A stretch of DNA of 64,000 nucleotides from Brevundimonas aveniformis DSM 17977 (lineage in GTDB: Bacteria > Pseudomonadota > Alphaproteobacteria > Caulobacterales > Caulobacteraceae): NCBI RefSeq assembly GCF_000428765.1, contig NZ_AUAO01000002.1, forward strand, positions 1 to 64,000. Direction: 5' to 3'. The notes under the pieces were generated by a model. The model was not told the origin of the DNA. It was given only the letters and a program-made list of their open reading frames with translations, and ran no database searches. Position 1 is the stretch's first letter; each line of letters opens with the position of its first letter. Below are positions 1-64,000 of the stretch, in pieces. A program made the translations under genes and the position numbers.

Positions 1-3000
1 TTGCCGCCGTACAGACCGTCACGGTCATCGCCGCCGTAAAGCGTATCGGTACCCTCTCCGCCAAACAGTTCGTCAAAGCCGACACCCCCGTACAGAAGAT
101 CGTTACCGTCCTGACCCTCCAGACGGTCATTGCCGGCATCGCCTCTCATCTCATCGTTGCCGATGCCGCCGTAAAGGGTGTCGTGATCCTCCCCACCGGC
201 CAAAATGTCATTGCCGTCCTCGCCATAGATGATGTCCATGCCGGTGTTGCCGAAAACGAAGTCATCCCCGTTACCGCCGTTGATCAGGTCATTGCCCGCG
301 CCGCCATAGAGACTGTCGCTGCCATCCTCTCCATGGAGCTGATCATCACCGTCGTCGCCATAGAGGGCGTCATTCCCGTGATAGCCGCGTAGGATGTCGT
401 TGCCGGTCCCGCCACGGAGCGTGTCGTTGCCCTCGCGGCCATCGACGATGTCGTTGCCGCCAAGCGCATTGATGTCGTCGTCGCCCACCGTACCTTCCAG
501 GGTATCGTCGCCCTCGGTCGGAGCGGCCGCCAAGGCATAGGTACCGTCGGTGAATTGAGCGAACTCAACACCAGTCAGAGTGTCGGTCTGGGTCCCGTTC
601 GAGACGGTGAAGGATCCACCGCCATTATCGGTGATCGTCCACGACGATCGCGCACCGAACAGGACCACCCTGTCTGTGCCCTCACCGCCATTGATCGTGT
701 CGTTGGAAGAGCCGCTGTAGAGGACGTCGTCGCCGTCGCCGCCGTTCAGGGTCGAACCGATGCCAGTGGCCTCGACGTAGCTGTGTCCAGGAATTGAGAT
801 GTTTAAAACATAGGTGCCGCTAACGGGAACGTTTGCGCTGCCACCAGCCTCACTGGCGCCGGATTGCCAGGCCCCGACGGCGATGTAGTAGGTCCCACCT
901 GTGGCAAAGGTGTAGTTGATCAGCGATGCCGTGTTGCCCGTAGCCTCGTCATCATTCCAGGCGAGCTGGGTGCCGCTGGCATCAAAGATACGCAGAGTGG
1001 TGTCGAAGCCGGCGCTGGCGATGTCAAAGGTACAGGCGGCTCCAGCCGTCACCGTGAAGGCGTAATATTCCTGCCCGCCGCCCACTCCGGTCCCACGGAT
1101 AACCGCGTGCGGCACCGTGGTGGCGTTTTGCACCCCGGGGTCATTCATCTTATCGAAGTTGGCGTCGACGTTAACGGCAGTTCCGATAGACAGGTTGAAT
1201 TGGCTGCTCGGCTTGATGACATCAGCGGCCGCGACCATGACACCGTCTCGAGCGTATAGCTGATCGTTTCCACCCTCACCGTTGAGGGTGTCGGAGCCAC
1301 CCAATCCGTCAATGATGTCGTCCGCTGTACTGCCGGTGAGGGTGTCGTTGAAGGTGCTGCCCCGGACCGCTTCAAAGCCGGCCAGGCTGTCGTTTCCGGC
1401 GGCACCAGAGGACGTCCCACTCGTCAGGTTGACCGTAACGCCGCCCGTGGCATTGCTGTAGTCAACCCAGTCGAAACCGAGGCCGCCAGTCAGGTTGTCA
1501 TTGCCACGGCCCCCGTTGATTTCGTCGTTTCCGGCACCGCCGTCGATCGTGTCATTGCCGTCCGCCCCAATGAGATGGTCAGCGTAGTCAGTTCCGGTGA
1601 GTGTATCGTTGGTGGCATCGCCCTCGATGATGATACCGGCGTTGGCGATCGGAGCGGCAATGGTCTGGTCGGCAAATTGAAGGTTCTCGATGCCGCGTAG
1701 GACATCGGTGCCGTCAGGCCCGACCACGGTGACAATGCGATAGGCGATCCCGTTGATTGTCTCGGTTCCAGCCGTGATCGTATAGGCCGACATATTGCCG
1801 GAGAAGACAGCCGTATCACTGCCCGCGCCGCCGTACAGGTTGTCGTTGCCAGCCCCGCCGGTCAGACGATTGTTGGCGCTGTTGCCGACCAGAACGTCGG
1901 CTCCTGAGCCACCGATGGCGTTCTCGATAACGGCTCCCATGGCGATCGAGACGTTGCCGACCAGGCCCCCGACGCTGGAGAAATGGCCCTGGCGTAGATC
2001 CACAATGCCAGCCTGGGTGTAACCGGAGAAATCCAAAGTGTCGGTCCCACCGGCATCCCAAACGGCAAAGATCACGGCCTGGGGAGAACCCGAGGTGCCC
2101 GCGTTGAACCAGACGCGATCTGCTGTCGAGTTGAAACCGTAAACGGTGTCGCCCGCGCGGGTGGTCATATTGGCCCCGTAGAGGCGCTGAGCAGCCGCGA
2201 TGTCATCTAACAGCGGAGCCGAGGAATACCGACCCCCGAAATTGCCGCCGGTGTTGGATTCCCCAAAATAGCTCATCACCGTGTACTGGCGAGAGTCTTC
2301 GTAGTAGGTCGCACTACCCGAATAGGTGATGGGACCTCCGCTGCCCGCATTGTAGTCAGCCGGATGACCTAGGCCGATGGCATGGCCGATCTCGTGGACC
2401 AGAACCTGATAGCCATAGGCCAGATACAGCGGTGTCGCGTTATAGCTGAGCGAGGAATTGATCCAGACATCGCCCGAGTTAGCCGTTGAGTTCGTGTTCC
2501 CGGGGTAGTAGGCGAAGGCAGCGGCCCCATCCGCGCCTGCGGAATAGTTGCCGAACAGCATGGCGGCGCTGTCGGAGTAGGCTCCCTCGCCGGAGCTCCC
2601 GGTCCCAACCCGATTGAAAGTGATCCGGGCCACATCGGACCAGGCCAGAAGCATGAGTTCGGTCGCGGCGATCTGCGCTTCGCTAAAGCGAGAGAATCCC
2701 GATGTATCCGACGGCATCTGAGCTGGCGCGTTTGACCGGAAAGCATAGGTCACGGTCGCCGGGTCGCCGATATTGGCCGACCAGCGGGCATTGGCCCGCG
2801 TGATCTGGGTTCCGGCGTCCGTGGGCGTCAAAGACGGTTTCCCGTTGCCGGCGGTGCCGCCGCGATCATCGAGATCGAGGTACGACAAGGGATTGTTTGG
2901 GCTGAAATTCAGGCCACGCTGTCCGGCACCGACGGCCAGATCATTGCCGATATCGTCCGGCAAAAAGTCGGTCCGGCGAAATTGTCCTGACATATCAGCG

Positions 3001-3014
3001 CAAACGATGCACAT
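1..3014 (-). CDS. Serralysin-like RTX metalloprotease (C-terminus off the left edge)
   Basis: Secreted zinc endopeptidase of the M10 serralysin type, at least 1004 residues, with no stop before the left edge. Start ATG 3014 is preceded by GGAGGA six bases upstream. The zinc site HEIGHAIGLGHP lies at residues 207-218 (positions 2361-2396) and the Met-turn methionine near residue 247 in MSYF. A first block of glycine/aspartate RTX nonapeptides (about residues 385-540) is followed by a PPC-type beta domain (about 620-710) and a second RTX block that continues to the edge. RTX repeats bind calcium and normally precede an uncleaved C-terminal type I secretion signal, which here lies outside the window. 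No cleavable signal peptide is seen, as expected for type I export. A likely inhibitor gene is divergent next door. No ABC exporter genes are in the window. Confidence 0.9.
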   Translation of the reverse strand, partial: MCIVCADMSGQFRRTDFLPDDIGNDLAVGAGQRGLNFSPNNPLSYLDLDDRGGTAGNGKPSLTPTDAGTQITRANARWSANIGDPATVTYAFRSNAPAQMPSDTSGFSRFSEAQIAATELMLLAWSDVARITFNRVGTGSSGEGAYSDSAAMLFGNYSAGADGAAAFAYYPGNTNSTANSGDVWINSSLSYNATPLYLAYGYQVLVHEIGHAIGLGHPADYNAGSGGPITYSGSATYYEDSRQYTVMSYFGESNTGGNFGGRYSSAPLLDDIAAAQRLYGANMTTRAGDTVYGFNSTADRVWFNAGTSGSPQAVIFAVWDAGGTDTLDFSGYTQAGIVDLRQGHFSSVGGLVGNVSIAMGAVIENAIGGSGADVLVGNSANNRLTGGAGNDNLYGGAGSDTAVFSGNMSAYTITAGTETINGIAYRIVTVVGPDGTDVLRGIENLQFADQTIAAPIANAGIIIEGDATNDTLTGTDYADHLIGADGNDTIDGGAGNDEINGGRGNDNLTGGLGFDWVDYSNATGGVTVNLTSGTSSGAAGNDSLAGFEAVRGSTFNDTLTGSTADDIIDGLGGSDTLNGEGGNDQLYARDGVMVAAADVIKPSSQFNLSIGTAVNVDANFDKMNDPGVQNATTVPHAVIRGTGVGGGQEYYAFTVTAGAACTFDIASAGFDTTLRIFDASGTQLAWNDDEATGNTASLINYTFATGGTYYIAVGAWQSGASEAGGSANVPVSGTYVLNISIPGHSYVEATGIGSTLNGGDGDDVLYSGSSNDTINGGEGTDRVVLFGARSSWTITDNGGGSFTVSNGTQTDTLTGVEFAQFTDGTYALAAAPTEGDDTLEGTVGDDDINALGGNDIVDGREGNDTLRGGTGNDILRGYHGNDALYGDDGDDQLHGEDGSDSLYGGAGNDLINGGNGDDFVFGNTGMDIIYGEDGNDILAGGEDHDTLYGGIGNDEMRGDAGNDRLEGQDGNDLLYGGVGFDELFGGEGTDTLYGGDDRDGLYGG

Positions 3015-3113
3015 GCCCTATCCTCCCAGTCCGCAACTATCCAATTGTCGCGCGATCTAATCTGACACGCTAAGCCTACCAGCGAAATGTGCCAACCCTT
3101 ATGGTAACTGACG

Positions 3114-3536
3114 ATGGCGATTTCGGTCTTGAAAATGCTGGTTTCTGCGCTGACCCTGCTCGGGGTCCCGGCCTGTCACGCGCCGACGTCCGAGGCTGTC
3201 GATGCGGTGGAGGAAAACACCATGCACACGTCACCCCTCTTGAACGAGGCCGAGGGTCTGGCCGGAAACTGGCACCTGGCTGGGCCGGAGGGCGACTGCG
3301 CGCTTGAGCTGAGTGCCCGGAATGCGCCTGTGGCACAGGGCAGCCTGGCGGCTCCCATGCAGGCCCTGACAATCGCGGGTGACTGCCTGCGCGACCGATC
3401 GCCTCAGGGGTGGCGGCCGGTTCCCCTGGGCCTGGAACTGGACAATGCCGACGGCATGGCCATCCTCACCTTTGAGCACATCGGTGAGGCAACCTATCGG
3501 TCAACAGACGGGGCGTGGACCCTGACGCGCCGCTAG
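3114..3536 (+). CDS. AprI/Inh-family metalloprotease inhibitor, probable lipoprotein
   Basis: 140-residue exported protein resembling AprI/Inh, the periplasmic inhibitors that plug the active site of serralysins and protect the producing cell. It has a hydrophobic leader (residues 4-20) ending in GVPAC; the cysteine suggests lipidation, although proline at -2 makes the lipobox atypical. The mature part has the family pattern: LAGNW near the start of the domain, a Cys pair (GDC and AGDC) that would form the conserved disulfide, and [11 protein letters not shown] typical of the barrel. It is divergent from the RTX protease, 99 bp away, which fits a protease-inhibitor pair. Its 3' end overlaps the end of the convergent sqdB by 4 bp. 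The Shine-Dalgarno is weak, so the start could be an internal ATG at 3135. Confidence 0.75.
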
Positions 3537-4699
3537 GTTGCCGAACGCCAGTTCGATACGCATGGGATTTTTGTCCGATCTGCCCGGTCGGCATAGCGGG
3601 TGGCGATCTCGCGCACCTCGGCCAGCAGCCCGTCTTCCAGCCGGATCGGATTCAGGCCCAGGCCGAGGAAGCGGTCATTGACCACGTCCAGCTCGTTCTC
3701 GTCGGCCTCACGCCGTGGATTGTCGAGGTTGGTGATCTCGGCCCCCGTCGCCTCGGCCACCATCTGAGCCAGGTCACGCACGCGGTGCGTTTCGGTCATC
3801 TGGTTGAGGATTTGCACCCGCTCGCCCTTCTGGGGCGGGTTGTCGATGGCTAGCTCGATGCAGCGCACGGTGTCGCGAATATGGATGAAGGCCCGCGTCT
3901 GGCCCCCCGTCCCATGCACCGTCAGCGGATAGCCGACCGCCGCCTGCATCAGAAAGCGGTTCAGCACCGTGCCGTAGTCGCCGTCATAGTCGAAGCGGTT
4001 GATCAGTCGCTCGTCGCGTTCCGTCTCCGGCGTCTGGGTGCCCCAGACGATGCCCTGGTGCAGGTCCGTCACCCGGATATCGTCATTGCGGTTATAGAAA
4101 TAGAACAGCAGCTGATCCTGGGTCTTGGTCATGTGGTAGATTGACCCCGGTGCCGCCGGGTGCAGGATTTCGCGTTCAACCAGGCCGTCCGGTCCCTCGA
4201 CCATGACCTTAAGATAGCCCTCGGGGATGGCAGCGCCCGAGGTGCCGTAGCCATAGACGCCCATGGTGCCCAGGTGCACGAGGTGGGAGTCCACCCCCGC
4301 TTCGACGATGGCTGCCAGCGCATCATGGGTGGCGTTGATGTTGTTGTTGACCGTGTAGCGTTTGTGCTGGGCCGACTTCATCGAATAGGGCGCGGCCCGC
4401 TGTTCGGCGAAGTGGACGATGGCGTCGGGCTTCTCATCCCTCAAGTAGGTGACCAGCCGGTCGAAATCCTGGCCCAGCGTCAGATTGACGAAGCGAATAT
4501 CCTTGCCGGACACCTCTTTCCACGCCGCCAGCCGTTCGCTGATCGAACGGATGGGCGTGAGGGATTCAACCTCCAGCTCGACGTCGATCTTGCGGCGCGA
4601 CAGGTTGTCGACGATGACCACATCGTGCCCGAGATTGGACAGGTGCAAGGCCGTCGGCCAGCCACAGAATCCGTCGCCGCCCAGAACAAGAATACGCAC
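3533..4699 (-). CDS. sqdB: UDP-sulfoquinovose synthase
   Basis: Extended short-chain dehydrogenase that converts UDP-glucose and sulfite to UDP-sulfoquinovose, the head-group donor for the sulfolipid SQDG. The 388-residue protein has the SqdB-specific NAD-binding loop GGDGFCGW (residues 7-14), a long insertion after [15 protein letters not shown], and the catalytic YHMTK (Tyr-x3-Lys, near residue 188), which match plant SQD1 and bacterial SqdB. Start is GTG 4699 with GGGAG seven bases upstream. SQDG is a known marker lipid in Brevundimonas. The glycosyltransferase for the final step (SqdX or SqdD type) is not in this window, so the gene stands alone here. Confidence 0.88.
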
Positions 4700-4828
4700 G
4701 TCGAGCTCCCATCAACCTCCTGTGTCTCTTAGAGGCATTCGTTGCCAACGCAACGCCTTGCGCCCCTCGTTTTGCCAGGGTCACCATCAGTGGCGTTGAG
4801 GGGGGGAGCCCGGCGTCGGGCCAGCCCA

Positions 4829-4861
4829 CAAAAAAAGGGGGCGCGGTCGCCCCGCGCCCCC
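4829..4861 (-). terminator. Rho-independent terminator of acnA
   Basis: A ten-base-pair G/C stem (4837-4846 pairing with 4852-4861, loop 4847-4851) is followed on the minus strand by seven T (A run 4830-4836). It starts 27 bp beyond the acnA stop codon. Confidence 0.85.
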
Positions 4862-4887
4862 TAATCGGGTTCAGTCTGTGCGAAGCC

Positions 4888-7584
<2,697 letters not shown>

Positions 7585-7775
7585 GGGAGAGGTGTCCTCT
7601 GATCAAAGCCGCCCGACAATTCGGTTGCGCGGTCGCGCGCTGGACGCTGGGGCACACAGGTCCCCGACGTGCGCGGCGATCGCCTGCTGCGGCTGCGGCG
7701 GATATAGCCATGCGCGCACGGTTCGTCCATGAATCCATGATGCCGTCATGGGCATTGAGAGAGGTTCGCAAAACA

Positions 7776-7962
7776 AACCCTTCTTCCCTTGCGGGAGAAG
7801 GTGTCATGCGCACCATGACAGATGAGGGGTCGCGCCGGCCTCGCCGCAGCTAGAGGCCAAAGCCGACACCCCGATGGATCAGCGCGACCCCTCATCCGAC
7901 CCCCTGCAGGGGCCACCTTTCCAGGCTCCGCGCTGCCCTTCGGGTCCCGCAAGGGGAGAAGG
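7776..7962. repeat. Composite palindromic intergenic repeat before ccmA
   Basis: The 385-bp space between acnA and ccmA contains an element of nested inverted repeats. The inner arms are a perfect 15-bp pair, GATGAGGGGTCGCGC (7821-7835) and its complement (7882-7896). At the outer ends are related units, the left one a small hairpin around TTCCCTTGCGGGAGAAGG and the right one CCGCAAGGGGAGAAGG. The right end supplies the GGAGAAGG Shine-Dalgarno of ccmA. The part from 7585 to 7775 shows no gene or clear signal. Confidence 0.7.
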
Positions 7963-7969
7963 CCTCTTG

Positions 7970-8551
7970 GTGCGTGACCTGACGGTGGCGCGGGGGGACC
8001 GGCTGTTGATCCGCGATCTGTCGTTCAGCGTCGGGCCGGGCGAGGCGGTGGTGCTGACCGGGCCGAACGGGGCGGGCAAGACCTCGTTGCTGCGGGTGGT
8101 TGCGGGCTTGCTGAAGCCGATGAGGGGTGCGGTCGAGTTGTCCGGTGAGAGCGAGTGGGCGGATCGGTTGCATCTGATTGGCCACCAGGACGGGCTGAAG
8201 GCCGGGCGGACGGCGAGAGAGGAACTGGACTTCTGGTGCCGGTGGGCCGGGGCGAATGGTGCGGGGATCGAGCGGGCGGTGGAGACGCTGGCGCTGGGGC
8301 CGCTGTTGCCCTTGCCGGTGCGGTCCTTGTCGGCGGGTCAGAGGAAGCGGCTGGCGATGGCGCGGCTGGTGGCGGCGGACCGACCCTTGTGGCTGCTGGA
8401 TGAACCGCTGGCCCCGCTGGATGCACGGTGGCGGGAGAACCTGGGCCTGCTGGCTGATGAGCATCTGGGAACAGGCGGGATGATCCTGGCGGCGGCGCAT
8501 GACCCGATGCCGTTCGAGCATGGGGTGCTGGACCTGGGGGGTGTGGCGTGA
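7970..8551 (+). CDS. ccmA: Cytochrome c biogenesis ABC transporter ATP-binding protein
   Basis: ATPase of the CcmABCD system, which releases holo-CcmE during heme delivery for c-type cytochrome maturation. Walker A is GPNGAGKTS, the signature LSAGQRKRLAMARL, and Walker B LWLLDEPLAPLD. The frame is open from an ATG at 7874, but that lies inside a palindromic repeat and has no ribosome site. GTG 7970 (or TTG 7967) follows GGAGAAGG by seven bases and gives about 193 residues, the normal CcmA length with the expected N-terminus. The last bases overlap the ccmB start (GTGA). Confidence 0.9.
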   Translation: MRDLTVARGDRLLIRDLSFSVGPGEAVVLTGPNGAGKTSLLRVVAGLLKPMRGAVELSGESEWADRLHLIGHQDGLKAGRTAREELDFWCRWAGANGAGIERAVETLALGPLLPLPVRSLSAGQRKRLAMARLVAADRPLWLLDEPLAPLDARWRENLGLLADEHLGTGGMILAAAHDPMPFEHGVLDLGGVA

Positions 8552-9213
8552 ACCCGGTGATGCTGTTGTTCCGGCGCGAGTTCGGCCTGGCCTGGGGGCG
8601 GGGAGGGGGCGCGATCATGGCGCTGGCCTTCTTTGCGGCGATCACCGCGCTGACACCCCTGACGGTGGGTTCCGAGCCTGAGCGGTTGGCGGCGCTGGCG
8701 GTGGGGTCGTCCTGGCTGGCGCTGGCCCTGGCCAGCCTGCTGTCGCTCGAGCGTCTGTTCGAGCGCGATTTTGAGGATGGGGCGCTCGACCTGCTGGCCA
8801 TCGGACCGCTGGGCCTGGTTGGAGTGTCCGCCATCAAGGCGCTGGCCCAGTGGGTCGCCATCGGCCTGCCGCTGGCCGTGGCCGCGCCGGTGGCGGCGGC
8901 GGCGCTGGGGGCCCCGGATTCGATCCTGCCTTTGACTCTGGCCGCCGCCGCGATCGGTGGCCTCGGCTTTGCCTTTACCGGCATGATGGGGGCGGCCCTG
9001 GCCCTGGGTTCGCGACGGGGTGGTCTGTTGATCGCAGTGGTCGTCCTGCCGCTTTTTGCGCCCCCCGCCATCTTCGGCGCGGGCCTGCTGGTGGCCGCGG
9101 CCCAAGGCCTGCCGTGGGTGGGGGGACTGGCGCTGATTTTTGCCTGGACGTTGTTTTCCGTCGTGGTTTCCCCGATGGTTGCGGCCTTCTCCGTGCGCGA
9201 CGCGCTGGGGTGA
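8548..9213 (+). CDS. ccmB: Heme exporter membrane protein CcmB
   Basis: Inner-membrane subunit that pairs with CcmA. The 221 residues form about six hydrophobic segments, with the typical N-terminal FRREFGLAW and the SLERLFERDFEDGALDLL stretch after the second helix. Start GTG 8548 overlaps the ccmA stop as GTGA, so the two are translationally coupled. In most alphaproteobacteria ccmC and ccmD follow directly; here the next gene is an unrelated lipoprotein. Confidence 0.93.
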   Translation: MNPVMLLFRREFGLAWGRGGGAIMALAFFAAITALTPLTVGSEPERLAALAVGSSWLALALASLLSLERLFERDFEDGALDLLAIGPLGLVGVSAIKALAQWVAIGLPLAVAAPVAAAALGAPDSILPLTLAAAAIGGLGFAFTGMMGAALALGSRRGGLLIAVVVLPLFAPPAIFGAGLLVAAAQGLPWVGGLALIFAWTLFSVVVSPMVAAFSVRDALG

Positions 9214-9246
9214 CGCGGGGGCGTGTCAGAGGGGTCCACCATTTCC

Positions 9247-9924
9247 ATGAACGGCATTCGATTTCCGGCAGCACTCGCATCGATCTTGCTGCTCTCGGCC
9301 TGTGCCACCGCTCCTAGCTATGGCCCTCCCTATGGGCCGACCCCGCCGCCGCCGCCGGCCCCGCCGTCAGACGGGCCGGGCGGGGGTGTGCTGCGCGACT
9401 GGCGCGGGATTATCACCCAGGAGGATCGGTCCCGGCTGGATCGCATCGACGAGGCCTGGCGCCGGGCCCTCGATCAGGCGCGTCGGTCGGAGGGTTCGGG
9501 CGATCTCTTGTCGGTTGGGGCCTTGATCGATCCGCATGCGGCCCTGGACAATCCGACGCCACCGTCTGGCCGCTATCGCTGTCGAACGGTCAAGCTCGGC
9601 CACCAAGGTGCCACCGGCCTGGGCTATGTCGTCTACGGCTGGTTCGAATGCGAGATCACCCGCACGGCCAATGGGCTGCGTCTGGTCAAGACGACCGGCT
9701 CGCAGCGTCCCAGCGGGCTGCTGTTCCCGGAAGACGATCTGGGCATGGTGTTCCTGGGCTCGATGGCCCTAGGCGAAGAGCCGCGCGCGAACTCCTATGG
9801 CAACAATGACGAGCGCGACTTTGCCGGTCGGGTCGAGCGGATCGGACGCAACCGCTGGCGGCTGGTCATTCCGTACCCCGAGTTCGAATCGACCCTGGAT
9901 CTGATCGAGCTGGTGCCGGCCTAG
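9247..9924 (+). CDS. DUF4893-like lipoprotein
   Basis: Predicted lipoprotein of 225 residues and unknown function. The leader ends in LLLSAC, a canonical lipobox, followed by a Pro-rich linker of about 25 residues. The globular part has WRGIITQEDRSRLDRIDEAW, a conserved YRCRTVKLG segment and a C-terminal beta-rich half resembling DUF4893 proteins of Caulobacterales and Sphingomonadales. A GTG at 9223 would extend it but would put extra residues before the signal peptide, so ATG 9247 is preferred. It lies 33 bp after ccmB and may be cotranscribed; no role in heme handling can be read from the sequence. Confidence 0.65.
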   Translation: MNGIRFPAALASILLLSACATAPSYGPPYGPTPPPPPAPPSDGPGGGVLRDWRGIITQEDRSRLDRIDEAWRRALDQARRSEGSGDLLSVGALIDPHAALDNPTPPSGRYRCRTVKLGHQGATGLGYVVYGWFECEITRTANGLRLVKTTGSQRPSGLLFPEDDLGMVFLGSMALGEEPRANSYGNNDERDFAGRVERIGRNRWRLVIPYPEFESTLDLIELVPA

Positions 9925-9932
9925 GTCGCAGA

Positions 9933-9971
9933 GTTAGTGCACTGTGAATCGGGTGCACTAAGTGCACTAAC
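9933..9971. repeat. Three copies of a GTGCACTAA unit between convergent genes
   Basis: GTTAGTGCAC (9933-9942) is mirrored by GTGCACTAAC (9962-9971), and a further direct copy GTGCACTAA lies at 9953-9961. It could fold as a hairpin at the end of the lipoprotein gene, but no T run follows. The rest of the 242-bp gap to 10167 shows nothing recognisable. Confidence 0.5.
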
Positions 9972-10166
9972 GCCGGCGCGGGGCGCGCGCGGAATTGCGG
10001 CAAGATCTCGCCACCCTGGGTTCAGGCACCTCTGGCCGGACGATGAGAACGACCCGAGCCGACACGATAGAGGCGTGCCGGCCGGCGGGCACAGACGGCC
10101 ACCAGACCGCGCCGGGCGGTCGGGTTTTCAAGGCCTTGGCGGTCACGGGTGCGGGGATGTCGGCGG

Positions 10167-11792
10167 TCAGGCCACCCTGGTCAACCTCAGGTCCTGATAG
10201 TCGTAGCTGAAGTCGATGTCGGGCGAGACGCCGCGCACCGTCGCGCGGACGGGGGCACCGTTCTCGATCTCGAAGGTGATGAAGGCGTCCTCCTCACGTA
10301 GGTCGGGGAAGCGGGTGCGGAACGTCTCGCCGTCGTAGGGCTCCAGCGGGCCGTTCAGGGCGTGGGAACGCGTGAAGGCGAGATGCAGGCTGCCGTCGCG
10401 TTCGGTGATCGCGATGTCGCCGTACCAGGGATCGCGCCACGTCCCGGCGTAGGCCTCCAGCGGCAAGGACGGCGGCGCGCCCGCCGCCTGGGCGGCGTCG
10501 ATGGCGGCGGCGGCTTCGAGGGAGCGGGCATTGCCTTCGGTCTGGCGGCGCTGGCCGTCAGCGATCCAGTCGAAGGTGACCTTGTCCATGAGAATGTCGG
10601 CGATGCCCTGACGCAGCGCACGTAGACAGAAGCTCTCTTCGGCATTGGTGAAGACAGAAAAGCCGGCATTGCGGCCCGGGATCAGGAAGGTCGAGGAGAT
10701 GCCGCCGGGCGAGCCGCCGCCGTGGTTGACGATGCGCTCGCCGCGATAGTCCTGGACGGCCCAGCCCATGGCGTAGGTGGCGGTGATGGCGCGGTTGGGC
10801 ATCTGGTCGGTCGGGCCGGGCGAGGAGCCGGAGATGACATTGGGTCGCCACATCTCGCGGGCCTGCACGTCCGACCACAGGCGCGGGCCGCCGTCGGGGG
10901 CCTGACCTGCGGCCAACTGGGTCTTGATCCAGCGGGTCCAGTCGGCTGGGGTGGCGCAGATGCCGCCGGCGGCGGCGGCGGAATCCCAGTTCCAGATGCC
11001 GGGGATGGTGTCCGACAACAGGGTCATGGCCCCCTGATAGCGGAGCGGCGGGCCGATGCGGCCATGAGGAAGCGCGGACCGTGCCGGATCGGCCATCGAC
11101 GTCATCGGTACGGTGTTGGTCATGCCCAGCGGCGTCAGGATGCGGCTTTGCAGACAGTCTTCGAAGGGCGCGCCCATTTTCGCGGCGACCACCTCGCCGG
11201 CGACCACGAACATCAGGTTGCAATAATGATACCCGGCCCGGAAGCCGTACTCGATCGGCACATGAGGCACGGCGGCCATGATCTCGGCGCGGGTGCGGTC
11301 CGAGTTCGGCCAGAACAGCAGATCGCCCGCCCCCAGGCCAAAGCCGGCGCGGTGCGAGATCAGATCGCGCACGGTGATGCGCTCGCCGATGAAGGGGTCC
11401 GACAGTCGGAAGTCCGGCAGATAGGTGCGCACCGGCGCGTCCCATTCGATCTGGCCGGCGTCCACCAGCATGGCCAGGAGGGTTGCGGTCGTGGCCTTGG
11501 TGTTGGACGCCACAGCAAACTGGGTGTCGGCGTCCGCCGCCTCGCCCGAGCCCATGCGCTTTTCGCCATAGCCGCGGGCCATGACGGTACGGCCGTCGCG
11601 CACCACCGCCACGCCGACCGCCGGCTGGTCCGGCCAGGCGGTCATGACGCGGCGGACATAGGCGTCCACCGCGTCGGCGAGGGCGGCGTCCTGATCCTGG
11701 GCCGAGGCGGCGTGGCTCCAGCCCAGTCCACCGGCGGCCGCGCCCGCGAACAGGGCGCCGCGACGGGTCAGGCGGGGTTGAAAACCGGACAT
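10167..11792 (-). CDS. Tat-exported beta-lactamase-fold serine hydrolase
   Basis: 541-residue class C beta-lactamase/S12-type hydrolase. Catalytic motifs are S96-N-T-K99, Y190-C-N192 and HGGGSPGG in place of KTG. A C-terminal beta domain (about residues 440-541) resembles DUF3471. The N-terminus has RRGALFAGAAAGG, a twin-arginine-like signal with cleavage near ASA-Q. ATG 11792 with GAGGAGA upstream is chosen; the frame stays open to 12290 but that part is antisense to the divergent dsbA-like gene. Family members act as esterases, D-aminopeptidases or penicillin-binding proteins; the substrate cannot be told. Confidence 0.85.
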   Translation of the reverse strand: MSGFQPRLTRRGALFAGAAAGGLGWSHAASAQDQDAALADAVDAYVRRVMTAWPDQPAVGVAVVRDGRTVMARGYGEKRMGSGEAADADTQFAVASNTKATTATLLAMLVDAGQIEWDAPVRTYLPDFRLSDPFIGERITVRDLISHRAGFGLGAGDLLFWPNSDRTRAEIMAAVPHVPIEYGFRAGYHYCNLMFVVAGEVVAAKMGAPFEDCLQSRILTPLGMTNTVPMTSMADPARSALPHGRIGPPLRYQGAMTLLSDTIPGIWNWDSAAAAGGICATPADWTRWIKTQLAAGQAPDGGPRLWSDVQAREMWRPNVISGSSPGPTDQMPNRAITATYAMGWAVQDYRGERIVNHGGGSPGGISSTFLIPGRNAGFSVFTNAEESFCLRALRQGIADILMDKVTFDWIADGQRRQTEGNARSLEAAAAIDAAQAAGAPPSLPLEAYAGTWRDPWYGDIAITERDGSLHLAFTRSHALNGPLEPYDGETFRTRFPDLREEDAFITFEIENGAPVRATVRGVSPDIDFSYDYQDLRLTRVA

Positions 11793-11882
11793 GGTCGTCT
11801 CCTCGGGCTCTTTACCGGGCGGCACGCTAGCGGAGGCGGGCGGTGCTGGCGAGAGGCCGGTCGCGGTCCCATATGATCCGCC

Positions 11883-12596
11883 ATGACCCAGACATCGACC
11901 CTGACCCGCCCCTTGAAGATCGATTTCGTTTCCGACGTCGTGTGCCCCTGGTGCGCGGTGGGACTGGGCGGATTGACCACGGCGCTGGAGCGGCTGAAGG
12001 CCGATGGCATCACCGCCGAGATCCACTTCCAGCCGTTCGAGCTGAACCCGCAGATGGCCCCCGAAGGCGAGAACATCGTCGAGCACATCGGCCGGAAATA
12101 CGGCTCGACCCCGGAACAGTCGGCCCAGAACCGGGCGATGATCCGTGACCGCGCGGCCCTGGTCGGGTTCGAGATGAACCTGGGCGAGGCCAGCCGGATC
12201 TGGAACACCTTTGACGCCCACCGGCTGATCCATTGGGCCGGCGCCGAACCCGGCGCGGGGGGACCTGACGAGGGCGGTCCTGAGGCTCAAGCGCGGATGA
12301 AGCGGGCGCTATTGAGCGCGCATTTCACCCACAATCAGCCGCTGAATGAGGCCGAAACCCTGGTCGCAGCGGCCGAGGCCGCAGGCCTCGATGGGGCCGA
12401 AGCGCGAGCGGTGCTGGCCGAGGGCCGGTTCGCCGACGCCGTGCGGGCCGAAGAGAAACTGTGGATCAGACGGGGCATCAACTCGGTGCCCGCCGTGGTG
12501 GTCGAGAACAAGTGGCTGATCTCCGGCGGCCAGCCGGCCGAGGTGTTCGAACAGGCCCTGCGCCAGATGGCGGCCGAGACGGCGGGGGCGCTCTGA
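11883..12596 (+). CDS. FrnE-type DsbA family oxidoreductase
   Basis: 237-residue thioredoxin-fold protein with an inserted helical domain. The redox motif CPWC sits early (VVCPWCAVG, about residues 21-29), and FQPFELNPQM and the cis-Pro-containing INSVPAVVVENKWLISGGQP are typical of the FrnE/DsbA-like cytoplasmic group. No signal peptide is visible. It starts 90 bp from the divergent serine hydrolase. An acidic/glycine insertion around PGAGGPDEGGPEAQ is longer than usual. Exact substrate unknown. Confidence 0.85.
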   Translation: MTQTSTLTRPLKIDFVSDVVCPWCAVGLGGLTTALERLKADGITAEIHFQPFELNPQMAPEGENIVEHIGRKYGSTPEQSAQNRAMIRDRAALVGFEMNLGEASRIWNTFDAHRLIHWAGAEPGAGGPDEGGPEAQARMKRALLSAHFTHNQPLNEAETLVAAAEAAGLDGAEARAVLAEGRFADAVRAEEKLWIRRGINSVPAVVVENKWLISGGQPAEVFEQALRQMAAETAGAL

Positions 12597-13012
12597 GGCC
12601 GGGACCGCTGGCGTGCGGCCGACTCGAAGTCGGCGATGGGGAATTGGGGTGCACTGCACATGCTGGTGCCCAGACGGCCCTCGTCTATGTAGGCCAGAAC
12701 GACCGTTTCACGATCAACCTCGAAACTGATTTCGCACACGGCCCCGCCAGGGCCTGGCACATGGAAGATTGATCGAAAGGTGCGATGCGGCCCGCGCAGG
12801 GTGCGCCTGACAAGGAACCGCGTGACCACGTAACCATCGCGCCCGGCTTGCCCCGGCGCGGGAACCGTCGAGACGGCCTGTCCAATGAAGGCGACCTTGT
12901 GCGCGGCAAGCTGTCGCTCAGCGCTCTGCCACTCTACGCAGCTGCACGCCCAGGCCGCGCCGGCGGTGGCCAGCGAGCCAGCAGCAACGATGATGAAAAC
13001 CAGGGCGCGCAT
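12335..13012 (-). CDS. Small secreted Cys-rich protein with an anomalous antisense tail
   Basis: From ATG 13012 the frame encodes a signal peptide (MRALVFIIVAAGSLATAGAAWA) and a domain beginning with CSCVEW, reminiscent of small TIMP/NTR-like bacterial proteins in which the mature protein starts with Cys-x-Cys. Two more cysteines (GAVCEIS, TSMCSAP) could complete disulfides. The domain appears complete by about position 12610, yet no stop follows and the frame continues for 262 bp antisense to the end of the dsbA-like gene. The tail looks like shadow coding (Ser/Ala/Arg-rich), so the true 3' end may have been lost or shifted. The function is unknown. Confidence 0.5.
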   Translation of the reverse strand: MRALVFIIVAAGSLATAGAAWACSCVEWQSAERQLAAHKVAFIGQAVSTVPAPGQAGRDGYVVTRFLVRRTLRGPHRTFRSIFHVPGPGGAVCEISFEVDRETVVLAYIDEGRLGTSMCSAPQFPIADFESAARQRSRPQSAPAVSAAIWRRACSNTSAGWPPEISHLFSTTTAGTELMPRLIHSFSSARTASANRPSASTARASAPSRPAASAAATRVSASFSG

Positions 13013-13148
13013 GTCAGCAGGGAACGCGCCGGTTGGGGCAGGAGTGTGGCGCGGGTTGGCCGGGGCGGCGATAGGCTGGATGCCCGCTTGACGCCGCCCT
13101 GGCGGCGGCGTCATCTCCTGGTCGAACGCGGATCGACGGGGAGCGACC

Positions 13149-13598
13149 ATGCACAGACTGATTATGGGAACGGCGATGGCGGCGGCCCTGGCGCTGAGCG
13201 CCTGCGGCGATCCGGTGTCGGACGAGGCGCGCCAGCAGGGTAACGCCGAGCGGGCGGCGCGCGCGGCCTGCTATGAGGCGGCGGGCTTCACCGTGGCCGA
13301 GACCTCGCCGGCGCCGGCGGGCGGCGGCAACCGCAGCGGCCCGGGCGGCGACGCCTGGAATGACGGCGCGCTGCAGGCGGCGGACGGGACCTGGCTGGAC
13401 CTCTACAGCTGGAGCGAATGGGCCAATGAGCCGGACCACGCCGAGACTACGGCGACCTATCAGGTCGAGCAGTTCAACCAGCAGGCCTATGCCGACTACG
13501 GCCAGGCCCGCGCCGTGGGCCGTCGCGCCTATGTGCCGCACACGCCGGGCGAGTTCCCGCAGAACGCGGCGCTGGATGCGTGCCTGATGATGCCGTGA
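13149..13598 (+). CDS. Hypothetical lipoprotein
   Basis: 149-residue predicted lipoprotein: the leader ends in ALSACG, a canonical lipobox. The mature part has a short Gly/Pro-rich linker and then an aromatic, acidic region (TWLDLYSWSEWANEP) with two further cysteines (ACYEAAG and DACLMMP). I do not recognise the family. The stop overlaps the GTG of the following DUF559-like frame. Confidence 0.7.
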   Translation: MHRLIMGTAMAAALALSACGDPVSDEARQQGNAERAARAACYEAAGFTVAETSPAPAGGGNRSGPGGDAWNDGALQAADGTWLDLYSWSEWANEPDHAETTATYQVEQFNQQAYADYGQARAVGRRAYVPHTPGEFPQNAALDACLMMP

Positions 13599-14044
13599 GG
13601 CGGGGGCGGCGGAGGGCCAGCCCCGTCGCCGCCCGAGAGCGGGCGACGCGGGCGCGGGCCTGGCGGCGCCGGCTGACCCGGTCCGAGGCGACGCTGTGGT
13701 CGATCATCCGGGACGGCAAGCTGCAGGGCTATGTGTTTCGCCGCCAGCAGCGGGTGGGGACCCATATTCTGGAGTTCTACTGTCCGGCCTCGCGGCTGGC
13801 GCTGGAGATCGTGCGGCTGCGTGAGACGCCCGCCCAGACCGAGGCGGCGGAAGAGCGCCTCGCGCGGCTGGAGCAACAGCACGAGATCCAGACGCTGCGC
13901 TTCTGGCACGAGGCGCTGGAGATCAATCTTTACTGGGTTTCGGGCCATATCATCACCGCCCTGAGGGCCGGTCAGCGATGGCCGATGACCTGGGTCCCGC
14001 CCCCGGCCTGGCAACGGCACTGGCCGGATCTGAGGCCGCGCTGA
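13595..14044 (+). CDS. DUF559 (Vsr-like) nuclease homologue, probably inactive
   Basis: 149-residue relative of DUF559 proteins, a branch of the PD-(D/E)XK/Vsr endonuclease fold. RRRLTRSEATLWSIIRDGKLQGYVFRRQQ matches the family start, but the active-site strand that usually reads DF.C is LEFYC and the following EVDG..H is replaced by EIVRLRE, so metal-binding acidic residues and the histidine are lost. The usual D-x3-RD-x-WL segment is altered too, and an extra tail follows INLYWVSG. GTG 13595 overlaps the lipoprotein stop (GTGA). An intact homologue lies just downstream. It is either a decayed copy or a repurposed one. Confidence 0.6.
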   Translation: MRRGRRRASPVAARERATRARAWRRRLTRSEATLWSIIRDGKLQGYVFRRQQRVGTHILEFYCPASRLALEIVRLRETPAQTEAAEERLARLEQQHEIQTLRFWHEALEINLYWVSGHIITALRAGQRWPMTWVPPPAWQRHWPDLRPR

Positions 14045-14083
14045 GGGGGTGAAGCGCCTGTGCTGAAAGGTCGTTCTCCCCTC

Positions 14084-14262
14084 CATCGCTACGCGGCCCC
14101 CTCCCCAACGGCTTCGCCGTCAGGGAGGAGACAGGTGCGCCGACCTTGCCGTATCGTCTCCTCCCCAGCTCAGCTGGGGAGGGGGACCCCACGGCTTGCC
14201 TCTGGCGAGCCGCGTGGCAGCAAACGCCGGATCGCGAAGCAATCCGGAGGGTGGTGGAGGGG
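14084..14262. repeat. Palindromic intergenic repeats upstream of the DUF559 gene
   Basis: Two GC-rich units. The first ends in CGGCTTCGCCG and a CAGGGAGGAGACA motif. The second contains CTCCCCAGCT-C-AGCTGGGGAG (about 14162-14182) and ends in GGTGGTGGAGGGG, which serves as the ribosome site of the next gene. Similar material follows that gene. The open frame through this segment is Ser/Pro/Arg-rich and looks noncoding. Confidence 0.65.
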
Positions 14263-14266
14263 ACTC

Positions 14267-14623
14267 TTGCCGATACGCAAAACGGTGGAGAAAGCCCGCG
14301 ACCTCCGCCGTCGCCTGACCCCGCCCGAGGCCCGACTGTGGTTTGCGATCAAGGGCGGTAAGCTCGAGGGCCTGAAGTTCCGCCGCCAGCACCCCATCGG
14401 CGCCTATGTGCTGGACTTTTACTGCGCCGCCGCGCGGCTGGCGGTGGAGGTCGACGGCCAGGGGCATGACCATCCCGACCAGATCGCGGCGGACCGGCGA
14501 CGGACGGCGTGGCTGCAAGAGCAGGGGATCGGGGTGATCCGGTTCACGGCCGAGGATGTGCGGGTGAACCTGGACGGGGTGCTGGAGAGCATCCTGAAGG
14601 CGGTGCGTAAGCGGACGGGCTGA
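14267..14623 (+). CDS. DUF559 domain endonuclease-like protein
   Basis: Intact DUF559 protein of 118 residues, related to the very-short-patch-repair nuclease fold. It has RRRLTPPEARLWFAIKGGKLEGLKFRRQHPIG, the acidic strand VLDFYC, EVDGQGH, then RRTAWLQEQGIGVIRFTAEDV and a C-terminal helix with NLDGVLESI. TTG 14267 with GGAGGGG upstream gives the usual length; the longer frame from 14060 reads through repeat DNA. No partner methyltransferase is adjacent. DUF559 genes are widespread and their biological role is not settled. Confidence 0.75.
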   Translation: MPIRKTVEKARDLRRRLTPPEARLWFAIKGGKLEGLKFRRQHPIGAYVLDFYCAAARLAVEVDGQGHDHPDQIAADRRRTAWLQEQGIGVIRFTAEDVRVNLDGVLESILKAVRKRTG

Positions 14624-14685
14624 TTTCCCCTCCACCCCTTCGGGGTCCCCCTCCCCACTTCGCTACGCTCGCAGGGAGGAGACAG
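14622..14685. repeat. Palindromic repeat downstream of the DUF559 gene
   Basis: Contains CCCCTCCACCCCTTCGGGGT, CCTCCCC, an ACTTCGCTACGCTCGC core and GCAGGGAGGAGACA, the last motif also found upstream of the gene (about 14130-14144). The nuclease frame is therefore bracketed by related units. Confidence 0.6.
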
Positions 14686-14697
14686 GCGGCGGCCGGG

Positions 14698-14802
14698 ATG
14701 GACCGACTTTACAGCGACGTGGCCGCCCACACCGCCGGGGCGGCGCGGCGGTTCGGGCCGGTGGAGGAGCACTGGGATGTCGTGGGCTGGGGGATGGAGT
14801 GA
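14698..14802 (+). other. Short open frame, possible gene remnant
   Basis: A 34-codon frame (MDRLYSDVAAH through EEHWDVVGWGME) with GGGAGGAGA about 15 bases upstream. It looks like protein rather than random sequence, with many acidic and aromatic residues, but I cannot place it in a family. It could be the end of a displaced gene. Confidence 0.3.
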
Positions 14803-14825
14803 GGGGCGCTAAGGACACCCCCCGC

Positions 14826-15965
14826 CTACTGAAAGTCCTTAAGCTTCACCACGGGAGCTGCTTCTTGTCGAAGATATCCTCGAGGAAGACACGCCAAGGA
14901 CTCGACGTCGAAACTCTCAAGGCCGACGGCAGAGAGAAATTCCTCCCGACCGAAAATGCCGCCCTCGATGCAGAGCTTGATAGCCTCCGCCAACGCAATC
15001 GGCTTTTCGGCGATTAGTTCATCGTCGAGCGGCTCAGCCCTCCGCCAACCGCGAGCGCTCATGTATTTGAAGAGACGCTCTTTGTATTCGTCGCCGAAAA
15101 TTCCGAGCGAATGAGCCCGCATGATCATTCCTGCAATCGATACTCGCCAACGCCGCTTTATCGAGATGAAGTAATCCAGCTCCATGCGTTGGACGTCACG
15201 AGAGAAGGTTTTTGCGGGAAGGAGGAAAGCGCTGGCGAATCTATGAGCTTGCCTTTCCATTTCAGCATACTCTGCTTTACTTAGTTGGTCGGGACTGATC
15301 GAGCGGTGCATAACCAAATGCCCGAGCTCGTGCGCGGCATCGAATCGAGAGCGCACGGCGGAAGCCTTATCGGAGGCCAGCAGAACGACCGGCCGCTGAC
15401 AGTCGGGCGACCACGCGGACACCCCATCCATCTTCACACCGCCGAGTTCCTCCTTGACCACGATGGCACCCGCGTTCTCCAGGATGGCTACCACATCCTT
15501 GATCGGTCCCGTCCCGAGGTTCCAGTGATCGCGGCACTGCTCGGCAGCTTCCTCAATCGCCTGATCGTCAATCTGGGCTAGTGCACCCATATCGAGGTTT
15601 GGGAAGTCGAGATCCGCAAACTCGACCCAGCGTGAGAGGTGGCTTTCGAGCAACTCGGCCCACCGCAGGCGCGCCTTGGACTTCTTCTGGAGCCCGACAG
15701 TTACACTCGAGTTCGAACGGAAGTAGTGATCGGAGCAGGCCTCGCCTGTTTTCTCGAAAAGCGAAGCGCGAACACTTAGCGCATTGCAAAGGCGAGAAAT
15801 TCCCTCCCAGTCGGGGCTCTGCCGACCTGCCTCCCATGCGGAAACAGTCGATGAGTCACGCCCTACCATCTGGGCAAGCGATGTTTGAGTCAGACCACGA
15901 GCGAGGCGTGCCTCCTCGAGTCGAACGCCATTAAAGCCTGGTGCGCCTCGTGCCATCACCTTCAT
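14826..15965 (-). CDS. XRE-family regulator with ImmA/IrrE metallopeptidase domain
   Basis: 379 residues. An N-terminal helix-turn-helix (about residues 14-68, with LTQTSLAQMVGRDSSTVSAWEAGRQSP) is followed by a linker and an ImmA/IrrE zinc peptidase domain with HELGH at 212-216 and a supporting ERQAHRFASAFLLP helix. ImmA cleaves phage-type repressors and IrrE/DdrO links such proteases to stress responses; fused XRE-COG2856 proteins also occur in predicted toxin-antitoxin modules. The gene lies 27 bp downstream of an unrecognised gene on the same strand and is likely cotranscribed. An alternative start is ATG 15956. The neighbourhood (repeats, DUF559 nucleases) suggests an acquired module. Confidence 0.85.
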   Translation of the reverse strand: MKVMARGAPGFNGVRLEEARLARGLTQTSLAQMVGRDSSTVSAWEAGRQSPDWEGISRLCNALSVRASLFEKTGEACSDHYFRSNSSVTVGLQKKSKARLRWAELLESHLSRWVEFADLDFPNLDMGALAQIDDQAIEEAAEQCRDHWNLGTGPIKDVVAILENAGAIVVKEELGGVKMDGVSAWSPDCQRPVVLLASDKASAVRSRFDAAHELGHLVMHRSISPDQLSKAEYAEMERQAHRFASAFLLPAKTFSRDVQRMELDYFISIKRRWRVSIAGMIMRAHSLGIFGDEYKERLFKYMSARGWRRAEPLDDELIAEKPIALAEAIKLCIEGGIFGREEFLSAVGLESFDVESLACLPRGYLRQEAAPVVKLKDFQ

Positions 15966-15992
15966 CCTGTAGAGTGATTTGGAACGAACCTG

Positions 15993-16649
15993 TTAGTCTT
16001 CGGTGCCGGTGTTGCGAACCGGGCCGCGCAGCCTCGGGACACGACGTTCCGGCACTTCGGGAAGCTCACCCCATTCGGCGTCGTCATACATGGCGCGAAC
16101 GGCGTCCACGCGATCATAAAAGTGCCACGACCTCAGGCTGGAGGTGGGCACGCCAAAGTACACGCCGGCGGGAAGGGTAGGGTCCTCGTCCCGGTGCGGC
16201 TTGGCGATCAGCACCATGGCGAACCGAAACTCGTCCGGCATCACCTCGGCCTCTTGCGGCCAGAGGTCCGGCTGATACGGCTCGATGGCTGAGTTCAGGG
16301 ACGCCAGTTCGGCTCGCGCCCGCGACCGCCGGAGGCCGTCCAGAGTGTCAGTGATGCTGGCAGCCACGATGGTCTTCCCCATCCGAACGAGCGGCATGGG
16401 ATACCCTGACGGCCCGATCCTCATGGTGATCGCCTCACCGCCAATCGATTCAACGAGATCGGCTAAGCCCCGCTGGACGGCGAAGTGGCGGTCCGACCCT
16501 CTTGCGTAGGCAACCTGGTTGGAGAGGACGCGGCCTTCATTGACCGCTCGATGGTGGGCGGAAGCAAAGGCAGCATCGACCATTTCGGGCATACTATCAA
16601 AGAATCCGCGGGGGATGTCCGGGCGGATGCAGCGAGTGAAGAAGCCCAT
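15993..16649 (-). CDS. Unrecognised protein paired with the XRE-IrrE gene
   Basis: 218 residues from ATG 16649; a TTG at 16706 would add 19 more, but neither has a good Shine-Dalgarno. It has no signal peptide or membrane segment. Visible blocks are RCIRPDIPRGFFD, AFASAHHRAVNEGRV, ARGSDRHFAVQRGLADLVE, GPSGYPMPLVRMGKTIVAA and HFYDRVDAVRAMYDDAEWG. It resembles no family I can name. Being first in a two-gene unit with an XRE-ImmA/IrrE protein, it could be a toxin or a protease target, but this is inference from position only. Confidence 0.65.
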   Translation of the reverse strand: MGFFTRCIRPDIPRGFFDSMPEMVDAAFASAHHRAVNEGRVLSNQVAYARGSDRHFAVQRGLADLVESIGGEAITMRIGPSGYPMPLVRMGKTIVAASITDTLDGLRRSRARAELASLNSAIEPYQPDLWPQEAEVMPDEFRFAMVLIAKPHRDEDPTLPAGVYFGVPTSSLRSWHFYDRVDAVRAMYDDAEWGELPEVPERRVPRLRGPVRNTGTED

Positions 16650-16728
16650 CGGATGTCTCGAGTCTGTGTTGATCGGGAAAATAGGACGAAATCCTGCGCC
16701 AAACAACCCCCGAGGCCAAAAATGTGCG

Positions 16729-18651
<1,923 letters not shown>

Positions 18652-18696
18652 TCAGAGGGCCAGACGGGTCCGGTCGGTGGGCGGACCCCGGGCGGG

Positions 18697-18801
18697 GCCA
18701 GCGTCTCTCCCTTCGCCGGCATGACCCGGATCAGGTTCGACCGGTCAGAGGGAGCACCCTCAATCTCAGCGACTCGCGCGTCGCCCCCGGGAGAACAAGG
18801 C
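18697..18801 (-). promoter_or_regulatory. TPP riboswitch controlling thiC
   Basis: On the minus strand the leader carries the thi-box landmarks in order: GGGGGCG, CTGAGA, a short GAGGGTGCTCCCTC hairpin, AACCTGATCCGGGTCATGCC and GGCGAAGGGAGAGAC, whose last bases pair with the GTTCTCCC start (P1). TPP binding is expected to lower thiC expression. The element ends about 60 bp before the thiC start, leaving room to sequester the ribosome site. Confidence 0.93.
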
Positions 18802-18841
18802 GGACCCTAGGCCCCTGCCCGGTTCGAGGCAATCGCGAAGG

Positions 18842-19567
18842 CTAGGGCACGTCGCGGTGCGACAGGACGGCGATGGCGGCGAGCAGGGCCAGAAGGCCGA
18901 GGCCGAGGCCGAGGCCCAGCGCCGTCTGGGCGCGCCACGGCTCGCTCGCGAGGATGTTGACCGGCATTTGCCAGGGCAGAAAGACCCCCTCTTCGGCCCC
19001 GGTCGCGACCACGGCGAAGAAGGTCCCGGCGATGCCGAGCACCAGGCCCGGAACGAAGCTGGCGAAGCGGAGCGCCAGGAAGAACTGGATGGCGATCATC
19101 AGCACCGACGCCAGGTAGATGCGGCCAAGGGATTCGGCGACCGTGGCCAGGCCGAGTGGACCGGTCGGCGCATTCTCGGGCCGGATCAGGCCGGCCAGGG
19201 CACCGGCCGCCAACGTCAGCATCAGGCACAGGGCCGTCATCGCCGCCACCACGACCAGGACGACCAGCGCCTTGGCCGCATAGATGCGCCAGCGGGCGAT
19301 AGGCAGGGCCCGCAGCTGGTCCCAGGCGCGCGGCGCGTGCTCGGTCTGGGCCAACAGGGCGGTCAGGGCGGTGACGCTCATGGGCAGCATGAAAAAGGCC
19401 CAGATGCCCGACGACGCGCCCAGCCAGACCTCCCACGGTCGCTGCTGGCCGTCGCGTAGACCGTTGAGCAGCAGGAACAGGCCCACCAGCGTGGGGGCCG
19501 CCAAGATGAGCAAGAGGGCCAGGGAGCGGTGCAGCTTGGTCAGCTCGGTGCGTAGGATCGGGAACAT
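18842..19567 (-). CDS. ABC-2 type transporter permease
   Basis: 241-residue integral membrane protein with six hydrophobic segments and a cytoplasmic TEHAPRAWDQLRALP loop after the second, typical of ABC-2 permeases of the lantibiotic-immunity/bacitracin group. Its ATG shares one base with the TGA of the upstream ATPase gene (TGATG), so they form one exporter operon. Substrate unknown. Confidence 0.85.
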   Translation of the reverse strand: MFPILRTELTKLHRSLALLLILAAPTLVGLFLLLNGLRDGQQRPWEVWLGASSGIWAFFMLPMSVTALTALLAQTEHAPRAWDQLRALPIARWRIYAAKALVVLVVVAAMTALCLMLTLAAGALAGLIRPENAPTGPLGLATVAESLGRIYLASVLMIAIQFFLALRFASFVPGLVLGIAGTFFAVVATGAEEGVFLPWQMPVNILASEPWRAQTALGLGLGLGLLALLAAIAVLSHRDVP

Positions 19568-20487
19568 CAGGCGGCCTCCGGCAGGTTGAGCCTGGCTTGG
19601 CGGTATAGGGCTTCGAGGGTGCGGGGGCGCGGGGCCAGGCGGTGGACGTCCAGGCCCGCCTCGATCAACGCCCGGTTCACCTCGGCGGCGACCCGGCGGG
19701 CGTCGTCGTGCGGCGCGAGGCGAAGGCGCAGGTCGTCAGCGACGTCATATCCGGCGGCCAGCGCCAGGGTGCGCGCCTGGGCGTCGTCGCTGGTGGCCAG
19801 TTCGATGTCCTGGGGCTGGCCGGCCAGCAGGTCGGACAACCGTCCCTGCACCGTCAGCCGTCCGAGGTGGAGAATGCCGACATGGGTGGCGATCTGCTCC
19901 ACTTCGTGGAGCAGATGGCTTGAGACGAAAACGGTGGCCCCGGTACGGTCCGGCAGCTCGGCCAGAAAACGGCGCATGTCGGCGATGCCATCGGGGTCCA
20001 GACCGTTGGTCGGCTCATCCAGGATCAGCACGCTCGGCGATCCCATCAGGGCCCGGGCCAGACCCAGCCGCTGGCGCATGCCGAGGGAATAGTCCGACAC
20101 GCGCTTGTCGGCGCTGGAGCGCAGGTCCGTCAGGTCGAGCACCCGGTCGAGCTCGTGGCGGTCGAGGCCGCGAAGGGTGCGGGCGAGGTCCAGGTTTTCG
20201 CGGCCGGTCAGGTTTCCGTAGAAGCCGTGCGCCTCCAGCAAAGCCCCCACCTGGCGAGCGGCGCCGATGCGGTCGCGGCCGACATCCAGGCCCTGGATCA
20301 GAGCCTGGCCGTCGCTGGGACGCAGCAGACCCAAGAGCATGCGGATGGTCGTGCTCTTGCCTGCGCCATTGGGGCCAAGGAAGCCGTAGACCGCGCGTCG
20401 TGAGACGTGCAGATCGAGTGCGTCGACCGCGAGCTGGCGCCCGAATCGACGGCTCAGGCCTCGGGTTTCGATCGCGAATTCGGACAT
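19567..20487 (-). CDS. ABC transporter ATP-binding protein (BcrA/CcmA-like)
   Basis: 306-residue ATPase with Walker A GPNGAGKST, signature YSLGMRQRLGLARAL, Walker B VLILDEPTNGLDP and H-loop FVSSHLLHEVEQ. The roughly 90 residues after the ATPase domain match BcrA-type subunits. It drives the following ABC-2 permease. It is divergent from the DUF2975/XRE pair; the shared 94-bp region holds two candidate operators, so the XRE protein might also control this exporter. Confidence 0.9.
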   Translation of the reverse strand: MSEFAIETRGLSRRFGRQLAVDALDLHVSRRAVYGFLGPNGAGKSTTIRMLLGLLRPSDGQALIQGLDVGRDRIGAARQVGALLEAHGFYGNLTGRENLDLARTLRGLDRHELDRVLDLTDLRSSADKRVSDYSLGMRQRLGLARALMGSPSVLILDEPTNGLDPDGIADMRRFLAELPDRTGATVFVSSHLLHEVEQIATHVGILHLGRLTVQGRLSDLLAGQPQDIELATSDDAQARTLALAAGYDVADDLRLRLAPHDDARRVAAEVNRALIEAGLDVHRLAPRPRTLEALYRQARLNLPEAA

Positions 20488-20504
20488 TGCGCCGGCTCCA
20501 GATA

Positions 20505-20556
20505 TTTAAGTCGCATTTAAACGTTGCGAAGATCTTTTCTTTAAGTCAAGATTAAA
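20505..20556. promoter_or_regulatory. Two tandem candidate operators in a divergent AT-rich region
   Basis: TTTAAGTCGCATTTAAA (20505-20521) and TTTAAGTCAAGATTAAA (20540-20556) agree at 13 of 17 positions, start 35 bp apart, and stand out in GC-rich DNA. Each has TTTAA/TTAAA arms of opposite polarity. They lie between the ABC exporter operon and the DUF2975/XRE operon and could bind the XRE protein or contain promoter elements for both sides. Confidence 0.55.
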
Positions 20557-20581
20557 TTTCCGAGAGGTTCTGGAGGAGCAA

Positions 20582-21091
20582 ATGTCGCAGACCCAACTGG
20601 ATTTGTTCCGCAGGCGCTGTCGCCAGTTTCGGGGGCTCGCCTGGTTCTTGATCGGGTCGATGGGCCTGGTCGTCCTGGTGCAGGCGATGAGCATCCTGGT
20701 CGGTATCGCCGGCACGGCGGGCGGCGAGGCGTCGATGCTGCAGCCAGACCTGGTCGTCAGCCTGTTGCTGAGCATGGTTTCGCCGGCCTGCTATCTCTAT
20801 GCCGTGTGGGTGATCGGTCAGGCCATGGGTGCGCTGGCCAAGGGCGATCTGTTCCAGCCCGTGCTGGCGAAGGCCTTGCGCCGCGCCGGGATCGCCCTGG
20901 GGATTGGCGGCCTGTTCAGCGTGTTTGTGATGACCAATCTGATGCGCCTGTTCGGCGTGATCGACGGCGGCTATCTCAACTTCGATGTTTCGGCGATGAC
21001 GCTGGGCATGTTCGGCGGCGTGCTGTTCCTGCTGGGTACACTGGTTGAGGAGGCCCGGCGGACACAGGCCGAGCTGGACGAGATGATCTGA
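20582..21091 (+). CDS. DUF2975 membrane protein
   Basis: 169-residue protein with four hydrophobic segments (about residues 19-42, 58-80, 101-120 and 135-155), fitting DUF2975. The pattern KGDLFQPVLAKALRRAG between segments two and three is typical. ATG 20582 follows GGAGGAG. Its TGA overlaps the ATG of the XRE gene (TGATG). DUF2975 proteins are routinely paired with small XRE regulators; their function is unknown. Confidence 0.8.
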   Translation: MSQTQLDLFRRRCRQFRGLAWFLIGSMGLVVLVQAMSILVGIAGTAGGEASMLQPDLVVSLLLSMVSPACYLYAVWVIGQAMGALAKGDLFQPVLAKALRRAGIALGIGGLFSVFVMTNLMRLFGVIDGGYLNFDVSAMTLGMFGGVLFLLGTLVEEARRTQAELDEMI

Positions 21092-21333
21092 TGCCGGTGC
21101 GCGTGACCCTGGACGCCGTGATCGTCAAACGTGGCGTCAAGGCCAAGGACTTGGCCGCCGAGGTCGGCCTGAGCGAGACCCAACTGTCTCTCTTGCGGTC
21201 CGGCAAGGTGCGAGGCGTGCGGTTCGGCACCCTGGCGCGCCTGTGTGCGGCGCTCGACTGCAAACCTGCGGACCTGCTGGACTATGCGTTTGATCCGGCC
21301 GACCTGGAGGACGAACCGCCCCCATCATCCTAA
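21091..21333 (+). CDS. Small XRE-family transcriptional regulator (YozG-like)
   Basis: 80 residues containing one helix-turn-helix (AAEVGLSETQLSLLRSGKVRGVRFGTLARLCAALDC) and the usual PADLLDY ending, with an acidic/proline tail. It is translationally coupled to DUF2975. Likely an autoregulator acting on the repeats upstream of the operon (inference). Confidence 0.85.
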   Translation: MPVRVTLDAVIVKRGVKAKDLAAEVGLSETQLSLLRSGKVRGVRFGTLARLCAALDCKPADLLDYAFDPADLEDEPPPSS

Positions 21334-21390
21334 ACGCCGTCTTAACCGCGTGCGGGCCAAGACTTCGGGTTGAAGGACTGGGAGTGCGGC

Positions 21391-23718
21391 ATGGCGTCGG
21401 CGACGGCGATTGTTCGGGATCGGCTGGTGGAGAGTTTCCGCCTGTTCTGGGATGCGCCCATGGCGCTGCGGCTGCGCGGCGGCGTGGTGGCGGCGACGGG
21501 GCTGTTCCTGCTGATCGCGTTTGCCTCCTATGACCCGGCGGACCCGAGCTGGAATGCCGCCTCGGCCACACCGGCAACCAACTGGCTGGGCGGGGCCGGG
21601 GCGATCTGGGCCGATGTCTGGATGCAGTCGGTGGGCCTCGCGGCCTGGCCGGCGGCGCTGTTCATTCTGTACCAGGGGATCCGGCGGGCGCTCGACAATG
21701 ACCCGATGAAGGACCGAGCGGTCAATCATCGGCGGTCACTGTACGCCCTGGGGGCGATCCTGATTCTGGCGGGGGTGCTGTCGACCTTGCCGCCGCCGGC
21801 AGCCTGGCCGCTGGGCAAGGGGCTGGGCGGGTTCTGGGGGTCGGGGCTGGCGGACGGTCTGGGCGGCTTCTTCAGCTGGCTGAGATTGCCGGCCCCGATG
21901 ATCTGGGCGGGGGTCGTCTATGGCCTCGGTTTTATGGCGCTGGCGGTGCCGGCTCTGGGCCTGACCGGTCAGGATCTGGACCGTGCCTCGGATTGGGCCC
22001 GTCGCCGTCGCCGGGGAACATCCGCGCCGGCGACTGCTCCGGCGGCGACAGTACGCAAGCCCCGCGCGAAGAGGGCCGCTGTCGAGATCGCCGAGCCGGA
22101 GGTTGCCGCCCCACAGCCGAGTGTACAGCCGCGTGTGGCCGATCCGAAGCCGGCCAAGGCTTCGGGGCGCGAGACGCGCGAAAATCAGGGCGCCTTCGCC
22201 TTTGTTCAGCCGGGCGGGTTCAAGCTGCCGGAGTTGAACATCCTGACCAAGGGCGACCGGCGCGCCAACAGCGTTGACGAACAGGCCCTGCTCCAGAACG
22301 CCCGGATGCTGGAAGGGGTGCTGGCCGAGTTCGGTGTGCGCGGCCAGATCGACCAGATCCGGCCCGGCCCGGTGGTGACCCTGTATGAGCTGTTGCCGGC
22401 ACCGGGCGTGAAGCACGCGCGTGTCGTGGCCCTGTCGGACGACATTGCGCGGTCGATGTCGGCGCGGGCGTGCCGGGTATCGGTGGTGCCGGGCAAGAAT
22501 GCCATCGGCATCGAGCTGCCGAATGCCAAGCGCGAGACGGTGTGGCTGCGCGACCTGCTGAGCGGTCAGGCCTATGAGAAGGCAGGCCATATCCTGCCGC
22601 TGGCGCTGGGGGAGACGATCGGCGGCGAGCCCTATGTGGCGGACCTGGCGCGGATGCCGCACCTGTTGATCGCGGGCACCACCGGCTCGGGCAAGTCGGT
22701 CGGGGTCAATGCGATGATCCTGTCGATCCTGTATCGCCTCAGCCCCGAGCAGTGCCGCTTCATCATGATCGACCCGAAGATGCTGGAGCTGTCGGTCTAT
22801 GACGGCATTCCGCACCTGCTGGCGCCGGTGGTGACCGACCCGAAGAAGGCGGTCGTGGCTCTGAAATGGACTGTGCGCGAGATGGAGGACCGGTACCGTC
22901 GGATGTCCAAGATCGGCGTGCGCAACATCGCCAGCTACAATGAGCGGGCGCATGAGGCCCTCAGCAAAGGCGAGCATTTCGAGCGCACGGTCCAGACCGG
23001 CTTCGACGAAAACCGGCGCCCGATCTATGAAAGTGAGAAGATCCGGCCCGAGCCCATGCCCTATCTGGTCGTGGTGATGGACGAGATGGCTGATCTGATG
23101 CTGGTGGCCGGCAAGGACGTGGAACAGGCGGTCCAGCGGCTGGCACAGATGGCACGGGCGGCTGGCATCCATCTGATCATGGCCACCCAGCGTCCGTCGG
23201 TGGACGTCATCACCGGCACCATCAAGGCCAACTTCCCGACCCGGATCAGCTTCCAGGTCACCTCCAAGATCGACAGCCGCACCATCCTGGGCGAGCAGGG
23301 GGCCGAGCAACTGCTGGGCCAGGGCGACATGCTCTATATGCCCGGCGGCGGGCGCGTGATGCGCCTGCACGGGCCGTTCGTGAAGGACGAGGAGGTCGAG
23401 GCCGTGGCCCGCTTCCTGCGTGACCAGGGTGAGCCGGACTATGTGCCGGACGTCACCGACGGCGGGGACGACGACGAGGGCGGCGCGGCCTTCGGCGAAG
23501 ACGGGGGCGGTTCGGGCGATGACCTCTACGACCAGGCCGTGGCCATCGTCACGCGGGACCGCAAGGCCTCAACCAGCTATGTTCAGCGTCGGCTGCAGAT
23601 CGGCTACAACCGTGCCGCCACCCTGATTGAGCGAATGGAGCAGGAAGGCGTCGTCAGCCCCGCCAACCATGCGGGCAAGCGTGATGTGCTGGCCGGACCG
23701 CCGCCGCCGGCACACTGA
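21391..23718 (+). CDS. ftsK: DNA translocase FtsK
   Basis: Septum-associated DNA pump that clears and resolves chromosome termini at division. 775 residues: four N-terminal membrane helices (about 25-190), a short Ala/Pro-rich linker (about 205-265), then the alpha-beta motor with Walker A GTTGSGKS (about 429-436), Walker [13 protein letters not shown] (about 560), and a C-terminal winged-helix gamma domain ([21 protein letters not shown]) that reads KOPS. ATG 21391 has GGGAG six bases upstream; a TTG at 21370 is less likely. Followed by lolA, as in Caulobacter relatives. Confidence 0.96.
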
Positions 23719-23847
23719 GTAAGGCGGGAGCTGACATAGCCCTCCAACCTGAACGCCGCTTCATCGGGGTGCCGGACAATCGCCATGAGGAAGCCCTTGC
23801 GGCGTCATGGCGGATCGCTAGAGACGGGGTCGAAAGGAGATCAGACC

Positions 23848-24468
23848 ATGAGCCTGACCCGACGAAACCTTCTAGGCGCGACCGGAGCCCTGACCGCTCT
23901 GGCTGTGGCCGGACCCGTTCTGGCCCAGACCGAACTGACGGCTGAGCAGCGCAGGCTGGTCGAGCGGGCCCAGACCTATATGAGCACCCTGCGCTCGGTG
24001 CGCGGGCGGTTCGTCGAGACGGGGCCACGTGGCCAGCGGTCGCAAGGGGCCTTCTATCTGCGCCGTCCGGGCCGGATGCGGTTTGAATATGACGCCCCTT
24101 CGCGACTGGTCGTCGTGGCGGACGGCGCTTTCATCCACCGCTGGGATCCGCGCCTGGAGGTCTATCAGCGCCTGCCGACCAACCAGACGCCGCTGAGCCT
24201 GTTGCTGGACAACAGTGCCGGCTTTTCAAATCGCTACATTCGCATCGAGGAGGTGGCGGCAACCTCGGACGGGTGCCAGATCCGGTTGCGTGATGCCCGG
24301 CGTCCGCGCGAGGGCTCCCTGACGCTGGTGTTTGGAGGCAGCACCTATCGTCTGCGCGAATGGACGGTGCGCGATGCCCAAGGGTCCGCCACCCGCGTCC
24401 AGCTGGCAACCATTACGCCGGTGTCGAATCTGGCGGACGCCCTGTTCCGCAACCCCCGACCTTCGTGA
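23848..24468 (+). CDS. lolA: Outer-membrane lipoprotein carrier protein
   Basis: Periplasmic chaperone that moves lipoproteins from LolCDE to the outer membrane. 206 residues with a twin-arginine-looking leader (LTRRNLLGATGAL) cleaved near LAQ-T. The LolA fold is shown by MSTLRSVRGRFVET, GAFYLRRPGRMRFEYDAPSRLVVVADG and the LPTNQTPLSLLL loop. ATG 23848 follows AAAGGAG; the longer frame from 23785 lacks a ribosome site. No LolB is adjacent. Confidence 0.92.
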   Translation: MSLTRRNLLGATGALTALAVAGPVLAQTELTAEQRRLVERAQTYMSTLRSVRGRFVETGPRGQRSQGAFYLRRPGRMRFEYDAPSRLVVVADGAFIHRWDPRLEVYQRLPTNQTPLSLLLDNSAGFSNRYIRIEEVAATSDGCQIRLRDARRPREGSLTLVFGGSTYRLREWTVRDAQGSATRVQLATITPVSNLADALFRNPRPS

Positions 24469-24505
24469 CTTTTTCGCTACGAAGGCGGGGCGTTCGGCGG
24501 CCGTG

Positions 24506-24533
24506 TTGACTTTTCCCTTGTCAGTGGCATAAT
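24506..24533 (+). promoter_or_regulatory. Strong sigma-70-type promoter between lolA and xth
   Basis: TTGACT (24506-24511), a 16-bp spacer and CATAAT (24528-24533) each match the consensus hexamers at five of six positions. This would start transcription near 24540, at the base of the first hairpin of the candidate RNA. Confidence 0.7.
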
Positions 24534-24539
24534 CATCAC

Positions 24540-24651
24540 AGACATCGAGCGGCGGTTCGGTGTCTCGTCGTCGGCAAGTCCCCTCCCGATGGCGCGTGAG
24601 AGACGACCCCCTCCGGCGCCCGGCTTGGTTTCCCGAGCCGGGCGCATTTTC
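24540..24651 (+). ncRNA. Candidate trans-acting small RNA with intrinsic terminator
   Basis: An RNA of about 111 nt is predicted between the promoter above and a strong terminator. It has a 5' hairpin with an 8-bp stem (24541-24548 with 24557-24564, one internal G-U pair), a middle region with single-stranded CCCCTCCC (24580-24587) and CCCCCTCC (24607-24614), and a terminator of 10 perfect base pairs (24616-24625 with 24636-24645) followed by ATTTTCTGTT. The C-rich runs complement Shine-Dalgarno sequences, as in several known alphaproteobacterial riboregulators. It could instead be an attenuator leader of xth, whose ATG is only 15 bp beyond. I cannot assign it to a named RNA family. Confidence 0.65.
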
Positions 24652-24666
24652 TGTTAAACGGGGTGC

Positions 24667-25461
24667 ATGCTGAGAATCGCGACCTGGAACATCAACTCGG
24701 TCCGCCTACGGGCGGATCAGGTGCAACGCTTCGTCACCGAACAGGCCCCGGACGTTCTGTGCCTGCAGGAGATCAAGTGCCAGACGGCGGAGTTCCCGTC
24801 CGCCGCCTTCAAGGCGGTGGGGATGCCGTACCTGCGGATCAGCGGTCAGAAAGGCTGGCACGGGGTGGCCATCGCCTCGCGCTACCCGATCACCGATGTG
24901 CCGGTCGTCAATGCCTGCCGAGAGGGCCATGCGCGCTGCGTGTCGGCCCAGGTTCAGGGAATCGAGATCCAGAATTTCTACATCCCCGCCGGCGGCGATG
25001 TGGCGGACCGGGAGCTGAACCCCAAGTTTGACCACAAGCTGGACTTCTATGAGGCCCTGACGCGCGAGATGGCGGCAAGGGACAAGCAGGCACCGCTGGT
25101 GCTGGCGGGGGATTTCAATATCGCGCCGGGCGAGAACGACGTCTGGAACCACCGCTATATGTCCAAGATCGTCAGCCACACGCCGATCGAGGTGGAGACA
25201 CTTCGGCGGCTACAGGCGGCGGGCGATTTCGCCGATGTGCTGCGCGACCAGATCCCCGAGCCGACCAAGCTGGCCAGCTGGTGGAGCTATCGCGCCCAGG
25301 ATTTCAGGAAGTCGAACCGGGGCCTCAGGCTGGACCACATCTGGACCTCACCGGGCCTGACGCCGCGGGTGATTGCGGGGTCCGCCAAGATCCACGAGGA
25401 TTGCCGCGCCTGGGAGCGTCCGAGTGACCACGCGCCGGTGACGGTGGATGTGGAGAGCTAG
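24667..25461 (+). CDS. xth: Exodeoxyribonuclease III
   Basis: AP endonuclease/3'-5' exonuclease for base-excision repair. 264 residues with TWNINSVRLR, the metal ligand in CLQEIKCQ, GWHGVAIASR, LAGDFNIAPGENDVW, RLDHIWTSP and the C-terminal SDHAPV. The ATG follows the terminator of the candidate RNA by 15 bp with AACGGGG as ribosome site, so its own promoter is unclear and it may rely on readthrough. The end overlaps the convergent vapC by 4 bp. Confidence 0.95.
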   Translation: MLRIATWNINSVRLRADQVQRFVTEQAPDVLCLQEIKCQTAEFPSAAFKAVGMPYLRISGQKGWHGVAIASRYPITDVPVVNACREGHARCVSAQVQGIEIQNFYIPAGGDVADRELNPKFDHKLDFYEALTREMAARDKQAPLVLAGDFNIAPGENDVWNHRYMSKIVSHTPIEVETLRRLQAAGDFADVLRDQIPEPTKLASWWSYRAQDFRKSNRGLRLDHIWTSPGLTPRVIAGSAKIHEDCRAWERPSDHAPVTVDVES

Positions 25462-25883
25462 CAGGCGATAGCGCTGATGTGGCCGGCGGCGGCATAGTCG
25501 AGCAGTGGTCGGTCACGCGTGACAAGCCGGTAGCCATAGGCGCGTGCCGTGGCGGCCAGGATACGGTCCGCTGGATCACGCAAGCGGGCATCCTCCAGCT
25601 GCGTCGATTCGACGAGAACGCTGGGCGGGAGATCGGCCAGGCCGATCCCTGCTTCCAGAGCGCTCTCGAACCAACGCAAAGGCGGCGCGGAGAGCACGAT
25701 GCGTCCTTTCGCGACGAGCATCCCGATTTCCCAAGCCGTGATCGGCGAGAGGAATGCGCTTCCAGGCTCGGCCTGCGCTTCCTGGAGGGCTGTCTCCGCT
25801 TCGGGTCGCAGATGGGCGCCACGGTCCATCAAAAGCACCGCGCAGGTATCCAGAAGGAGCGGTCTCAACGCTCGGCGTCCCAC
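25458..25883 (-). CDS. vapC: PIN-domain VapC-type toxin
   Basis: 141-residue PIN-domain ribonuclease, the toxin of a type II system. Acidic active-site residues are in LLLDTCAVL (Asp12), SPITAWEIGML (Glu), DPADRILAATA (Asp) and VTRDRPLLDY (Asp). It starts at GTG 25883, overlapping the upstream antitoxin by 19 bp; TTG 25868, which overlaps the antitoxin stop as TTGA, would give a more typical N-terminus. VapC toxins usually cleave tRNA or 23S rRNA. Confidence 0.88.
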   Translation of the reverse strand: MGRRALRPLLLDTCAVLLMDRGAHLRPEAETALQEAQAEPGSAFLSPITAWEIGMLVAKGRIVLSAPPLRWFESALEAGIGLADLPPSVLVESTQLEDARLRDPADRILAATARAYGYRLVTRDRPLLDYAAAGHISAIAC

Positions 25884-26284
25884 ACTTCTCCCGTAGGTTC
25901 AGTGATATCGACACCCTCGGGGATGGTGACGGTTCCCGCCATTTTCGTTCGGAATCGATCAAGCCAACCAACTCGCGCAGCGGAAGGGTTCACCGGAGCC
26001 TGGGCAGAGCGAGCTGGTGGCGCGGGAGGTGGAGCAGCCTTTCCCGACCGCCGAAACACCACCCGCCGCGAGGCCAGGTCGACCCGCTCCGTAATGAACC
26101 CTGCCGACAGCCACGACTTGGTCATGACGTTATTGGAGGGATTGTTGCTCCACCAGGCCCGATGACGCGCGGCAGCGGGGGGCAGGGGCGCTCCAATCAC
26201 TTCTTCGATGTCGGCGAAGGACAGAGGGATTTCAGTCTCCCGCCGGCCCCGCAGGAAGTGTTCCAGTGGCTCATACTTGGCCAC
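25865..26284 (-). CDS. Putative VapC antitoxin with DUF7662-like N-terminus
   Basis: 139 residues in two parts. Residues 1-80 (KYEPLEHFLRG, LSFADIEEVIGAPLP, HRAWWSNNPSN, WLSAGF, VDLASRRVVFRR) look like the compact DNA-binding-like DUF7662 module. After a Pro/Ala linker, the last 25 residues (GTVTIPEGVDITEPTGEVWDAER) resemble the toxin-wrapping tails of Phd/AbrB-type antitoxins. GTG 26284 with AGGAGAG upstream is chosen. It overlaps vapC and lies behind a palindromic operator-like site. The antitoxin role is inferred from position and tail. Confidence 0.65.
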   Translation of the reverse strand: MAKYEPLEHFLRGRRETEIPLSFADIEEVIGAPLPPAAARHRAWWSNNPSNNVMTKSWLSAGFITERVDLASRRVVFRRSGKAAPPPAPPARSAQAPVNPSAARVGWLDRFRTKMAGTVTIPEGVDITEPTGEVWDAER

Positions 26285-26311
26285 GACGCTCTCCTGAAAA
26301 CGTAGGTGTAT

Positions 26312-26345
26312 TGTGTGGATACACACATAGATGCGACTTGGTCAA
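26312..26345 (-). promoter_or_regulatory. Promoter and palindromic operator of the toxin-antitoxin pair
   Basis: TGTGTG-GATA-CACACA (26312-26327) is a perfect 6-bp inverted repeat 28 bp upstream of the antitoxin start. On the minus strand it overlaps a weak -10 (TATCCA, 26321-26316) placed 18 bp from a -35 TTGACC (26345-26340). This suits autorepression by the antitoxin complex. Confidence 0.55.
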
Positions 26346-26368
26346 TGCCTTGAGACGCTTTGTCAAAG

Positions 26369-26560
26369 CTAGAGCTTGCGCGCCTCGTCCGGGAGCATGA
26401 TGGGGACGCCGTCGCGGATCGGATAGGCCAGCTTGGCCCCCTTGGAGATCAGCTCGCCGGCCTCACGATCCCAGGTCAGCGGACCCTTGGTCACCGGACA
26501 GACCAGGATTTCCAGAAGCCGGGGATCAACAGCCGGGGGCATGGAGAAATCGTCGCTCAT
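26369..26560 (-). CDS. Trm112 family protein
   Basis: 63-residue Trm112/YcaR-like small protein with [26 protein letters not shown] and [17 protein letters not shown]. Only one of the usual zinc cysteines (VCPVTKG) is present, common in bacterial forms. These act as partners or activators of methyltransferases. ATG 26560 follows GAGGGG. It follows the LON-domain gene on the same strand, overlapping none. Confidence 0.88.
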
Positions 26561-26567
26561 AGACCCC

Positions 26568-27230
26568 TCATTGCATGGAAGGGGGCTCGCCGTCATCCGG
26601 GTCGAGCGCGGTGTCAATTTCAAGAACGGCCATGAGCGCTTCGGCGCGGGCCTCCAGCGACGGTGATTCCAGCAGCAGCTGTTTGGACGCCGGCTCGAAC
26701 GGCAGGGCGATGGACAGGCTGTTGATCAGCGGCTCATCCGGTGCCTGTTCGGCGGTGTCCCAGTCGATTTCGAGCTGGCGCCGGCGCAGATAGGTGGTCA
26801 GGGCGCGGATCAGGCGGTCCCGGTCAAAACCGTCCAGATCGACCGGCTCGAGCGAGAGGTCGTCCTCATAGGGGCCATAGTCCAGGCGGAACTGACGATA
26901 GGGCGACTGGACGGCCAGTTCCGACGCCAGCCGAGCCCGGCACAGGCCGGTCAGGGTAATCAGATAGCGACCGTCCGACGTCTCGGAGAAGCCGGTGATC
27001 TTGCCGACGCAGCCGACGGACGCGAGATCCGGTCGTACCGAGGTGCCACCCGCAGTCTGAACCATAGCAATCAGACGATCACCGGCCATGGCGTCATCGA
27101 CCATGTTCAGATAGCGCGGCTCAAAGACGTTCAGCGGAAGCTGGGCACGCGGCAACAGGATGACCCCGGACAGGGGAAAGACCGGAACGATTTCCGATAG
27201 ATCTGAAATCCGGGTCGCGCCGCGCGGCAT
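26568..27230 (-). CDS. LON peptidase substrate-binding domain protein
   Basis: 220 residues consisting of a Lon N-terminal (PUA-like) domain without ATPase or protease domains. Landmarks are [44 protein letters not shown] and a C-terminal helical bundle ([21 protein letters not shown]). ATG 27230 after AAAGGA is preferred over the open extension to 27317. The gene lies between the thioredoxin gene and trm112 on the same strand, a frequent alphaproteobacterial arrangement. The function of stand-alone LON domains is uncertain. Confidence 0.9.
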
Positions 27231-27243
27231 TCGTCCTTTCCGA

Positions 27244-28137
27244 TCATGCAAAGAGGATGGAGGACAGCTTACGTCGACCGTTGCGCGCCACATCGGAATT
27301 CGTGCCGGCCGCATCAAACACCGTCAGAAGCTGCTTGCGAGCGGCCTGATCGTTCCAGTCGCGGTCCGCTGCGACGATGGCCAGGAGCTGGTCAGCGGCC
27401 TGATCGAACCGACCCGAGGCGGCGAAGGCACCCGCAAGGTCAAAGCGCGCCTGGAGATCGGCGGGGTCGGCCTTGACCCGGGCCTCCAGATCCGAGGTGT
27501 CCGCCGGTGCCTCCGACGCGAGATCGAGCGCGGCGCGCACGCCCAGAACGTCGGCGTCCTTGGAATCCGGTCTGGCCATGGCGATCGTCTGGCGGGCCTG
27601 TTCGGCATCGCCGCCGTTCAGATAGACCCGCGCCATGCCGGCGATGGCCTTGTCGTTGTCCGGCTGCATCTGGAGCACCTGGGCATAGGCCTGAGCGGCC
27701 CCGCCGAGGTCGTCGACCTTGAGCGATTCCGCGCCCATCGACAGCAACTGATCTATGTCGCTTTCGCCCGAAGCCCCGCCGGTCAGGCGATCGATGAAGG
27801 CCTTGATCTGGCTCTCGGGGACTGCACCCTGAAAACCGTCGACCGGCTGGCCGTTAACGAAGCCATAGACGGTGGGGATCGACTGGACCCGGAGCTGGCC
27901 CGCATAGGCGGGGTTCTTGTCGACGTCGATCTTGACCATCTTGACCGCGCCACGGGCGGCGCGGACGGCCTGTTCGAGCATCGGTCCCAGCGTCCGGCAA
28001 GGGCCGCACCAGGTGGCCCAGAAGTCGACGATCACCGGCTGGACCTTCGAGGCCTCGACCACATCGGCCATGAAGGTAGCGTCGGAGCCTTCCTTGATAA
28101 GGTCTTCGGGCGGGGCGGTGGTCGGGTCGGAGAACAT
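27244..28137 (-). CDS. Thioredoxin-TPR protein (CnoX/YbbN-like)
   Basis: 297 residues: a thioredoxin domain (about 20-120) with an intact WCGPC redox site, followed by TPR-like helical repeats. This is the architecture of CnoX/YbbN, a chaperedoxin that holds unfolded clients and passes them to GroEL or DnaK. The Escherichia coli protein lacks a CxxC, while this one retains it, so it is probably redox-active. ATG 28137 is preferred over the upstream extension, with a weak AGGAT ribosome site. Confidence 0.88.
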   Translation of the reverse strand: MFSDPTTAPPEDLIKEGSDATFMADVVEASKVQPVIVDFWATWCGPCRTLGPMLEQAVRAARGAVKMVKIDVDKNPAYAGQLRVQSIPTVYGFVNGQPVDGFQGAVPESQIKAFIDRLTGGASGESDIDQLLSMGAESLKVDDLGGAAQAYAQVLQMQPDNDKAIAGMARVYLNGGDAEQARQTIAMARPDSKDADVLGVRAALDLASEAPADTSDLEARVKADPADLQARFDLAGAFAASGRFDQAADQLLAIVAADRDWNDQAARKQLLTVFDAAGTNSDVARNGRRKLSSILFA

Positions 28138-28279
28138 GGTCGATCCTGAGGGCTTGGCTGCAAGTGTAACGAACAACGGCCAAGATGGTCGCGCGGACGC
28201 GCCGCTGCAATGTGTCGAATGGTGGCGCGTGCGGTTTGTTCGGCCTAAATAGCGGCGCGCAAAGACAAAGGTCGAGAGC

Positions 28280-30343
28280 TTGGCCCAGACCCATCCGTTC
28301 TTTTCACCCGCTAGCCACGGCTTCGTGCGCGTGGCGGCGGCAACGCCGGTGGTTCACATCGCCGACCCCAAGGCCAATGCTGCCGAGCACGTCGCCCTGA
28401 TTGAACAGGCGGCGGCGCGGGGCTGTGATCTGATCGTGTTCCCGGAGCTGAGCCTGAGCGGCTATGCGCTCGACGATCTGCTGATGCAGGATGCGTTGCT
28501 GGACGCAGCTGAGGCGGCGCTGTTGTGGGTGGCCGAGGCGACGGCCGCGGCAGGAGTTGTGGCCGTGGTCGGGGTGCCGCTCAGACTGGGCGAGGCGCTC
28601 TACAATACGGCGGCGGTGATGCAGGGTGGGATCATTCTGGGTGTCGTGCCCAAGACCTACCTTCCGAACTATCGGGAATATTACGAGAAACGCTGGTTCC
28701 AGCCGGGCGGAGATCTGCTGGCCGATCTGGAGAGCTTCGAGCTCGGCGGCGAGGCCGTGCCGTTCGGGGGGGATCTGTTGTTCGAGGCCGAAGACCGCCC
28801 CGGCTTCGTCTTCGGGGTGGAGATCTGCGAGGACTACTGGGCACCGATGCCGCCGTCGATCCGGCAGTCGCTGGCCGGTGCGCGCATCCTGTTGAACCTG
28901 TCGGCGTCCAATGTGCTGGTCGGCAAGTCGCGGAACCGGGCCATGCTGTGCTCGGCGCAGTCGGCGCGAACCATGTCCGCCTATGTGTTCAGCGCCTCAG
29001 GCTGGGGAGAATCGACCACCGACCTGGCCTGGGACGGACAGTCGACCATCCACGAGCTGGGCGCGCTCCTGGCCGACAATGAGCGGTTTTCCATGGAGAA
29101 CCACCTGACGGTGGTGGATGTCGATGTCGCCATGCTGGGTGCCGAGCGGCGACGGACCGGCACCTTTGGCGACTGTGCCCGTCGAGAGCTGGAAGGCCAT
29201 GAGTTTCAGACGGTGATGTTCGAGGCCGGGGAGCGCGATCAGGGCGCTCTGATCCGCCCGCTGGACCGATTCCCCTTCGTTCCGGACGATCCCGAGCGGC
29301 TGGATCAAGACTGCTATGAGGCCTTCAACATCCAGGTTCAGGGCCTGATGCGACGGCTGGAGGCGACGGGCCTTGAGAAGGTGGTCATCGGGGTGTCAGG
29401 TGGGCTGGATTCGACCCAGGCCCTGTTGGTGGCGTGCCGGGCATTCGACCGGCTGGAGCTGCCGCGCTCGAATATTCTTGCATATACAATGCCGGGGTTT
29501 GCGACCTCCGATGGGACGAAGTCAAACGCCTGGGCGCTGATGACGGCACTGGGCGTTTCGGCGGCGGAGGTCGACATCCGACCGACCGCGGAGCTGATGC
29601 TGAAAGAGATGGATCATCCCGTTTCACGGGGCGAGGCGGTCCACGACATAACCTTTGAGAATGTTCAGGCGGGCTTGCGCACCGACTATCTGTTCCGGCT
29701 GGCCAACCAGAACGGCGGGCTGGTGATCGGGACCGGTGACCTGTCGGAGCTGGCGCTGGGCTGGGCCACCTATGGCGTCGGCGACCAGATGAGCCACTAC
29801 AACGTCAATGCCGGCGTGGCCAAGACGCTGATCCGGCACCTGATCCGCTGGGTGGCCGAGCGCGAAGACGTGGGCGGCCAGGCCGCGCCGACCTTGCAGG
29901 CGATCCTCAAGACCGAAATCACGCCCGAGCTGGTGCCGCCGCGCGACGGCCAGGTCCAGTCGACCGAGGCGACGGTCGGCCCCTATCCGTTGAACGACTT
30001 CTTCCTGTTCCACATCACCCGCTTCGGCATGGCACCGTCCAAGGTGGCCTATCTGGCCTATGCGGCGTGGAAGGACCGGACGAAGGGCGAGTGGCCGTCG
30101 GGCACGCCTGAAGATGAGAAGGTCGAATACGACCTGGCGACCATCCGGCACTGGCTGCGTAAATTCCTCATCCGCTTCTTCCAGACCAGCCAGTTCAAAC
30201 GCTCGGCCATGCCCAATGGGCCGAAGGTGGTGACGGGCGGGAGCCTGTCTCCGCGTGGGGACTGGCGGGCACCGTCCGATGCGACGGCGCAGGTGTGGCT
30301 GGACGAGCTGGACGCGAACGTGCCGGACGGAGGGCAGATATGA
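28280..30343 (+). CDS. nadE: Glutamine-dependent NAD+ synthetase
   Basis: Last step of NAD synthesis, amidating deamido-NAD with ammonia channelled from glutamine. 687 residues: an N-terminal nitrilase-type glutaminase with Glu56 (FPELSLSGY), Lys125 (VPKTYLPNY) and Cys183 (GVEICEDYW), then a synthetase domain with the PP-loop SGGLDSTQ (about 371-378) and GTGDLSELALGW. Length matches the large Mycobacterium-type enzyme. It starts at TTG 28280 with a weak GAGAG ribosome site. Its stop overlaps the next gene (ATGA). Confidence 0.95.
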   Translation: MAQTHPFFSPASHGFVRVAAATPVVHIADPKANAAEHVALIEQAAARGCDLIVFPELSLSGYALDDLLMQDALLDAAEAALLWVAEATAAAGVVAVVGVPLRLGEALYNTAAVMQGGIILGVVPKTYLPNYREYYEKRWFQPGGDLLADLESFELGGEAVPFGGDLLFEAEDRPGFVFGVEICEDYWAPMPPSIRQSLAGARILLNLSASNVLVGKSRNRAMLCSAQSARTMSAYVFSASGWGESTTDLAWDGQSTIHELGALLADNERFSMENHLTVVDVDVAMLGAERRRTGTFGDCARRELEGHEFQTVMFEAGERDQGALIRPLDRFPFVPDDPERLDQDCYEAFNIQVQGLMRRLEATGLEKVVIGVSGGLDSTQALLVACRAFDRLELPRSNILAYTMPGFATSDGTKSNAWALMTALGVSAAEVDIRPTAELMLKEMDHPVSRGEAVHDITFENVQAGLRTDYLFRLANQNGGLVIGTGDLSELALGWATYGVGDQMSHYNVNAGVAKTLIRHLIRWVAEREDVGGQAAPTLQAILKTEITPELVPPRDGQVQSTEATVGPYPLNDFFLFHITRFGMAPSKVAYLAYAAWKDRTKGEWPSGTPEDEKVEYDLATIRHWLRKFLIRFFQTSQFKRSAMPNGPKVVTGGSLSPRGDWRAPSDATAQVWLDELDANVPDGGQI

Positions 30344-30564
30344 CGGATGATCCCACCAAGGACGCCAACGGCAACATCCTGTCGTCGGGCGACAATGTGA
30401 CCTTGATCAAGGACCTCAAGGTCAAGGGCTCTGGAGGGGTGACGCTCAAGCGCGGCACCCTGGTGAAGAATATCCGCCTGACCAGTGATCCCGACGAGAT
30501 CGAGGCCAATGTCGAAAAAGTGCGCGGCCTGGTCCTGCGGACCGAGTTCGTCAAGAAGGCTTAA
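30340..30564 (+). CDS. PhnA/YjdM C-terminal domain protein
   Basis: 74 residues matching the C-terminal domain of YjdM (formerly PhnA): DANGNILSSGDNVTLIKDLKVKG, LKRGTLVKNIRL and LRTEFVKKA. The N-terminal zinc ribbon of the E. coli protein is absent, as in many alphaproteobacterial versions. ATG 30340 overlaps the nadE stop. Despite the old name, a role in phosphonate metabolism is not established. Confidence 0.88.
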   Translation: MTDDPTKDANGNILSSGDNVTLIKDLKVKGSGGVTLKRGTLVKNIRLTSDPDEIEANVEKVRGLVLRTEFVKKA

Positions 30565-31454
30565 GGCAGCTCGGCCAGGAACCCCAAGATTGCGCCTTCG
30601 GCCTCGGGTTCATCCAGCATGGGCGCGTGGCCAACGCCGGGAACCTCGACATAGGCCATGGACGGTGCCTTCTTGCGCATCTTCTCGGCCAGGGGCGCCT
30701 CCAACAGGTCCGAAATCTCGCCCCGGATCAGCAGGGTCGGACGGTGCTTCGCCAGCTTCTTGAAGAAGGGCCACAGGTTGGGAACCAGAGCCTTGGTCCC
30801 GGCGCGGGTAAAGGGCAATGAGATGTTGGGATCGTAGTCCAGCTCGGGCCGACCCACTGCGTTCTCGCGGAACACGCGCCGGGTAAAGGCTTCCCAGTCG
30901 GCCTTCGTGTAGTGCGGCATGGCCGGGCCGTTGTGCAGCTTCACATAGTCGACGGCCTCGGCCCAGGTCTTCACATCGACCGGCTTGCCCGCGTACTGGG
31001 CGATCCGCGCCAGGGCGGCCTTGGAGGCCTCCGGCCCGATGTCGTTCAGAATGGCGGCGGCAACCAGACGCGACTTGAAGAAGGTCACGGCCATGGTGAT
31101 CAGGCCACCCATGGAGGTGCCGAGAAACACCGCTTCCTTGATGCCGAGCTGCTCGAACATGTCGATGATGTCGCGCGCATAGACCGGCGGCTGATAGGTC
31201 ATGGGATCGGCCGCGCGTTCGGAGCGCCCGCGCCCGCGGACATCGACAGAGATGACCCGCCGCCCGGTTGCCGCGATGCGCTTCGCGATGTGATCAAAGT
31301 CCGACGAATTTCGCGTCAGCCCGTGAATACAGACCACAGGCAACCGCGCCGGGCCGTCACCGCCCGGATAGTCCCGCGCATAGAGGGACAGACCATCCCG
31401 CGAAGTGAACCAGCGGTGAGCATAGGCCGTGTTCGGCGCGCCAGAGTTTTTCAT
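30561..31454 (-). CDS. Alpha/beta hydrolase
   Basis: 297-residue alpha/beta-fold hydrolase. Oxyanion-hole HGLTRNSSDF, nucleophile elbow GTSMGGL (Ser), an acidic residue in LLIRGEISDLLE, and the final histidine in VPGVGHAPML are present. No signal peptide. ATG 31454 is taken as start, with poor ribosome site; the frame is open to 31502. Substrate unknown. It is convergent with the PhnA-domain gene, overlapping by 4 bp. Confidence 0.88.
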   Translation of the reverse strand: MKNSGAPNTAYAHRWFTSRDGLSLYARDYPGGDGPARLPVVCIHGLTRNSSDFDHIAKRIAATGRRVISVDVRGRGRSERAADPMTYQPPVYARDIIDMFEQLGIKEAVFLGTSMGGLITMAVTFFKSRLVAAAILNDIGPEASKAALARIAQYAGKPVDVKTWAEAVDYVKLHNGPAMPHYTKADWEAFTRRVFRENAVGRPELDYDPNISLPFTRAGTKALVPNLWPFFKKLAKHRPTLLIRGEISDLLEAPLAEKMRKKAPSMAYVEVPGVGHAPMLDEPEAEGAILGFLAELP

Positions 31455-31586
31455 GGGTTGATGAATAGCGGGGTGCGTCGGCTTCGTCACCCCGCGACGC
31501 ACATCCCGCCTTACGAGACTGTAAGGTTGCGACCCGGCGAGGTACCGCTAGGGTGCCCCGGCTTGTTCATTGCCCGGACCCAACAC

Positions 31587-33755
31587 ATGTTTCGCACCTC
31601 TGTCGCCCTTGCTGCCCTGCTCGCTGCCGCCACCATGACCACACCGATGTCCGCCTCCGCCCAGGAAAACCCCGCCGCGCCGACCGAGGCGGAGGTCGAG
31701 GCGCTGGATCTGTGGCTGGAAGAGGTCCACGGCGATCGGGCCCTGGCGTGGGTTGAGGAACACAACCAACAGTCTCTGGACGTCCTGCAAGGCGATCCGC
31801 GCTATCAGGTGCTGTACGACGAAGCGCTGGAGATTCTCCAGGCGACCGACCGGATTCCGTCGCCCGGTTTTACGCCGGGGGGGCACATCGACAACTTCTG
31901 GCAGGACGCCAACCATGTGCGCGGCATCTGGCGGCGGACGACGCTGGACAGCTATCAGTCCGGCGACACCCAATGGGAAACCATCCTCGACATCGACGCC
32001 CTGGCGGAGGCCGAGGGTGAGAACTGGGTGTACAAGGGCGCATCCTGTCTGCCACCGGACGAACGCTATTGTCTGATCAGCCTGTCGGACGGCGGGCGCG
32101 ATGCGGTGACGGTGCGTGAGTTCGATTCCGTCGAGCGCCGCTTCGTCGACGGCGGCTTCGTCATCCCCGAAAGCAAGTCGGACCTGACGTGGATCGACCG
32201 GGACACGCTTCTGGTCGGGACCGACTGGGGTGGCGACGGCGACATGACCGACAGTGGCTATCCCAACACCGTGCGCGTCCTGCGACGGGGACAGGCACTG
32301 GACCAGGCTCAGGAGATTTTCCGGGGCCAGACGACCGATGTGTCGTCCTCGTCCTACACCCTGCGAAATGCCGACGGTGAGCTGCAGGCCACGCTGATCA
32401 ACCGGGGCATCACCTTCTATGAAGGCCAGACGTTCCTGGTGAATGAGGACCTGTCGACCACCCAATTGCCGATGCCGACGCGGTCGTCGATCCGAGGTTT
32501 CCTGCACGGCCGCATCCTGTTTGAGACGAACGAGGACTGGACCGCACCGTCCGGCCAGAGTTTCGCCTCGGGCGATCTCATCGCCTGGAATCTGAACGCC
32601 CTGCGGGCCGATCCGGCGACGGCGGTGCCGGAGCTGGTCCTGCATCCCGGCGAGCGTGACGCCATCGAAGGTGTGACCCTGACCCGCAATGAACTGGTCG
32701 TGGCCCTGTTCGAAAATGTGCGCGGTTCGGTCTATGTCCTGCGCCCCCAGGAGGGCGTGGCGGAGTGGTCACGCACGCGGCTGGACCTGCCTGAGAATGT
32801 GACGGTCGGCCTCGGCTCGGCCGATAGCGAAAGCGACCGCCTGTTCGTCAATGTGTCGGGCTATCTAAACCCGAACAGCTTGTGGCTGGCCGATGCCGCG
32901 ACGGGGGCGGTCGAACAGGTTCGCAGCCTGCCGGCGCGGTTCGATGCCAGCGGGATGATCGTTGAGCAGTTCCAGGCCACATCGGCGGACGGCACCCTGA
33001 TCCCCTATTTCGTCGTCCACCGTCAGGATATGCCGCTGGATGGATCGAACCCGACGCTGCTGTACGGTTACGGCGGGTTCCAGAACTCGCTGCTGCCCGG
33101 CTATTCGGGCACGGTCGGGCGGCTGTGGCTGTCGCGCGGCGGGGTCTATGTCATCGCCAATACGCGCGGTGGCGGCGAGTTCGGGCCGCGCTGGCACCAG
33201 GCGGCGCTGCAGGAAAACCGTCAGCGGGCGCACGAAGACTTCCAGGCCGTGGCTCTGGACCTGCTCGCGCGCAACATCACCAGCCAGCCCCACCTCGGCG
33301 TCATGGGCGGCTCGCAAGGCGGGTTGTTCATGGGGGCGATGCTGACCCAGCGCCCGGACCTGATCAATGCGGCGGTCATCCAGGTGCCGCTGTTCGACAT
33401 GCTGCGCTTCCACCGCCTGCTGGCGGGAGCGAGCTGGATCGCCGAATACGGCAATCCCGACATCCCGGAACAACGCGCGTGGATCGAGGCCTATTCGCCC
33501 TATCAGAACCTGCGCGCCGGCCAGCCCTATCCTGAGGTCTTCATCCATACCTCGACGGCGGACGACCGGGTCCATCCGGGGCACGCGCGGCGGGCCGCGG
33601 CGCGGCTTGAGGAACTCGGCTACCCGGTTCTGTATTTCGAGAACACCGATGGCGGTCACGCGGCGGGGGCGAACCTGCTGCACACGGCCCGCCGGATCGC
33701 GCTGGAATACACCTATCTGTCGCGCCGCCTGATGGACACACCGGCGCAGGAATAG
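31587..33755 (+). CDS. Prolyl oligopeptidase family serine protease (first of a tandem pair)
   Basis: 722-residue S9A peptidase with a signal peptide (cleavage near ASAQ-E), so probably periplasmic. An N-terminal beta-propeller begins with LWLEEVHGDRALAWVEEHN. The catalytic domain has GGSQGGLFMG (Ser576), DDRVHPGH (Asp about 659) and GGHAAG (His about 690). The open frame upstream to 30912 is antisense to the hydrolase gene and is not used; ATG 31587 gives the signal peptide. A paralogue follows 85 bp downstream. Confidence 0.92.
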   Translation: MFRTSVALAALLAAATMTTPMSASAQENPAAPTEAEVEALDLWLEEVHGDRALAWVEEHNQQSLDVLQGDPRYQVLYDEALEILQATDRIPSPGFTPGGHIDNFWQDANHVRGIWRRTTLDSYQSGDTQWETILDIDALAEAEGENWVYKGASCLPPDERYCLISLSDGGRDAVTVREFDSVERRFVDGGFVIPESKSDLTWIDRDTLLVGTDWGGDGDMTDSGYPNTVRVLRRGQALDQAQEIFRGQTTDVSSSSYTLRNADGELQATLINRGITFYEGQTFLVNEDLSTTQLPMPTRSSIRGFLHGRILFETNEDWTAPSGQSFASGDLIAWNLNALRADPATAVPELVLHPGERDAIEGVTLTRNELVVALFENVRGSVYVLRPQEGVAEWSRTRLDLPENVTVGLGSADSESDRLFVNVSGYLNPNSLWLADAATGAVEQVRSLPARFDASGMIVEQFQATSADGTLIPYFVVHRQDMPLDGSNPTLLYGYGGFQNSLLPGYSGTVGRLWLSRGGVYVIANTRGGGEFGPRWHQAALQENRQRAHEDFQAVALDLLARNITSQPHLGVMGGSQGGLFMGAMLTQRPDLINAAVIQVPLFDMLRFHRLLAGASWIAEYGNPDIPEQRAWIEAYSPYQNLRAGQPYPEVFIHTSTADDRVHPGHARRAAARLEELGYPVLYFENTDGGHAAGANLLHTARRIALEYTYLSRRLMDTPAQE

Positions 33756-33840
33756 CCATCGAGCCGCCCCAGGTGGTTCAGCGTTCGGTCATCCGGCCCC
33801 CGGCATGGACAGGGGTGACGGTGTTATCTGGAGTTTGCCC

Positions 33841-36150
33841 ATGCGTACCCTTGCCCTGGCCGCGCTGATGGCCACGACCGCCCCGGCGGCGTTCGCCCAG
33901 ACCGCAGCGGCGGTTGAGACCGCTGACCTGATGGAGCAGGTCGGATACGGCCATCCTAGCGACGCTTCGGGCATCGCTGACTTGCAGCCGATTCAGATCG
34001 CCGGGCCGGCCATGCCGACCGACCTGACGCCCGAGGGCGTGGCGGCGGCGGATACCTATCTGTGGCTGGAGGACGTCAACGCCGACCGGTCCATGGACTG
34101 GGTGCGGGCGCAGAACGCCCAGGCGCACGATGCGCTGGAGACCGATCCGCGCTTCGAGACCTTCCGCGACCAGGCCTATGGCATTCTGTCCGCGACCGAC
34201 CGCATCGCCCTGCCGCACATGCAGGACGGAATGGTCTTCAACTTCTGGCAGGACGACGATCACCCCAAGGGCCTCTGGCGGCGTGCCAGCCCGGACAGCT
34301 ATCGCGCGGGGGCACCGAACTGGGAGACAGTTCTGGACATCGGAGCCCTGGCGCAGGCCGAGGGGCGCGATTGGGTGTTCAAGGGGGCCGACTGCTACGG
34401 GCCGGTCGAACGCTTGTGCCTGATCGCCCTGTCAGACGGCGGCGGCGATGCGGTGGAGGTTCGCGAATATGACACCCATGCCCGCGCCTTCGTCGAAGGC
34501 GGCTTCAGCCTGCCGATGGGCAAGCATCGCTATGACTGGCTGGACGAAAACACCCTGCTGGTGGCGACCGATTTCGGTGAGGTCGACGGCCAGCCCTCGC
34601 TGACCGAAAGCGGCTATCCCTATATCGTGCGGGCGTTGTCGCGCGGGCAGACGCTGGCCGAGGCTGTCACGGTCTTCTCGGGCGAGCAGGGCGACGGTGG
34701 ATATGGAGTCAATCCGACCGTCACGCGCGGTGCCGAAGGCCAGGTCGAGGCGGTGCTGATCAACCGGCCTCTGGATACCTTCCGATCGGAAACCTATGCC
34801 GTGATTGACGACGAACCGGTGCGGCTGACGCTCCCGGAGCGGGCGTCGGTGTGGGGCACCCAGGGCAATACTCTGATCTTCTCGCTCGAGGAGCCGTGGA
34901 CCTATCGGACCCAGACCTATCAGACCGGTGCCCTGATGGGGGTCGGGCTGGACCTGCTGGTCCCCATGGACCCGTCTACGGCCCTGATTTCCAACGCCGC
35001 GCCTCTGATTTTCCAGCCGAACGACCGCCAGTCGATCGAGGCGGTGCGGATCACGCGAAACCGAGTGGTTGTGGCGATGTTCGACAATGTCGTCGGCCAA
35101 CTGCGGGTGTTCAACAATCGCGGCGAATGGGGTTGGCCCGAGACGGTTGTAACCGTGCCGGACAACTCAACCGTAGCCCTGGTCGATACGGGCCGTTCGT
35201 CAAACCAGATCTACTATTCGGTCGAGGGCTTCCTGACACCGACGACCTTGATGACCGCCGATGTCGCTGCCGGTGGCGACCAGCGTCGGGCAGATGAGAG
35301 CCGCACGCTCGATCTGGGTCAGGTCGTGGCCCAGATGCCCGCGCGCTTCGACGCCTCACGCGATGTGGTGGAGCAGTTCGAGGCGCGGTCATCGGACGGG
35401 ACGATGATCCCGTACTTTCTCGTCCGCCCGCGCGACATGCCGACGGACGGCTCGACGGGGACGATCCTGTACGGCTACGGCGGGTTCCTGATCTCCAAGC
35501 CGGCGGACTACATCCCCGAGATGGGGCGGCTGTGGCTCGAGAACGGCGGGGTCTTCGTCATCGCCAATATCCGGGGTGGCGGCGAGTTCGGCCCGGCCTG
35601 GCACCAGGCGGCTTTGCGCGAAAACCGCCAGCGGGCTTTCGACGACTTCGCGGCGGTGGCCGAGGATCTGATCGCGCGCGGCGTGACCAGCCCCGAGCAT
35701 CTGGGCATCTATGGCCGGTCCAATGGCGGGGTGCTGACCAGCGTGTCGGTGACCCAGCGGCCGGACCTGTTCAATGCGGCGGTGATCGAAAGTCCGCTGA
35801 TCGACATGCTGCGTTATCCGTACATGCCGGCGGGGGCGTCATGGATCGGCGAATACGGCGACCCGCGCGTGCCGGAAGACGCCGCCTTCATCGCCCGCTA
35901 TTCGGCCTATCAGAATGTGCGGCCCGGCGTGGCGGACTTCCCGCGCGTCTACATCACCACCAACACCCACGATGACCGGGTGCATCCGGGCCATGCGAGG
36001 AAGTTCGCCGCGCGGCTGGCGGAGTACGGCTACGATCCGATCTATTTCGAGGATACGGCGGGCGGCCATTCCTATGACGCCGACCCGGTCGCCAACGCCC
36101 GGCGCTGGGCGCGGCACTATGTCTATTTTGCCCAGCAACTGATGGACTGA
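33841..36150 (+). CDS. Prolyl oligopeptidase family serine protease (second of a tandem pair)
   Basis: 769 residues with a signal peptide cleaved near AFA-Q, about 40 residues longer at the N-terminus than its neighbour. LWLEDVNADRSMDWVRAQN begins the propeller. The catalytic serine is in GRSNGG (Ser627), followed by DDRVHPGH and GGHSYD. It shares the same blocks in the same order as the upstream gene, so the pair arose by duplication and has since diverged strongly. Confidence 0.92.
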   Translation: MRTLALAALMATTAPAAFAQTAAAVETADLMEQVGYGHPSDASGIADLQPIQIAGPAMPTDLTPEGVAAADTYLWLEDVNADRSMDWVRAQNAQAHDALETDPRFETFRDQAYGILSATDRIALPHMQDGMVFNFWQDDDHPKGLWRRASPDSYRAGAPNWETVLDIGALAQAEGRDWVFKGADCYGPVERLCLIALSDGGGDAVEVREYDTHARAFVEGGFSLPMGKHRYDWLDENTLLVATDFGEVDGQPSLTESGYPYIVRALSRGQTLAEAVTVFSGEQGDGGYGVNPTVTRGAEGQVEAVLINRPLDTFRSETYAVIDDEPVRLTLPERASVWGTQGNTLIFSLEEPWTYRTQTYQTGALMGVGLDLLVPMDPSTALISNAAPLIFQPNDRQSIEAVRITRNRVVVAMFDNVVGQLRVFNNRGEWGWPETVVTVPDNSTVALVDTGRSSNQIYYSVEGFLTPTTLMTADVAAGGDQRRADESRTLDLGQVVAQMPARFDASRDVVEQFEARSSDGTMIPYFLVRPRDMPTDGSTGTILYGYGGFLISKPADYIPEMGRLWLENGGVFVIANIRGGGEFGPAWHQAALRENRQRAFDDFAAVAEDLIARGVTSPEHLGIYGRSNGGVLTSVSVTQRPDLFNAAVIESPLIDMLRYPYMPAGASWIGEYGDPRVPEDAAFIARYSAYQNVRPGVADFPRVYITTNTHDDRVHPGHARKFAARLAEYGYDPIYFEDTAGGHSYDADPVANARRWARHYVYFAQQLMD

Positions 36151-36157
36151 GCCGACG

Positions 36158-36186
36158 AAAAAGGGCCCCGGATCGCTCCGGGGCCC
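36158..36186 (-). terminator. Rho-independent terminator of pstS
   Basis: Ten-base-pair perfect stem (36163-36172 with 36177-36186, 4-nt loop) followed on the minus strand by five T. It lies 25 bp beyond the pstS stop and may also stop transcription from the convergent peptidase gene. Confidence 0.85.
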
Positions 36187-36211
36187 TGATCGTATCTGCG
36201 GCGTCCGGTGG

Positions 36212-37264
36212 TCAGGCCGGGCGGGCCATCGGCGTGCGGGCGCGGACGGCTTCGCGCACGGCGGCCAGCTGATCGGCCGGCAGCGGGATCATGCCGCGAT
36301 CCGCCAGATAGCCGTCCTGGCCGGCGGCGGCGTCGGACAGGAACTCTTCGATGAACTCGGCCAGGCCCGGCGTTGTCTGCAGGTGGCTGATCTTCACATA
36401 GATGAAGAGCGAGCGGCTGAGCGGATAGGAGCCGTCGGCGATGGTGGCCGCATTGGGCTGGACGCCGTTGATCGAGGCGGCCTTCACCTGGGTCAGGTTC
36501 TCCTCAAGGAAGGAATAGCCGAACACGCCCAGCGCGCCCGGCGTGCGGGTCAGGGTCTGGACGATGGCATTGTCGTTCTCACCCGAGTCGATCCAGCGAC
36601 CGTCTTCGCGCAGCGTGTGGGCGATGGCTTCGAAACGGTCTTCGTCGCTGTCGGCCAGCGCGGCCAGCGACGGGATGGCCTCGGCCCCCGGAGCCATGGC
36701 CAGCTCCAGGAAGGCATCGCGGGTGCCCGAGGTCGGCGGCGGGCCATAGACGGTGATGGCCTGGCTCGGCAGGCCGGCGCGGACCTGGTTCCAGGCGGTG
36801 TTCGGATTGGCCTGGAAGCCCGAGCCGTTCGGCGTCTGGGCGGCTAGGCCCAGGTAGATGTCCTGAAGCTGGAAATCGAAGTCGCCGCCATCGCGGGCGG
36901 TGGCGATGACGATGCCGTCCGAGCCGATGCGGATTTCCAGGATCTGGTCGACGCCGTTGGCGGCGCAGGTGTCGAACTCAGAGGCCTTCATCGGGCGCGA
37001 AGCGTTGGCGATGTCCGGGGTGCCGGCACCGATGCCCTGGCAGAAGGCGGCAATGCCGCCGCCGGTGCCGGTCGATTCGACGCGTGGGGCCGCGCCACCC
37101 TGGCGCTGGGCGAACGTCTCGGCCACACGCGTGGCAAAGGGAAAGACCGTCGAGGACCCGGTCGCCCAGATGCCTTGCGAGGCCGCGCCGTTGGCTCCGC
37201 CGCCCGTCGGGCCACAGGCCGCTACCATGATCAGCGCAATCGCGCTCGCCGCCAGTTTCTTCAT
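36212..37264 (-). CDS. pstS: Phosphate-binding PstS-like lipoprotein
   Basis: 350-residue substrate-binding protein. The leader ends in MVAACG, a lipobox. TGSSTVFPFATRVAETF, TGTGGGIAAFCQG, IANASRPMK and SGTRDAF are phosphate-binding motifs of the PstS family. ATG 37264 follows GAGGGA by seven bases. It lies downstream of phnCDE on the same strand, 111 bp after phnE, rather than with pstCAB, which are not in this window. A CTGTCAT half-site upstream suggests PhoB control. Confidence 0.88.
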   Translation of the reverse strand: MKKLAASAIALIMVAACGPTGGGANGAASQGIWATGSSTVFPFATRVAETFAQRQGGAAPRVESTGTGGGIAAFCQGIGAGTPDIANASRPMKASEFDTCAANGVDQILEIRIGSDGIVIATARDGGDFDFQLQDIYLGLAAQTPNGSGFQANPNTAWNQVRAGLPSQAITVYGPPPTSGTRDAFLELAMAPGAEAIPSLAALADSDEDRFEAIAHTLREDGRWIDSGENDNAIVQTLTRTPGALGVFGYSFLEENLTQVKAASINGVQPNAATIADGSYPLSRSLFIYVKISHLQTTPGLAEFIEEFLSDAAAGQDGYLADRGMIPLPADQLAAVREAVRARTPMARPA

Positions 37265-37323
37265 CGTCATATCCCTCATGCACGCGCCTCGGTGCCTCAG
37301 CGCTGCCTACATCAGGGGCATGA

Positions 37324-37370
37324 CACCGGCTCTAAGGGCCGGTGACGATGCTCCGACGACTGAATGACAG
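37324..37370 (-). promoter_or_regulatory. Leader hairpin and weak PHO half-site before pstS
   Basis: CACCGGC/GCCGGTG (37324-37330 and 37338-37344) forms a 7-bp hairpin with no T run, so it is not a clear terminator. Just upstream on the minus strand CTGTCAT (37370-37364) matches a PhoB half-site, but its 11-bp partner TCGTCGG is poor. Confidence 0.4.
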
Positions 37371-37375
37371 TTCGA

Positions 37376-38185
37376 TTACAGAAGGCGCTTGCGCATCACC
37401 TGGCTGAGCATGTCGATCAGGGTGACGGTGATGACGACGATGATGGCAATGGCCGAAACTTCGCGGAAGTTGAACGAGGTGAAGGCCTCGAACAGCGTCT
37501 GGCCGATGCCGCCTGCCCCGATGAGACCCAGCACCGTCGCGGCGCGGGCGTTCGATTCAAACCGGTAGAGCGCGAACGACGTCCACAGCGGTGCCACCTG
37601 GGGCAGGATGCCCCAGCGGATCTCGTGCAGCGGCTGGGCGCCGGTGGCGCGCACGCCTTCGACGGGCCCCTTGTCGATTGACTCGACCGCTTCCGAGAAC
37701 AGCTTGGCGAGCACGCCGCCGGTGTTGAGCGCCAGCGCCAGCACGCCCGGCAGCGGGCCGAGGCCGACGATGATGACGAAGATCAGGCCAATCACCAGGT
37801 CCGGCACCGAGCGCATCAGGTCCATGACGCGGCGGACCGGCCAGACCAGCCACGGCGGCGAGACGTTGCGCGCGGCCATGAACGACAGGGGAATGGCCAG
37901 GAACAGAGCCAGGAACGTCCCCCAAAGGGCGATCTGGACCGTCTGGAGCATCTTCTCGAGGAAGAGCTGCCAGCGGCTGAAGTCCGGCGACAGCAGGGCC
38001 CCGGCCAGCTCGCCGGCCGAGGTCGATCCCGAAAACAGCCGCGGCAGGTTGTCGATGTCGACGGCCTGGAATGACAGGCCCAGGGCCAGGGCGATGCCGC
38101 CCCACAGCAAAAGGTCGACCATGCGCGATGCGAAAGAGGCGCTCGGCGGGGCCGGAATCGGGGACTCGACGGTCGTGTCCGTCAC
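37376..38185 (-). CDS. phnE: Phosphonate/phosphate ABC transporter permease
   Basis: 269-residue inner-membrane permease with about six helices and the PhnE-type coupling segment (about residues 195-215: ATGAQPLHEIRWGILPQ) before the Ala/Gly-rich VLGLIGAGGIGQTL. Its ATG overlaps the phnD stop by 4 bp. Only one permease is present, which would act as a dimer. Confidence 0.92.
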   Translation of the reverse strand: MTDTTVESPIPAPPSASFASRMVDLLLWGGIALALGLSFQAVDIDNLPRLFSGSTSAGELAGALLSPDFSRWQLFLEKMLQTVQIALWGTFLALFLAIPLSFMAARNVSPPWLVWPVRRVMDLMRSVPDLVIGLIFVIIVGLGPLPGVLALALNTGGVLAKLFSEAVESIDKGPVEGVRATGAQPLHEIRWGILPQVAPLWTSFALYRFESNARAATVLGLIGAGGIGQTLFEAFTSFNFREVSAIAIIVVITVTLIDMLSQVMRKRLL

Positions 38186-39186
38186 GGCTGGATTTCCTGG
38201 GCTGCTTGGACGCGGGCGTGGATCTGGTCGTAGGTGGCCTGGGCGCGGGCGATGGCGGCGGCGTCGCCACCGCGACGGGCCTCCATCAGGGCGACCGAAG
38301 CGTTCATCTCGCGGATCGGGTCGAGATAGGATTCATCGGCGGCCTGGAAGCCCCCGTACTCAAGGCCCTCGAGAACCTGGCGCTGTTCAGCGGCGCGAGG
38401 CGTGTCGCCCTGGCCGTAGGTCAGGAAGAAGGAGCGAATGCGCTCCACGGTCGCGGGATCGACGTCACGGCGGGCGACGATGGCGCTTTCGGGAATCGCG
38501 GGGCTCTCCCAGATCACTTCGATGTTCTGGGCGGCGCGCGGGTTCTGGCGCGTGGTGAACAGCAGGCCGACGTCGTTGTTGGTCGCCACGTCGATGACGC
38601 CGTTGGCGACGGCCAGGGCATTGGCCTGGTGGTTGGCGTTGCGGACCTCACTGAAGCATTCCGCCGGCTCGATGCCGGCCGGTCCGAAGAGGAAGGCCAT
38701 GGGTGCCAGGGTGCCCGAGGTCGAGCGGGCATCGCCCATGCCGAACGAATAGCGACGGCCGCAGGCCATTACGTCCTGAAGCGTGATCCCCGAACCGCGA
38801 CGGGTGATCACGACCGAATGGTAGGTGGTGCCGCCCTCGGTGTTCATGATCCGGCCGATCACCTGGCCGTTGGCCCGCTCGACGGCGTCGAGTGCCGGCT
38901 GGGCCGACATCCAGGCGACCTGAACCTGATTGGCGCGCATGGCCTCGACCAGGATGGTGTAGTTGGCCACGAAATGGATTTCGACATCCAGGCCGGTCTC
39001 GGCGCGCAGGTCGTCGATCAGCGGGGCCCACAGCGGCTCGGAAGACGCCTGGCTCTCGGCGGGCAGCACCGCAAAGACGATGCGGTTGGGATTGTCCGCC
39101 TCGTCACCGCCGCAGGACGCGGTCAGCAGCGTCGCAAGGCCAAGGGCTCCGGCGAGCAGGGCGCGGCGCGCGATGGATCCGATCAT
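38182..39186 (-). CDS. phnD: PhnD-like phosphate/phosphonate-binding lipoprotein
   Basis: 334-residue binding protein of the PhnD/TIGR01098 type. Lipobox LTASC. Motifs include FAVLPAESQ, PLIDDLRAETGLDVEIHFVANY, VQVAWMSAQPAL, HSVVITRRGSGI and the ligand-contacting GDARSTSGTLAP. It is coupled to phnC and phnE by ATGA overlaps. Ligand could be phosphate, phosphite or a phosphonate; no C-P lyase or other phosphonate-degrading genes are near. Confidence 0.9.
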   Translation of the reverse strand: MIGSIARRALLAGALGLATLLTASCGGDEADNPNRIVFAVLPAESQASSEPLWAPLIDDLRAETGLDVEIHFVANYTILVEAMRANQVQVAWMSAQPALDAVERANGQVIGRIMNTEGGTTYHSVVITRRGSGITLQDVMACGRRYSFGMGDARSTSGTLAPMAFLFGPAGIEPAECFSEVRNANHQANALAVANGVIDVATNNDVGLLFTTRQNPRAAQNIEVIWESPAIPESAIVARRDVDPATVERIRSFFLTYGQGDTPRAAEQRQVLEGLEYGGFQAADESYLDPIREMNASVALMEARRGGDAAAIARAQATYDQIHARVQAAQEIQP

Positions 39187-39983
39187 GTGGGATCTCCTTC
39201 CCAGAAGGCATCTTCGATCTCGGGACCGTAAATCTCGATGAGCGTCGGCCGGTCCAGGCCACTGGACGGGCCATCATAGGCGATGCGCCCGGCCTTCAGG
39301 GCAATGACCCGCTGGCAATAACGGATCGCGTAGTCGACCTGGTGCAGGGTGACGATCACGCCCAGGCCATCGCGCTGGTTCAGCTCGACCAGCTGTTCCA
39401 TCACCTTGCGGGCGGACACGGGGTCGAGCGAGGCCACAGGCTCGTCGGCCAGGATGGCCTGGGCCCCCTGGACGATGGCGCGGGCGATGGCACCGCGCTG
39501 CTGCTGGCCGCCCGACAGGGTATTGGCCCGCTGCGCGGCGTAGTCAGAAACGCCCACCCGGTGCAGGGCGGCCATGGCCCGCTGCTTGTCCGCCATCGGC
39601 CAGGCCCCGAGCAGACCGGTCGAGAAGGGCAGCCGACCGAGTGCCCCCAGCATGACGTTCGAGAACAGGCTGAGGCGACCCACCAGATTGAACTGCTGGA
39701 AGATCATGCCGAGCTTGGCGCGCGAGCGGCGCACGTCCCCGGCGATACGACCGTTTTTCTGGACGGTCCGACCGAAGACCTCGATGACGCCGGGGCCGGC
39801 GTCGATGGTCTGAAGCCCGGTGATCGAGCGCAGCAGCGTGGACTTGCCCGAACCGGACGGTCCAATCAGGGCGACCATCTCGCGCGGGCCGACCTCGACG
39901 GAGACGCCGTTAAGCGCCTTGCGCGCACCGAAGGTTTTGGAAATGTCGCGCACTGAGGCGAGAGGTGCGGAAGAAGCGGTCAT
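39183..39983 (-). CDS. phnC: Phosphonate/phosphate ABC transporter ATP-binding protein
   Basis: 266-residue ATPase: Walker A GPSGSGKSTLLR, the PhnC-type Q-loop MIFQQFNLVGRLSLFSNVMLG, signature LSGGQQQRGAIARAI, Walker B ILADEPVASLDP and H-loop VIVTLHQVDYA. First gene of the phnCDE-pstS unit, about 60 bp downstream of a PHO box. Confidence 0.93.
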   Translation of the reverse strand: MTASSAPLASVRDISKTFGARKALNGVSVEVGPREMVALIGPSGSGKSTLLRSITGLQTIDAGPGVIEVFGRTVQKNGRIAGDVRRSRAKLGMIFQQFNLVGRLSLFSNVMLGALGRLPFSTGLLGAWPMADKQRAMAALHRVGVSDYAAQRANTLSGGQQQRGAIARAIVQGAQAILADEPVASLDPVSARKVMEQLVELNQRDGLGVIVTLHQVDYAIRYCQRVIALKAGRIAYDGPSSGLDRPTLIEIYGPEIEDAFWEGDPT

Positions 39984-40043
39984 GCAGTCGCTGTCCGACG
40001 CCTTGAGCTGATTGACGTGAGCGGGCTCCTTAACGGAACGCCT

Positions 40044-40061
40044 ACGACAGTTTCATGACAT
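40044..40061 (-). promoter_or_regulatory. PHO box upstream of phnC
   Basis: On the minus strand ATGTCAT-GAAA-CTGTCGT shows two 7-bp PhoB half-sites spaced 11 bp apart, with an A-rich middle. It lies 61-78 bp upstream of the phnC ATG. This indicates induction under phosphate limitation. Confidence 0.75.
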
Positions 40062-40066
40062 GCGAA

Positions 40067-40091
40067 GGGCCGGTGCGGCAAGCACCGGCCC
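40067..40091 (-). terminator. Strong hairpin after the M16 peptidase gene
   Basis: Ten-base-pair stem (40067-40076 with 40082-40091, loop 40077-40081) right after the M16 stop codon at 40116. No T run follows on either strand, so termination may be inefficient or need Rho. Confidence 0.5.
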
Positions 40092-40115
40092 TCGCTTGTG
40101 TGCGGATTCGTGTCG

Positions 40116-42932
40116 CTATTCGGCATCCATCGAGCGAACCTCGATCGGCAGACCCAGCGATTCCAGCTGCGGACGGACCACAGAGGCATCGCCGACGACG
40201 ACCCAGACGAACTGAGACGGATCAACCGCCTCGCGCACGGCCTGGTTCAGGGCATCGGCCGTCAGGCCCTCGTAGCGCGGCCCGGCCAGTTCCCAGTAGT
40301 TGTCCGGGCGCTGGAACAGGGCGTTGGACTGGAGCGTGCCCAGGACCGCGGAGGACACTTCGAACATGCCGGCCAGGCGGCGCGTCGAAGATTCACGGAT
40401 GCGGGTCAGTTCGTCGCCGGTCACGCCGTTGCCCCCCAGGAAGTCCGCGTGGACAGCCATCAGCGAGGCGATGGCCTCGCCCGTGCGGTCGGCCTGGACC
40501 GGCGCATTGATGACATAGGCCGACGGGCCTTCCAGGTTCGAAACGTTGCTGCGCGAGCCATAGGACCAGCCGCGCGTCTCGCGCAGATCCGTGTTGATGC
40601 GCGACCAGAAGGCCGAGCCAAGGATTTCGACGCCTGAACCAATGACCAGACGGTCATCGGCACCGGCCAGATCCAGCACCTGACCGCCGAGGATCAGCGA
40701 CTGGGGCGACTGCGGACGATCAACGAGGATGATGCGCGGCTGGACGGCATTGACCGACACAGCGGCTTTGGTACCGCGCGCCGTGGCCGGAGCAGTCCAG
40801 GTCCCGAAGCGCGATTCCAGTTCCGGCAGGATTTCCGCCAAAGGGCGATCCGACACGACGAAAATGCGAGCGTTGTCGGGCCGGATCCAGGCCTGGTGGA
40901 AGGCGATCAGATCGTCGCGATCAGCCGCCGTGACGACATCGGCATTGCCCAGGCCGCTGGGCGAACGTCCGTAGGAGCCGCCGTAGAGCGCCGGATACAG
41001 GGCGTTGTTGCCCAGGCCGCCCGGCGACGACCGTTCGGCCTGGATCGCGGTCAGCTGCTGATCGCGCACCCGGTCAATGACGCCCGCCTCGAAGTCAGGA
41101 CGCCGGACCACATCGGCCAGCAGATCCAGCGACGGACCCAGGTTGGCGGACACCGCAGTCAGGCCATAGGTCGTGCGGTCCATGGTGGCCCCCGCACTGA
41201 GGCTGGCTCCGAGGCTTTCACGGGCCTGAGCCAGCTGGTTGGCGTCCATGCCGTCGGCCCCTTCGGTGGAGGCGCGCAGCATCAGGCCCTCGATTCCCGG
41301 GGCTTCGAGGCTGTCGGCCGCCCATCCGGCGTCGAACTCGACGGCGACGCGGGTGCTGGGGATGCGGGCCGACTGGGTGGCGACTACTTCGATGCCGTTC
41401 GACAAGGTGGCGCGGGTCACATCCGGGAAGTCCAGGCCCGGCATGGCACCGATTTCCGGCATCGGCGGACGAGCTGTGGCCTGATAGTCGCTGACCGGCG
41501 CGCGCTCGGCGGCACCCGACGGGGCCGTCGCGGCGTTCTCATAGGCTTCACGCTCGCCCGGCTCGACCGTCAGATTGTAGGACGGGCGACCCAGCCAGGT
41601 CTGCATGACCTGACGCACGGCGGCGGGGGTTACGGCGGCCAGGTCTTCCAGTTCGGTGCGGTAGTGGCTGGCATCGCCGGCGTACAGGGCCCCTTCAGCC
41701 AGGGTCGAAGCCCGGCCATTGAGCTGTTCCAGGCGGTAGATGCGCTGGGCCACGGTCTGGGTGACGACGCGATTGACTTCGTCTTCGGTCGGGCCATTGG
41801 CGATGAAGTCAGCGATGATCTGGTCCATGCGGGCGCGCACGGCGTCGGCGTCTTCACCCGGCTTGACGTTGACCGTCACGTCGAACCAGCCAATGCGATG
41901 GAACGAAGCGTAGCTGGTCGACACCGAAACAGCGGTTTCATCACCGCGCACCAGTTCGTTGTCGAGGCGCGATGAAGCCAATCCCCCCAGGACGCTGGCG
42001 GCGACTTCCAGTTCGGCGGCGTCACCGTCGAGCATGCCCGGCACCGGCCAGTAACGCTGGATCGAGGTATAGGGTACCCGATCATGCATCGTCTGTTCGA
42101 TCGCTTCGGCCAGAACCGGCACGGGGGCTTCGGCCGGGGTATTCACCGGGCCGCGCGGGATCGGGCCGAAATAGCGGTCCATCAGGGTGCGGGCGGTGGC
42201 GGTGTCGATGTCGCCCGCCAGGACCACAATGGCGTTGTTGGGGCCATAGTTCTCGGTGAACCACTGGCGCACATCATCCATTGAGGCGGCGTCCAGGTCG
42301 GCCATCGAGCCGATGGTCGAATGGCGATAGGGGTGTCCTTCCGGGAACAGGTTTTCCAGGATGGCGTATTCGGTCATGCCGAAGGGCTGATTGTCGCCCT
42401 GACGCTTTTCGTTCTGAACGACGCCACGCTGCAGATCGAGCGTTTCCTGGGTGATGGCACCCAGCATGTGGCCCATGCGGTCGCTTTCGAGGAACAGGGC
42501 CTGTTCCAGCGCCGGGGTCGAGACGGTTTCGAAATAGTTGGTCCGGTCAAACCAGGTGGTGCCGTTCAGGGTGGTGGCCCCCATGCCCTGAAGGCGGGTG
42601 ATGTAGCTGCCCGGTGCGTTCTCCGATCCCCCGAACATCAGGTGTTCGAACAGGTGGGCAAAGCCGGTACGACCGGCCGGCTCGTCCTTGGAGCCGACAT
42701 TGTACCAGACCGAAACCGTGACAATCGGGTTGGAGCGGTCCTCGTGGACGATAACGGTCAGGCCGTTGTCCAGGGTGAACGTCTCGTAGGGGATGCGAAC
42801 CCCGGCCAGCAGGTCTGACACCGGGGCCGCCTGAGCCGCAGGGTCGCTGGTCTGGGCCAACACAGTGGCCGGGTAGGAGGCCAGGATGAGGGCCGCCGCA
42901 GCGCCCCCGACGATACCGGTGAACAGACGCAT
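40116..42932 (-). CDS. M16 family zinc metalloprotease, twin domain
   Basis: 938-residue exported protein with a signal peptide (cleavage near VLAQ-T). The first M16 domain has the inverted zinc motif HLFEH (93-97), preceded by YNVGSKDEPAGRTG, plus the downstream glutamate region. The second half repeats the fold (FPDVTRATLSNGIEVVATQS) without the zinc motif, as in typical periplasmic M16 proteins that close like a clam shell around short peptides. ATG 42932 or TTG 42941 are both possible starts. Confidence 0.93.
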   Translation of the reverse strand: MRLFTGIVGGAAAALILASYPATVLAQTSDPAAQAAPVSDLLAGVRIPYETFTLDNGLTVIVHEDRSNPIVTVSVWYNVGSKDEPAGRTGFAHLFEHLMFGGSENAPGSYITRLQGMGATTLNGTTWFDRTNYFETVSTPALEQALFLESDRMGHMLGAITQETLDLQRGVVQNEKRQGDNQPFGMTEYAILENLFPEGHPYRHSTIGSMADLDAASMDDVRQWFTENYGPNNAIVVLAGDIDTATARTLMDRYFGPIPRGPVNTPAEAPVPVLAEAIEQTMHDRVPYTSIQRYWPVPGMLDGDAAELEVAASVLGGLASSRLDNELVRGDETAVSVSTSYASFHRIGWFDVTVNVKPGEDADAVRARMDQIIADFIANGPTEDEVNRVVTQTVAQRIYRLEQLNGRASTLAEGALYAGDASHYRTELEDLAAVTPAAVRQVMQTWLGRPSYNLTVEPGEREAYENAATAPSGAAERAPVSDYQATARPPMPEIGAMPGLDFPDVTRATLSNGIEVVATQSARIPSTRVAVEFDAGWAADSLEAPGIEGLMLRASTEGADGMDANQLAQARESLGASLSAGATMDRTTYGLTAVSANLGPSLDLLADVVRRPDFEAGVIDRVRDQQLTAIQAERSSPGGLGNNALYPALYGGSYGRSPSGLGNADVVTAADRDDLIAFHQAWIRPDNARIFVVSDRPLAEILPELESRFGTWTAPATARGTKAAVSVNAVQPRIILVDRPQSPQSLILGGQVLDLAGADDRLVIGSGVEILGSAFWSRINTDLRETRGWSYGSRSNVSNLEGPSAYVINAPVQADRTGEAIASLMAVHADFLGGNGVTGDELTRIRESSTRRLAGMFEVSSAVLGTLQSNALFQRPDNYWELAGPRYEGLTADALNQAVREAVDPSQFVWVVVGDASVVRPQLESLGLPIEVRSMDAE

Positions 42933-43250
42933 TTTTCCCAAATTCCTTGAAGCCGCCCTGACGTCGGGTGAATCCTATTGATCAACCGGGGTCGGCCTGA
43001 GTCAGCCGTCCTCGAACCCTGACGGGAATCCCGCCGAGATGCCGCAACCTACTCAGCAGTGAACGGTCTGCAAGTTACCGCTGGTTCACAATCCGAAAAA
43101 GTGGGCCAACCCCATGCCCGGTCACGAAATTACCTCTTTACATGAACGGTCATTTTCCCCATATGCGACGCCTTCCGGCGGACCCCGTAGGTCTGATCTT
43201 GCGCCGCTAACGCCGGGTCTGGGTTAACAACAAGCAGGGGGTTACGTGCG
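42933..43250. other. 318-bp intergenic region, weak promoter for the decarboxylase gene
   Basis: No gene or RNA recognised. A possible plus-strand promoter is TTTACA (43137-43142), 17-bp spacer, CATATG (43160-43165), which is weak at the -10. The rest shows no repeat or box that I can name. Confidence 0.35.
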
Positions 43251-44516
43251 TTGCACAGTTACCAATCTCCCCTGGACCTGGTCCGTGAGCGGTCCCCGGA
43301 GCGTCCCGTCGCCCTTGTGCGACGCCGTTCCGTTTCCGTAGCGGCGCGCTGGTTCCAGGACAATCTGAACGCTGACGTCTTCTATGCGGTGAAGGCGAAC
43401 CCGTCGCGCTGGGTCATCGAGACTCTGGTGGAATCGGGCGTGACCGCGTTTGACGTCGCCTCGCTGGCCGAAGTCGAGCTGGTGCGCTCGGTGCTGCCGG
43501 ACGCGCGGCTGGCCTTCATGCACCCGGTCAAGAGCCGATCGGCTATCTCCAAGGCCTATTTCGACCACGGCGTGCGGACCTTCTCGCTGGATTGCCAGGA
43601 CGAGCTGGACAAGATCCTTGATGCGACGGGTCAGGCCACGGACCTGAACCTTGTGGTACGTATGGCGGTTTCCGCTGACGGAGCCGCCTATACGCTGTCC
43701 GGCAAGTTCGGCGTTTCGGTCGACCAGGCCCCGACCCTGCTGATGGCGGTGCGTCGGGCGGTCAAGGACGGTCTGATGGGCGTCAGCTTCCATGTCGGCA
43801 GCCAGTGCATGCGCCCGACGGCCTTCCAGGCCGCCATGGCCCAGGTCGGCCGTGCGATTTCGCGCGCCGGCGTGATCGTCGACATCGTCGATGTGGGCGG
43901 CGGCTTCCCGTCGGTCTATCCGGGCATGGTCCCGCCGGACATGAGCGAATACGCCGATGCCATCCATCGCGGCTTTGCCGAGATGCCGGTGTCAGAAACG
44001 ACCGAGCTCTGGTGCGAGCCGGGCCGGGCGCTGGTGGCGGAATCGTCGTCGGTGCTGGCGCGGGTCGAGCTGCGCAAGGGCGATGCCCTGTATCTGAACG
44101 ACGGGTCGTATGGCTCGCTGTTCGATGCGACGCACAGCCGCTGGCCCTTCCCGACCAAGCTGGTCAGCGACCGCGAGGTTTCGGGAGATCTGAAGGCGTT
44201 CCGCTTCTACGGGCCGACCTGTGACAGCATCGACCACATGCCCGGCCCGTTCTGGCTTCCGGCGGATGTGGCCGAAGGCGACTTCATCGAGATCGGCATG
44301 CTGGGCGCCTATGGCGTGGCTATGTCGACCGGCTTCAACGGCTATGGCGAGCACGACCTCGCCTTCGTCGAAGATGCCCCGATGGCCTCGCTCTACGGCC
44401 TGGCCCCGCGCTCAATCCCGACGGTACGCACCACGGCGGAAGAGCAGGCCCGCAAGGTAGTTCGCCTGAGCCGGCCCAAGGGCAAGGCGGGACAGCGCAA
44501 GAAGCAGCGGCGTTAA
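43251..44516 (+). CDS. Ornithine/lysine decarboxylase, alanine-racemase-fold type
   Basis: PLP enzyme of fold type III that makes putrescine (or cadaverine/related diamine). 421 residues: Lys48 in FYAVKANPS holds PLP, GVSFHVGSQC, VDVGGGFP and EPGRALVAESS form the phosphate site, and the catalytic Cys at about 324 in GPTCDS comes from the partner subunit. The C-terminal tail is basic (KGKAGQRKKQRR). Start is TTG 43251. It is followed by a deoxyhypusine-synthase-like gene, so the product is most likely putrescine. Confidence 0.9.
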   Translation: MHSYQSPLDLVRERSPERPVALVRRRSVSVAARWFQDNLNADVFYAVKANPSRWVIETLVESGVTAFDVASLAEVELVRSVLPDARLAFMHPVKSRSAISKAYFDHGVRTFSLDCQDELDKILDATGQATDLNLVVRMAVSADGAAYTLSGKFGVSVDQAPTLLMAVRRAVKDGLMGVSFHVGSQCMRPTAFQAAMAQVGRAISRAGVIVDIVDVGGGFPSVYPGMVPPDMSEYADAIHRGFAEMPVSETTELWCEPGRALVAESSSVLARVELRKGDALYLNDGSYGSLFDATHSRWPFPTKLVSDREVSGDLKAFRFYGPTCDSIDHMPGPFWLPADVAEGDFIEIGMLGAYGVAMSTGFNGYGEHDLAFVEDAPMASLYGLAPRSIPTVRTTAEEQARKVVRLSRPKGKAGQRKKQRR

Positions 44517-44616
44517 ATCGTCGCTTTCACGTTGTAACAAGTAGCGGTCCGTCGCTCCGTCCGGGCCGCCGTATCTTCTGATGACGGGCGCTCACCAGTT
44601 AAGGGAAACCAGACCG

Positions 44617-45663
44617 ATGAACGCACCGACCAACCAAAAGGCGGAACTGCTTCAGAACACCGTCGAACACATCGACATCACCAGCTTCGACGCGCGCCCG
44701 ATCATCGATTCGATGCGCAAGATGAGCTTCTCGAGCCGCGACACCGCCCGCGCCGCCGACATCTTCAACATGGCGCTGGAGGACAAGAGTTGTTCGCCGT
44801 GGCTGATCCTGGCCGGTTCGACCTCGGCTGGCGGCTGCATGCACGTCTATCGGGACATGGTGAAAATGGGCATGATCGACGCCGTCGTGGCCACCGGTGC
44901 CTCGATCGTCGACATGGATTTCTTCGAGGCGCTCGGCTTCAAGCACTATCAGGCCGCAGGCCCGGTCGACGACAACGTCCTGCGCGACAACTACATCGAT
45001 CGCATCTACGACACCTATATCGACGAGGAAGAGCTTCAGGCGTGTGACCACACCATCCTGGAGATCGCCAACCGGCTGGAGCCGCGCGGCTATTCCAGCC
45101 GTGAGTTCATCTGGGAGATGGGCAAGTGGCTGTCGGAAGGCAACGCCAAGAAGCCCGGCTCGCTGATCCAGACCGCCTATGAAGAAGGCGTGCCGATCTT
45201 CTGCCCGGCCTTTGTCGATTCATCCGCCGGGTTCGGCCTGGTCAAGCACCAGAAGGAGCGGGCCGCCGCCGGTCAGCCCTATATGATGCTGGACGCCATC
45301 GCCGACTTCCGCGAACTGACCGACATCAAGATCGCGGCGGGCACCACCGGCCTGTTTATGGTCGGCGGCGGCGTGCCCAAGAATTTCGCCCAGGACACGG
45401 TCGTCTGCGCCGAAATCCTCGGCGTCGAGGCCGACATGCATAAATATGCGGTCCAGATTACCGTCGCCGATGTGCGCGACGGGGCCTGCTCGTCGTCGAC
45501 GCTGAAAGAGGCGGCGTCCTGGGGCAAGGTCTCGACCACCTACGAACAGATGGTGTTTGCCGAGGCGACTACGGTTGTCCCGCTGATCGGCTCGGACGCC
45601 TATCACCGCGGGGCCTGGAAGAGCCGCGAAAAGCCACGCTGGGCCAAGCTGTTCGGCAAGTAG
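44617..45663 (+). CDS. Deoxyhypusine synthase-like protein, probable homospermidine synthase
   Basis: 348-residue member of the deoxyhypusine synthase fold. Bacteria lack eIF5A, and DHS-like enzymes in alphaproteobacteria are thought to make homospermidine from polyamines. The lysine that forms the aminobutyl imine is kept (Lys304 in ASWGKV), as are NAD-contacting segments (GSTSAGG, ATGASIVDMDF, FMVGGGVPKNF). ATG 44617 follows AAGGGA. It lies 100 bp after the decarboxylase on the same strand and ends at a terminator. The alternative product is spermidine-dependent transfer. Confidence 0.88.
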   Translation: MNAPTNQKAELLQNTVEHIDITSFDARPIIDSMRKMSFSSRDTARAADIFNMALEDKSCSPWLILAGSTSAGGCMHVYRDMVKMGMIDAVVATGASIVDMDFFEALGFKHYQAAGPVDDNVLRDNYIDRIYDTYIDEEELQACDHTILEIANRLEPRGYSSREFIWEMGKWLSEGNAKKPGSLIQTAYEEGVPIFCPAFVDSSAGFGLVKHQKERAAAGQPYMMLDAIADFRELTDIKIAAGTTGLFMVGGGVPKNFAQDTVVCAEILGVEADMHKYAVQITVADVRDGACSSSTLKEAASWGKVSTTYEQMVFAEATTVVPLIGSDAYHRGAWKSREKPRWAKLFGK

Positions 45664-45674
45664 GAACGGGAGAA

Positions 45675-45699
45675 GGGCCGGAGCGATCCGGCCCTTTTT
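45675..45699 (+). terminator. Rho-independent terminator after the DHS-like gene
   Basis: GGGCCGGA pairs with TCCGGCCC across a GCGA tetraloop, followed by five T, 11 bp past the stop codon. Confidence 0.9.
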
Positions 45700-45748
45700 C
45701 ATTGCATCGCTCCGGTTCCGGGCGCGTTACTGGGGTCAGGAGGCCTGT

Positions 45749-45955
45749 ATGACCGATACAAAATCCGACAAGGATGCCGATGAGAAGGGGGCCTGTGCCC
45801 TGACAGGGTCGGGGGTGGGCTCGGACACGCGCGCCGGATCGCTGCAAGGCGGATCTGCGACCGGATCAGAACGGGACGAAGCCCAGGCGGCGTCGGATCG
45901 CTATCTGGCGGACATCGGGCCGACGAAGAAGCCCGACAAAGGTGCGGACAAATAG
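45749..45955 (+). CDS. Small hydrophilic hypothetical protein
   Basis: 68 residues, very rich in Asp, Lys, Ser, Gly and Ala, with no hydrophobic core, so probably disordered. ATG 45749 has AGGAGG eight bases upstream, a good ribosome site that supports translation. It lies between a terminator and the convergent tipF-like gene (1-bp gap). I do not recognise it. Confidence 0.6.
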   Translation: MTDTKSDKDADEKGACALTGSGVGSDTRAGSLQGGSATGSERDEAQAASDRYLADIGPTKKPDKGADK

Positions 45956-45956
45956 G

Positions 45957-47243
45957 CTAGCCGAAGCGGCGGCGTCCGCCGGTCTGCTGGATCAGGGTAT
46001 TGCGCACGAACTCCGAGGGCGGTTCGGCCTCAGCCAGAACCTGCTCCTTGATGGCGCGCGGCTCGCCGAACAGATGGCCCTGACCCAGCGCGATGTCGAG
46101 TTCAAGGATGTCGATGATCTGGCGTTCGGCCTCGACCTTTTCTGCGATGACTTCCAGCCCGTAGCGGCGGGCCAGTTCGGCAAAATCGCCTGGATGAATG
46201 TCGCGCAGACGCGAATTGGCCGGCGCGGCATCCAGATCAAGCAACTGTTCGAGCAGGAGCTCGGCAGACACCTTGACGAACTTCACATCTGACCGTTGCA
46301 GGTCGGTGAAATCCAGATCCAGCGTCTGGATTTTGTCGATCGAGAAGCGGAAGCCCAGGTCGGCCAGCTTGGCCATGTTGCGGGCCTCGACCGCGCCGCG
46401 CACGTCGAAGTTCGCCTGACCCAGCTCAAAGATCAGCGAATCCTTCAGGTCCCGGTTCTCGTTCAGAAACTCGAGAAACTGCGGGAAGAAGATTTCATCG
46501 GCCAGGGACGTCAGGGCGATATTGCAGAAGACCCCGACCTTGCGGTCCTGGCGCGCCAGGCGCCGCACAATCTGGGCGCAGCGGAACAGCAGCAGATTGT
46601 CGATGGCGGCGGTCAGCCCCTCATCCTCGGCGACCGAGAGATATTCGGCCGGCATCATCACGCGGCCGGTGTCGTCGCGCAGACGCGTGAAGCTCTCATA
46701 GTAGGAGATCTTGCGCTGGGGCAGGGTGACGATGGGCTGGAGATAGAGGTCCACCCGGTTCTCGGTCAGGGCTTCGCGAACGTGGGACACAACGGCGGCG
46801 GTCTGGTGCCGGCGACGGCCCTCGGCGGCGTCCATGGGCGGGGCAGCCCGATCAATGGCGCTGAGCTTGACGTCGAGGTCCTCCGACAGGCGCTGGACAA
46901 GGATTTCGAGCATCCGCACCTCGCCGGTCAGGGTTTCGGTCTGTTCGGACGGTGCCCCGGACTGGACGGTTTCGGCTAGATCGCTGAGGGATCCCTGGGT
47001 CGTTTCCAGAGCATCGGCCAACAGACGGTGCGCTTCACGCACAGCGGCAAGCTGACGGTTCGTCTCGCCGCGAGCCAGCGCGCCGGCAATCATGGCGTGG
47101 ATCCCTGCCCCGAGGCCAAGCGAGCCGAACAGCGCCGCCATGGCCGTGCCCACGCCCATGCCGCTGCGCCAGAACAGGGTGGCGATCGTCAGGGCCAGAC
47201 AGGTCCAGGCGGCGATCAGAAAGCCCGTGATGAGTTTCGACAT
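45957..47243 (-). CDS. tipF: TipF-like degenerate EAL-domain protein
   Basis: 428 residues: an N-terminal pair of membrane helices (about 4-48), a coiled-coil-like region (about 55-125), then an EAL domain. The signature acidic residues are changed: EAL is ESF (YYESFTRL), the DDFG loop is SIDKIQT, and the ELTE position reads ELGQ, so phosphodiesterase activity is unlikely. This matches TipF of Caulobacter, a c-di-GMP-binding flagellar assembly and positioning factor. It is within a few kb of the flagellar locus. ATG 47243 is chosen; the frame upstream is antisense to the SDR gene. Confidence 0.75.
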   Translation of the reverse strand: MSKLITGFLIAAWTCLALTIATLFWRSGMGVGTAMAALFGSLGLGAGIHAMIAGALARGETNRQLAAVREAHRLLADALETTQGSLSDLAETVQSGAPSEQTETLTGEVRMLEILVQRLSEDLDVKLSAIDRAAPPMDAAEGRRRHQTAAVVSHVREALTENRVDLYLQPIVTLPQRKISYYESFTRLRDDTGRVMMPAEYLSVAEDEGLTAAIDNLLLFRCAQIVRRLARQDRKVGVFCNIALTSLADEIFFPQFLEFLNENRDLKDSLIFELGQANFDVRGAVEARNMAKLADLGFRFSIDKIQTLDLDFTDLQRSDVKFVKVSAELLLEQLLDLDAAPANSRLRDIHPGDFAELARRYGLEVIAEKVEAERQIIDILELDIALGQGHLFGEPRAIKEQVLAEAEPPSEFVRNTLIQQTGGRRRFG

Positions 47244-47328
47244 GCGCGCGAGCCTCGAAGGAATCGGTTGATTATCGGGCGTTTCGCCGTCATCGGCTAG
47301 ACGCTGATTTTCGAGAGGGAACGCGACC

Positions 47329-48099
47329 ATGCAATTGTTCGATCTGACCGGGAAAACGGCCATCATCACCGGTTCGTCGCGTGGCATCGGTCGGGCGATC
47401 GCTGAGCGGCTGGCCGAGCATGGGGCCAAGGTCGTGATCTCCTCACGCAAGGCCGGCCCCTGCGACGAGGCGGCAGCCGAAATCAACGCGCGATACGGAG
47501 AAGGCCGCGCGATCGCTGTGCCGGCCTCGATCGCCTCTCGAGAAGACCTGCAACGGCTGGTCGATGAGACGAATGCCGCTTTTGGCCAGATCGACATCGT
47601 GGTCTGCAATGCGGCGACCAATCCCTATGCTGGGCCGATGGCGGGGATTTCGGATGACCAGTTCGAGAAGATCCTTCAGAACAACGTCATTTCGAACCAC
47701 TGGCTGATCCAGATGGTCGCGCCGCAAATGCTGGCCCGAAAGGAAGGCTCGATCATCATCGTTTCGTCGATCGGCGGCTTGCGCGGCAATGCCCTGATCG
47801 GAGCCTACAACATCTCCAAGGCGGCCGACATGCAGTTGGCGCGCAATCTGGCGGTGGAGTGGGGTCCGATGAATGTGCGGGTGAACTGCATCGCGCCCGG
47901 CCTGGTCCAGACCGATTTCGCCAAATATCTCTGGGAAAATCCGGCCCTGTTGAAACAGGTCACCGAACCGGCCCCGCTCAAGCGTATCGGCCAGCCTGAT
48001 GAGATTGCGGGGGCGGCTGTCTATCTGGCGTCGCCGGCGTCCAGCTACATGACCGGTCAGACCCTGGTGGTCGATGGCGGCATCACCATCGCCTGGTAG
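47329..48099 (+). CDS. Short-chain dehydrogenase/reductase
   Basis: 256-residue classical SDR. Cofactor motif TGSSRGIG, NAAT in place of NNAG, catalytic Ser in VSSIGG, Tyr-x3-Lys in YNISKAA, and the C-terminal SSYMTGQTLVVDGG. ATG 47329 follows GAGAGGGAA. It is divergent from the tipF-like gene. Substrate cannot be told. Confidence 0.92.
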   Translation: MQLFDLTGKTAIITGSSRGIGRAIAERLAEHGAKVVISSRKAGPCDEAAAEINARYGEGRAIAVPASIASREDLQRLVDETNAAFGQIDIVVCNAATNPYAGPMAGISDDQFEKILQNNVISNHWLIQMVAPQMLARKEGSIIIVSSIGGLRGNALIGAYNISKAADMQLARNLAVEWGPMNVRVNCIAPGLVQTDFAKYLWENPALLKQVTEPAPLKRIGQPDEIAGAAVYLASPASSYMTGQTLVVDGGITIAW

Positions 48100-48114
48100 G
48101 CGGGGGTTGCGGCG

Positions 48115-48624
48115 TCAGGCCGCGCTTTCGGAGGCCTTCTCGTCGGTCGCCCGGCGCCAAGGGCCAGCATAGGACCTGTTGAGCAGCCTGCGTCGGCAGG
48201 GGCCGAAGTAGTCTTCCGATTTTACGAAGGGGCGCGGCTTGTAGATGACCGCATGAATGCGGTCGAGCACGGCCTTGGCCGTCACCGGCTTAACGATAAA
48301 CTCGGTCACGCCGGCATCGCGCGCCTCGACGACGCGGCTCTTTTCCGAATGACCGGTCATCATGATGACCGGCAGATACGGATTGGGGCTGTCGGCGCTG
48401 TTGCGGATCATGCGGGTGAATTCCACGCCGTCCAGCGGGGCCATGTTGAAGTCGACGATGGCCAGGTCCGCCGGCCAGTCGCGCAGGGCGTCCATGGCCT
48501 CGGCCCCGTCACGCACCTCGCGGATGCGGCGGAATCCCGCAGAATTAAGGATGGTCGCGGTGATGGCCCGCATGTGCTGGTTATCGTCCGCCAGCAGAAT
48601 TTGTAGCGCCCCAAACGCCGACAT
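48115..48624 (-). CDS. Single-domain response regulator (CheY-like)
   Basis: 169 residues: one receiver domain with acidic pocket DD13-14, phospho-acceptor Asp58 (IVDFNMAP), Thr90 and Lys112, then a 45-residue basic/aromatic tail (KSEDYFGPCRRRLLNRS) and no output domain. Such tails are shared by several Caulobacterales receivers. It sits at the 3' end of the minus-strand flagellar cluster, so a motility role is plausible, but its kinase is unknown. Confidence 0.88.
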   Translation of the reverse strand: MSAFGALQILLADDNQHMRAITATILNSAGFRRIREVRDGAEAMDALRDWPADLAIVDFNMAPLDGVEFTRMIRNSADSPNPYLPVIMMTGHSEKSRVVEARDAGVTEFIVKPVTAKAVLDRIHAVIYKPRPFVKSEDYFGPCRRRLLNRSYAGPWRRATDEKASESAA

Positions 48625-48719
48625 GCGAACTCAGACCGTCTCGTTAACCAAACATGGCATGAAAGCAGCCTTATGCGTGATTCGTCACCAACTGGTTGCC
48701 AAAAATCAATGATCGGCGC

Positions 48720-49556
48720 TCAGATCGTCAGTGATCCCACCAATGTCGACGGATCGAAGTTGCGGTTGCGCCAGCGCGCGCGCCAACAAAGGTGCGGCCC
48801 GGTCGCCCGACCGCTGGAGCCGACGCGACCGATGACCTGACCCCTCGTCACCCTCTGGCCGTTCTCCACCAGCAGCCGCGATTGATGCAGATAGACGGTG
48901 ATCAAACCCTGGCCGTGATCCAGGAAGGTGATGCCGCCCTCATAGTGCATGTCAGGATAGGCCAGCACGACCAGCGCGTCAGACGGGGCGTGAATGTCCG
49001 TGCCGGCGGGTGCCGCCATGTCGATGCCGTAGTGCGGTCGCGCCGGTGTTCCGTTCAGGACGCGTTGGGATCCCCATCGGCTTGAGACGCGGAATTGGGC
49101 CAGGGGCCAGTCAAAGCCCTCGGCAAAATCCTCGGAGGCGACCCGGCTGGCGTAGGCGTCGGCCTTCAGGCTGCCTTCGCGACGAATGCGGGCCAGAAGG
49201 GCAGGGTCCGTCGGGTCCACGGTGGTCGGCGGCAGGCCGTTGATCGTCTGGCTGGGGAAGTCGCCGCGCGCGATCGCGACGGTCTCGCCGGCGCGCCAGT
49301 CACCCTGACGGGCCTCGATGCGAGTCAAAGGCCCACAATCGCGGTCCAGGCCGATGAAAAACCGCCCGCCAGTGCCTGCCGCCGTCAGGGCCTCATCATC
49401 GACGAAGATCAGGGCACCTGCGGGAGCCCGCCCGAGGATGAAACCGCCCTGGGTGAACCGCCCGGTCAGTTGAAGCGTCGGCGGACCCGCCTGGGCCCAG
49501 GCCGAACTCGCAGCACCGGCCGCCAGGAGGCCACTGGTGAAGCCACGCCGATTCAT
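48720..49556 (-). CDS. M23/LytM-like protein with an altered zinc site
   Basis: 278 residues with a signal peptide (MNRRGFTSGLLAAGAASSAWAQ). The LytM fold is shown by PHYGIDMAAPAGTDIHAPSD, GITFLDHGQGLITVYLHQS and VTRGQVIGRVGSSGRATGPHLCW. The usual HLH at the end reads HLC, so one zinc-binding histidine is replaced by cysteine. It could be a catalytically weakened or amidase-activating LytM protein. Start overlaps the end of the DUF2093 gene by 4 bp. Confidence 0.85.
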   Translation of the reverse strand: MNRRGFTSGLLAAGAASSAWAQAGPPTLQLTGRFTQGGFILGRAPAGALIFVDDEALTAAGTGGRFFIGLDRDCGPLTRIEARQGDWRAGETVAIARGDFPSQTINGLPPTTVDPTDPALLARIRREGSLKADAYASRVASEDFAEGFDWPLAQFRVSSRWGSQRVLNGTPARPHYGIDMAAPAGTDIHAPSDALVVLAYPDMHYEGGITFLDHGQGLITVYLHQSRLLVENGQRVTRGQVIGRVGSSGRATGPHLCWRARWRNRNFDPSTLVGSLTI

Positions 49557-49765
49557 GCGGCCCTCCCGCCGAGGACTCGTGCCGCCTCGGCCGCCCCAGC
49601 ATAGGGTTCTTGGCGTTCGCTGGACCAGTATCTGAGCGTGTCCAGCGGGATTCGTTGCCCTGTCGCGGCACAGGTGACGAAGCGCCCAGATCGCAGCACG
49701 ACGAACTCGCCCTGGCCGTAGTGGAGCTGGGCTTCCTGTGCCGACGATTTATCCTGGCTTGTCAT
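49553..49765 (-). CDS. DUF2093 protein
   Basis: 70 residues with the family pattern AQLHYGQGEFVVLRSGRFVTCAATGQRIPLDTLRYWS. Small soluble protein of unknown function found across alphaproteobacteria. Overlaps the following M23-like gene (ATGA), so the two are coupled. Confidence 0.85.
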   Translation of the reverse strand: MTSQDKSSAQEAQLHYGQGEFVVLRSGRFVTCAATGQRIPLDTLRYWSSERQEPYAGAAEAARVLGGRAA

Positions 49766-49807
49766 AGGCTGCAGAATAAACGGGGGAACGCCGTTTCGCC
49801 AGATGGG

Positions 49808-52642
49808 CTAGGCGGCGCGTGATGCACTTTCTGCTTCGAGTTGGGCCCGGAAGGCAGCGCGGGCGCGCGAAACCCAGCCCGCGAAGGTGTCGATCGTCTG
49901 GGCCAGCCTTTGCGTATCGCGAATGCCGGACAGGTCACCCGGGCCGGCCAGGGCCAGTTCCATGGCGTCGCGGTTACGCGCATTGGCCAGGAAGGGCTGA
50001 TACTGGTCCCTCAACCGCGTCAGGGCCGGATTGTCCTGGGCCAGCGAATAGCCGATGCCCGTGCGGATCACTCGCGTCTCCTCGTCAGCCGACAACCGGG
50101 TCGTCGGTGTCTGCCAGCGGGGGCCGAGGCTTGCTTCATAGAGGCCGGCGGCATCGCCCCATCGCTGCTGCTTCCAGAAGACGTCGGCGCGCACCGCATT
50201 GGCGTCGGGCGACGTATCGTTGCCGAGAACTTCCAGGGCATGATCCAGCCGACCCAGCATCATCAGGGCTCGCGCTTCCAGGGCCCGGCGTTCGGTCTGA
50301 AGGGCCGTGGGCAACAGGGTCGTGCGCGATTGCCAGATGTCTTCAAGGGCGCGCTGGGGCTCGCGGTTCATCAGACGGATCGAGGCGGCATCGGTTGCCA
50401 CAGAGGCGGCGGCGACGCCGTCCAGCCGGTTCTCCACCTGATACTCCAGAAGCGCTGCGGCCCGGTCGAGCAGGTCCAGATCGACCAGACGCCGGGACAG
50501 TCGGCGGACCATTTCGTCGCCTTCGGCCCCCGGTGGGGTCAGTTCGCGGAAATCTTCGAACAGTCCCACCGCCTGGATCGGCTGAAGGCCATCGGCGGCT
50601 CCCTCCAGGAACAGCGCGCGGAAGGCGTTGGCCAGGTCCGCCTGAAGCTCCGCCGATTGGGGCAGGTTGGGGAGACGGTCGCCGGCCCCGCGCAAGACCT
50701 CCAACGCCTGTCGGTACAGCCCCTGACCCAGATAGACGTCGCCCAGGGTGCGGATGACTTCCAGCTCCGTGGCGTCGCCGCGCCAGCGCCAGCGCAACGG
50801 CTCCATCCGTTCGATGGCCTGGGCCGGGGTGATCGTTCCGGCCGCCAGGTCCAGGCGAGCCGCATTCAGACTGGCGGGAACCGCCAGATCCTCAAAGGGC
50901 GCGCGGGCGACGGCCTGATAGATGCGATGGGCGCGGACCGTGTCGCCGTCAGCCTCGATCAGACGGGCCTGCATCAAGCGAACCGCCAACTGTTCGCGTG
51001 GTCCGATACCCTGGCTGAGCGCGTACTCGACCAGAGCCTGGGCGGCGGCCTTGTCATCCTGGTGCAGGGCTGCCTCGGCATGGGCCAGGGCGAACCGGGC
51101 CCGCCAGACGGCCGGGAAGCTGTCGACAGCCGCACGGCCCTCGGCAAAGGCCTGGCGGGCCACGTCCCACTGAGCCTGGCGAGCGGCTATATAGCCGCGC
51201 CAGATCGCCGCCGAGCCGTCGTTCATCAAGGGACCCGAAGCAAAATCAGCCTGGGCTTCGGCCAGGCGACCGATAGCGGCCCGAGCCGCCCCACGCAGAC
51301 CGCGAACCTCAGCCTGACCCGCCATGGCCGGGTTGGACTGAACCAGGGCGTTGAGCACGCCGATGGCCTCATAGTGCAGGCCGGATCCGACCAGGAAGCG
51401 CGCCAGGGCCAGGCGCGCCTCGACTGGGGCGTTGTCGCCCTCGCCGGCCTCATGGGCGGCGCTGGCCTGAAGTTCACGATGGCGGGCCGAGAAACCGCCT
51501 TCGCCCGTGTCGGACCAGTCTGCCAGGATCATCGCCGGCATCGGAGCCGCGCGCGGGCCTGGCCGAGCCTCGACCCTTTGCAGTTCGTCTGTCGGGTCTG
51601 ACAGCGTCAGACCGGCCGGACGGCTGATACGGACCAGGTCACCGGCGATGTTGACCGTCAGGTCGTCCACGGTCGGGGTCAGCGCCAGCCCCTGGGCTGT
51701 CGGCAACAGGGTCATGTCGACCAGGCGGCGCTCAAGCGGCAGACCCTTGGACGGGCCGGCGGCGGTGATGACCCCGATGCGATCCCCGACGGTCGGGTCC
51801 TGAATCCACAGGATACGGGTGGCACCCGGCACCGCGGCAGCCAAGGCCGACGGGCCGCTGTCTTCGTCCCGGGCCAGGGTAATGTTGGAATCCGGCGCTT
51901 CGGGGGTTCCGCCCAGGGTGACGATCCAGCGTCCACCTTCCGACCGTGCCGATGGCTGGGCCGACGACGGAGCCTCGACCCGCACGGCGGTGAAATCGTC
52001 GCCACGGACCCAGCGAATGGACCGGGCCGGCCCCAGACCCGCCGCTGGTTGCTCAAGATCGAGCCGGGCGGAGCCATCAAAGACGATCCAGACGGCATCC
52101 CCTCTGCGGAACACCGCGGCAGGGGTTGGCTGACCCCAGTTGAAGTTCAGGGAGAGGGTATCCGCCTCTGCCGTGATGGCGACGGGGACGACGGCGGCGC
52201 GTTCGGCATGGCCCATCGCCGCCTCGGCACCGGGCTCATAGATGTTCAGGAAGGCCGCCCCATCGGCCTGACCAGAGCGCACGGTGACGCCGTCGGCCAA
52301 TGTCAGGACAATCTCGGTCGCACCGGAGACAGCGCGCGTCTCGACAGCCTCAACACCCGGGGGTGGATTGATACGGATCAGCGAGACATCCGGGGCGGCG
52401 GTCGACCCCAGACGGATGACGACATTCACGCCGTCCTGGCGGATGCGCGCGCGCGACCCGACAGGGCCGGCGAATTCCAGACGGGTAAAGCTGTTGTTGG
52501 CCCCGCGTCGGATGTCGATCGGATCGCCGGGGGCCGCCCAAGCCATGGGGGCGAGCGGCGCAGCCACGACCGCGCCGGCGGCGGCTGCCGCGACGGTGGC
52601 GCGCGCAAGGCGCCGCGTGGTTGTTGATCGGACCCCGGCCAT
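49808..52642 (-). CDS. Large exported TPR-repeat protein in the flagellar cluster
   Basis: 944 residues. A signal peptide with a long Ala-rich core (cleavage near AWAA-P), then beta-rich AMIN-like segments (about 40-300), and a C-terminal helical half with many TPR-like repeats, such as ARLALARFLVGSGLHYEAIGVLNAL and TIRTLGDVYLGQGLYRQALEVL-type units. It is the last large gene of the fliL-fliM-DUF6468-MotE-like series on the minus strand. The pattern resembles Caulobacterales TPR proteins near flagellar genes; the function is unknown. ATG 52642 is a best guess; TTG 52651 is possible. Confidence 0.75.
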   Translation of the reverse strand: MAGVRSTTTRRLARATVAAAAAGAVVAAPLAPMAWAAPGDPIDIRRGANNSFTRLEFAGPVGSRARIRQDGVNVVIRLGSTAAPDVSLIRINPPPGVEAVETRAVSGATEIVLTLADGVTVRSGQADGAAFLNIYEPGAEAAMGHAERAAVVPVAITAEADTLSLNFNWGQPTPAAVFRRGDAVWIVFDGSARLDLEQPAAGLGPARSIRWVRGDDFTAVRVEAPSSAQPSARSEGGRWIVTLGGTPEAPDSNITLARDEDSGPSALAAAVPGATRILWIQDPTVGDRIGVITAAGPSKGLPLERRLVDMTLLPTAQGLALTPTVDDLTVNIAGDLVRISRPAGLTLSDPTDELQRVEARPGPRAAPMPAMILADWSDTGEGGFSARHRELQASAAHEAGEGDNAPVEARLALARFLVGSGLHYEAIGVLNALVQSNPAMAGQAEVRGLRGAARAAIGRLAEAQADFASGPLMNDGSAAIWRGYIAARQAQWDVARQAFAEGRAAVDSFPAVWRARFALAHAEAALHQDDKAAAQALVEYALSQGIGPREQLAVRLMQARLIEADGDTVRAHRIYQAVARAPFEDLAVPASLNAARLDLAAGTITPAQAIERMEPLRWRWRGDATELEVIRTLGDVYLGQGLYRQALEVLRGAGDRLPNLPQSAELQADLANAFRALFLEGAADGLQPIQAVGLFEDFRELTPPGAEGDEMVRRLSRRLVDLDLLDRAAALLEYQVENRLDGVAAASVATDAASIRLMNREPQRALEDIWQSRTTLLPTALQTERRALEARALMMLGRLDHALEVLGNDTSPDANAVRADVFWKQQRWGDAAGLYEASLGPRWQTPTTRLSADEETRVIRTGIGYSLAQDNPALTRLRDQYQPFLANARNRDAMELALAGPGDLSGIRDTQRLAQTIDTFAGWVSRARAAFRAQLEAESASRAA

Positions 52643-52690
52643 CCTGCGCAAGGTGAATGGACGCGGTTAGGGCCGCGTTAACGGGCCGAG

Positions 52691-53605
52691 CTACTGGACG
52701 GAAACGCGCGGTTCTGTCGGCTGCGATGTCGCCCCGGTCGATCCGGCGGCCTGATCCGCGCGAGCCGGAGTTTCTGCCGGAGCCCGGGCCGGGGGCGTTG
52801 CACGCTGACGCGGGCGTTGCGGTGGCGTGCGGGCCGGGGACCGGGCCGCAGCGTCGCCACCGGTGGCGGCAGGCTGGGCCGGGGTGCGAGCTGCGGTCTG
52901 GGCAGGGGCCTGGGTCGGTTGAGCCGGGGTTGAGGCCGTCGAGCCATCGTCTTCGGCAGCGCGGGCCGCCAGATCCGTCGACCCATACCGGGAGGCCAGC
53001 CGCTGGGTCAGGACGCGCGCGGCCTCCGGGTCCATCTCTGCCAGGATCGCCGCCAGGGCACGCGGGCGCATGGCGGCCGCGACCGGCAAACGCACATCGT
53101 CGCTCAGACGGGCGAACACCGGAGCGGCATCGCGGGGCCGCATGGCCTGATAGACCTGAACCAGGCGGTTGGTTTCTTCCTGTTCGCGCTCTGACACCTG
53201 ACCGAGCAGGCCCTGAATTTCGGTTCGCAGGGCCGTCAGTTCGTCGATCCGTTCCTGAGCCTTGGCCTCGGCAGAGATCAACAGGGGCAGCTGGGTGTCG
53301 AAATCGACGTCACGGGCATCCAGTTCGCCGCGGCGCTCGGAAAGGTTCTGCAGGATCCGTAGTTCGGCCGGTGATAGGCCGGCCTGCCGCGCCAGTTCGT
53401 CGACCGAGACGGCGCAGGCGGCGGGCGGCGGCGCAGATGTTTCGGTTGCCTGTTCTCCCTCGGTGGCGGCAGCTTCTTCAGCCACGCCCTCCGCCCAAGC
53501 CTGGGCTCCCTGAAACAGACCCGGGCCGGCCCCGATCAGGCGCACGGCAGCCACGCCGACTAGGGCGACAGCGACCAGGGGTAGAATACGCGGAATTCGG
53601 CTCAC
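52691..53605 (-). CDS. MotE-like/MgtE-N flagellar protein with Pro-rich tail
   Basis: 304 residues: an N-terminal membrane helix, a periplasmic-type coiled coil (about 75-140, with SAEAKAQERIDELTALRTE), a MgtE-N/FliG-like helical domain (VQVYQAMRPRDAAPVFARL, ILAEMDPEAARVL) and a roughly 100-residue Ala/Pro/Thr tail. MotE chaperones MotC in rhizobia, and Caulobacter has proline-rich flagellar proteins of related layout encoded beside fliLM. Start is GTG 53605 with AGGAGACC upstream. Symbol withheld because pflI and motE cannot be told apart here. Confidence 0.75.
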   Translation of the reverse strand: MSRIPRILPLVAVALVGVAAVRLIGAGPGLFQGAQAWAEGVAEEAAATEGEQATETSAPPPAACAVSVDELARQAGLSPAELRILQNLSERRGELDARDVDFDTQLPLLISAEAKAQERIDELTALRTEIQGLLGQVSEREQEETNRLVQVYQAMRPRDAAPVFARLSDDVRLPVAAAMRPRALAAILAEMDPEAARVLTQRLASRYGSTDLAARAAEDDGSTASTPAQPTQAPAQTAARTPAQPAATGGDAAARSPARTPPQRPRQRATPPARAPAETPARADQAAGSTGATSQPTEPRVSVQ

Positions 53606-53615
53606 TCTCGGTCTC

Positions 53616-54116
53616 CTAGGCGCGGCGGCGGGCCGGGGCCTCGAACAGGTCGTCTTCAGGCAGGGCGCGCCGGGTGGGGGCGGGGCGCGCGGCTTCGGTC
53701 AGTGGTAGATCTTCGGCGCGGCGCTCGGCCAGCGCCTGGAGCAGTCGCTCGGTCGAGATCGACGGCTGGATCGGCGTGACGGTCGCCTCCCGGGTCATTG
53801 TGACCACTGGGGCGGGGGCTGGCGTTGCCGGCGCGCTGCGCCCCCGCGACACTAGATTCTCGAGATCGGCTTTGAGCGTGCGCGCCGCGACGATCCGTTC
53901 GTGCAGCAGGTCCGTTTCTTCGCCGGCGGCCCGCAGCTCGGCCAGCGCCGCTTCGGCTCGCCCGGCGGCGATGTTCAGCTCGGCCACGGCCTTGACGAAA
54001 CCGTCCTGACCTTCGCGCAGGGCTCTCAGCCTCTTCTCGAGGCGTAGGCCATAGGCCATGGCCGCGAGGATCAGGCTGATGAGCAGGACGTCCATGATCA
54101 GGCCAACGGCGCTCAT
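53616..54116 (-). CDS. DUF6468-like flagellar-locus membrane protein
   Basis: 166 residues: one N-terminal membrane helix (MSAVGLIMDVLLISLILAA), a coiled coil (about 25-85), a Pro/Ala linker and a short C-terminal helix (STERLLQALAERRAE). The ATG overlaps the fliM stop (ATGA), so the pair is coupled. This bitopic layout is seen in the unnamed gene after fliM in Caulobacterales; one of the two genes after fliM may be the counterpart of flagellar positioning gene pflI. Confidence 0.7.
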   Translation of the reverse strand: MSAVGLIMDVLLISLILAAMAYGLRLEKRLRALREGQDGFVKAVAELNIAAGRAEAALAELRAAGEETDLLHERIVAARTLKADLENLVSRGRSAPATPAPAPVVTMTREATVTPIQPSISTERLLQALAERRAEDLPLTEAARPAPTRRALPEDDLFEAPARRRA

Positions 54117-55204
54117 GATTTTCCTCCGGTCAGAGCCCGGGCCGCCGCCGGGGTCAGCGGTGCGGTCACCTGGACGGCGATATTGGCCCCGCGACGGCCC
54201 ATTCGGCCCCGGGTCAGCGGGATGGAGCCACACCGCACATGGACATCACTGTCGGGGGCGGAGTTCAGCATCAGGGTCTGGCCGACTTCGAGGCCGAGGA
54301 CGGTCGACAGGGGGACATACTGTTCATCCAGCACAGCGCGGACCTCGACTTGGGTGCTCCACAGTTCGGTGGCCAGGTGGCCTTCCCAGATGTTGTCGCG
54401 TCCGAACTTCTCACCCATGAACTGCTGCAACAGCAGCTTGCGGATCGGTTCCAGCGTCGCGTAGGGCAATAGCAGTTCGACCCGCCCGCCCCGGTCTTCC
54501 ATGTCGATGCGCAGCTTGACCAGGATGGCGGCATTGGCCGGGCGGGCGATGGCGGCAAAGCGCGGGTTTGTTTCCAGACGATCCAGGTTGAAGTGAACCG
54601 GTGTCAGCGGTTCGAAGGCCTGACGGGCATCATTCAGAATGACCTCGACCATGCGCTGAACCAGCACCCGCTCGATGGTGGTGTAGGGCCGGCCCTCAAT
54701 GCGCAGCGCCGCGGTCCCGCGCCGCCCGCCCAACAGGACATCGACGATGGAGTAGATGAGGTTGGAATCGACGGTCAGCAGGCCGAAATTGTCCAGCTCT
54801 TCAGCCCGGAACACCGCCAGGATAGCCGGCAGGGGAATTGAGTTCAGATAGTCGCCGAACCGGATCGACGAGATATTGTCGAGGCTCACTTCGACATTGT
54901 CGGAGGTGAAATTGCGCAAGGACGTCGTCATCAACCGGACCAGCCGGTCAAAGACAATCTCAAGCATCGGCAGGCGTTCGTAGGAAACGAGCGCGGAATC
55001 GATGATCGCCCGGATACCGGTGCGATCATTCTCGTCGTCGCCGGCCAGATCGAAGCCGAGAAGACTGTCGATCTCGTCCTGATTGAGGATGCGCTCACCC
55101 GTCGGCGCGAAGCCGTGATCGTCGCCGGCGTGACCGGCGGAGGCATGGCTCTCTGCAGAGGCCGCCAAACCGGCCTGGGCCAGATCAGGAGCGTCGTCGG
55201 TCAC
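54113..55204 (-). CDS. fliM: Flagellar motor switch protein
   Basis: 363 residues forming part of the C-ring and binding CheY-P. The N-terminal tail has the CheY-binding-like LNQDEIDSLLGF, the middle is a CheC-like domain (LPMLEIVFDRLVRLMTTSLRNFTSDNVEVSL), and the end is a SpoA/FliN-like domain (LEVGQTLMLNS). It overlaps fliL upstream and DUF6468 downstream by 4 bp each. Confidence 0.95.
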   Translation of the reverse strand: MTDDAPDLAQAGLAASAESHASAGHAGDDHGFAPTGERILNQDEIDSLLGFDLAGDDENDRTGIRAIIDSALVSYERLPMLEIVFDRLVRLMTTSLRNFTSDNVEVSLDNISSIRFGDYLNSIPLPAILAVFRAEELDNFGLLTVDSNLIYSIVDVLLGGRRGTAALRIEGRPYTTIERVLVQRMVEVILNDARQAFEPLTPVHFNLDRLETNPRFAAIARPANAAILVKLRIDMEDRGGRVELLLPYATLEPIRKLLLQQFMGEKFGRDNIWEGHLATELWSTQVEVRAVLDEQYVPLSTVLGLEVGQTLMLNSAPDSDVHVRCGSIPLTRGRMGRRGANIAVQVTAPLTPAAARALTGGKS

Positions 55205-55848
55205 TGGATCAGCATCTCTTCGATCAGGACGGCGTCGACCTCTTCGGGAGCCGCCACCAGATTGACGCGACGGAGAATTTCCTGACGCAGCTGATAGCTG
55301 CCGGCCGATCCGGCCAAATCTTCCGGGCGCAGCTCGCGCAGGAAGGTCTGGAGCATGTCGTTGACGCGCGGGCTCTCGGCCTGGAGGTGATGCGCCAGGT
55401 CGGCGCTGTGCATTTCCAGCGTCAGGGTGAGCTTGAGAAAGGTCGGACGGCCATCGGCCGACTGAATGTTCACGACGATGTCGGGCAGGGTCAGGAAGGT
55501 GACGCCGTTGGGACCCTCGCGAACCGTGCCGACTTCGGCCGCATCGGCTTCCCCGCCGCCGCCGCCGTGGCCGCCGCCGCTGTCTTCCTTCTTCTTTTCA
55601 GGCGCGTGGTCCGCGGGAGCCTCTTCGGCGCTGGCCGGCTTCATGAACATGAAGAAGGCCGCCGTCCCGCCACCGCCCAGAACCAGAACCGCCGCCGCGC
55701 CGATCAGGACAAACAGGGGCAGTTTCTTTTTCTTGGGGGCCGCGTCGCCTTCGCCTTCGGCCCCTTCAGCGCCTTCTGCCGCGACCGCGACATCAGAGCC
55801 GGTTTCCGCCGCCGCCTCATCCTTCTTCTTTTTTCCGAATTTGAACAT
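55201..55848 (-). CDS. fliL: Flagellar basal-body protein FliL
   Basis: 215 residues: a basic/acidic N-terminus, one membrane helix (LPLFVLIGAAAVLVLGGGG), a Gly/His-rich linker and a stomatin-like periplasmic domain (LPDIVVNIQSADGRPTFLKLTLTLE). FliL encircles the stators. First gene of the fliL-fliM unit, with a CtrA-like box about 45-60 bp upstream. Confidence 0.93.
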   Translation of the reverse strand: MFKFGKKKKDEAAAETGSDVAVAAEGAEGAEGEGDAAPKKKKLPLFVLIGAAAVLVLGGGGTAAFFMFMKPASAEEAPADHAPEKKKEDSGGGHGGGGGEADAAEVGTVREGPNGVTFLTLPDIVVNIQSADGRPTFLKLTLTLEMHSADLAHHLQAESPRVNDMLQTFLRELRPEDLAGSAGSYQLRQEILRRVNLVAAPEEVDAVLIEEMLIQ

Positions 55849-55893
55849 GGCGCACCGACCCGATCCTGACCCGGCGACTTCGACCTAGTTTGG

Positions 55894-56010
55894 TTAACGA
55901 TCAGTCAAGACCCCGGCAAAACCTGCCTGGCGGGATGGTTAATTCCGCCCACCCGACTTGCCGAGAAACCCTTGCAGGTATGGCGTTAACCATACTGGCG
56001 CGGCGCTTGC
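55894..56010. promoter_or_regulatory. Divergent flagellar control region: CtrA boxes, FlbD-like site, sigma-54 promoter
   Basis: On the minus strand TTGA-N7-TTAACC (55908-55892) is close to the CtrA consensus TTAA-N7-TTAAC and faces fliL. CtrA half-sites TTAACCAT occur at 55942-55935 (minus) and 55986-55993 (plus). TGGCGCGGCGCTTGC (55996-56010) has the sigma-54 GG-N10-GC spacing and faces flgF, with its start about 25 bp before the flgF GTG. CCCCGGCAAAACCTGCCTGG (55911-55930) resembles FlbD-bound ftr enhancers and lies about 80-100 bp upstream of that promoter. Confidence 0.75.
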
Positions 56011-56046
56011 TTGGGTGAGGCACAGCAAGTTCCGTGGAGTCCGTTC

Positions 56047-56793
56047 GTGGAGAACGCCGCCCTCATCGCCCTGAGCCGCCAGATGACGCTTCGGCGTGAG
56101 CTGGACATTGTGGCCAACAACATCGCCAACGCCGACACCACCGGATTCAAGGTCGAGGGCCTGATCGTCGAGGAGGAAGTGGTCAGCCACGCCCGAAACT
56201 TCGGCGTTTATGGGGCCCCGTCCTTTGTTCTGGATCAGGGGATTGGTCGGGATTTCGGTCAGGGAGCCATTCGTCAGACCGGTCGGCCTCTCGATGTGGC
56301 CCTGGAAGGAGACGGCGTCTTCTTCCGCATCGGCGACCCGAACGGCGGGCCGGAACGCTATACCCGCGATGGCGGCTTTACCTCTGATGGCGAAGGCCGC
56401 CTGGTGACGCGCGACGGTCGCCCGGTGCTCGACAGCGGCGGTGCCGAGATCGTTCTGGACCCGAGCCAGGGTGAACCCACGATCGCCCAGGACGGTACCA
56501 TCAGCCAGGCCGGGGCCACGGTCGGCCAGCTGGGCGTGGTGCGCTTCGACATGTTGTCCGTCCTGTCCAAGGACGGAGACGGCCTGTACCGCAACACGTC
56601 CAACGAACAGCCCGCCGACGCCACCGACGCCCAGGTTCGCCAGGGCATGCTCGAGGGCTCCAATGTCGACACCCTGGTCGAGATCACCAACCTCATTCAG
56701 ATCCAGCGCGCCTATGAATCGACCGCACGCATGATCGAAAACCTCAATGACCTGTCCCGGCGCTCGGTCGAGCGTCTGGGCCGGGCTTCTTAA
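56047..56793 (+). CDS. flgF: Flagellar proximal rod protein FlgF
   Basis: 248 residues. The rod-protein signature ALSRQMTLRRELDIVANNIANADTTGFK is at the start, and the C-terminus has LEGSNVDTLVEITNLIQIQRAYE. GTG 56047 with GTGGAG upstream is the true start; the frame to 56011 reads into the sigma-54 promoter. First gene of the flgF-flgG-flgA-flgH operon. Confidence 0.95.
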   Translation: MENAALIALSRQMTLRRELDIVANNIANADTTGFKVEGLIVEEEVVSHARNFGVYGAPSFVLDQGIGRDFGQGAIRQTGRPLDVALEGDGVFFRIGDPNGGPERYTRDGGFTSDGEGRLVTRDGRPVLDSGGAEIVLDPSQGEPTIAQDGTISQAGATVGQLGVVRFDMLSVLSKDGDGLYRNTSNEQPADATDAQVRQGMLEGSNVDTLVEITNLIQIQRAYESTARMIENLNDLSRRSVERLGRAS

Positions 56794-56805
56794 GGGAGAC
56801 GCCTG

Positions 56806-57594
56806 ATGCGCGCCCTACGTACCGCCGCCACCGGCATGGCTGCCCAGCAGCTGAACGTCGAGGTCATCTCGAACAACATCGCCAACATGAACACGGTCGG
56901 CTTCAAGCGACAGCGGGCCGAGTTCCAGGACCTGCTCTACCAGAACGTCCAGCGTATGGGCGCGCAGTCGTCCGGGGCCGGGACGGTGGTGCCGACCGGT
57001 ATCCAGATCGGTGTCGGCGTGCGTGCCGGCAGCGTCTATCGGATCACCGAGCAGGGCACGCCCATGCACTCGGGCAACCGGTTCGACCTGGCCATCGACG
57101 GACGCGGCTACTTTCAGGTGCTGACCCCTTCGGGCGAGACGGCCTACACCCGCGCCGGCAACTTCTCGATCAATGGCGAAGGCCAGCTGGTGACCGAGGA
57201 CGGCTATGCGGTCCAGCCGGAAATCTCGATCCCGCAAGAAGCGCGCGACGTCATCATCTCGCCGACCGGTCAGGTCCAGGTCCTGCTGGATGGCGACCCC
57301 AATCCTCAGATCGTCGGCGAGTTGCAGCTGGCCAGCTTCTTTAACGAAGCGGGTCTGGAAGCGATCGGCGACAACCTGTTGCTGGAAACCGCCGCCTCGG
57401 GGCCGGCGGTGGTGGCCGCACCGGGTGAGCCGGGCCTGGGCACCCTGCTGCAAGGCTATACCGAAAGCTCCAACGTCGACGCGGTGGCGGAAATCACCGC
57501 TCTGATCGTGGCCCAGCGCGCCTATGAAATGAACTCCAAGGTCATCACCACCGCCGATGAGATGCTCCAGGCCGCCAATCAGGTGAAATCATAA
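56806..57594 (+). CDS. flgG: Flagellar distal rod protein FlgG
   Basis: 262 residues, with MRALRTAATGMAAQQLNVEVISNNIANMNTVGFKRQ at the start, the FlgG-specific NSG-R-FDLAIDGRGYFQVLTPSG region, and GYTESSNVDAVAEITALIVAQRAYEMNSK at the end. Starts 12 bp after flgF with GGGAGACGCC. The stop overlaps the flgA ATG. Confidence 0.97.
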   Translation: MRALRTAATGMAAQQLNVEVISNNIANMNTVGFKRQRAEFQDLLYQNVQRMGAQSSGAGTVVPTGIQIGVGVRAGSVYRITEQGTPMHSGNRFDLAIDGRGYFQVLTPSGETAYTRAGNFSINGEGQLVTEDGYAVQPEISIPQEARDVIISPTGQVQVLLDGDPNPQIVGELQLASFFNEAGLEAIGDNLLLETAASGPAVVAAPGEPGLGTLLQGYTESSNVDAVAEITALIVAQRAYEMNSKVITTADEMLQAANQVKS

Positions 57595-58334
57595 TGCGCG
57601 CCCTCGTCCTGGGTCTGGCTCTGACGTTGGCGGCGACGCCGGCCCTGGCCACGCCGGTCAGTCTGGTACCGCAGCCGACCGACGAAGACGGCGTCGTTAC
57701 CCTGGGCGAGCTGTTCGATGGCGCGGGTCAGGCCGCCGGGGTGCGCGTGGCCGTGCGAACCGCGCCGACCGTCGTGCTGGATGCCGCCCAGGTTCAGACT
57801 ATCGCGCGTCGCAATGGACTGGTCTGGGCCAATGAGACGGGCATACGCCGCATTATCGTGCGTTCCGGGGGGGGAGCTGTCGGCACGCCGGCGCGAACCC
57901 CGGCTACGGCGACCCGCGGGGCCGCGACCGTCGAGGTGCTGACCTATGCCCGTAGCGTCGCGACCGGGCAGACGATTCAGCCTGAGGACATCGTCTGGAC
58001 GACCGTTCAGTCGCATCAGGCTCCGTCCGACGGGGCTGACGACGCCGAAGCCGTGATCGGTTTGTCGGCGCGCCGTCCGCTGCGAGCGGGGGCACCGGTG
58101 CGGGCGACCGACCTGACCCGGCCCCAGGTGATCGCCCGTGGAGACATGGTCGACATCACCTATGAATCCGGCGGCATCCGCTTGACGCTCAGAGGCCGCG
58201 CGCTCGAGGCGGCGACGGTCGGCGAGCCCTTCCGGGTGCAGAACGTTGAATCCGGCCGGACCATTGAGGTGGTTGCCACTGAACCCGGTCGCGCGCTCGC
58301 CGGCCCCGCGGCTCAGGCCGCCCGTACACGCTAG
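57594..58334 (+). CDS. flgA: P-ring assembly chaperone FlgA
   Basis: 246 residues, exported (signal peptide ending ALA-T), periplasmic chaperone for FlgI. The SAF-like C-terminal domain has GQTIQPEDIVWTTV, RPLRAGAPVRATDLTRPQVIARGDMVDI and GEPFRVQNVESGRTIEV. Located between flgG and flgH as in Caulobacter. Confidence 0.93.
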   Translation: MRALVLGLALTLAATPALATPVSLVPQPTDEDGVVTLGELFDGAGQAAGVRVAVRTAPTVVLDAAQVQTIARRNGLVWANETGIRRIIVRSGGGAVGTPARTPATATRGAATVEVLTYARSVATGQTIQPEDIVWTTVQSHQAPSDGADDAEAVIGLSARRPLRAGAPVRATDLTRPQVIARGDMVDITYESGGIRLTLRGRALEAATVGEPFRVQNVESGRTIEVVATEPGRALAGPAAQAARTR

Positions 58335-58346
58335 AGGAAGTCGTCG

Positions 58347-59060
58347 ATGTCCCGGTCGTTTGCCTTGATCCCCCTCCTGCTGCTCGGAGCCTGTTCCACA
58401 GTCGAAGAGGCTGTTCGCGGGCCGGATATGTCGAACATGGGCTACCCGGCCGCCCTGATGCCGCTGGAACAGCCGATGGCTCCGCCGCCCCAGCCGGCCT
58501 CGGCTGGATCGCTGTGGCGGGCCGGTTCGCGCAGCTTTTTCCGCGATCAGCGGGCGCGCAATGTCGGTGACATTCTGACGGTCAACATCAACATCGACGA
58601 CCGTGCATCGCTGCAGAATTCGACCCAGCGGGACCGGTCCAGCGAGACGAACGCCGGCGTCGGCTCCTTCTTCGGACTGGAGAACGCCCTGGGGGTGCTG
58701 TTCCCGGATGGTTTTGACGCGGACAACATGGTTGAAATGCAGAGCGGATCGTCCTCGGCCGGTTCGGGTACGATCAATCGGGCCGAGCGGGTCAGCCTGA
58801 CGATCGCGGCCGTCGTCACGGCGGTTCTGCCGAACGGAAATCTCGTCATCCAGGGTCGCCAGGAGGTCCGCACCAATCGCGAGCTGCGCGAGCTGCTCGT
58901 CTCGGGCATCGTCCGCCCAAACGACATTTCGTCAGAAAACACCATCGACCACACCCAGATCGCCGAGGCCCGGATTTCGTACGGTGGACGTGGCGACGTC
59001 AGCCGCGTTCAGAGCCCGCCGGCCGGTCAGTCGGTGGTTGAGCGGTTCAGCCCCTTCTGA
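58347..59060 (+). CDS. flgH: Flagellar L-ring lipoprotein FlgH
   Basis: 237 residues; leader ends in LLLGACS (lipobox), then SLWRAGSRSFFRDQRARNVGDILTV, the GSG-linked middle and LVVSGIVRPNDISSENTI near the end. Forms the outer-membrane ring. Last recognised flagellar gene on the plus strand. Confidence 0.96.
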   Translation: MSRSFALIPLLLLGACSTVEEAVRGPDMSNMGYPAALMPLEQPMAPPPQPASAGSLWRAGSRSFFRDQRARNVGDILTVNINIDDRASLQNSTQRDRSSETNAGVGSFFGLENALGVLFPDGFDADNMVEMQSGSSSAGSGTINRAERVSLTIAAVVTAVLPNGNLVIQGRQEVRTNRELRELLVSGIVRPNDISSENTIDHTQIAEARISYGGRGDVSRVQSPPAGQSVVERFSPF

Positions 59061-59155
59061 CCGCTGTGGCTCCACGGTCACGCTGGGCCGCATGGACAAG
59101 GTCGTGGTGAACCCGATGGCCGCTGTCGCGTTTTCCCCCACGAAGGGAGAGCCTG

Positions 59156-59695
59156 ATGCTCAATAGAGCCGCTTTTTTTGCCACCATGGTCGCCGGAACG
59201 GCGCTGGCTACGGCTGTGCTGACAGCGCAGTCTGGTGTGGCGGCGGCTGAGCCCCAGACAACTTCCCGGATGGCCTATGTCGAGGTGCTAGAGCACGCCG
59301 CCGCCGGTTGGCATCTCGTGCGTGAAGGCGACGACGCCAAGCTCGCCTACGGAATCGCCGGGACCGATCAGGTTCTCGTCATGCTCCGCTGTGCAGCGGG
59401 AAGCGATCAGGTCGAGGTCTTCGGCCAGGTCACTCCCGAGACGCGGGCCATACGTCTGTCGTCGGCGGCCCTGAGCACGACCACCGCCGTGGTGCCGCAA
59501 GCGGATCCCCTGACAGGCGGCATGATTGTGCATGCGAATCTGCCATCCAACGCCGACGCCCTGGAAGGTTTTCGCGAGAGCGGACGTCTGGCCCTGACGT
59601 CAGGTGAGGCCACCCCGGTGCCGGCCCATGCGGTTCGGGCCGAGATGCCGCACATCCGGGCCTTCTTTGATCACTGCGATCAGCGTAGCATCTAG
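59156..59695 (+). CDS. Secreted hypothetical protein, paralogue 1 of 3
   Basis: 179 residues with a long hydrophobic leader (cleavage near VAAAEP). The mature part has WHLVREGDDAKLAYGIAGTDQVLVMLRCAAGSDQVEV and ends with AHAVRAEMPHIRAFFDHC. The LRC-GS block and the C-terminal FFxxC align with the next two proteins, so the three are paralogues with a probable disulfide. ATG 59156 follows GGGAGAG. It is 95 bp after flgH; the gap may allow cotranscription. Confidence 0.7.
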   Translation: MLNRAAFFATMVAGTALATAVLTAQSGVAAAEPQTTSRMAYVEVLEHAAAGWHLVREGDDAKLAYGIAGTDQVLVMLRCAAGSDQVEVFGQVTPETRAIRLSSAALSTTTAVVPQADPLTGGMIVHANLPSNADALEGFRESGRLALTSGEATPVPAHAVRAEMPHIRAFFDHCDQRSI

Positions 59696-59722
59696 CGACC
59701 TTCAGCCACGCGGGAGGGCTGC

Positions 59723-60151
59723 ATGATTGCGGGCCTGATCACGACCCTGTCGCTTGCCCTGTTTGCACAGGCCGGAGACGGCTGGGTGTGGAGCTATTAC
59801 GACGGTGACGGCTCGGCGGTGCTGGCGCGGGAAATCCCGGACACGACTCGCCTCAGTGCCGTTCTGGACTGTGAGCCCGGATCGGGTCTGGTGCGCCTGA
59901 CCCTGTATGGCCCGCGACGGCGCCCCGACTTCATCAATGTGTCAGCCGGCGACGTATCGGCGGATGCCGAGCGCGTCGACAGCGACGGCCTGGCGGTGCG
60001 TATGCAGATGGACCATCCGGTCCTTCAGGCTTTCGGTGAGGGTCAGGCCCTGACCCTGACGGCCGGAGACGAGGTCGCCTCTGCCCATCCGGTGCCTGCC
60101 CGGCTGATGTCGCGCTTTCGAGCCGCCTGTTCGGGACATTCGGTGCCTTGA
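59723..60151 (+). CDS. Secreted hypothetical protein, paralogue 2 of 3
   Basis: 142 residues with a signal peptide (cleavage near LFAQ-A). WSYYDGDGSAVLAREIPDTTRLSAVLDCEPGSGLVRL matches the core of its neighbours, followed by LQAFGEGQALTLTAG and SRFRAAC. The ATG follows GGGAGG. Its stop overlaps the next start. Function unknown. Confidence 0.7.
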   Translation: MIAGLITTLSLALFAQAGDGWVWSYYDGDGSAVLAREIPDTTRLSAVLDCEPGSGLVRLTLYGPRRRPDFINVSAGDVSADAERVDSDGLAVRMQMDHPVLQAFGEGQALTLTAGDEVASAHPVPARLMSRFRAACSGHSVP

Positions 60152-60744
60152 TCCGGTCGATTTTTGTCCTGATGACAGCCGGCCTGTTGGTGGCGTGTGG
60201 GGGTGGGGAGGACGAGCATGCTGCCGAGGCTGCCGAGGCTGCGGAAGCGGCGGCTCCCGCAGCGCCGGCGGTTGAGGAGCCCACCGGCCCGACGGGGCCT
60301 GCTCCTGCCGAGGGCTATGACTGGGCCCTGCACGACCCCGTCTCCGCTTCACCGGATCAGGCGTCGCTGATGTATTCGGTGCCGGAAACCGACGATGTTC
60401 CGCTGTTTCTGACCTGTCAGCGGGGATCGGGGCGCGTCGAGGCCCAGACCGATTCCATGGTCATGGGGGTCGGTGCGATCATCCTGCGATCCGGTGAGGT
60501 GGCCGGAATGTATCGGGTAGCGACCCGCACACCGTCGGACCTGAGCGGCGGCGAGTTTCTCACCGTCCCGATTGCCCTGAACGACCCGACCCTGCAGGCA
60601 TTCAAGGAGAACGGCTGGATCAATCTGGGGGTGGCGGGTCAGGCTCGTGACCTGGCTGCGCACCCGGGAGCCGCGCGCGAGGCGATCACCCGCTTTTTCA
60701 GTTTTTGCGCCCCGGCCCCCGCCGAAGCGGCTTCATCCGATTGA
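60148..60744 (+). CDS. Lipoprotein, paralogue 3 of 3
   Basis: 198 residues from TTG 60148, which overlaps the previous stop (TTGA). The leader ends in LLVACG (lipobox), then an Ala/Glu/Pro-rich linker of about 45 residues and the shared domain: YDWALHDP, SLMYSVPETDDVPLFLTCQRGSGRVEA, LQAFKENGWINLGVAG, AHPGAAREAITRFFSFC. So one member of the trio is membrane-anchored while two are free in the periplasm. The 3' end overlaps the convergent purK by 47 bp. Confidence 0.68.
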   Translation: MIRSIFVLMTAGLLVACGGGEDEHAAEAAEAAEAAAPAAPAVEEPTGPTGPAPAEGYDWALHDPVSASPDQASLMYSVPETDDVPLFLTCQRGSGRVEAQTDSMVMGVGAIILRSGEVAGMYRVATRTPSDLSGGEFLTVPIALNDPTLQAFKENGWINLGVAGQARDLAAHPGAAREAITRFFSFCAPAPAEAASSD

Positions 60745-61798
60745 CGTGGGCCATCTTGCGACCGGGCTTGGCCTCGCGCTTGCCGTAGACGTGCATCCGC
60801 ACGGCCGGATCGGCGGCCAGGGCCTTCCAACCCTTGATTTCATTGCCGAGCAGATTGGTCATCTCGACCTGGGCATGGGCGGCGGTCGGCCCCAGAGGCC
60901 AGCCGGCGACGGCGCGAACATGCTGCTCGAACTGATCACAGACACAGCCATCCTGGGTCCAGTGCCCTGAGTTGTGGACGCGCGGGGCGATCTCATTGAC
61001 CAGAAGCCGCCCGCCCCGCATCTCGAACAGCTCCACCCCCATGACCCCAACATAGTCGAGGCCTTCCAGGATCTTGCGCGCGATGCGTGTCGCCTGGGAC
61101 TTGGTTTGGGACGTGACCTTGGCCGGGGCCACGGTGGTCTTGAGTACGCCCCCGGCGTGGGTGTTCTCGCCCAGCGGATAGATGGCGATGGAGCCGTCAC
61201 GCCCGCGCGCACAAATCACTGACAGCTCGCGTACGAACTCGGCCTTTGCCTCCAGAATGGCGGGCTGACTGCCGATGGCCGCCCACGCCCGCGCCGCGCC
61301 GGCGGCGTCCTTGATCCAGACCTGACCCTTGCCGTCATAGCCCTCTCTGCGGGTCTTGAGCAGGGCGGGTGCGCCCAGCGAAGCGACGGCGGCGCGCAGG
61401 GCCGACAGATTGTCGATGGCGGCAAAAGCCGTTGTCGGCACGCCGAGGCTGTTCAGGAACGTCTTTTCGTCGACGCGGTCCTGGGCCACGGCCAGGGCGC
61501 GAGGGCCGGGGGCGACGACCGTGCCCGCCTCGGTGAGGATTTCGATCGACCGGGCCGGAACATTTTCGAACTCGAAGGTCACAGCCTGACAGGCCCCGGC
61601 CATCACCCTGAGGGCGGTCGGATTGTCATAGGCGGCGACGATCTGACCCTGGGAAACGCGACAGGCCGGGCTGTTCTCCTCTGGATCGAGGATGACAACA
61701 TTGAAGCCCAGACGGCTCGCGGCCTGGCTGAGCATCCGGCCGAGCTGACCGCCGCCGATAATGCCGAGGGTGTCACCGGGCGCGAGGGGTCGGTTCAC
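60698..61798 (-). CDS. purK: N5-carboxyaminoimidazole ribonucleotide synthase
   Basis: ATP-grasp enzyme of purine synthesis that carboxylates AIR to N5-CAIR. 366 residues with LGIIGGGQLGRMLSQAA, TFEFENVP, LLKTRREGYDGKGQ, VNEIAPRVHNSGHWTQD and the C-terminal HVYGK. Starts at GTG 61798 directly after the purE stop codon with no gap. Confidence 0.96.
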   Translation of the reverse strand: MNRPLAPGDTLGIIGGGQLGRMLSQAASRLGFNVVILDPEENSPACRVSQGQIVAAYDNPTALRVMAGACQAVTFEFENVPARSIEILTEAGTVVAPGPRALAVAQDRVDEKTFLNSLGVPTTAFAAIDNLSALRAAVASLGAPALLKTRREGYDGKGQVWIKDAAGAARAWAAIGSQPAILEAKAEFVRELSVICARGRDGSIAIYPLGENTHAGGVLKTTVAPAKVTSQTKSQATRIARKILEGLDYVGVMGVELFEMRGGRLLVNEIAPRVHNSGHWTQDGCVCDQFEQHVRAVAGWPLGPTAAHAQVEMTNLLGNEIKGWKALAADPAVRMHVYGKREAKPGRKMAHVNRMKPLRRGPGRKN

Positions 61799-62290
61799 TC
61801 AGTCCTCAACGGTCTCAGGGATTGAGGCGGTCAGTTCGGCACGCCAGTCAACGAGCCGCGCGGCGAGCGCGGCGTCCGACAGGGCCAGGATCTGAGCGGC
61901 CAGAATACCGGCATTCTTGGCTCCGGCGGTGCCGACCGCGAGGGTGCCGACAGGAATACCGCCGGGCATCTGAACAATGGACAGCAGAGAATCGAGCCCG
62001 TTCTGGAGCTTGGACTCCACCGGCACACCCAGAACCGGCAAGGTCGTCATCGAGGCTGTCATGCCCGGTAGGTGGGCCGCCCCACCGGCACCAGCGATAA
62101 TCACCTTGAAGCCCTCGTCGCGCGCGCGCCGGGCGAAGTCGAACAGGCGCTCGGGCGTGCGGTGGGCCGACACGACCTTGGCCTCGTAGGCCACGCCAAG
62201 GGCGTCCAGCATATCGGCGGCACCCTTGAGGGTGGGCCAGTCTGAGCGGCTGCCCATGATGATCGCCACCGGTGGCGTCTGAGACGTCAT
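61799..62290 (-). CDS. purE: N5-carboxyaminoimidazole ribonucleotide mutase
   Basis: 163-residue class I PurE, converting N5-CAIR to CAIR for PurC. Motifs [43 protein letters not shown] and [12 protein letters not shown] are intact. ATG 62290 is the start; the longer frame to 62365 overlaps the diguanylate cyclase region. Forms the purEK unit. Confidence 0.97.
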
Positions 62291-62406
62291 GCGAGAGTTC
62301 CGATCCGGGAAAGGCCGAGAGAATAGGGATGGCGCGTTGCGCCCGCAACCGAGTGCGGGCAGCATTCATCGAATTCAGCCCGGCTGATTCCGTGCCAGGA
62401 GCCCAA

Positions 62407-62964
62407 GTGACCGCTGCCGACGACCTCAACGGTGAGATCGAGCGCCTGAAGGCCGAGGCGGCGCACTGGCGTGCCCGGGCCGAGGCAGCGGAATCCCTGG
62501 CAGAGCGCGATGTCCTGACCCCGGTGCTGAACCGGCGTGGCTTTGAGCGCGAGATGAGCCGTGCCATGGCGTTTTGCCGCCGCCACAGGACCGAGGCGGC
62601 GCTCCTGTATCTCGACCTTGACGGCTTCAAGGCGATCAACGACCAACTCGGGCATCAGGCGGGCGATGCCGCCCTGATCGCCTGCGCAGAAATCCTGAAC
62701 CGCAATCTTCGGGAATCGGATGCGGTGGGGCGTCTGGGCGGCGACGAGTTTGCCGTGTTGCTCTTGGGGACCGATGCCAAGGGAGCCAAACACAAGGCGC
62801 AATCTCTGACTGAAACCTTGTCGAAAGACGGCTTCGCCTGGCAGGGCCAGGTCCATCCGCTGAACGGTTCGTTCGGCGTGCGCGCCTTCACCGGCCAGAC
62901 CGATCCCGCAGACTGGCTCGCGGAGGCCGACGCGGCGATGTGGGTCCGCAAGAAGGGGCGGTAG
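62407..62964 (+). CDS. Diguanylate cyclase with coiled-coil N-terminus
   Basis: 185 residues: a short coiled coil (EIERLKAEAAHWRARAEAAE) and a GGDEF domain. The active loop GGDEF is intact, and RESD five residues before it forms the product-inhibition I-site (RxxD). No membrane segment or sensor domain. GTG 62407 with CAGGAG upstream is preferred over an ATG at 62332 or the frame open from 62272. It would make c-di-GMP, relevant to the TipF-like receptor 15 kb away. Confidence 0.88.
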   Translation: MTAADDLNGEIERLKAEAAHWRARAEAAESLAERDVLTPVLNRRGFEREMSRAMAFCRRHRTEAALLYLDLDGFKAINDQLGHQAGDAALIACAEILNRNLRESDAVGRLGGDEFAVLLLGTDAKGAKHKAQSLTETLSKDGFAWQGQVHPLNGSFGVRAFTGQTDPADWLAEADAAMWVRKKGR

Positions 62965-62967
62965 CCC

Positions 62968-63207
62968 CTAGGCAATAATATCCGGCAGGATCATCGCCTC
63001 GATCTGCAGGATTTCATCCTTCAGGGCCAGCTTCTTGCGCTTGAGCCGGGCGATCAAAAGCTGATCCGGTTGGGGCGAAACGATCAGAGCATCGATTGAG
63101 GCCGACAGGTCGGCGTGTTCCTGACGCAGATGGGCGACCTGCTTCTTCAGCCGCGCGCCGGACTGGTCGATGTCGTCGTCGTTGATTGGGCCGCTGGAGT
63201 CCGGCAT
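62968..63207 (-). CDS. YdcH/DUF465 family protein
   Basis: 79 residues forming a helical hairpin: RLKKQVAHLRQEHADLSASIDALI, then DQLLIARLKRKKLALKDEILQIE, the DUF465 pattern. Function unknown. Ends 4 bp from the convergent diguanylate cyclase. ATG 63213 is an alternative start. Confidence 0.85.
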   Translation of the reverse strand: MPDSSGPINDDDIDQSGARLKKQVAHLRQEHADLSASIDALIVSPQPDQLLIARLKRKKLALKDEILQIEAMILPDIIA

Positions 63208-63235
63208 CGCCACCCCGTGTCAGAATCGAAGCACA

Positions 63236-63706
63236 TCATACATCGGCATGGCCCGGCTGCGGTAGTCGTCCCGCCAGGGTCTTGAGTGCCTCGCGCGGAA
63301 CCCGATCCGACCAGGCCCGGCTGGCCGCCGCCAGTGCCGAAGTCACATCGAACGCCCGCCCGTCGGGCACACCGGCCACCGCTTCCAGCTCATCCAGAAG
63401 ACCCCGCTCGGCCGAAAGCTCCACGCGTTTGACCTCCTCGCGCAGGGCCAGGCGGCGCGTGTCCTCCATGTCAGGCACGGGCTTCTTCAGCGTCCGGCGA
63501 ACGGCTCGAACCGGGTCGATGGCCGTGCGGTGCCAGCTTCGTGCAACGTCGGCGGCGGCCTCGGCATCATCGGCGTCGACGGAACCGCGCCAGGCGGCCC
63601 ACAGCAGCAGACACACCGACTGGCCGTCGTCGTCCTGAAGCGACAGGCAGATGTCCTGAACCCCGTCGCGCGCATAGGCCCGAACGGCCCAGTCCCACAG
63701 GCTCAT
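63236..63706 (-). CDS. TIGR02444 family protein
   Basis: 156 residues. SLWDWAVRAYARDGVQDICLSLQDDDGQSVCLLLWAAW at the start followed by a helical C-terminus (VRRTLKKPVPDMEDTRRLALREEVKRVELSAER) is characteristic of this small family of unknown function. Its start overlaps the ubiX stop by 4 bp, so it is likely cotranscribed. Confidence 0.85.
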   Translation of the reverse strand: MSLWDWAVRAYARDGVQDICLSLQDDDGQSVCLLLWAAWRGSVDADDAEAAADVARSWHRTAIDPVRAVRRTLKKPVPDMEDTRRLALREEVKRVELSAERGLLDELEAVAGVPDGRAFDVTSALAAASRAWSDRVPREALKTLAGRLPQPGHADV

Positions 63707-64000
63707 TCCGGTTCGTCCGCCGTCAGCTTCAGGCCGGACCAGCGGCGCGTGTGATGCCAGTCCAGGCCGAACCCATCCAGCGCCCGCCCGACCGACTGGT
63801 CGATCATGTCCTCAATCGTTTGCGGTCCGGCGTAGAAGGCCGGCAGAGGCGGGGCGATGGTCGCGCCCATCTCGGCCAGGGCGGTCATGGTTCTCAGATG
63901 GCCCAGGTGCAGCGGCGTCTCTCGCACCATCAGCACCAGCGGGCGGCGCTCCTTGAGCGTCACATCCGCGGCCCGGGTCAGGAGCGAAGAGGTCACCCCG
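63703..64000 (-). CDS. ubiX: UbiX-like flavin prenyltransferase (N-terminus off the right edge)
   Basis: The last 98-99 codons are present and the frame is open to the right edge. LTRAADVTLKERRPLVLMVRETPLHLGHLRTMTALAEMGATIAPPLPAFYAGPQTIEDMIDQSVGRALD is the conserved C-terminal half of UbiX, which makes prenylated FMN for UbiD decarboxylases in ubiquinone synthesis. An internal GTG at 63996 is not the start. Confidence 0.92.
   Translation of the reverse strand, partial: GVTSSLLTRAADVTLKERRPLVLMVRETPLHLGHLRTMTALAEMGATIAPPLPAFYAGPQTIEDMIDQSVGRALDGFGLDWHHTRRWSGLKLTADEPE

Follow-up and report, generated by a model that had tools for sequence, protein, structure and literature searches.

RusT (CCNA_R0199) of Caulobacter crescentus is a 118-nt sRNA (Vogt et al. 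2024, PMC11005374) whose gene lies in the lolA–xth gap on the plus strand. It is enriched more than 70-fold with Hfq and contains four stem-loops, the third of which (SL3) is the Hfq site. RusT acts through the conserved loop of hairpin 2 (nt 45–57), where the part played by C53 has been proven by compensatory mutation in two reporters, and the mRNAs that it represses include those of TonB receptors and OmpW. Northern blots show a free 118-nt RNA whose trans role is proven. The response regulator NtrX occupies the rusT promoter, and RusT is induced by iron starvation or zinc (PMC11005374).

The window considered here is a 64,000-nt stretch of the genome of Brevundimonas aveniformis DSM 17977 (contig NZ_AUAO01000002.1, positions 1 to 64,000). 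Its lolA–xth gap contains an element that had been described from its letters as a small RNA not assignable to any named family. We consider it very probable (roughly 0.87) that this element is the Brevundimonas rusT gene, encoding a stand-alone sRNA with its own promoter and terminator that would act as an Hfq-bound repressor of transporters through the loop of hairpin 2. The RNA is an orthologue of RusT, as follows from its place and strand between lolA and xth, from the covariance model R1 (described below), which links the window with the same locus in Caulobacter, from the agreement of the Caulobacter loci with the published length and C53 position, and from covariation. In the C. vibrioides loci, the distance from the conserved start to the U run is 118 nt, there are four hairpins, and nt 53 is a C within UAUCCCCUCCC. 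What was an orphan candidate can now be tested as an orthologue of a regulator that is already characterised. The coordinates of all features are collected in Table 1.

Table 1. Features of the lolA–rusT–xth locus, in window coordinates
Feature	Position	Strand	Basis
lolA, upstream neighbour	23848..24468	+	open reading frame
Whole element, promoter to terminator	24506-24655	+	lolA–xth gap
Promoter TTGACT-N16-CATAAT	24506..24533	+	10/12 matches
Dyad GTG-N10-CAC, from -10 to start	24524..24539	.	GTGRCAnTTTnRnCAC in relatives
sRNA, RusT orthologue	24538..24651	+	predicted start A24538; covariance-model match 24540-24651
Stem-loop 1, 10 bp	24541..24564	+	predicted fold
Stem-loop 2, seed hairpin	24566..24594	+	predicted fold and covariation
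Predicted seed for mRNA pairing, CCCCUCCC of loop 2	24580..24587	+	motif in homologues
GAGAGAC and C-rich stretch 5' of terminator	24598..24615	+	degenerate; corresponds to SL3, the Hfq site of RusT
Intrinsic terminator and U tail	24616..24655	+	13-pair stem
xth (exodeoxyribonuclease III), downstream neighbour	24667..25461	+	open reading frame

By tblastn, LolA adjoins xth in ~98 of 129 loci of the genus, and xth has one match in 130 of 131 Brevundimonas genomes. In many of these genomes repeated palindromic elements (type GCGCTATCGCTCGCGACGCGGTCGCTCGCTGCTTGAGCGC) lie between the sRNA terminator and xth (L042, L047, L060, L081 and others). A hairpin CCTTCGT...ACGAAGG at 24457-24487 overlaps the stop codon of lolA (z -2.7) and may represent the lolA 3' end or chance. 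Directly past xth, the minus strand carries a 141-aa open reading frame (25458-25883) whose translation, judged by eye only, resembles a PIN-domain (VapC-type) toxin. Elsewhere in the window, a TPP riboswitch on the minus strand (18691-18800) scores 68.6 bits, which passes the gathering threshold of Rfam.

The near-consensus promoter is found where it had been proposed, with TTGACT at 24506-24511, a 16-nt spacer and CATAAT at 24528-24533, and TG precedes the -10 element. The match is unique in 1.5 kb (one found against 0.1 expected in shuffles), and TTGAC and a GTG.CA-type -10 region are conserved across the family. The dyad GTG-N10-CAC overlaps the -10 element and the start; 75 of 81 loci keep its 16-bp spacing exactly, and it is a candidate repressor operator, possibly for NtrX. 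A literature search for the NtrX binding motif turned up the ChvI motif only. A further TGTGACATTCTCACAACAGGCAAG-like element 5' of the rusT promoter is conserved in Caulobacter and Phenylobacterium (L235, L234, L197 and others) and is absent from the window; it too is possibly an operator. The original prediction also proposed an RNA of ~111 nt starting near 24540. The prediction of a discrete RNA holds, with a corrected start and length: the start is placed at A24538 on the basis of an alignment with the 118-nt Caulobacter RNA, and the predicted transcript, ending at 24651, measures ~114 nt.

This RNA has a predicted folding energy of -61.2 kcal/mol (z = -4.6), and none of 200 shuffles is as stable; a longer form of the RNA gives a z of -4.3. 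The stable 5' hairpin that had been described is present, and compensatory changes are seen in all seven of its modelled pairs. Stem-loops 1 and 2 and the terminator are clear in the predicted fold, while SL3 is weak. The terminator stem (24616-24645) consists of ten consecutive Watson–Crick pairs, as first reported, followed by a G-U and two more pairs, 13 in all, and then by the tail ATTTTCTGTT; 97.9% of its cells are paired over 81 sequences. The statement that no open frame fits needs qualification, as small frames of 22 and 37 codons do exist. Neither is conserved, since Caulobacter has ATG AGA GAC TAG at that point.

Plain BLAST, which relies on DNA similarity, recovers three close relatives only. 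For this reason a synteny approach was used, in which the DNA upstream of xth was inspected across the genomes of the genus, and a pattern search identified the same element in 93 loci. These share a TTGAC promoter, a GTG.CA...CAC start region, hairpin 1, hairpin 2 with its C-rich loop, a GAGAGA stretch and the terminator. An alignment by MAFFT and RNAalifold misaligned hairpin 2, so the structure was set by hand on a homogeneous subset. The resulting covariance model, R1, draws on 15 Brevundimonas sequences and leaves out the window and the three relatives nearest to it. It matches the window with 36.4 bits (E=4.9e-8), which is the sole match at E<=1e-3 in that genome. Across the genus R1 matches 124 of 131 genomes, a few of them weakly; weak matches in G033, G122 and G124 (E 3e-4 to 9e-4) are counted as absent. 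It also matches the lolA–xth loci of Caulobacter (2.1e-6 for C. vibrioides DSM 9893 L235, and 2e-7 for both T5M6 L247 and C. zeae L234), Phenylobacterium and other genera.

In the 81 aligned homologues, standard pairs occupy 96.4% of pair cells, and compensatory changes occur in 21 of 23 pairs. This alignment, of the kind suggested earlier as a check, yields 276 double-change cells against 50.7 in shuffled alignments, a number reached in none of 500 shuffles; the alignment was fitted to the structure and is thereby biased in its favour, but the margin is large all the same. When the partners are slid by 1–3 columns, pairing falls below 48%. Six genomes (L136, L153, L147, L155, L099 and L090) have a lolA–xth gap of only 35–94 nt from which the element is gone. 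A covariance search of these genomes finds no copy anywhere in four and weak matches only in two, and they represent natural deletions that can be used for comparison.

The original prediction of two anti-Shine-Dalgarno loops is half right. The run CCCCTCCC at 24580-24587 lies in the loop of hairpin 2, and a UCCCC loop is present at this position in 81 of 81 homologues. The CCCCUCCC motif is the counterpart of the RusT nt 45–57 region with C53, a numbering with which the C. vibrioides loci agree. In part of the genus this loop reads CCCCUUCCC, and the perfect match to GGAGG is lost. The second run, CCCCCTCC at 24607-24614, lies in a weakly paired stretch 5' of the terminator and does not form a conserved loop, as a comparable C-rich run before the terminator is seen in only 5 of 81 relatives.

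Relatives of this RNA extend well beyond the Caulobacteraceae. A family-level covariance model (R2), which has the window in its training set, scores it at 58.2 bits and also matches genomes from a second family of the order, along with scattered members of the class. Nearly all of the better outside matches lie directly downstream of lolA, and in several xth comes next. These relatives show a form with two C-rich loops, including a second hairpin loop of type C7; hairpin 1 displays GCGUUGCCCCCCCGCUNGC and hairpin 2 CGCCGGAUUAUCCCCUCCCGGCG, and hairpin 1 of the two-loop form has compensatory changes in five pairs. A third model (R3), built from sequences outside the Caulobacteraceae only, has the window as its best match (35.7 bits, 1.1e-7) and also matches Caulobacter loci and two Hyphomonas loci between lolA and xth. 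At E<=1e-3, R3 has matches in 41 of 385 genomes of the class. Most of the stronger class-level matches have lolA and/or xth within 1.5 kb on either side, and these genes were not used in the search. Eight loci near which both lolA and xth are absent (L355, L360-L362, L370 and L379-L381) look like chance terminators, and one with xth nearby (L363) has no C-rich hairpin; none of these are counted.

Based on these observations, it seems highly likely that an old alphaproteobacterial sRNA family, one that Rfam lacks, has RusT as its Caulobacteraceae branch, and that in several bacterial families its members are encoded downstream of lolA and are often followed by xth. Outside the Caulobacteraceae this RNA would carry two C-rich loops (GCGUUGCCCCCCCGCUNGC and CCGGAUUAUCCCCUCCCGG), the first of which appears to have shrunk in Caulobacter and disappeared from Brevundimonas. 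RusT is thus far more widespread than the published Caulobacter-centred alignment. A literature search, with most subscription papers outside its reach, found an sRNA, lolA and alphaproteobacteria together only in the RusT paper. While RusT in Caulobacter is known, the lolA-adjoining relatives in other alphaproteobacterial families and the depth and synteny of the family are new. The class-wide relatives make it possible to model by covariance a family that Rfam lacks, and they point to the loop of hairpin 2 as its most constrained part.

Two other identities can be weighed against RusT. The element lies directly upstream of xth on the same strand, and in many relatives the terminator ends 14–50 nt before that gene, as would be expected of a cis-acting attenuator or leader in which an RNA begun at 24538 would either stop at the terminator or continue into xth. 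However, the distance from terminator to xth ranges from ~14 to >200 nt with unrelated filler, no competing antiterminator fold is apparent in the predicted structure, and the six genus members without the element have kept xth. The promoter, structure and terminator are thus maintained at a variable distance from xth and can be missing altogether, which makes an attenuator very improbable, and the free RNA seen on Northern blots and the proven trans role of the Caulobacter orthologue (PMC11005374) argue in the same direction. Membership in another C-rich alphaproteobacterial sRNA family (ar7, ar14 or GsrN) is more improbable still. Rfam does show a weak similarity to ar7 (18.6 bits, E=0.086) and ar14 (18.1 bits, E=0.17), but these scores fall far below the gathering scores of 60 and 58.8, and the Rfam search recommended earlier gives no family at gathering score for this RNA in the window, in the Caulobacteraceae or in the class-level loci. 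The window RNA is single-copy in its genome, and GsrN, in most Caulobacteraceae, is encoded next to ecfG/nepR/phyR rather than in a lolA–xth gap. The evidence for any of these three is much weaker than that for RusT.

With the RNA taken as RusT, its mode of action can be proposed by analogy with C. crescentus. Transcription would start at a sigma-70-type promoter belonging to the gene itself and stop at the gene's own terminator. The 3' part of the RNA is most likely where Hfq binds, and the GAGAGAC and C-rich stretch may have this role. The C-rich loop of hairpin 2 most likely pairs with G-rich ribosome-binding regions of target mRNAs, chief among which would be those of outer-membrane transporters, whose translation would be lowered. 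The promoter is probably held down by NtrX and released under iron limitation, as suggested by the Caulobacter work. The B. aveniformis genome encodes Hfq and the NtrYX system, in the order ntrY-ntrX-aminotransferase-hfq-hflX (identities from translations, with the C. crescentus order for comparison). The earlier description of a stand-alone, trans-acting riboregulator is thus borne out as to promoter, terminator, conserved structure and C-rich loop, and its trans role is carried over from C. crescentus.

An alternative is that the role of the RusT orthologue has drifted in Brevundimonas, where the loop could act as a general anti-Shine-Dalgarno sequence or on targets other than chiefly TonB receptors. 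The pairing energy of the seed is no better at 14 TonB-receptor starts than at 41 ordinary gene starts (p=0.83), and a genome scan for the complement of the extended seed finds no strong match (38 matches, against 55 for the reversed pattern). Since both are negative, the target class is taken solely from the Caulobacter work. Seed complementarity thus does not favour TonB receptors, of which this genome has 16 as against >60 in C. crescentus (PMC11005374), and the Hfq site is degenerate. However, energy alone often misses sRNA targets, and the seed loop and the promoter dyad are conserved across the family, so a change of role seems unlikely, although far less so than either of the other identities.

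In comparison with described systems, Rfam ar7 (RF02342) and ar14 (RF02344) are also sRNAs of alphaproteobacteria that end in a terminator hairpin and have C-rich loops, but the scores are ~18 bits where 60 and 58.8 are required, and there is no evidence of common descent. GsrN of the Caulobacteraceae (PMC5869019) is likewise a free-standing sRNA with an exposed C-rich loop; it differs in its locus, near general stress regulators in most species, and in its promoter, and is a different RNA. RusT shares with the window RNA the lolA–rusT–xth locus, the strand, the size (118 versus ~114 nt) and the order of hairpins, as well as the UCCCCUCCC loop in hairpin 2, the terminator, the TTGAC promoter and the GTG-N10-CAC dyad. 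The two differ in stem-loop 1, which in the window has another sequence and loop, and in SL3, which is degenerate throughout the clade of the window and in the window bears the second C-rich run.
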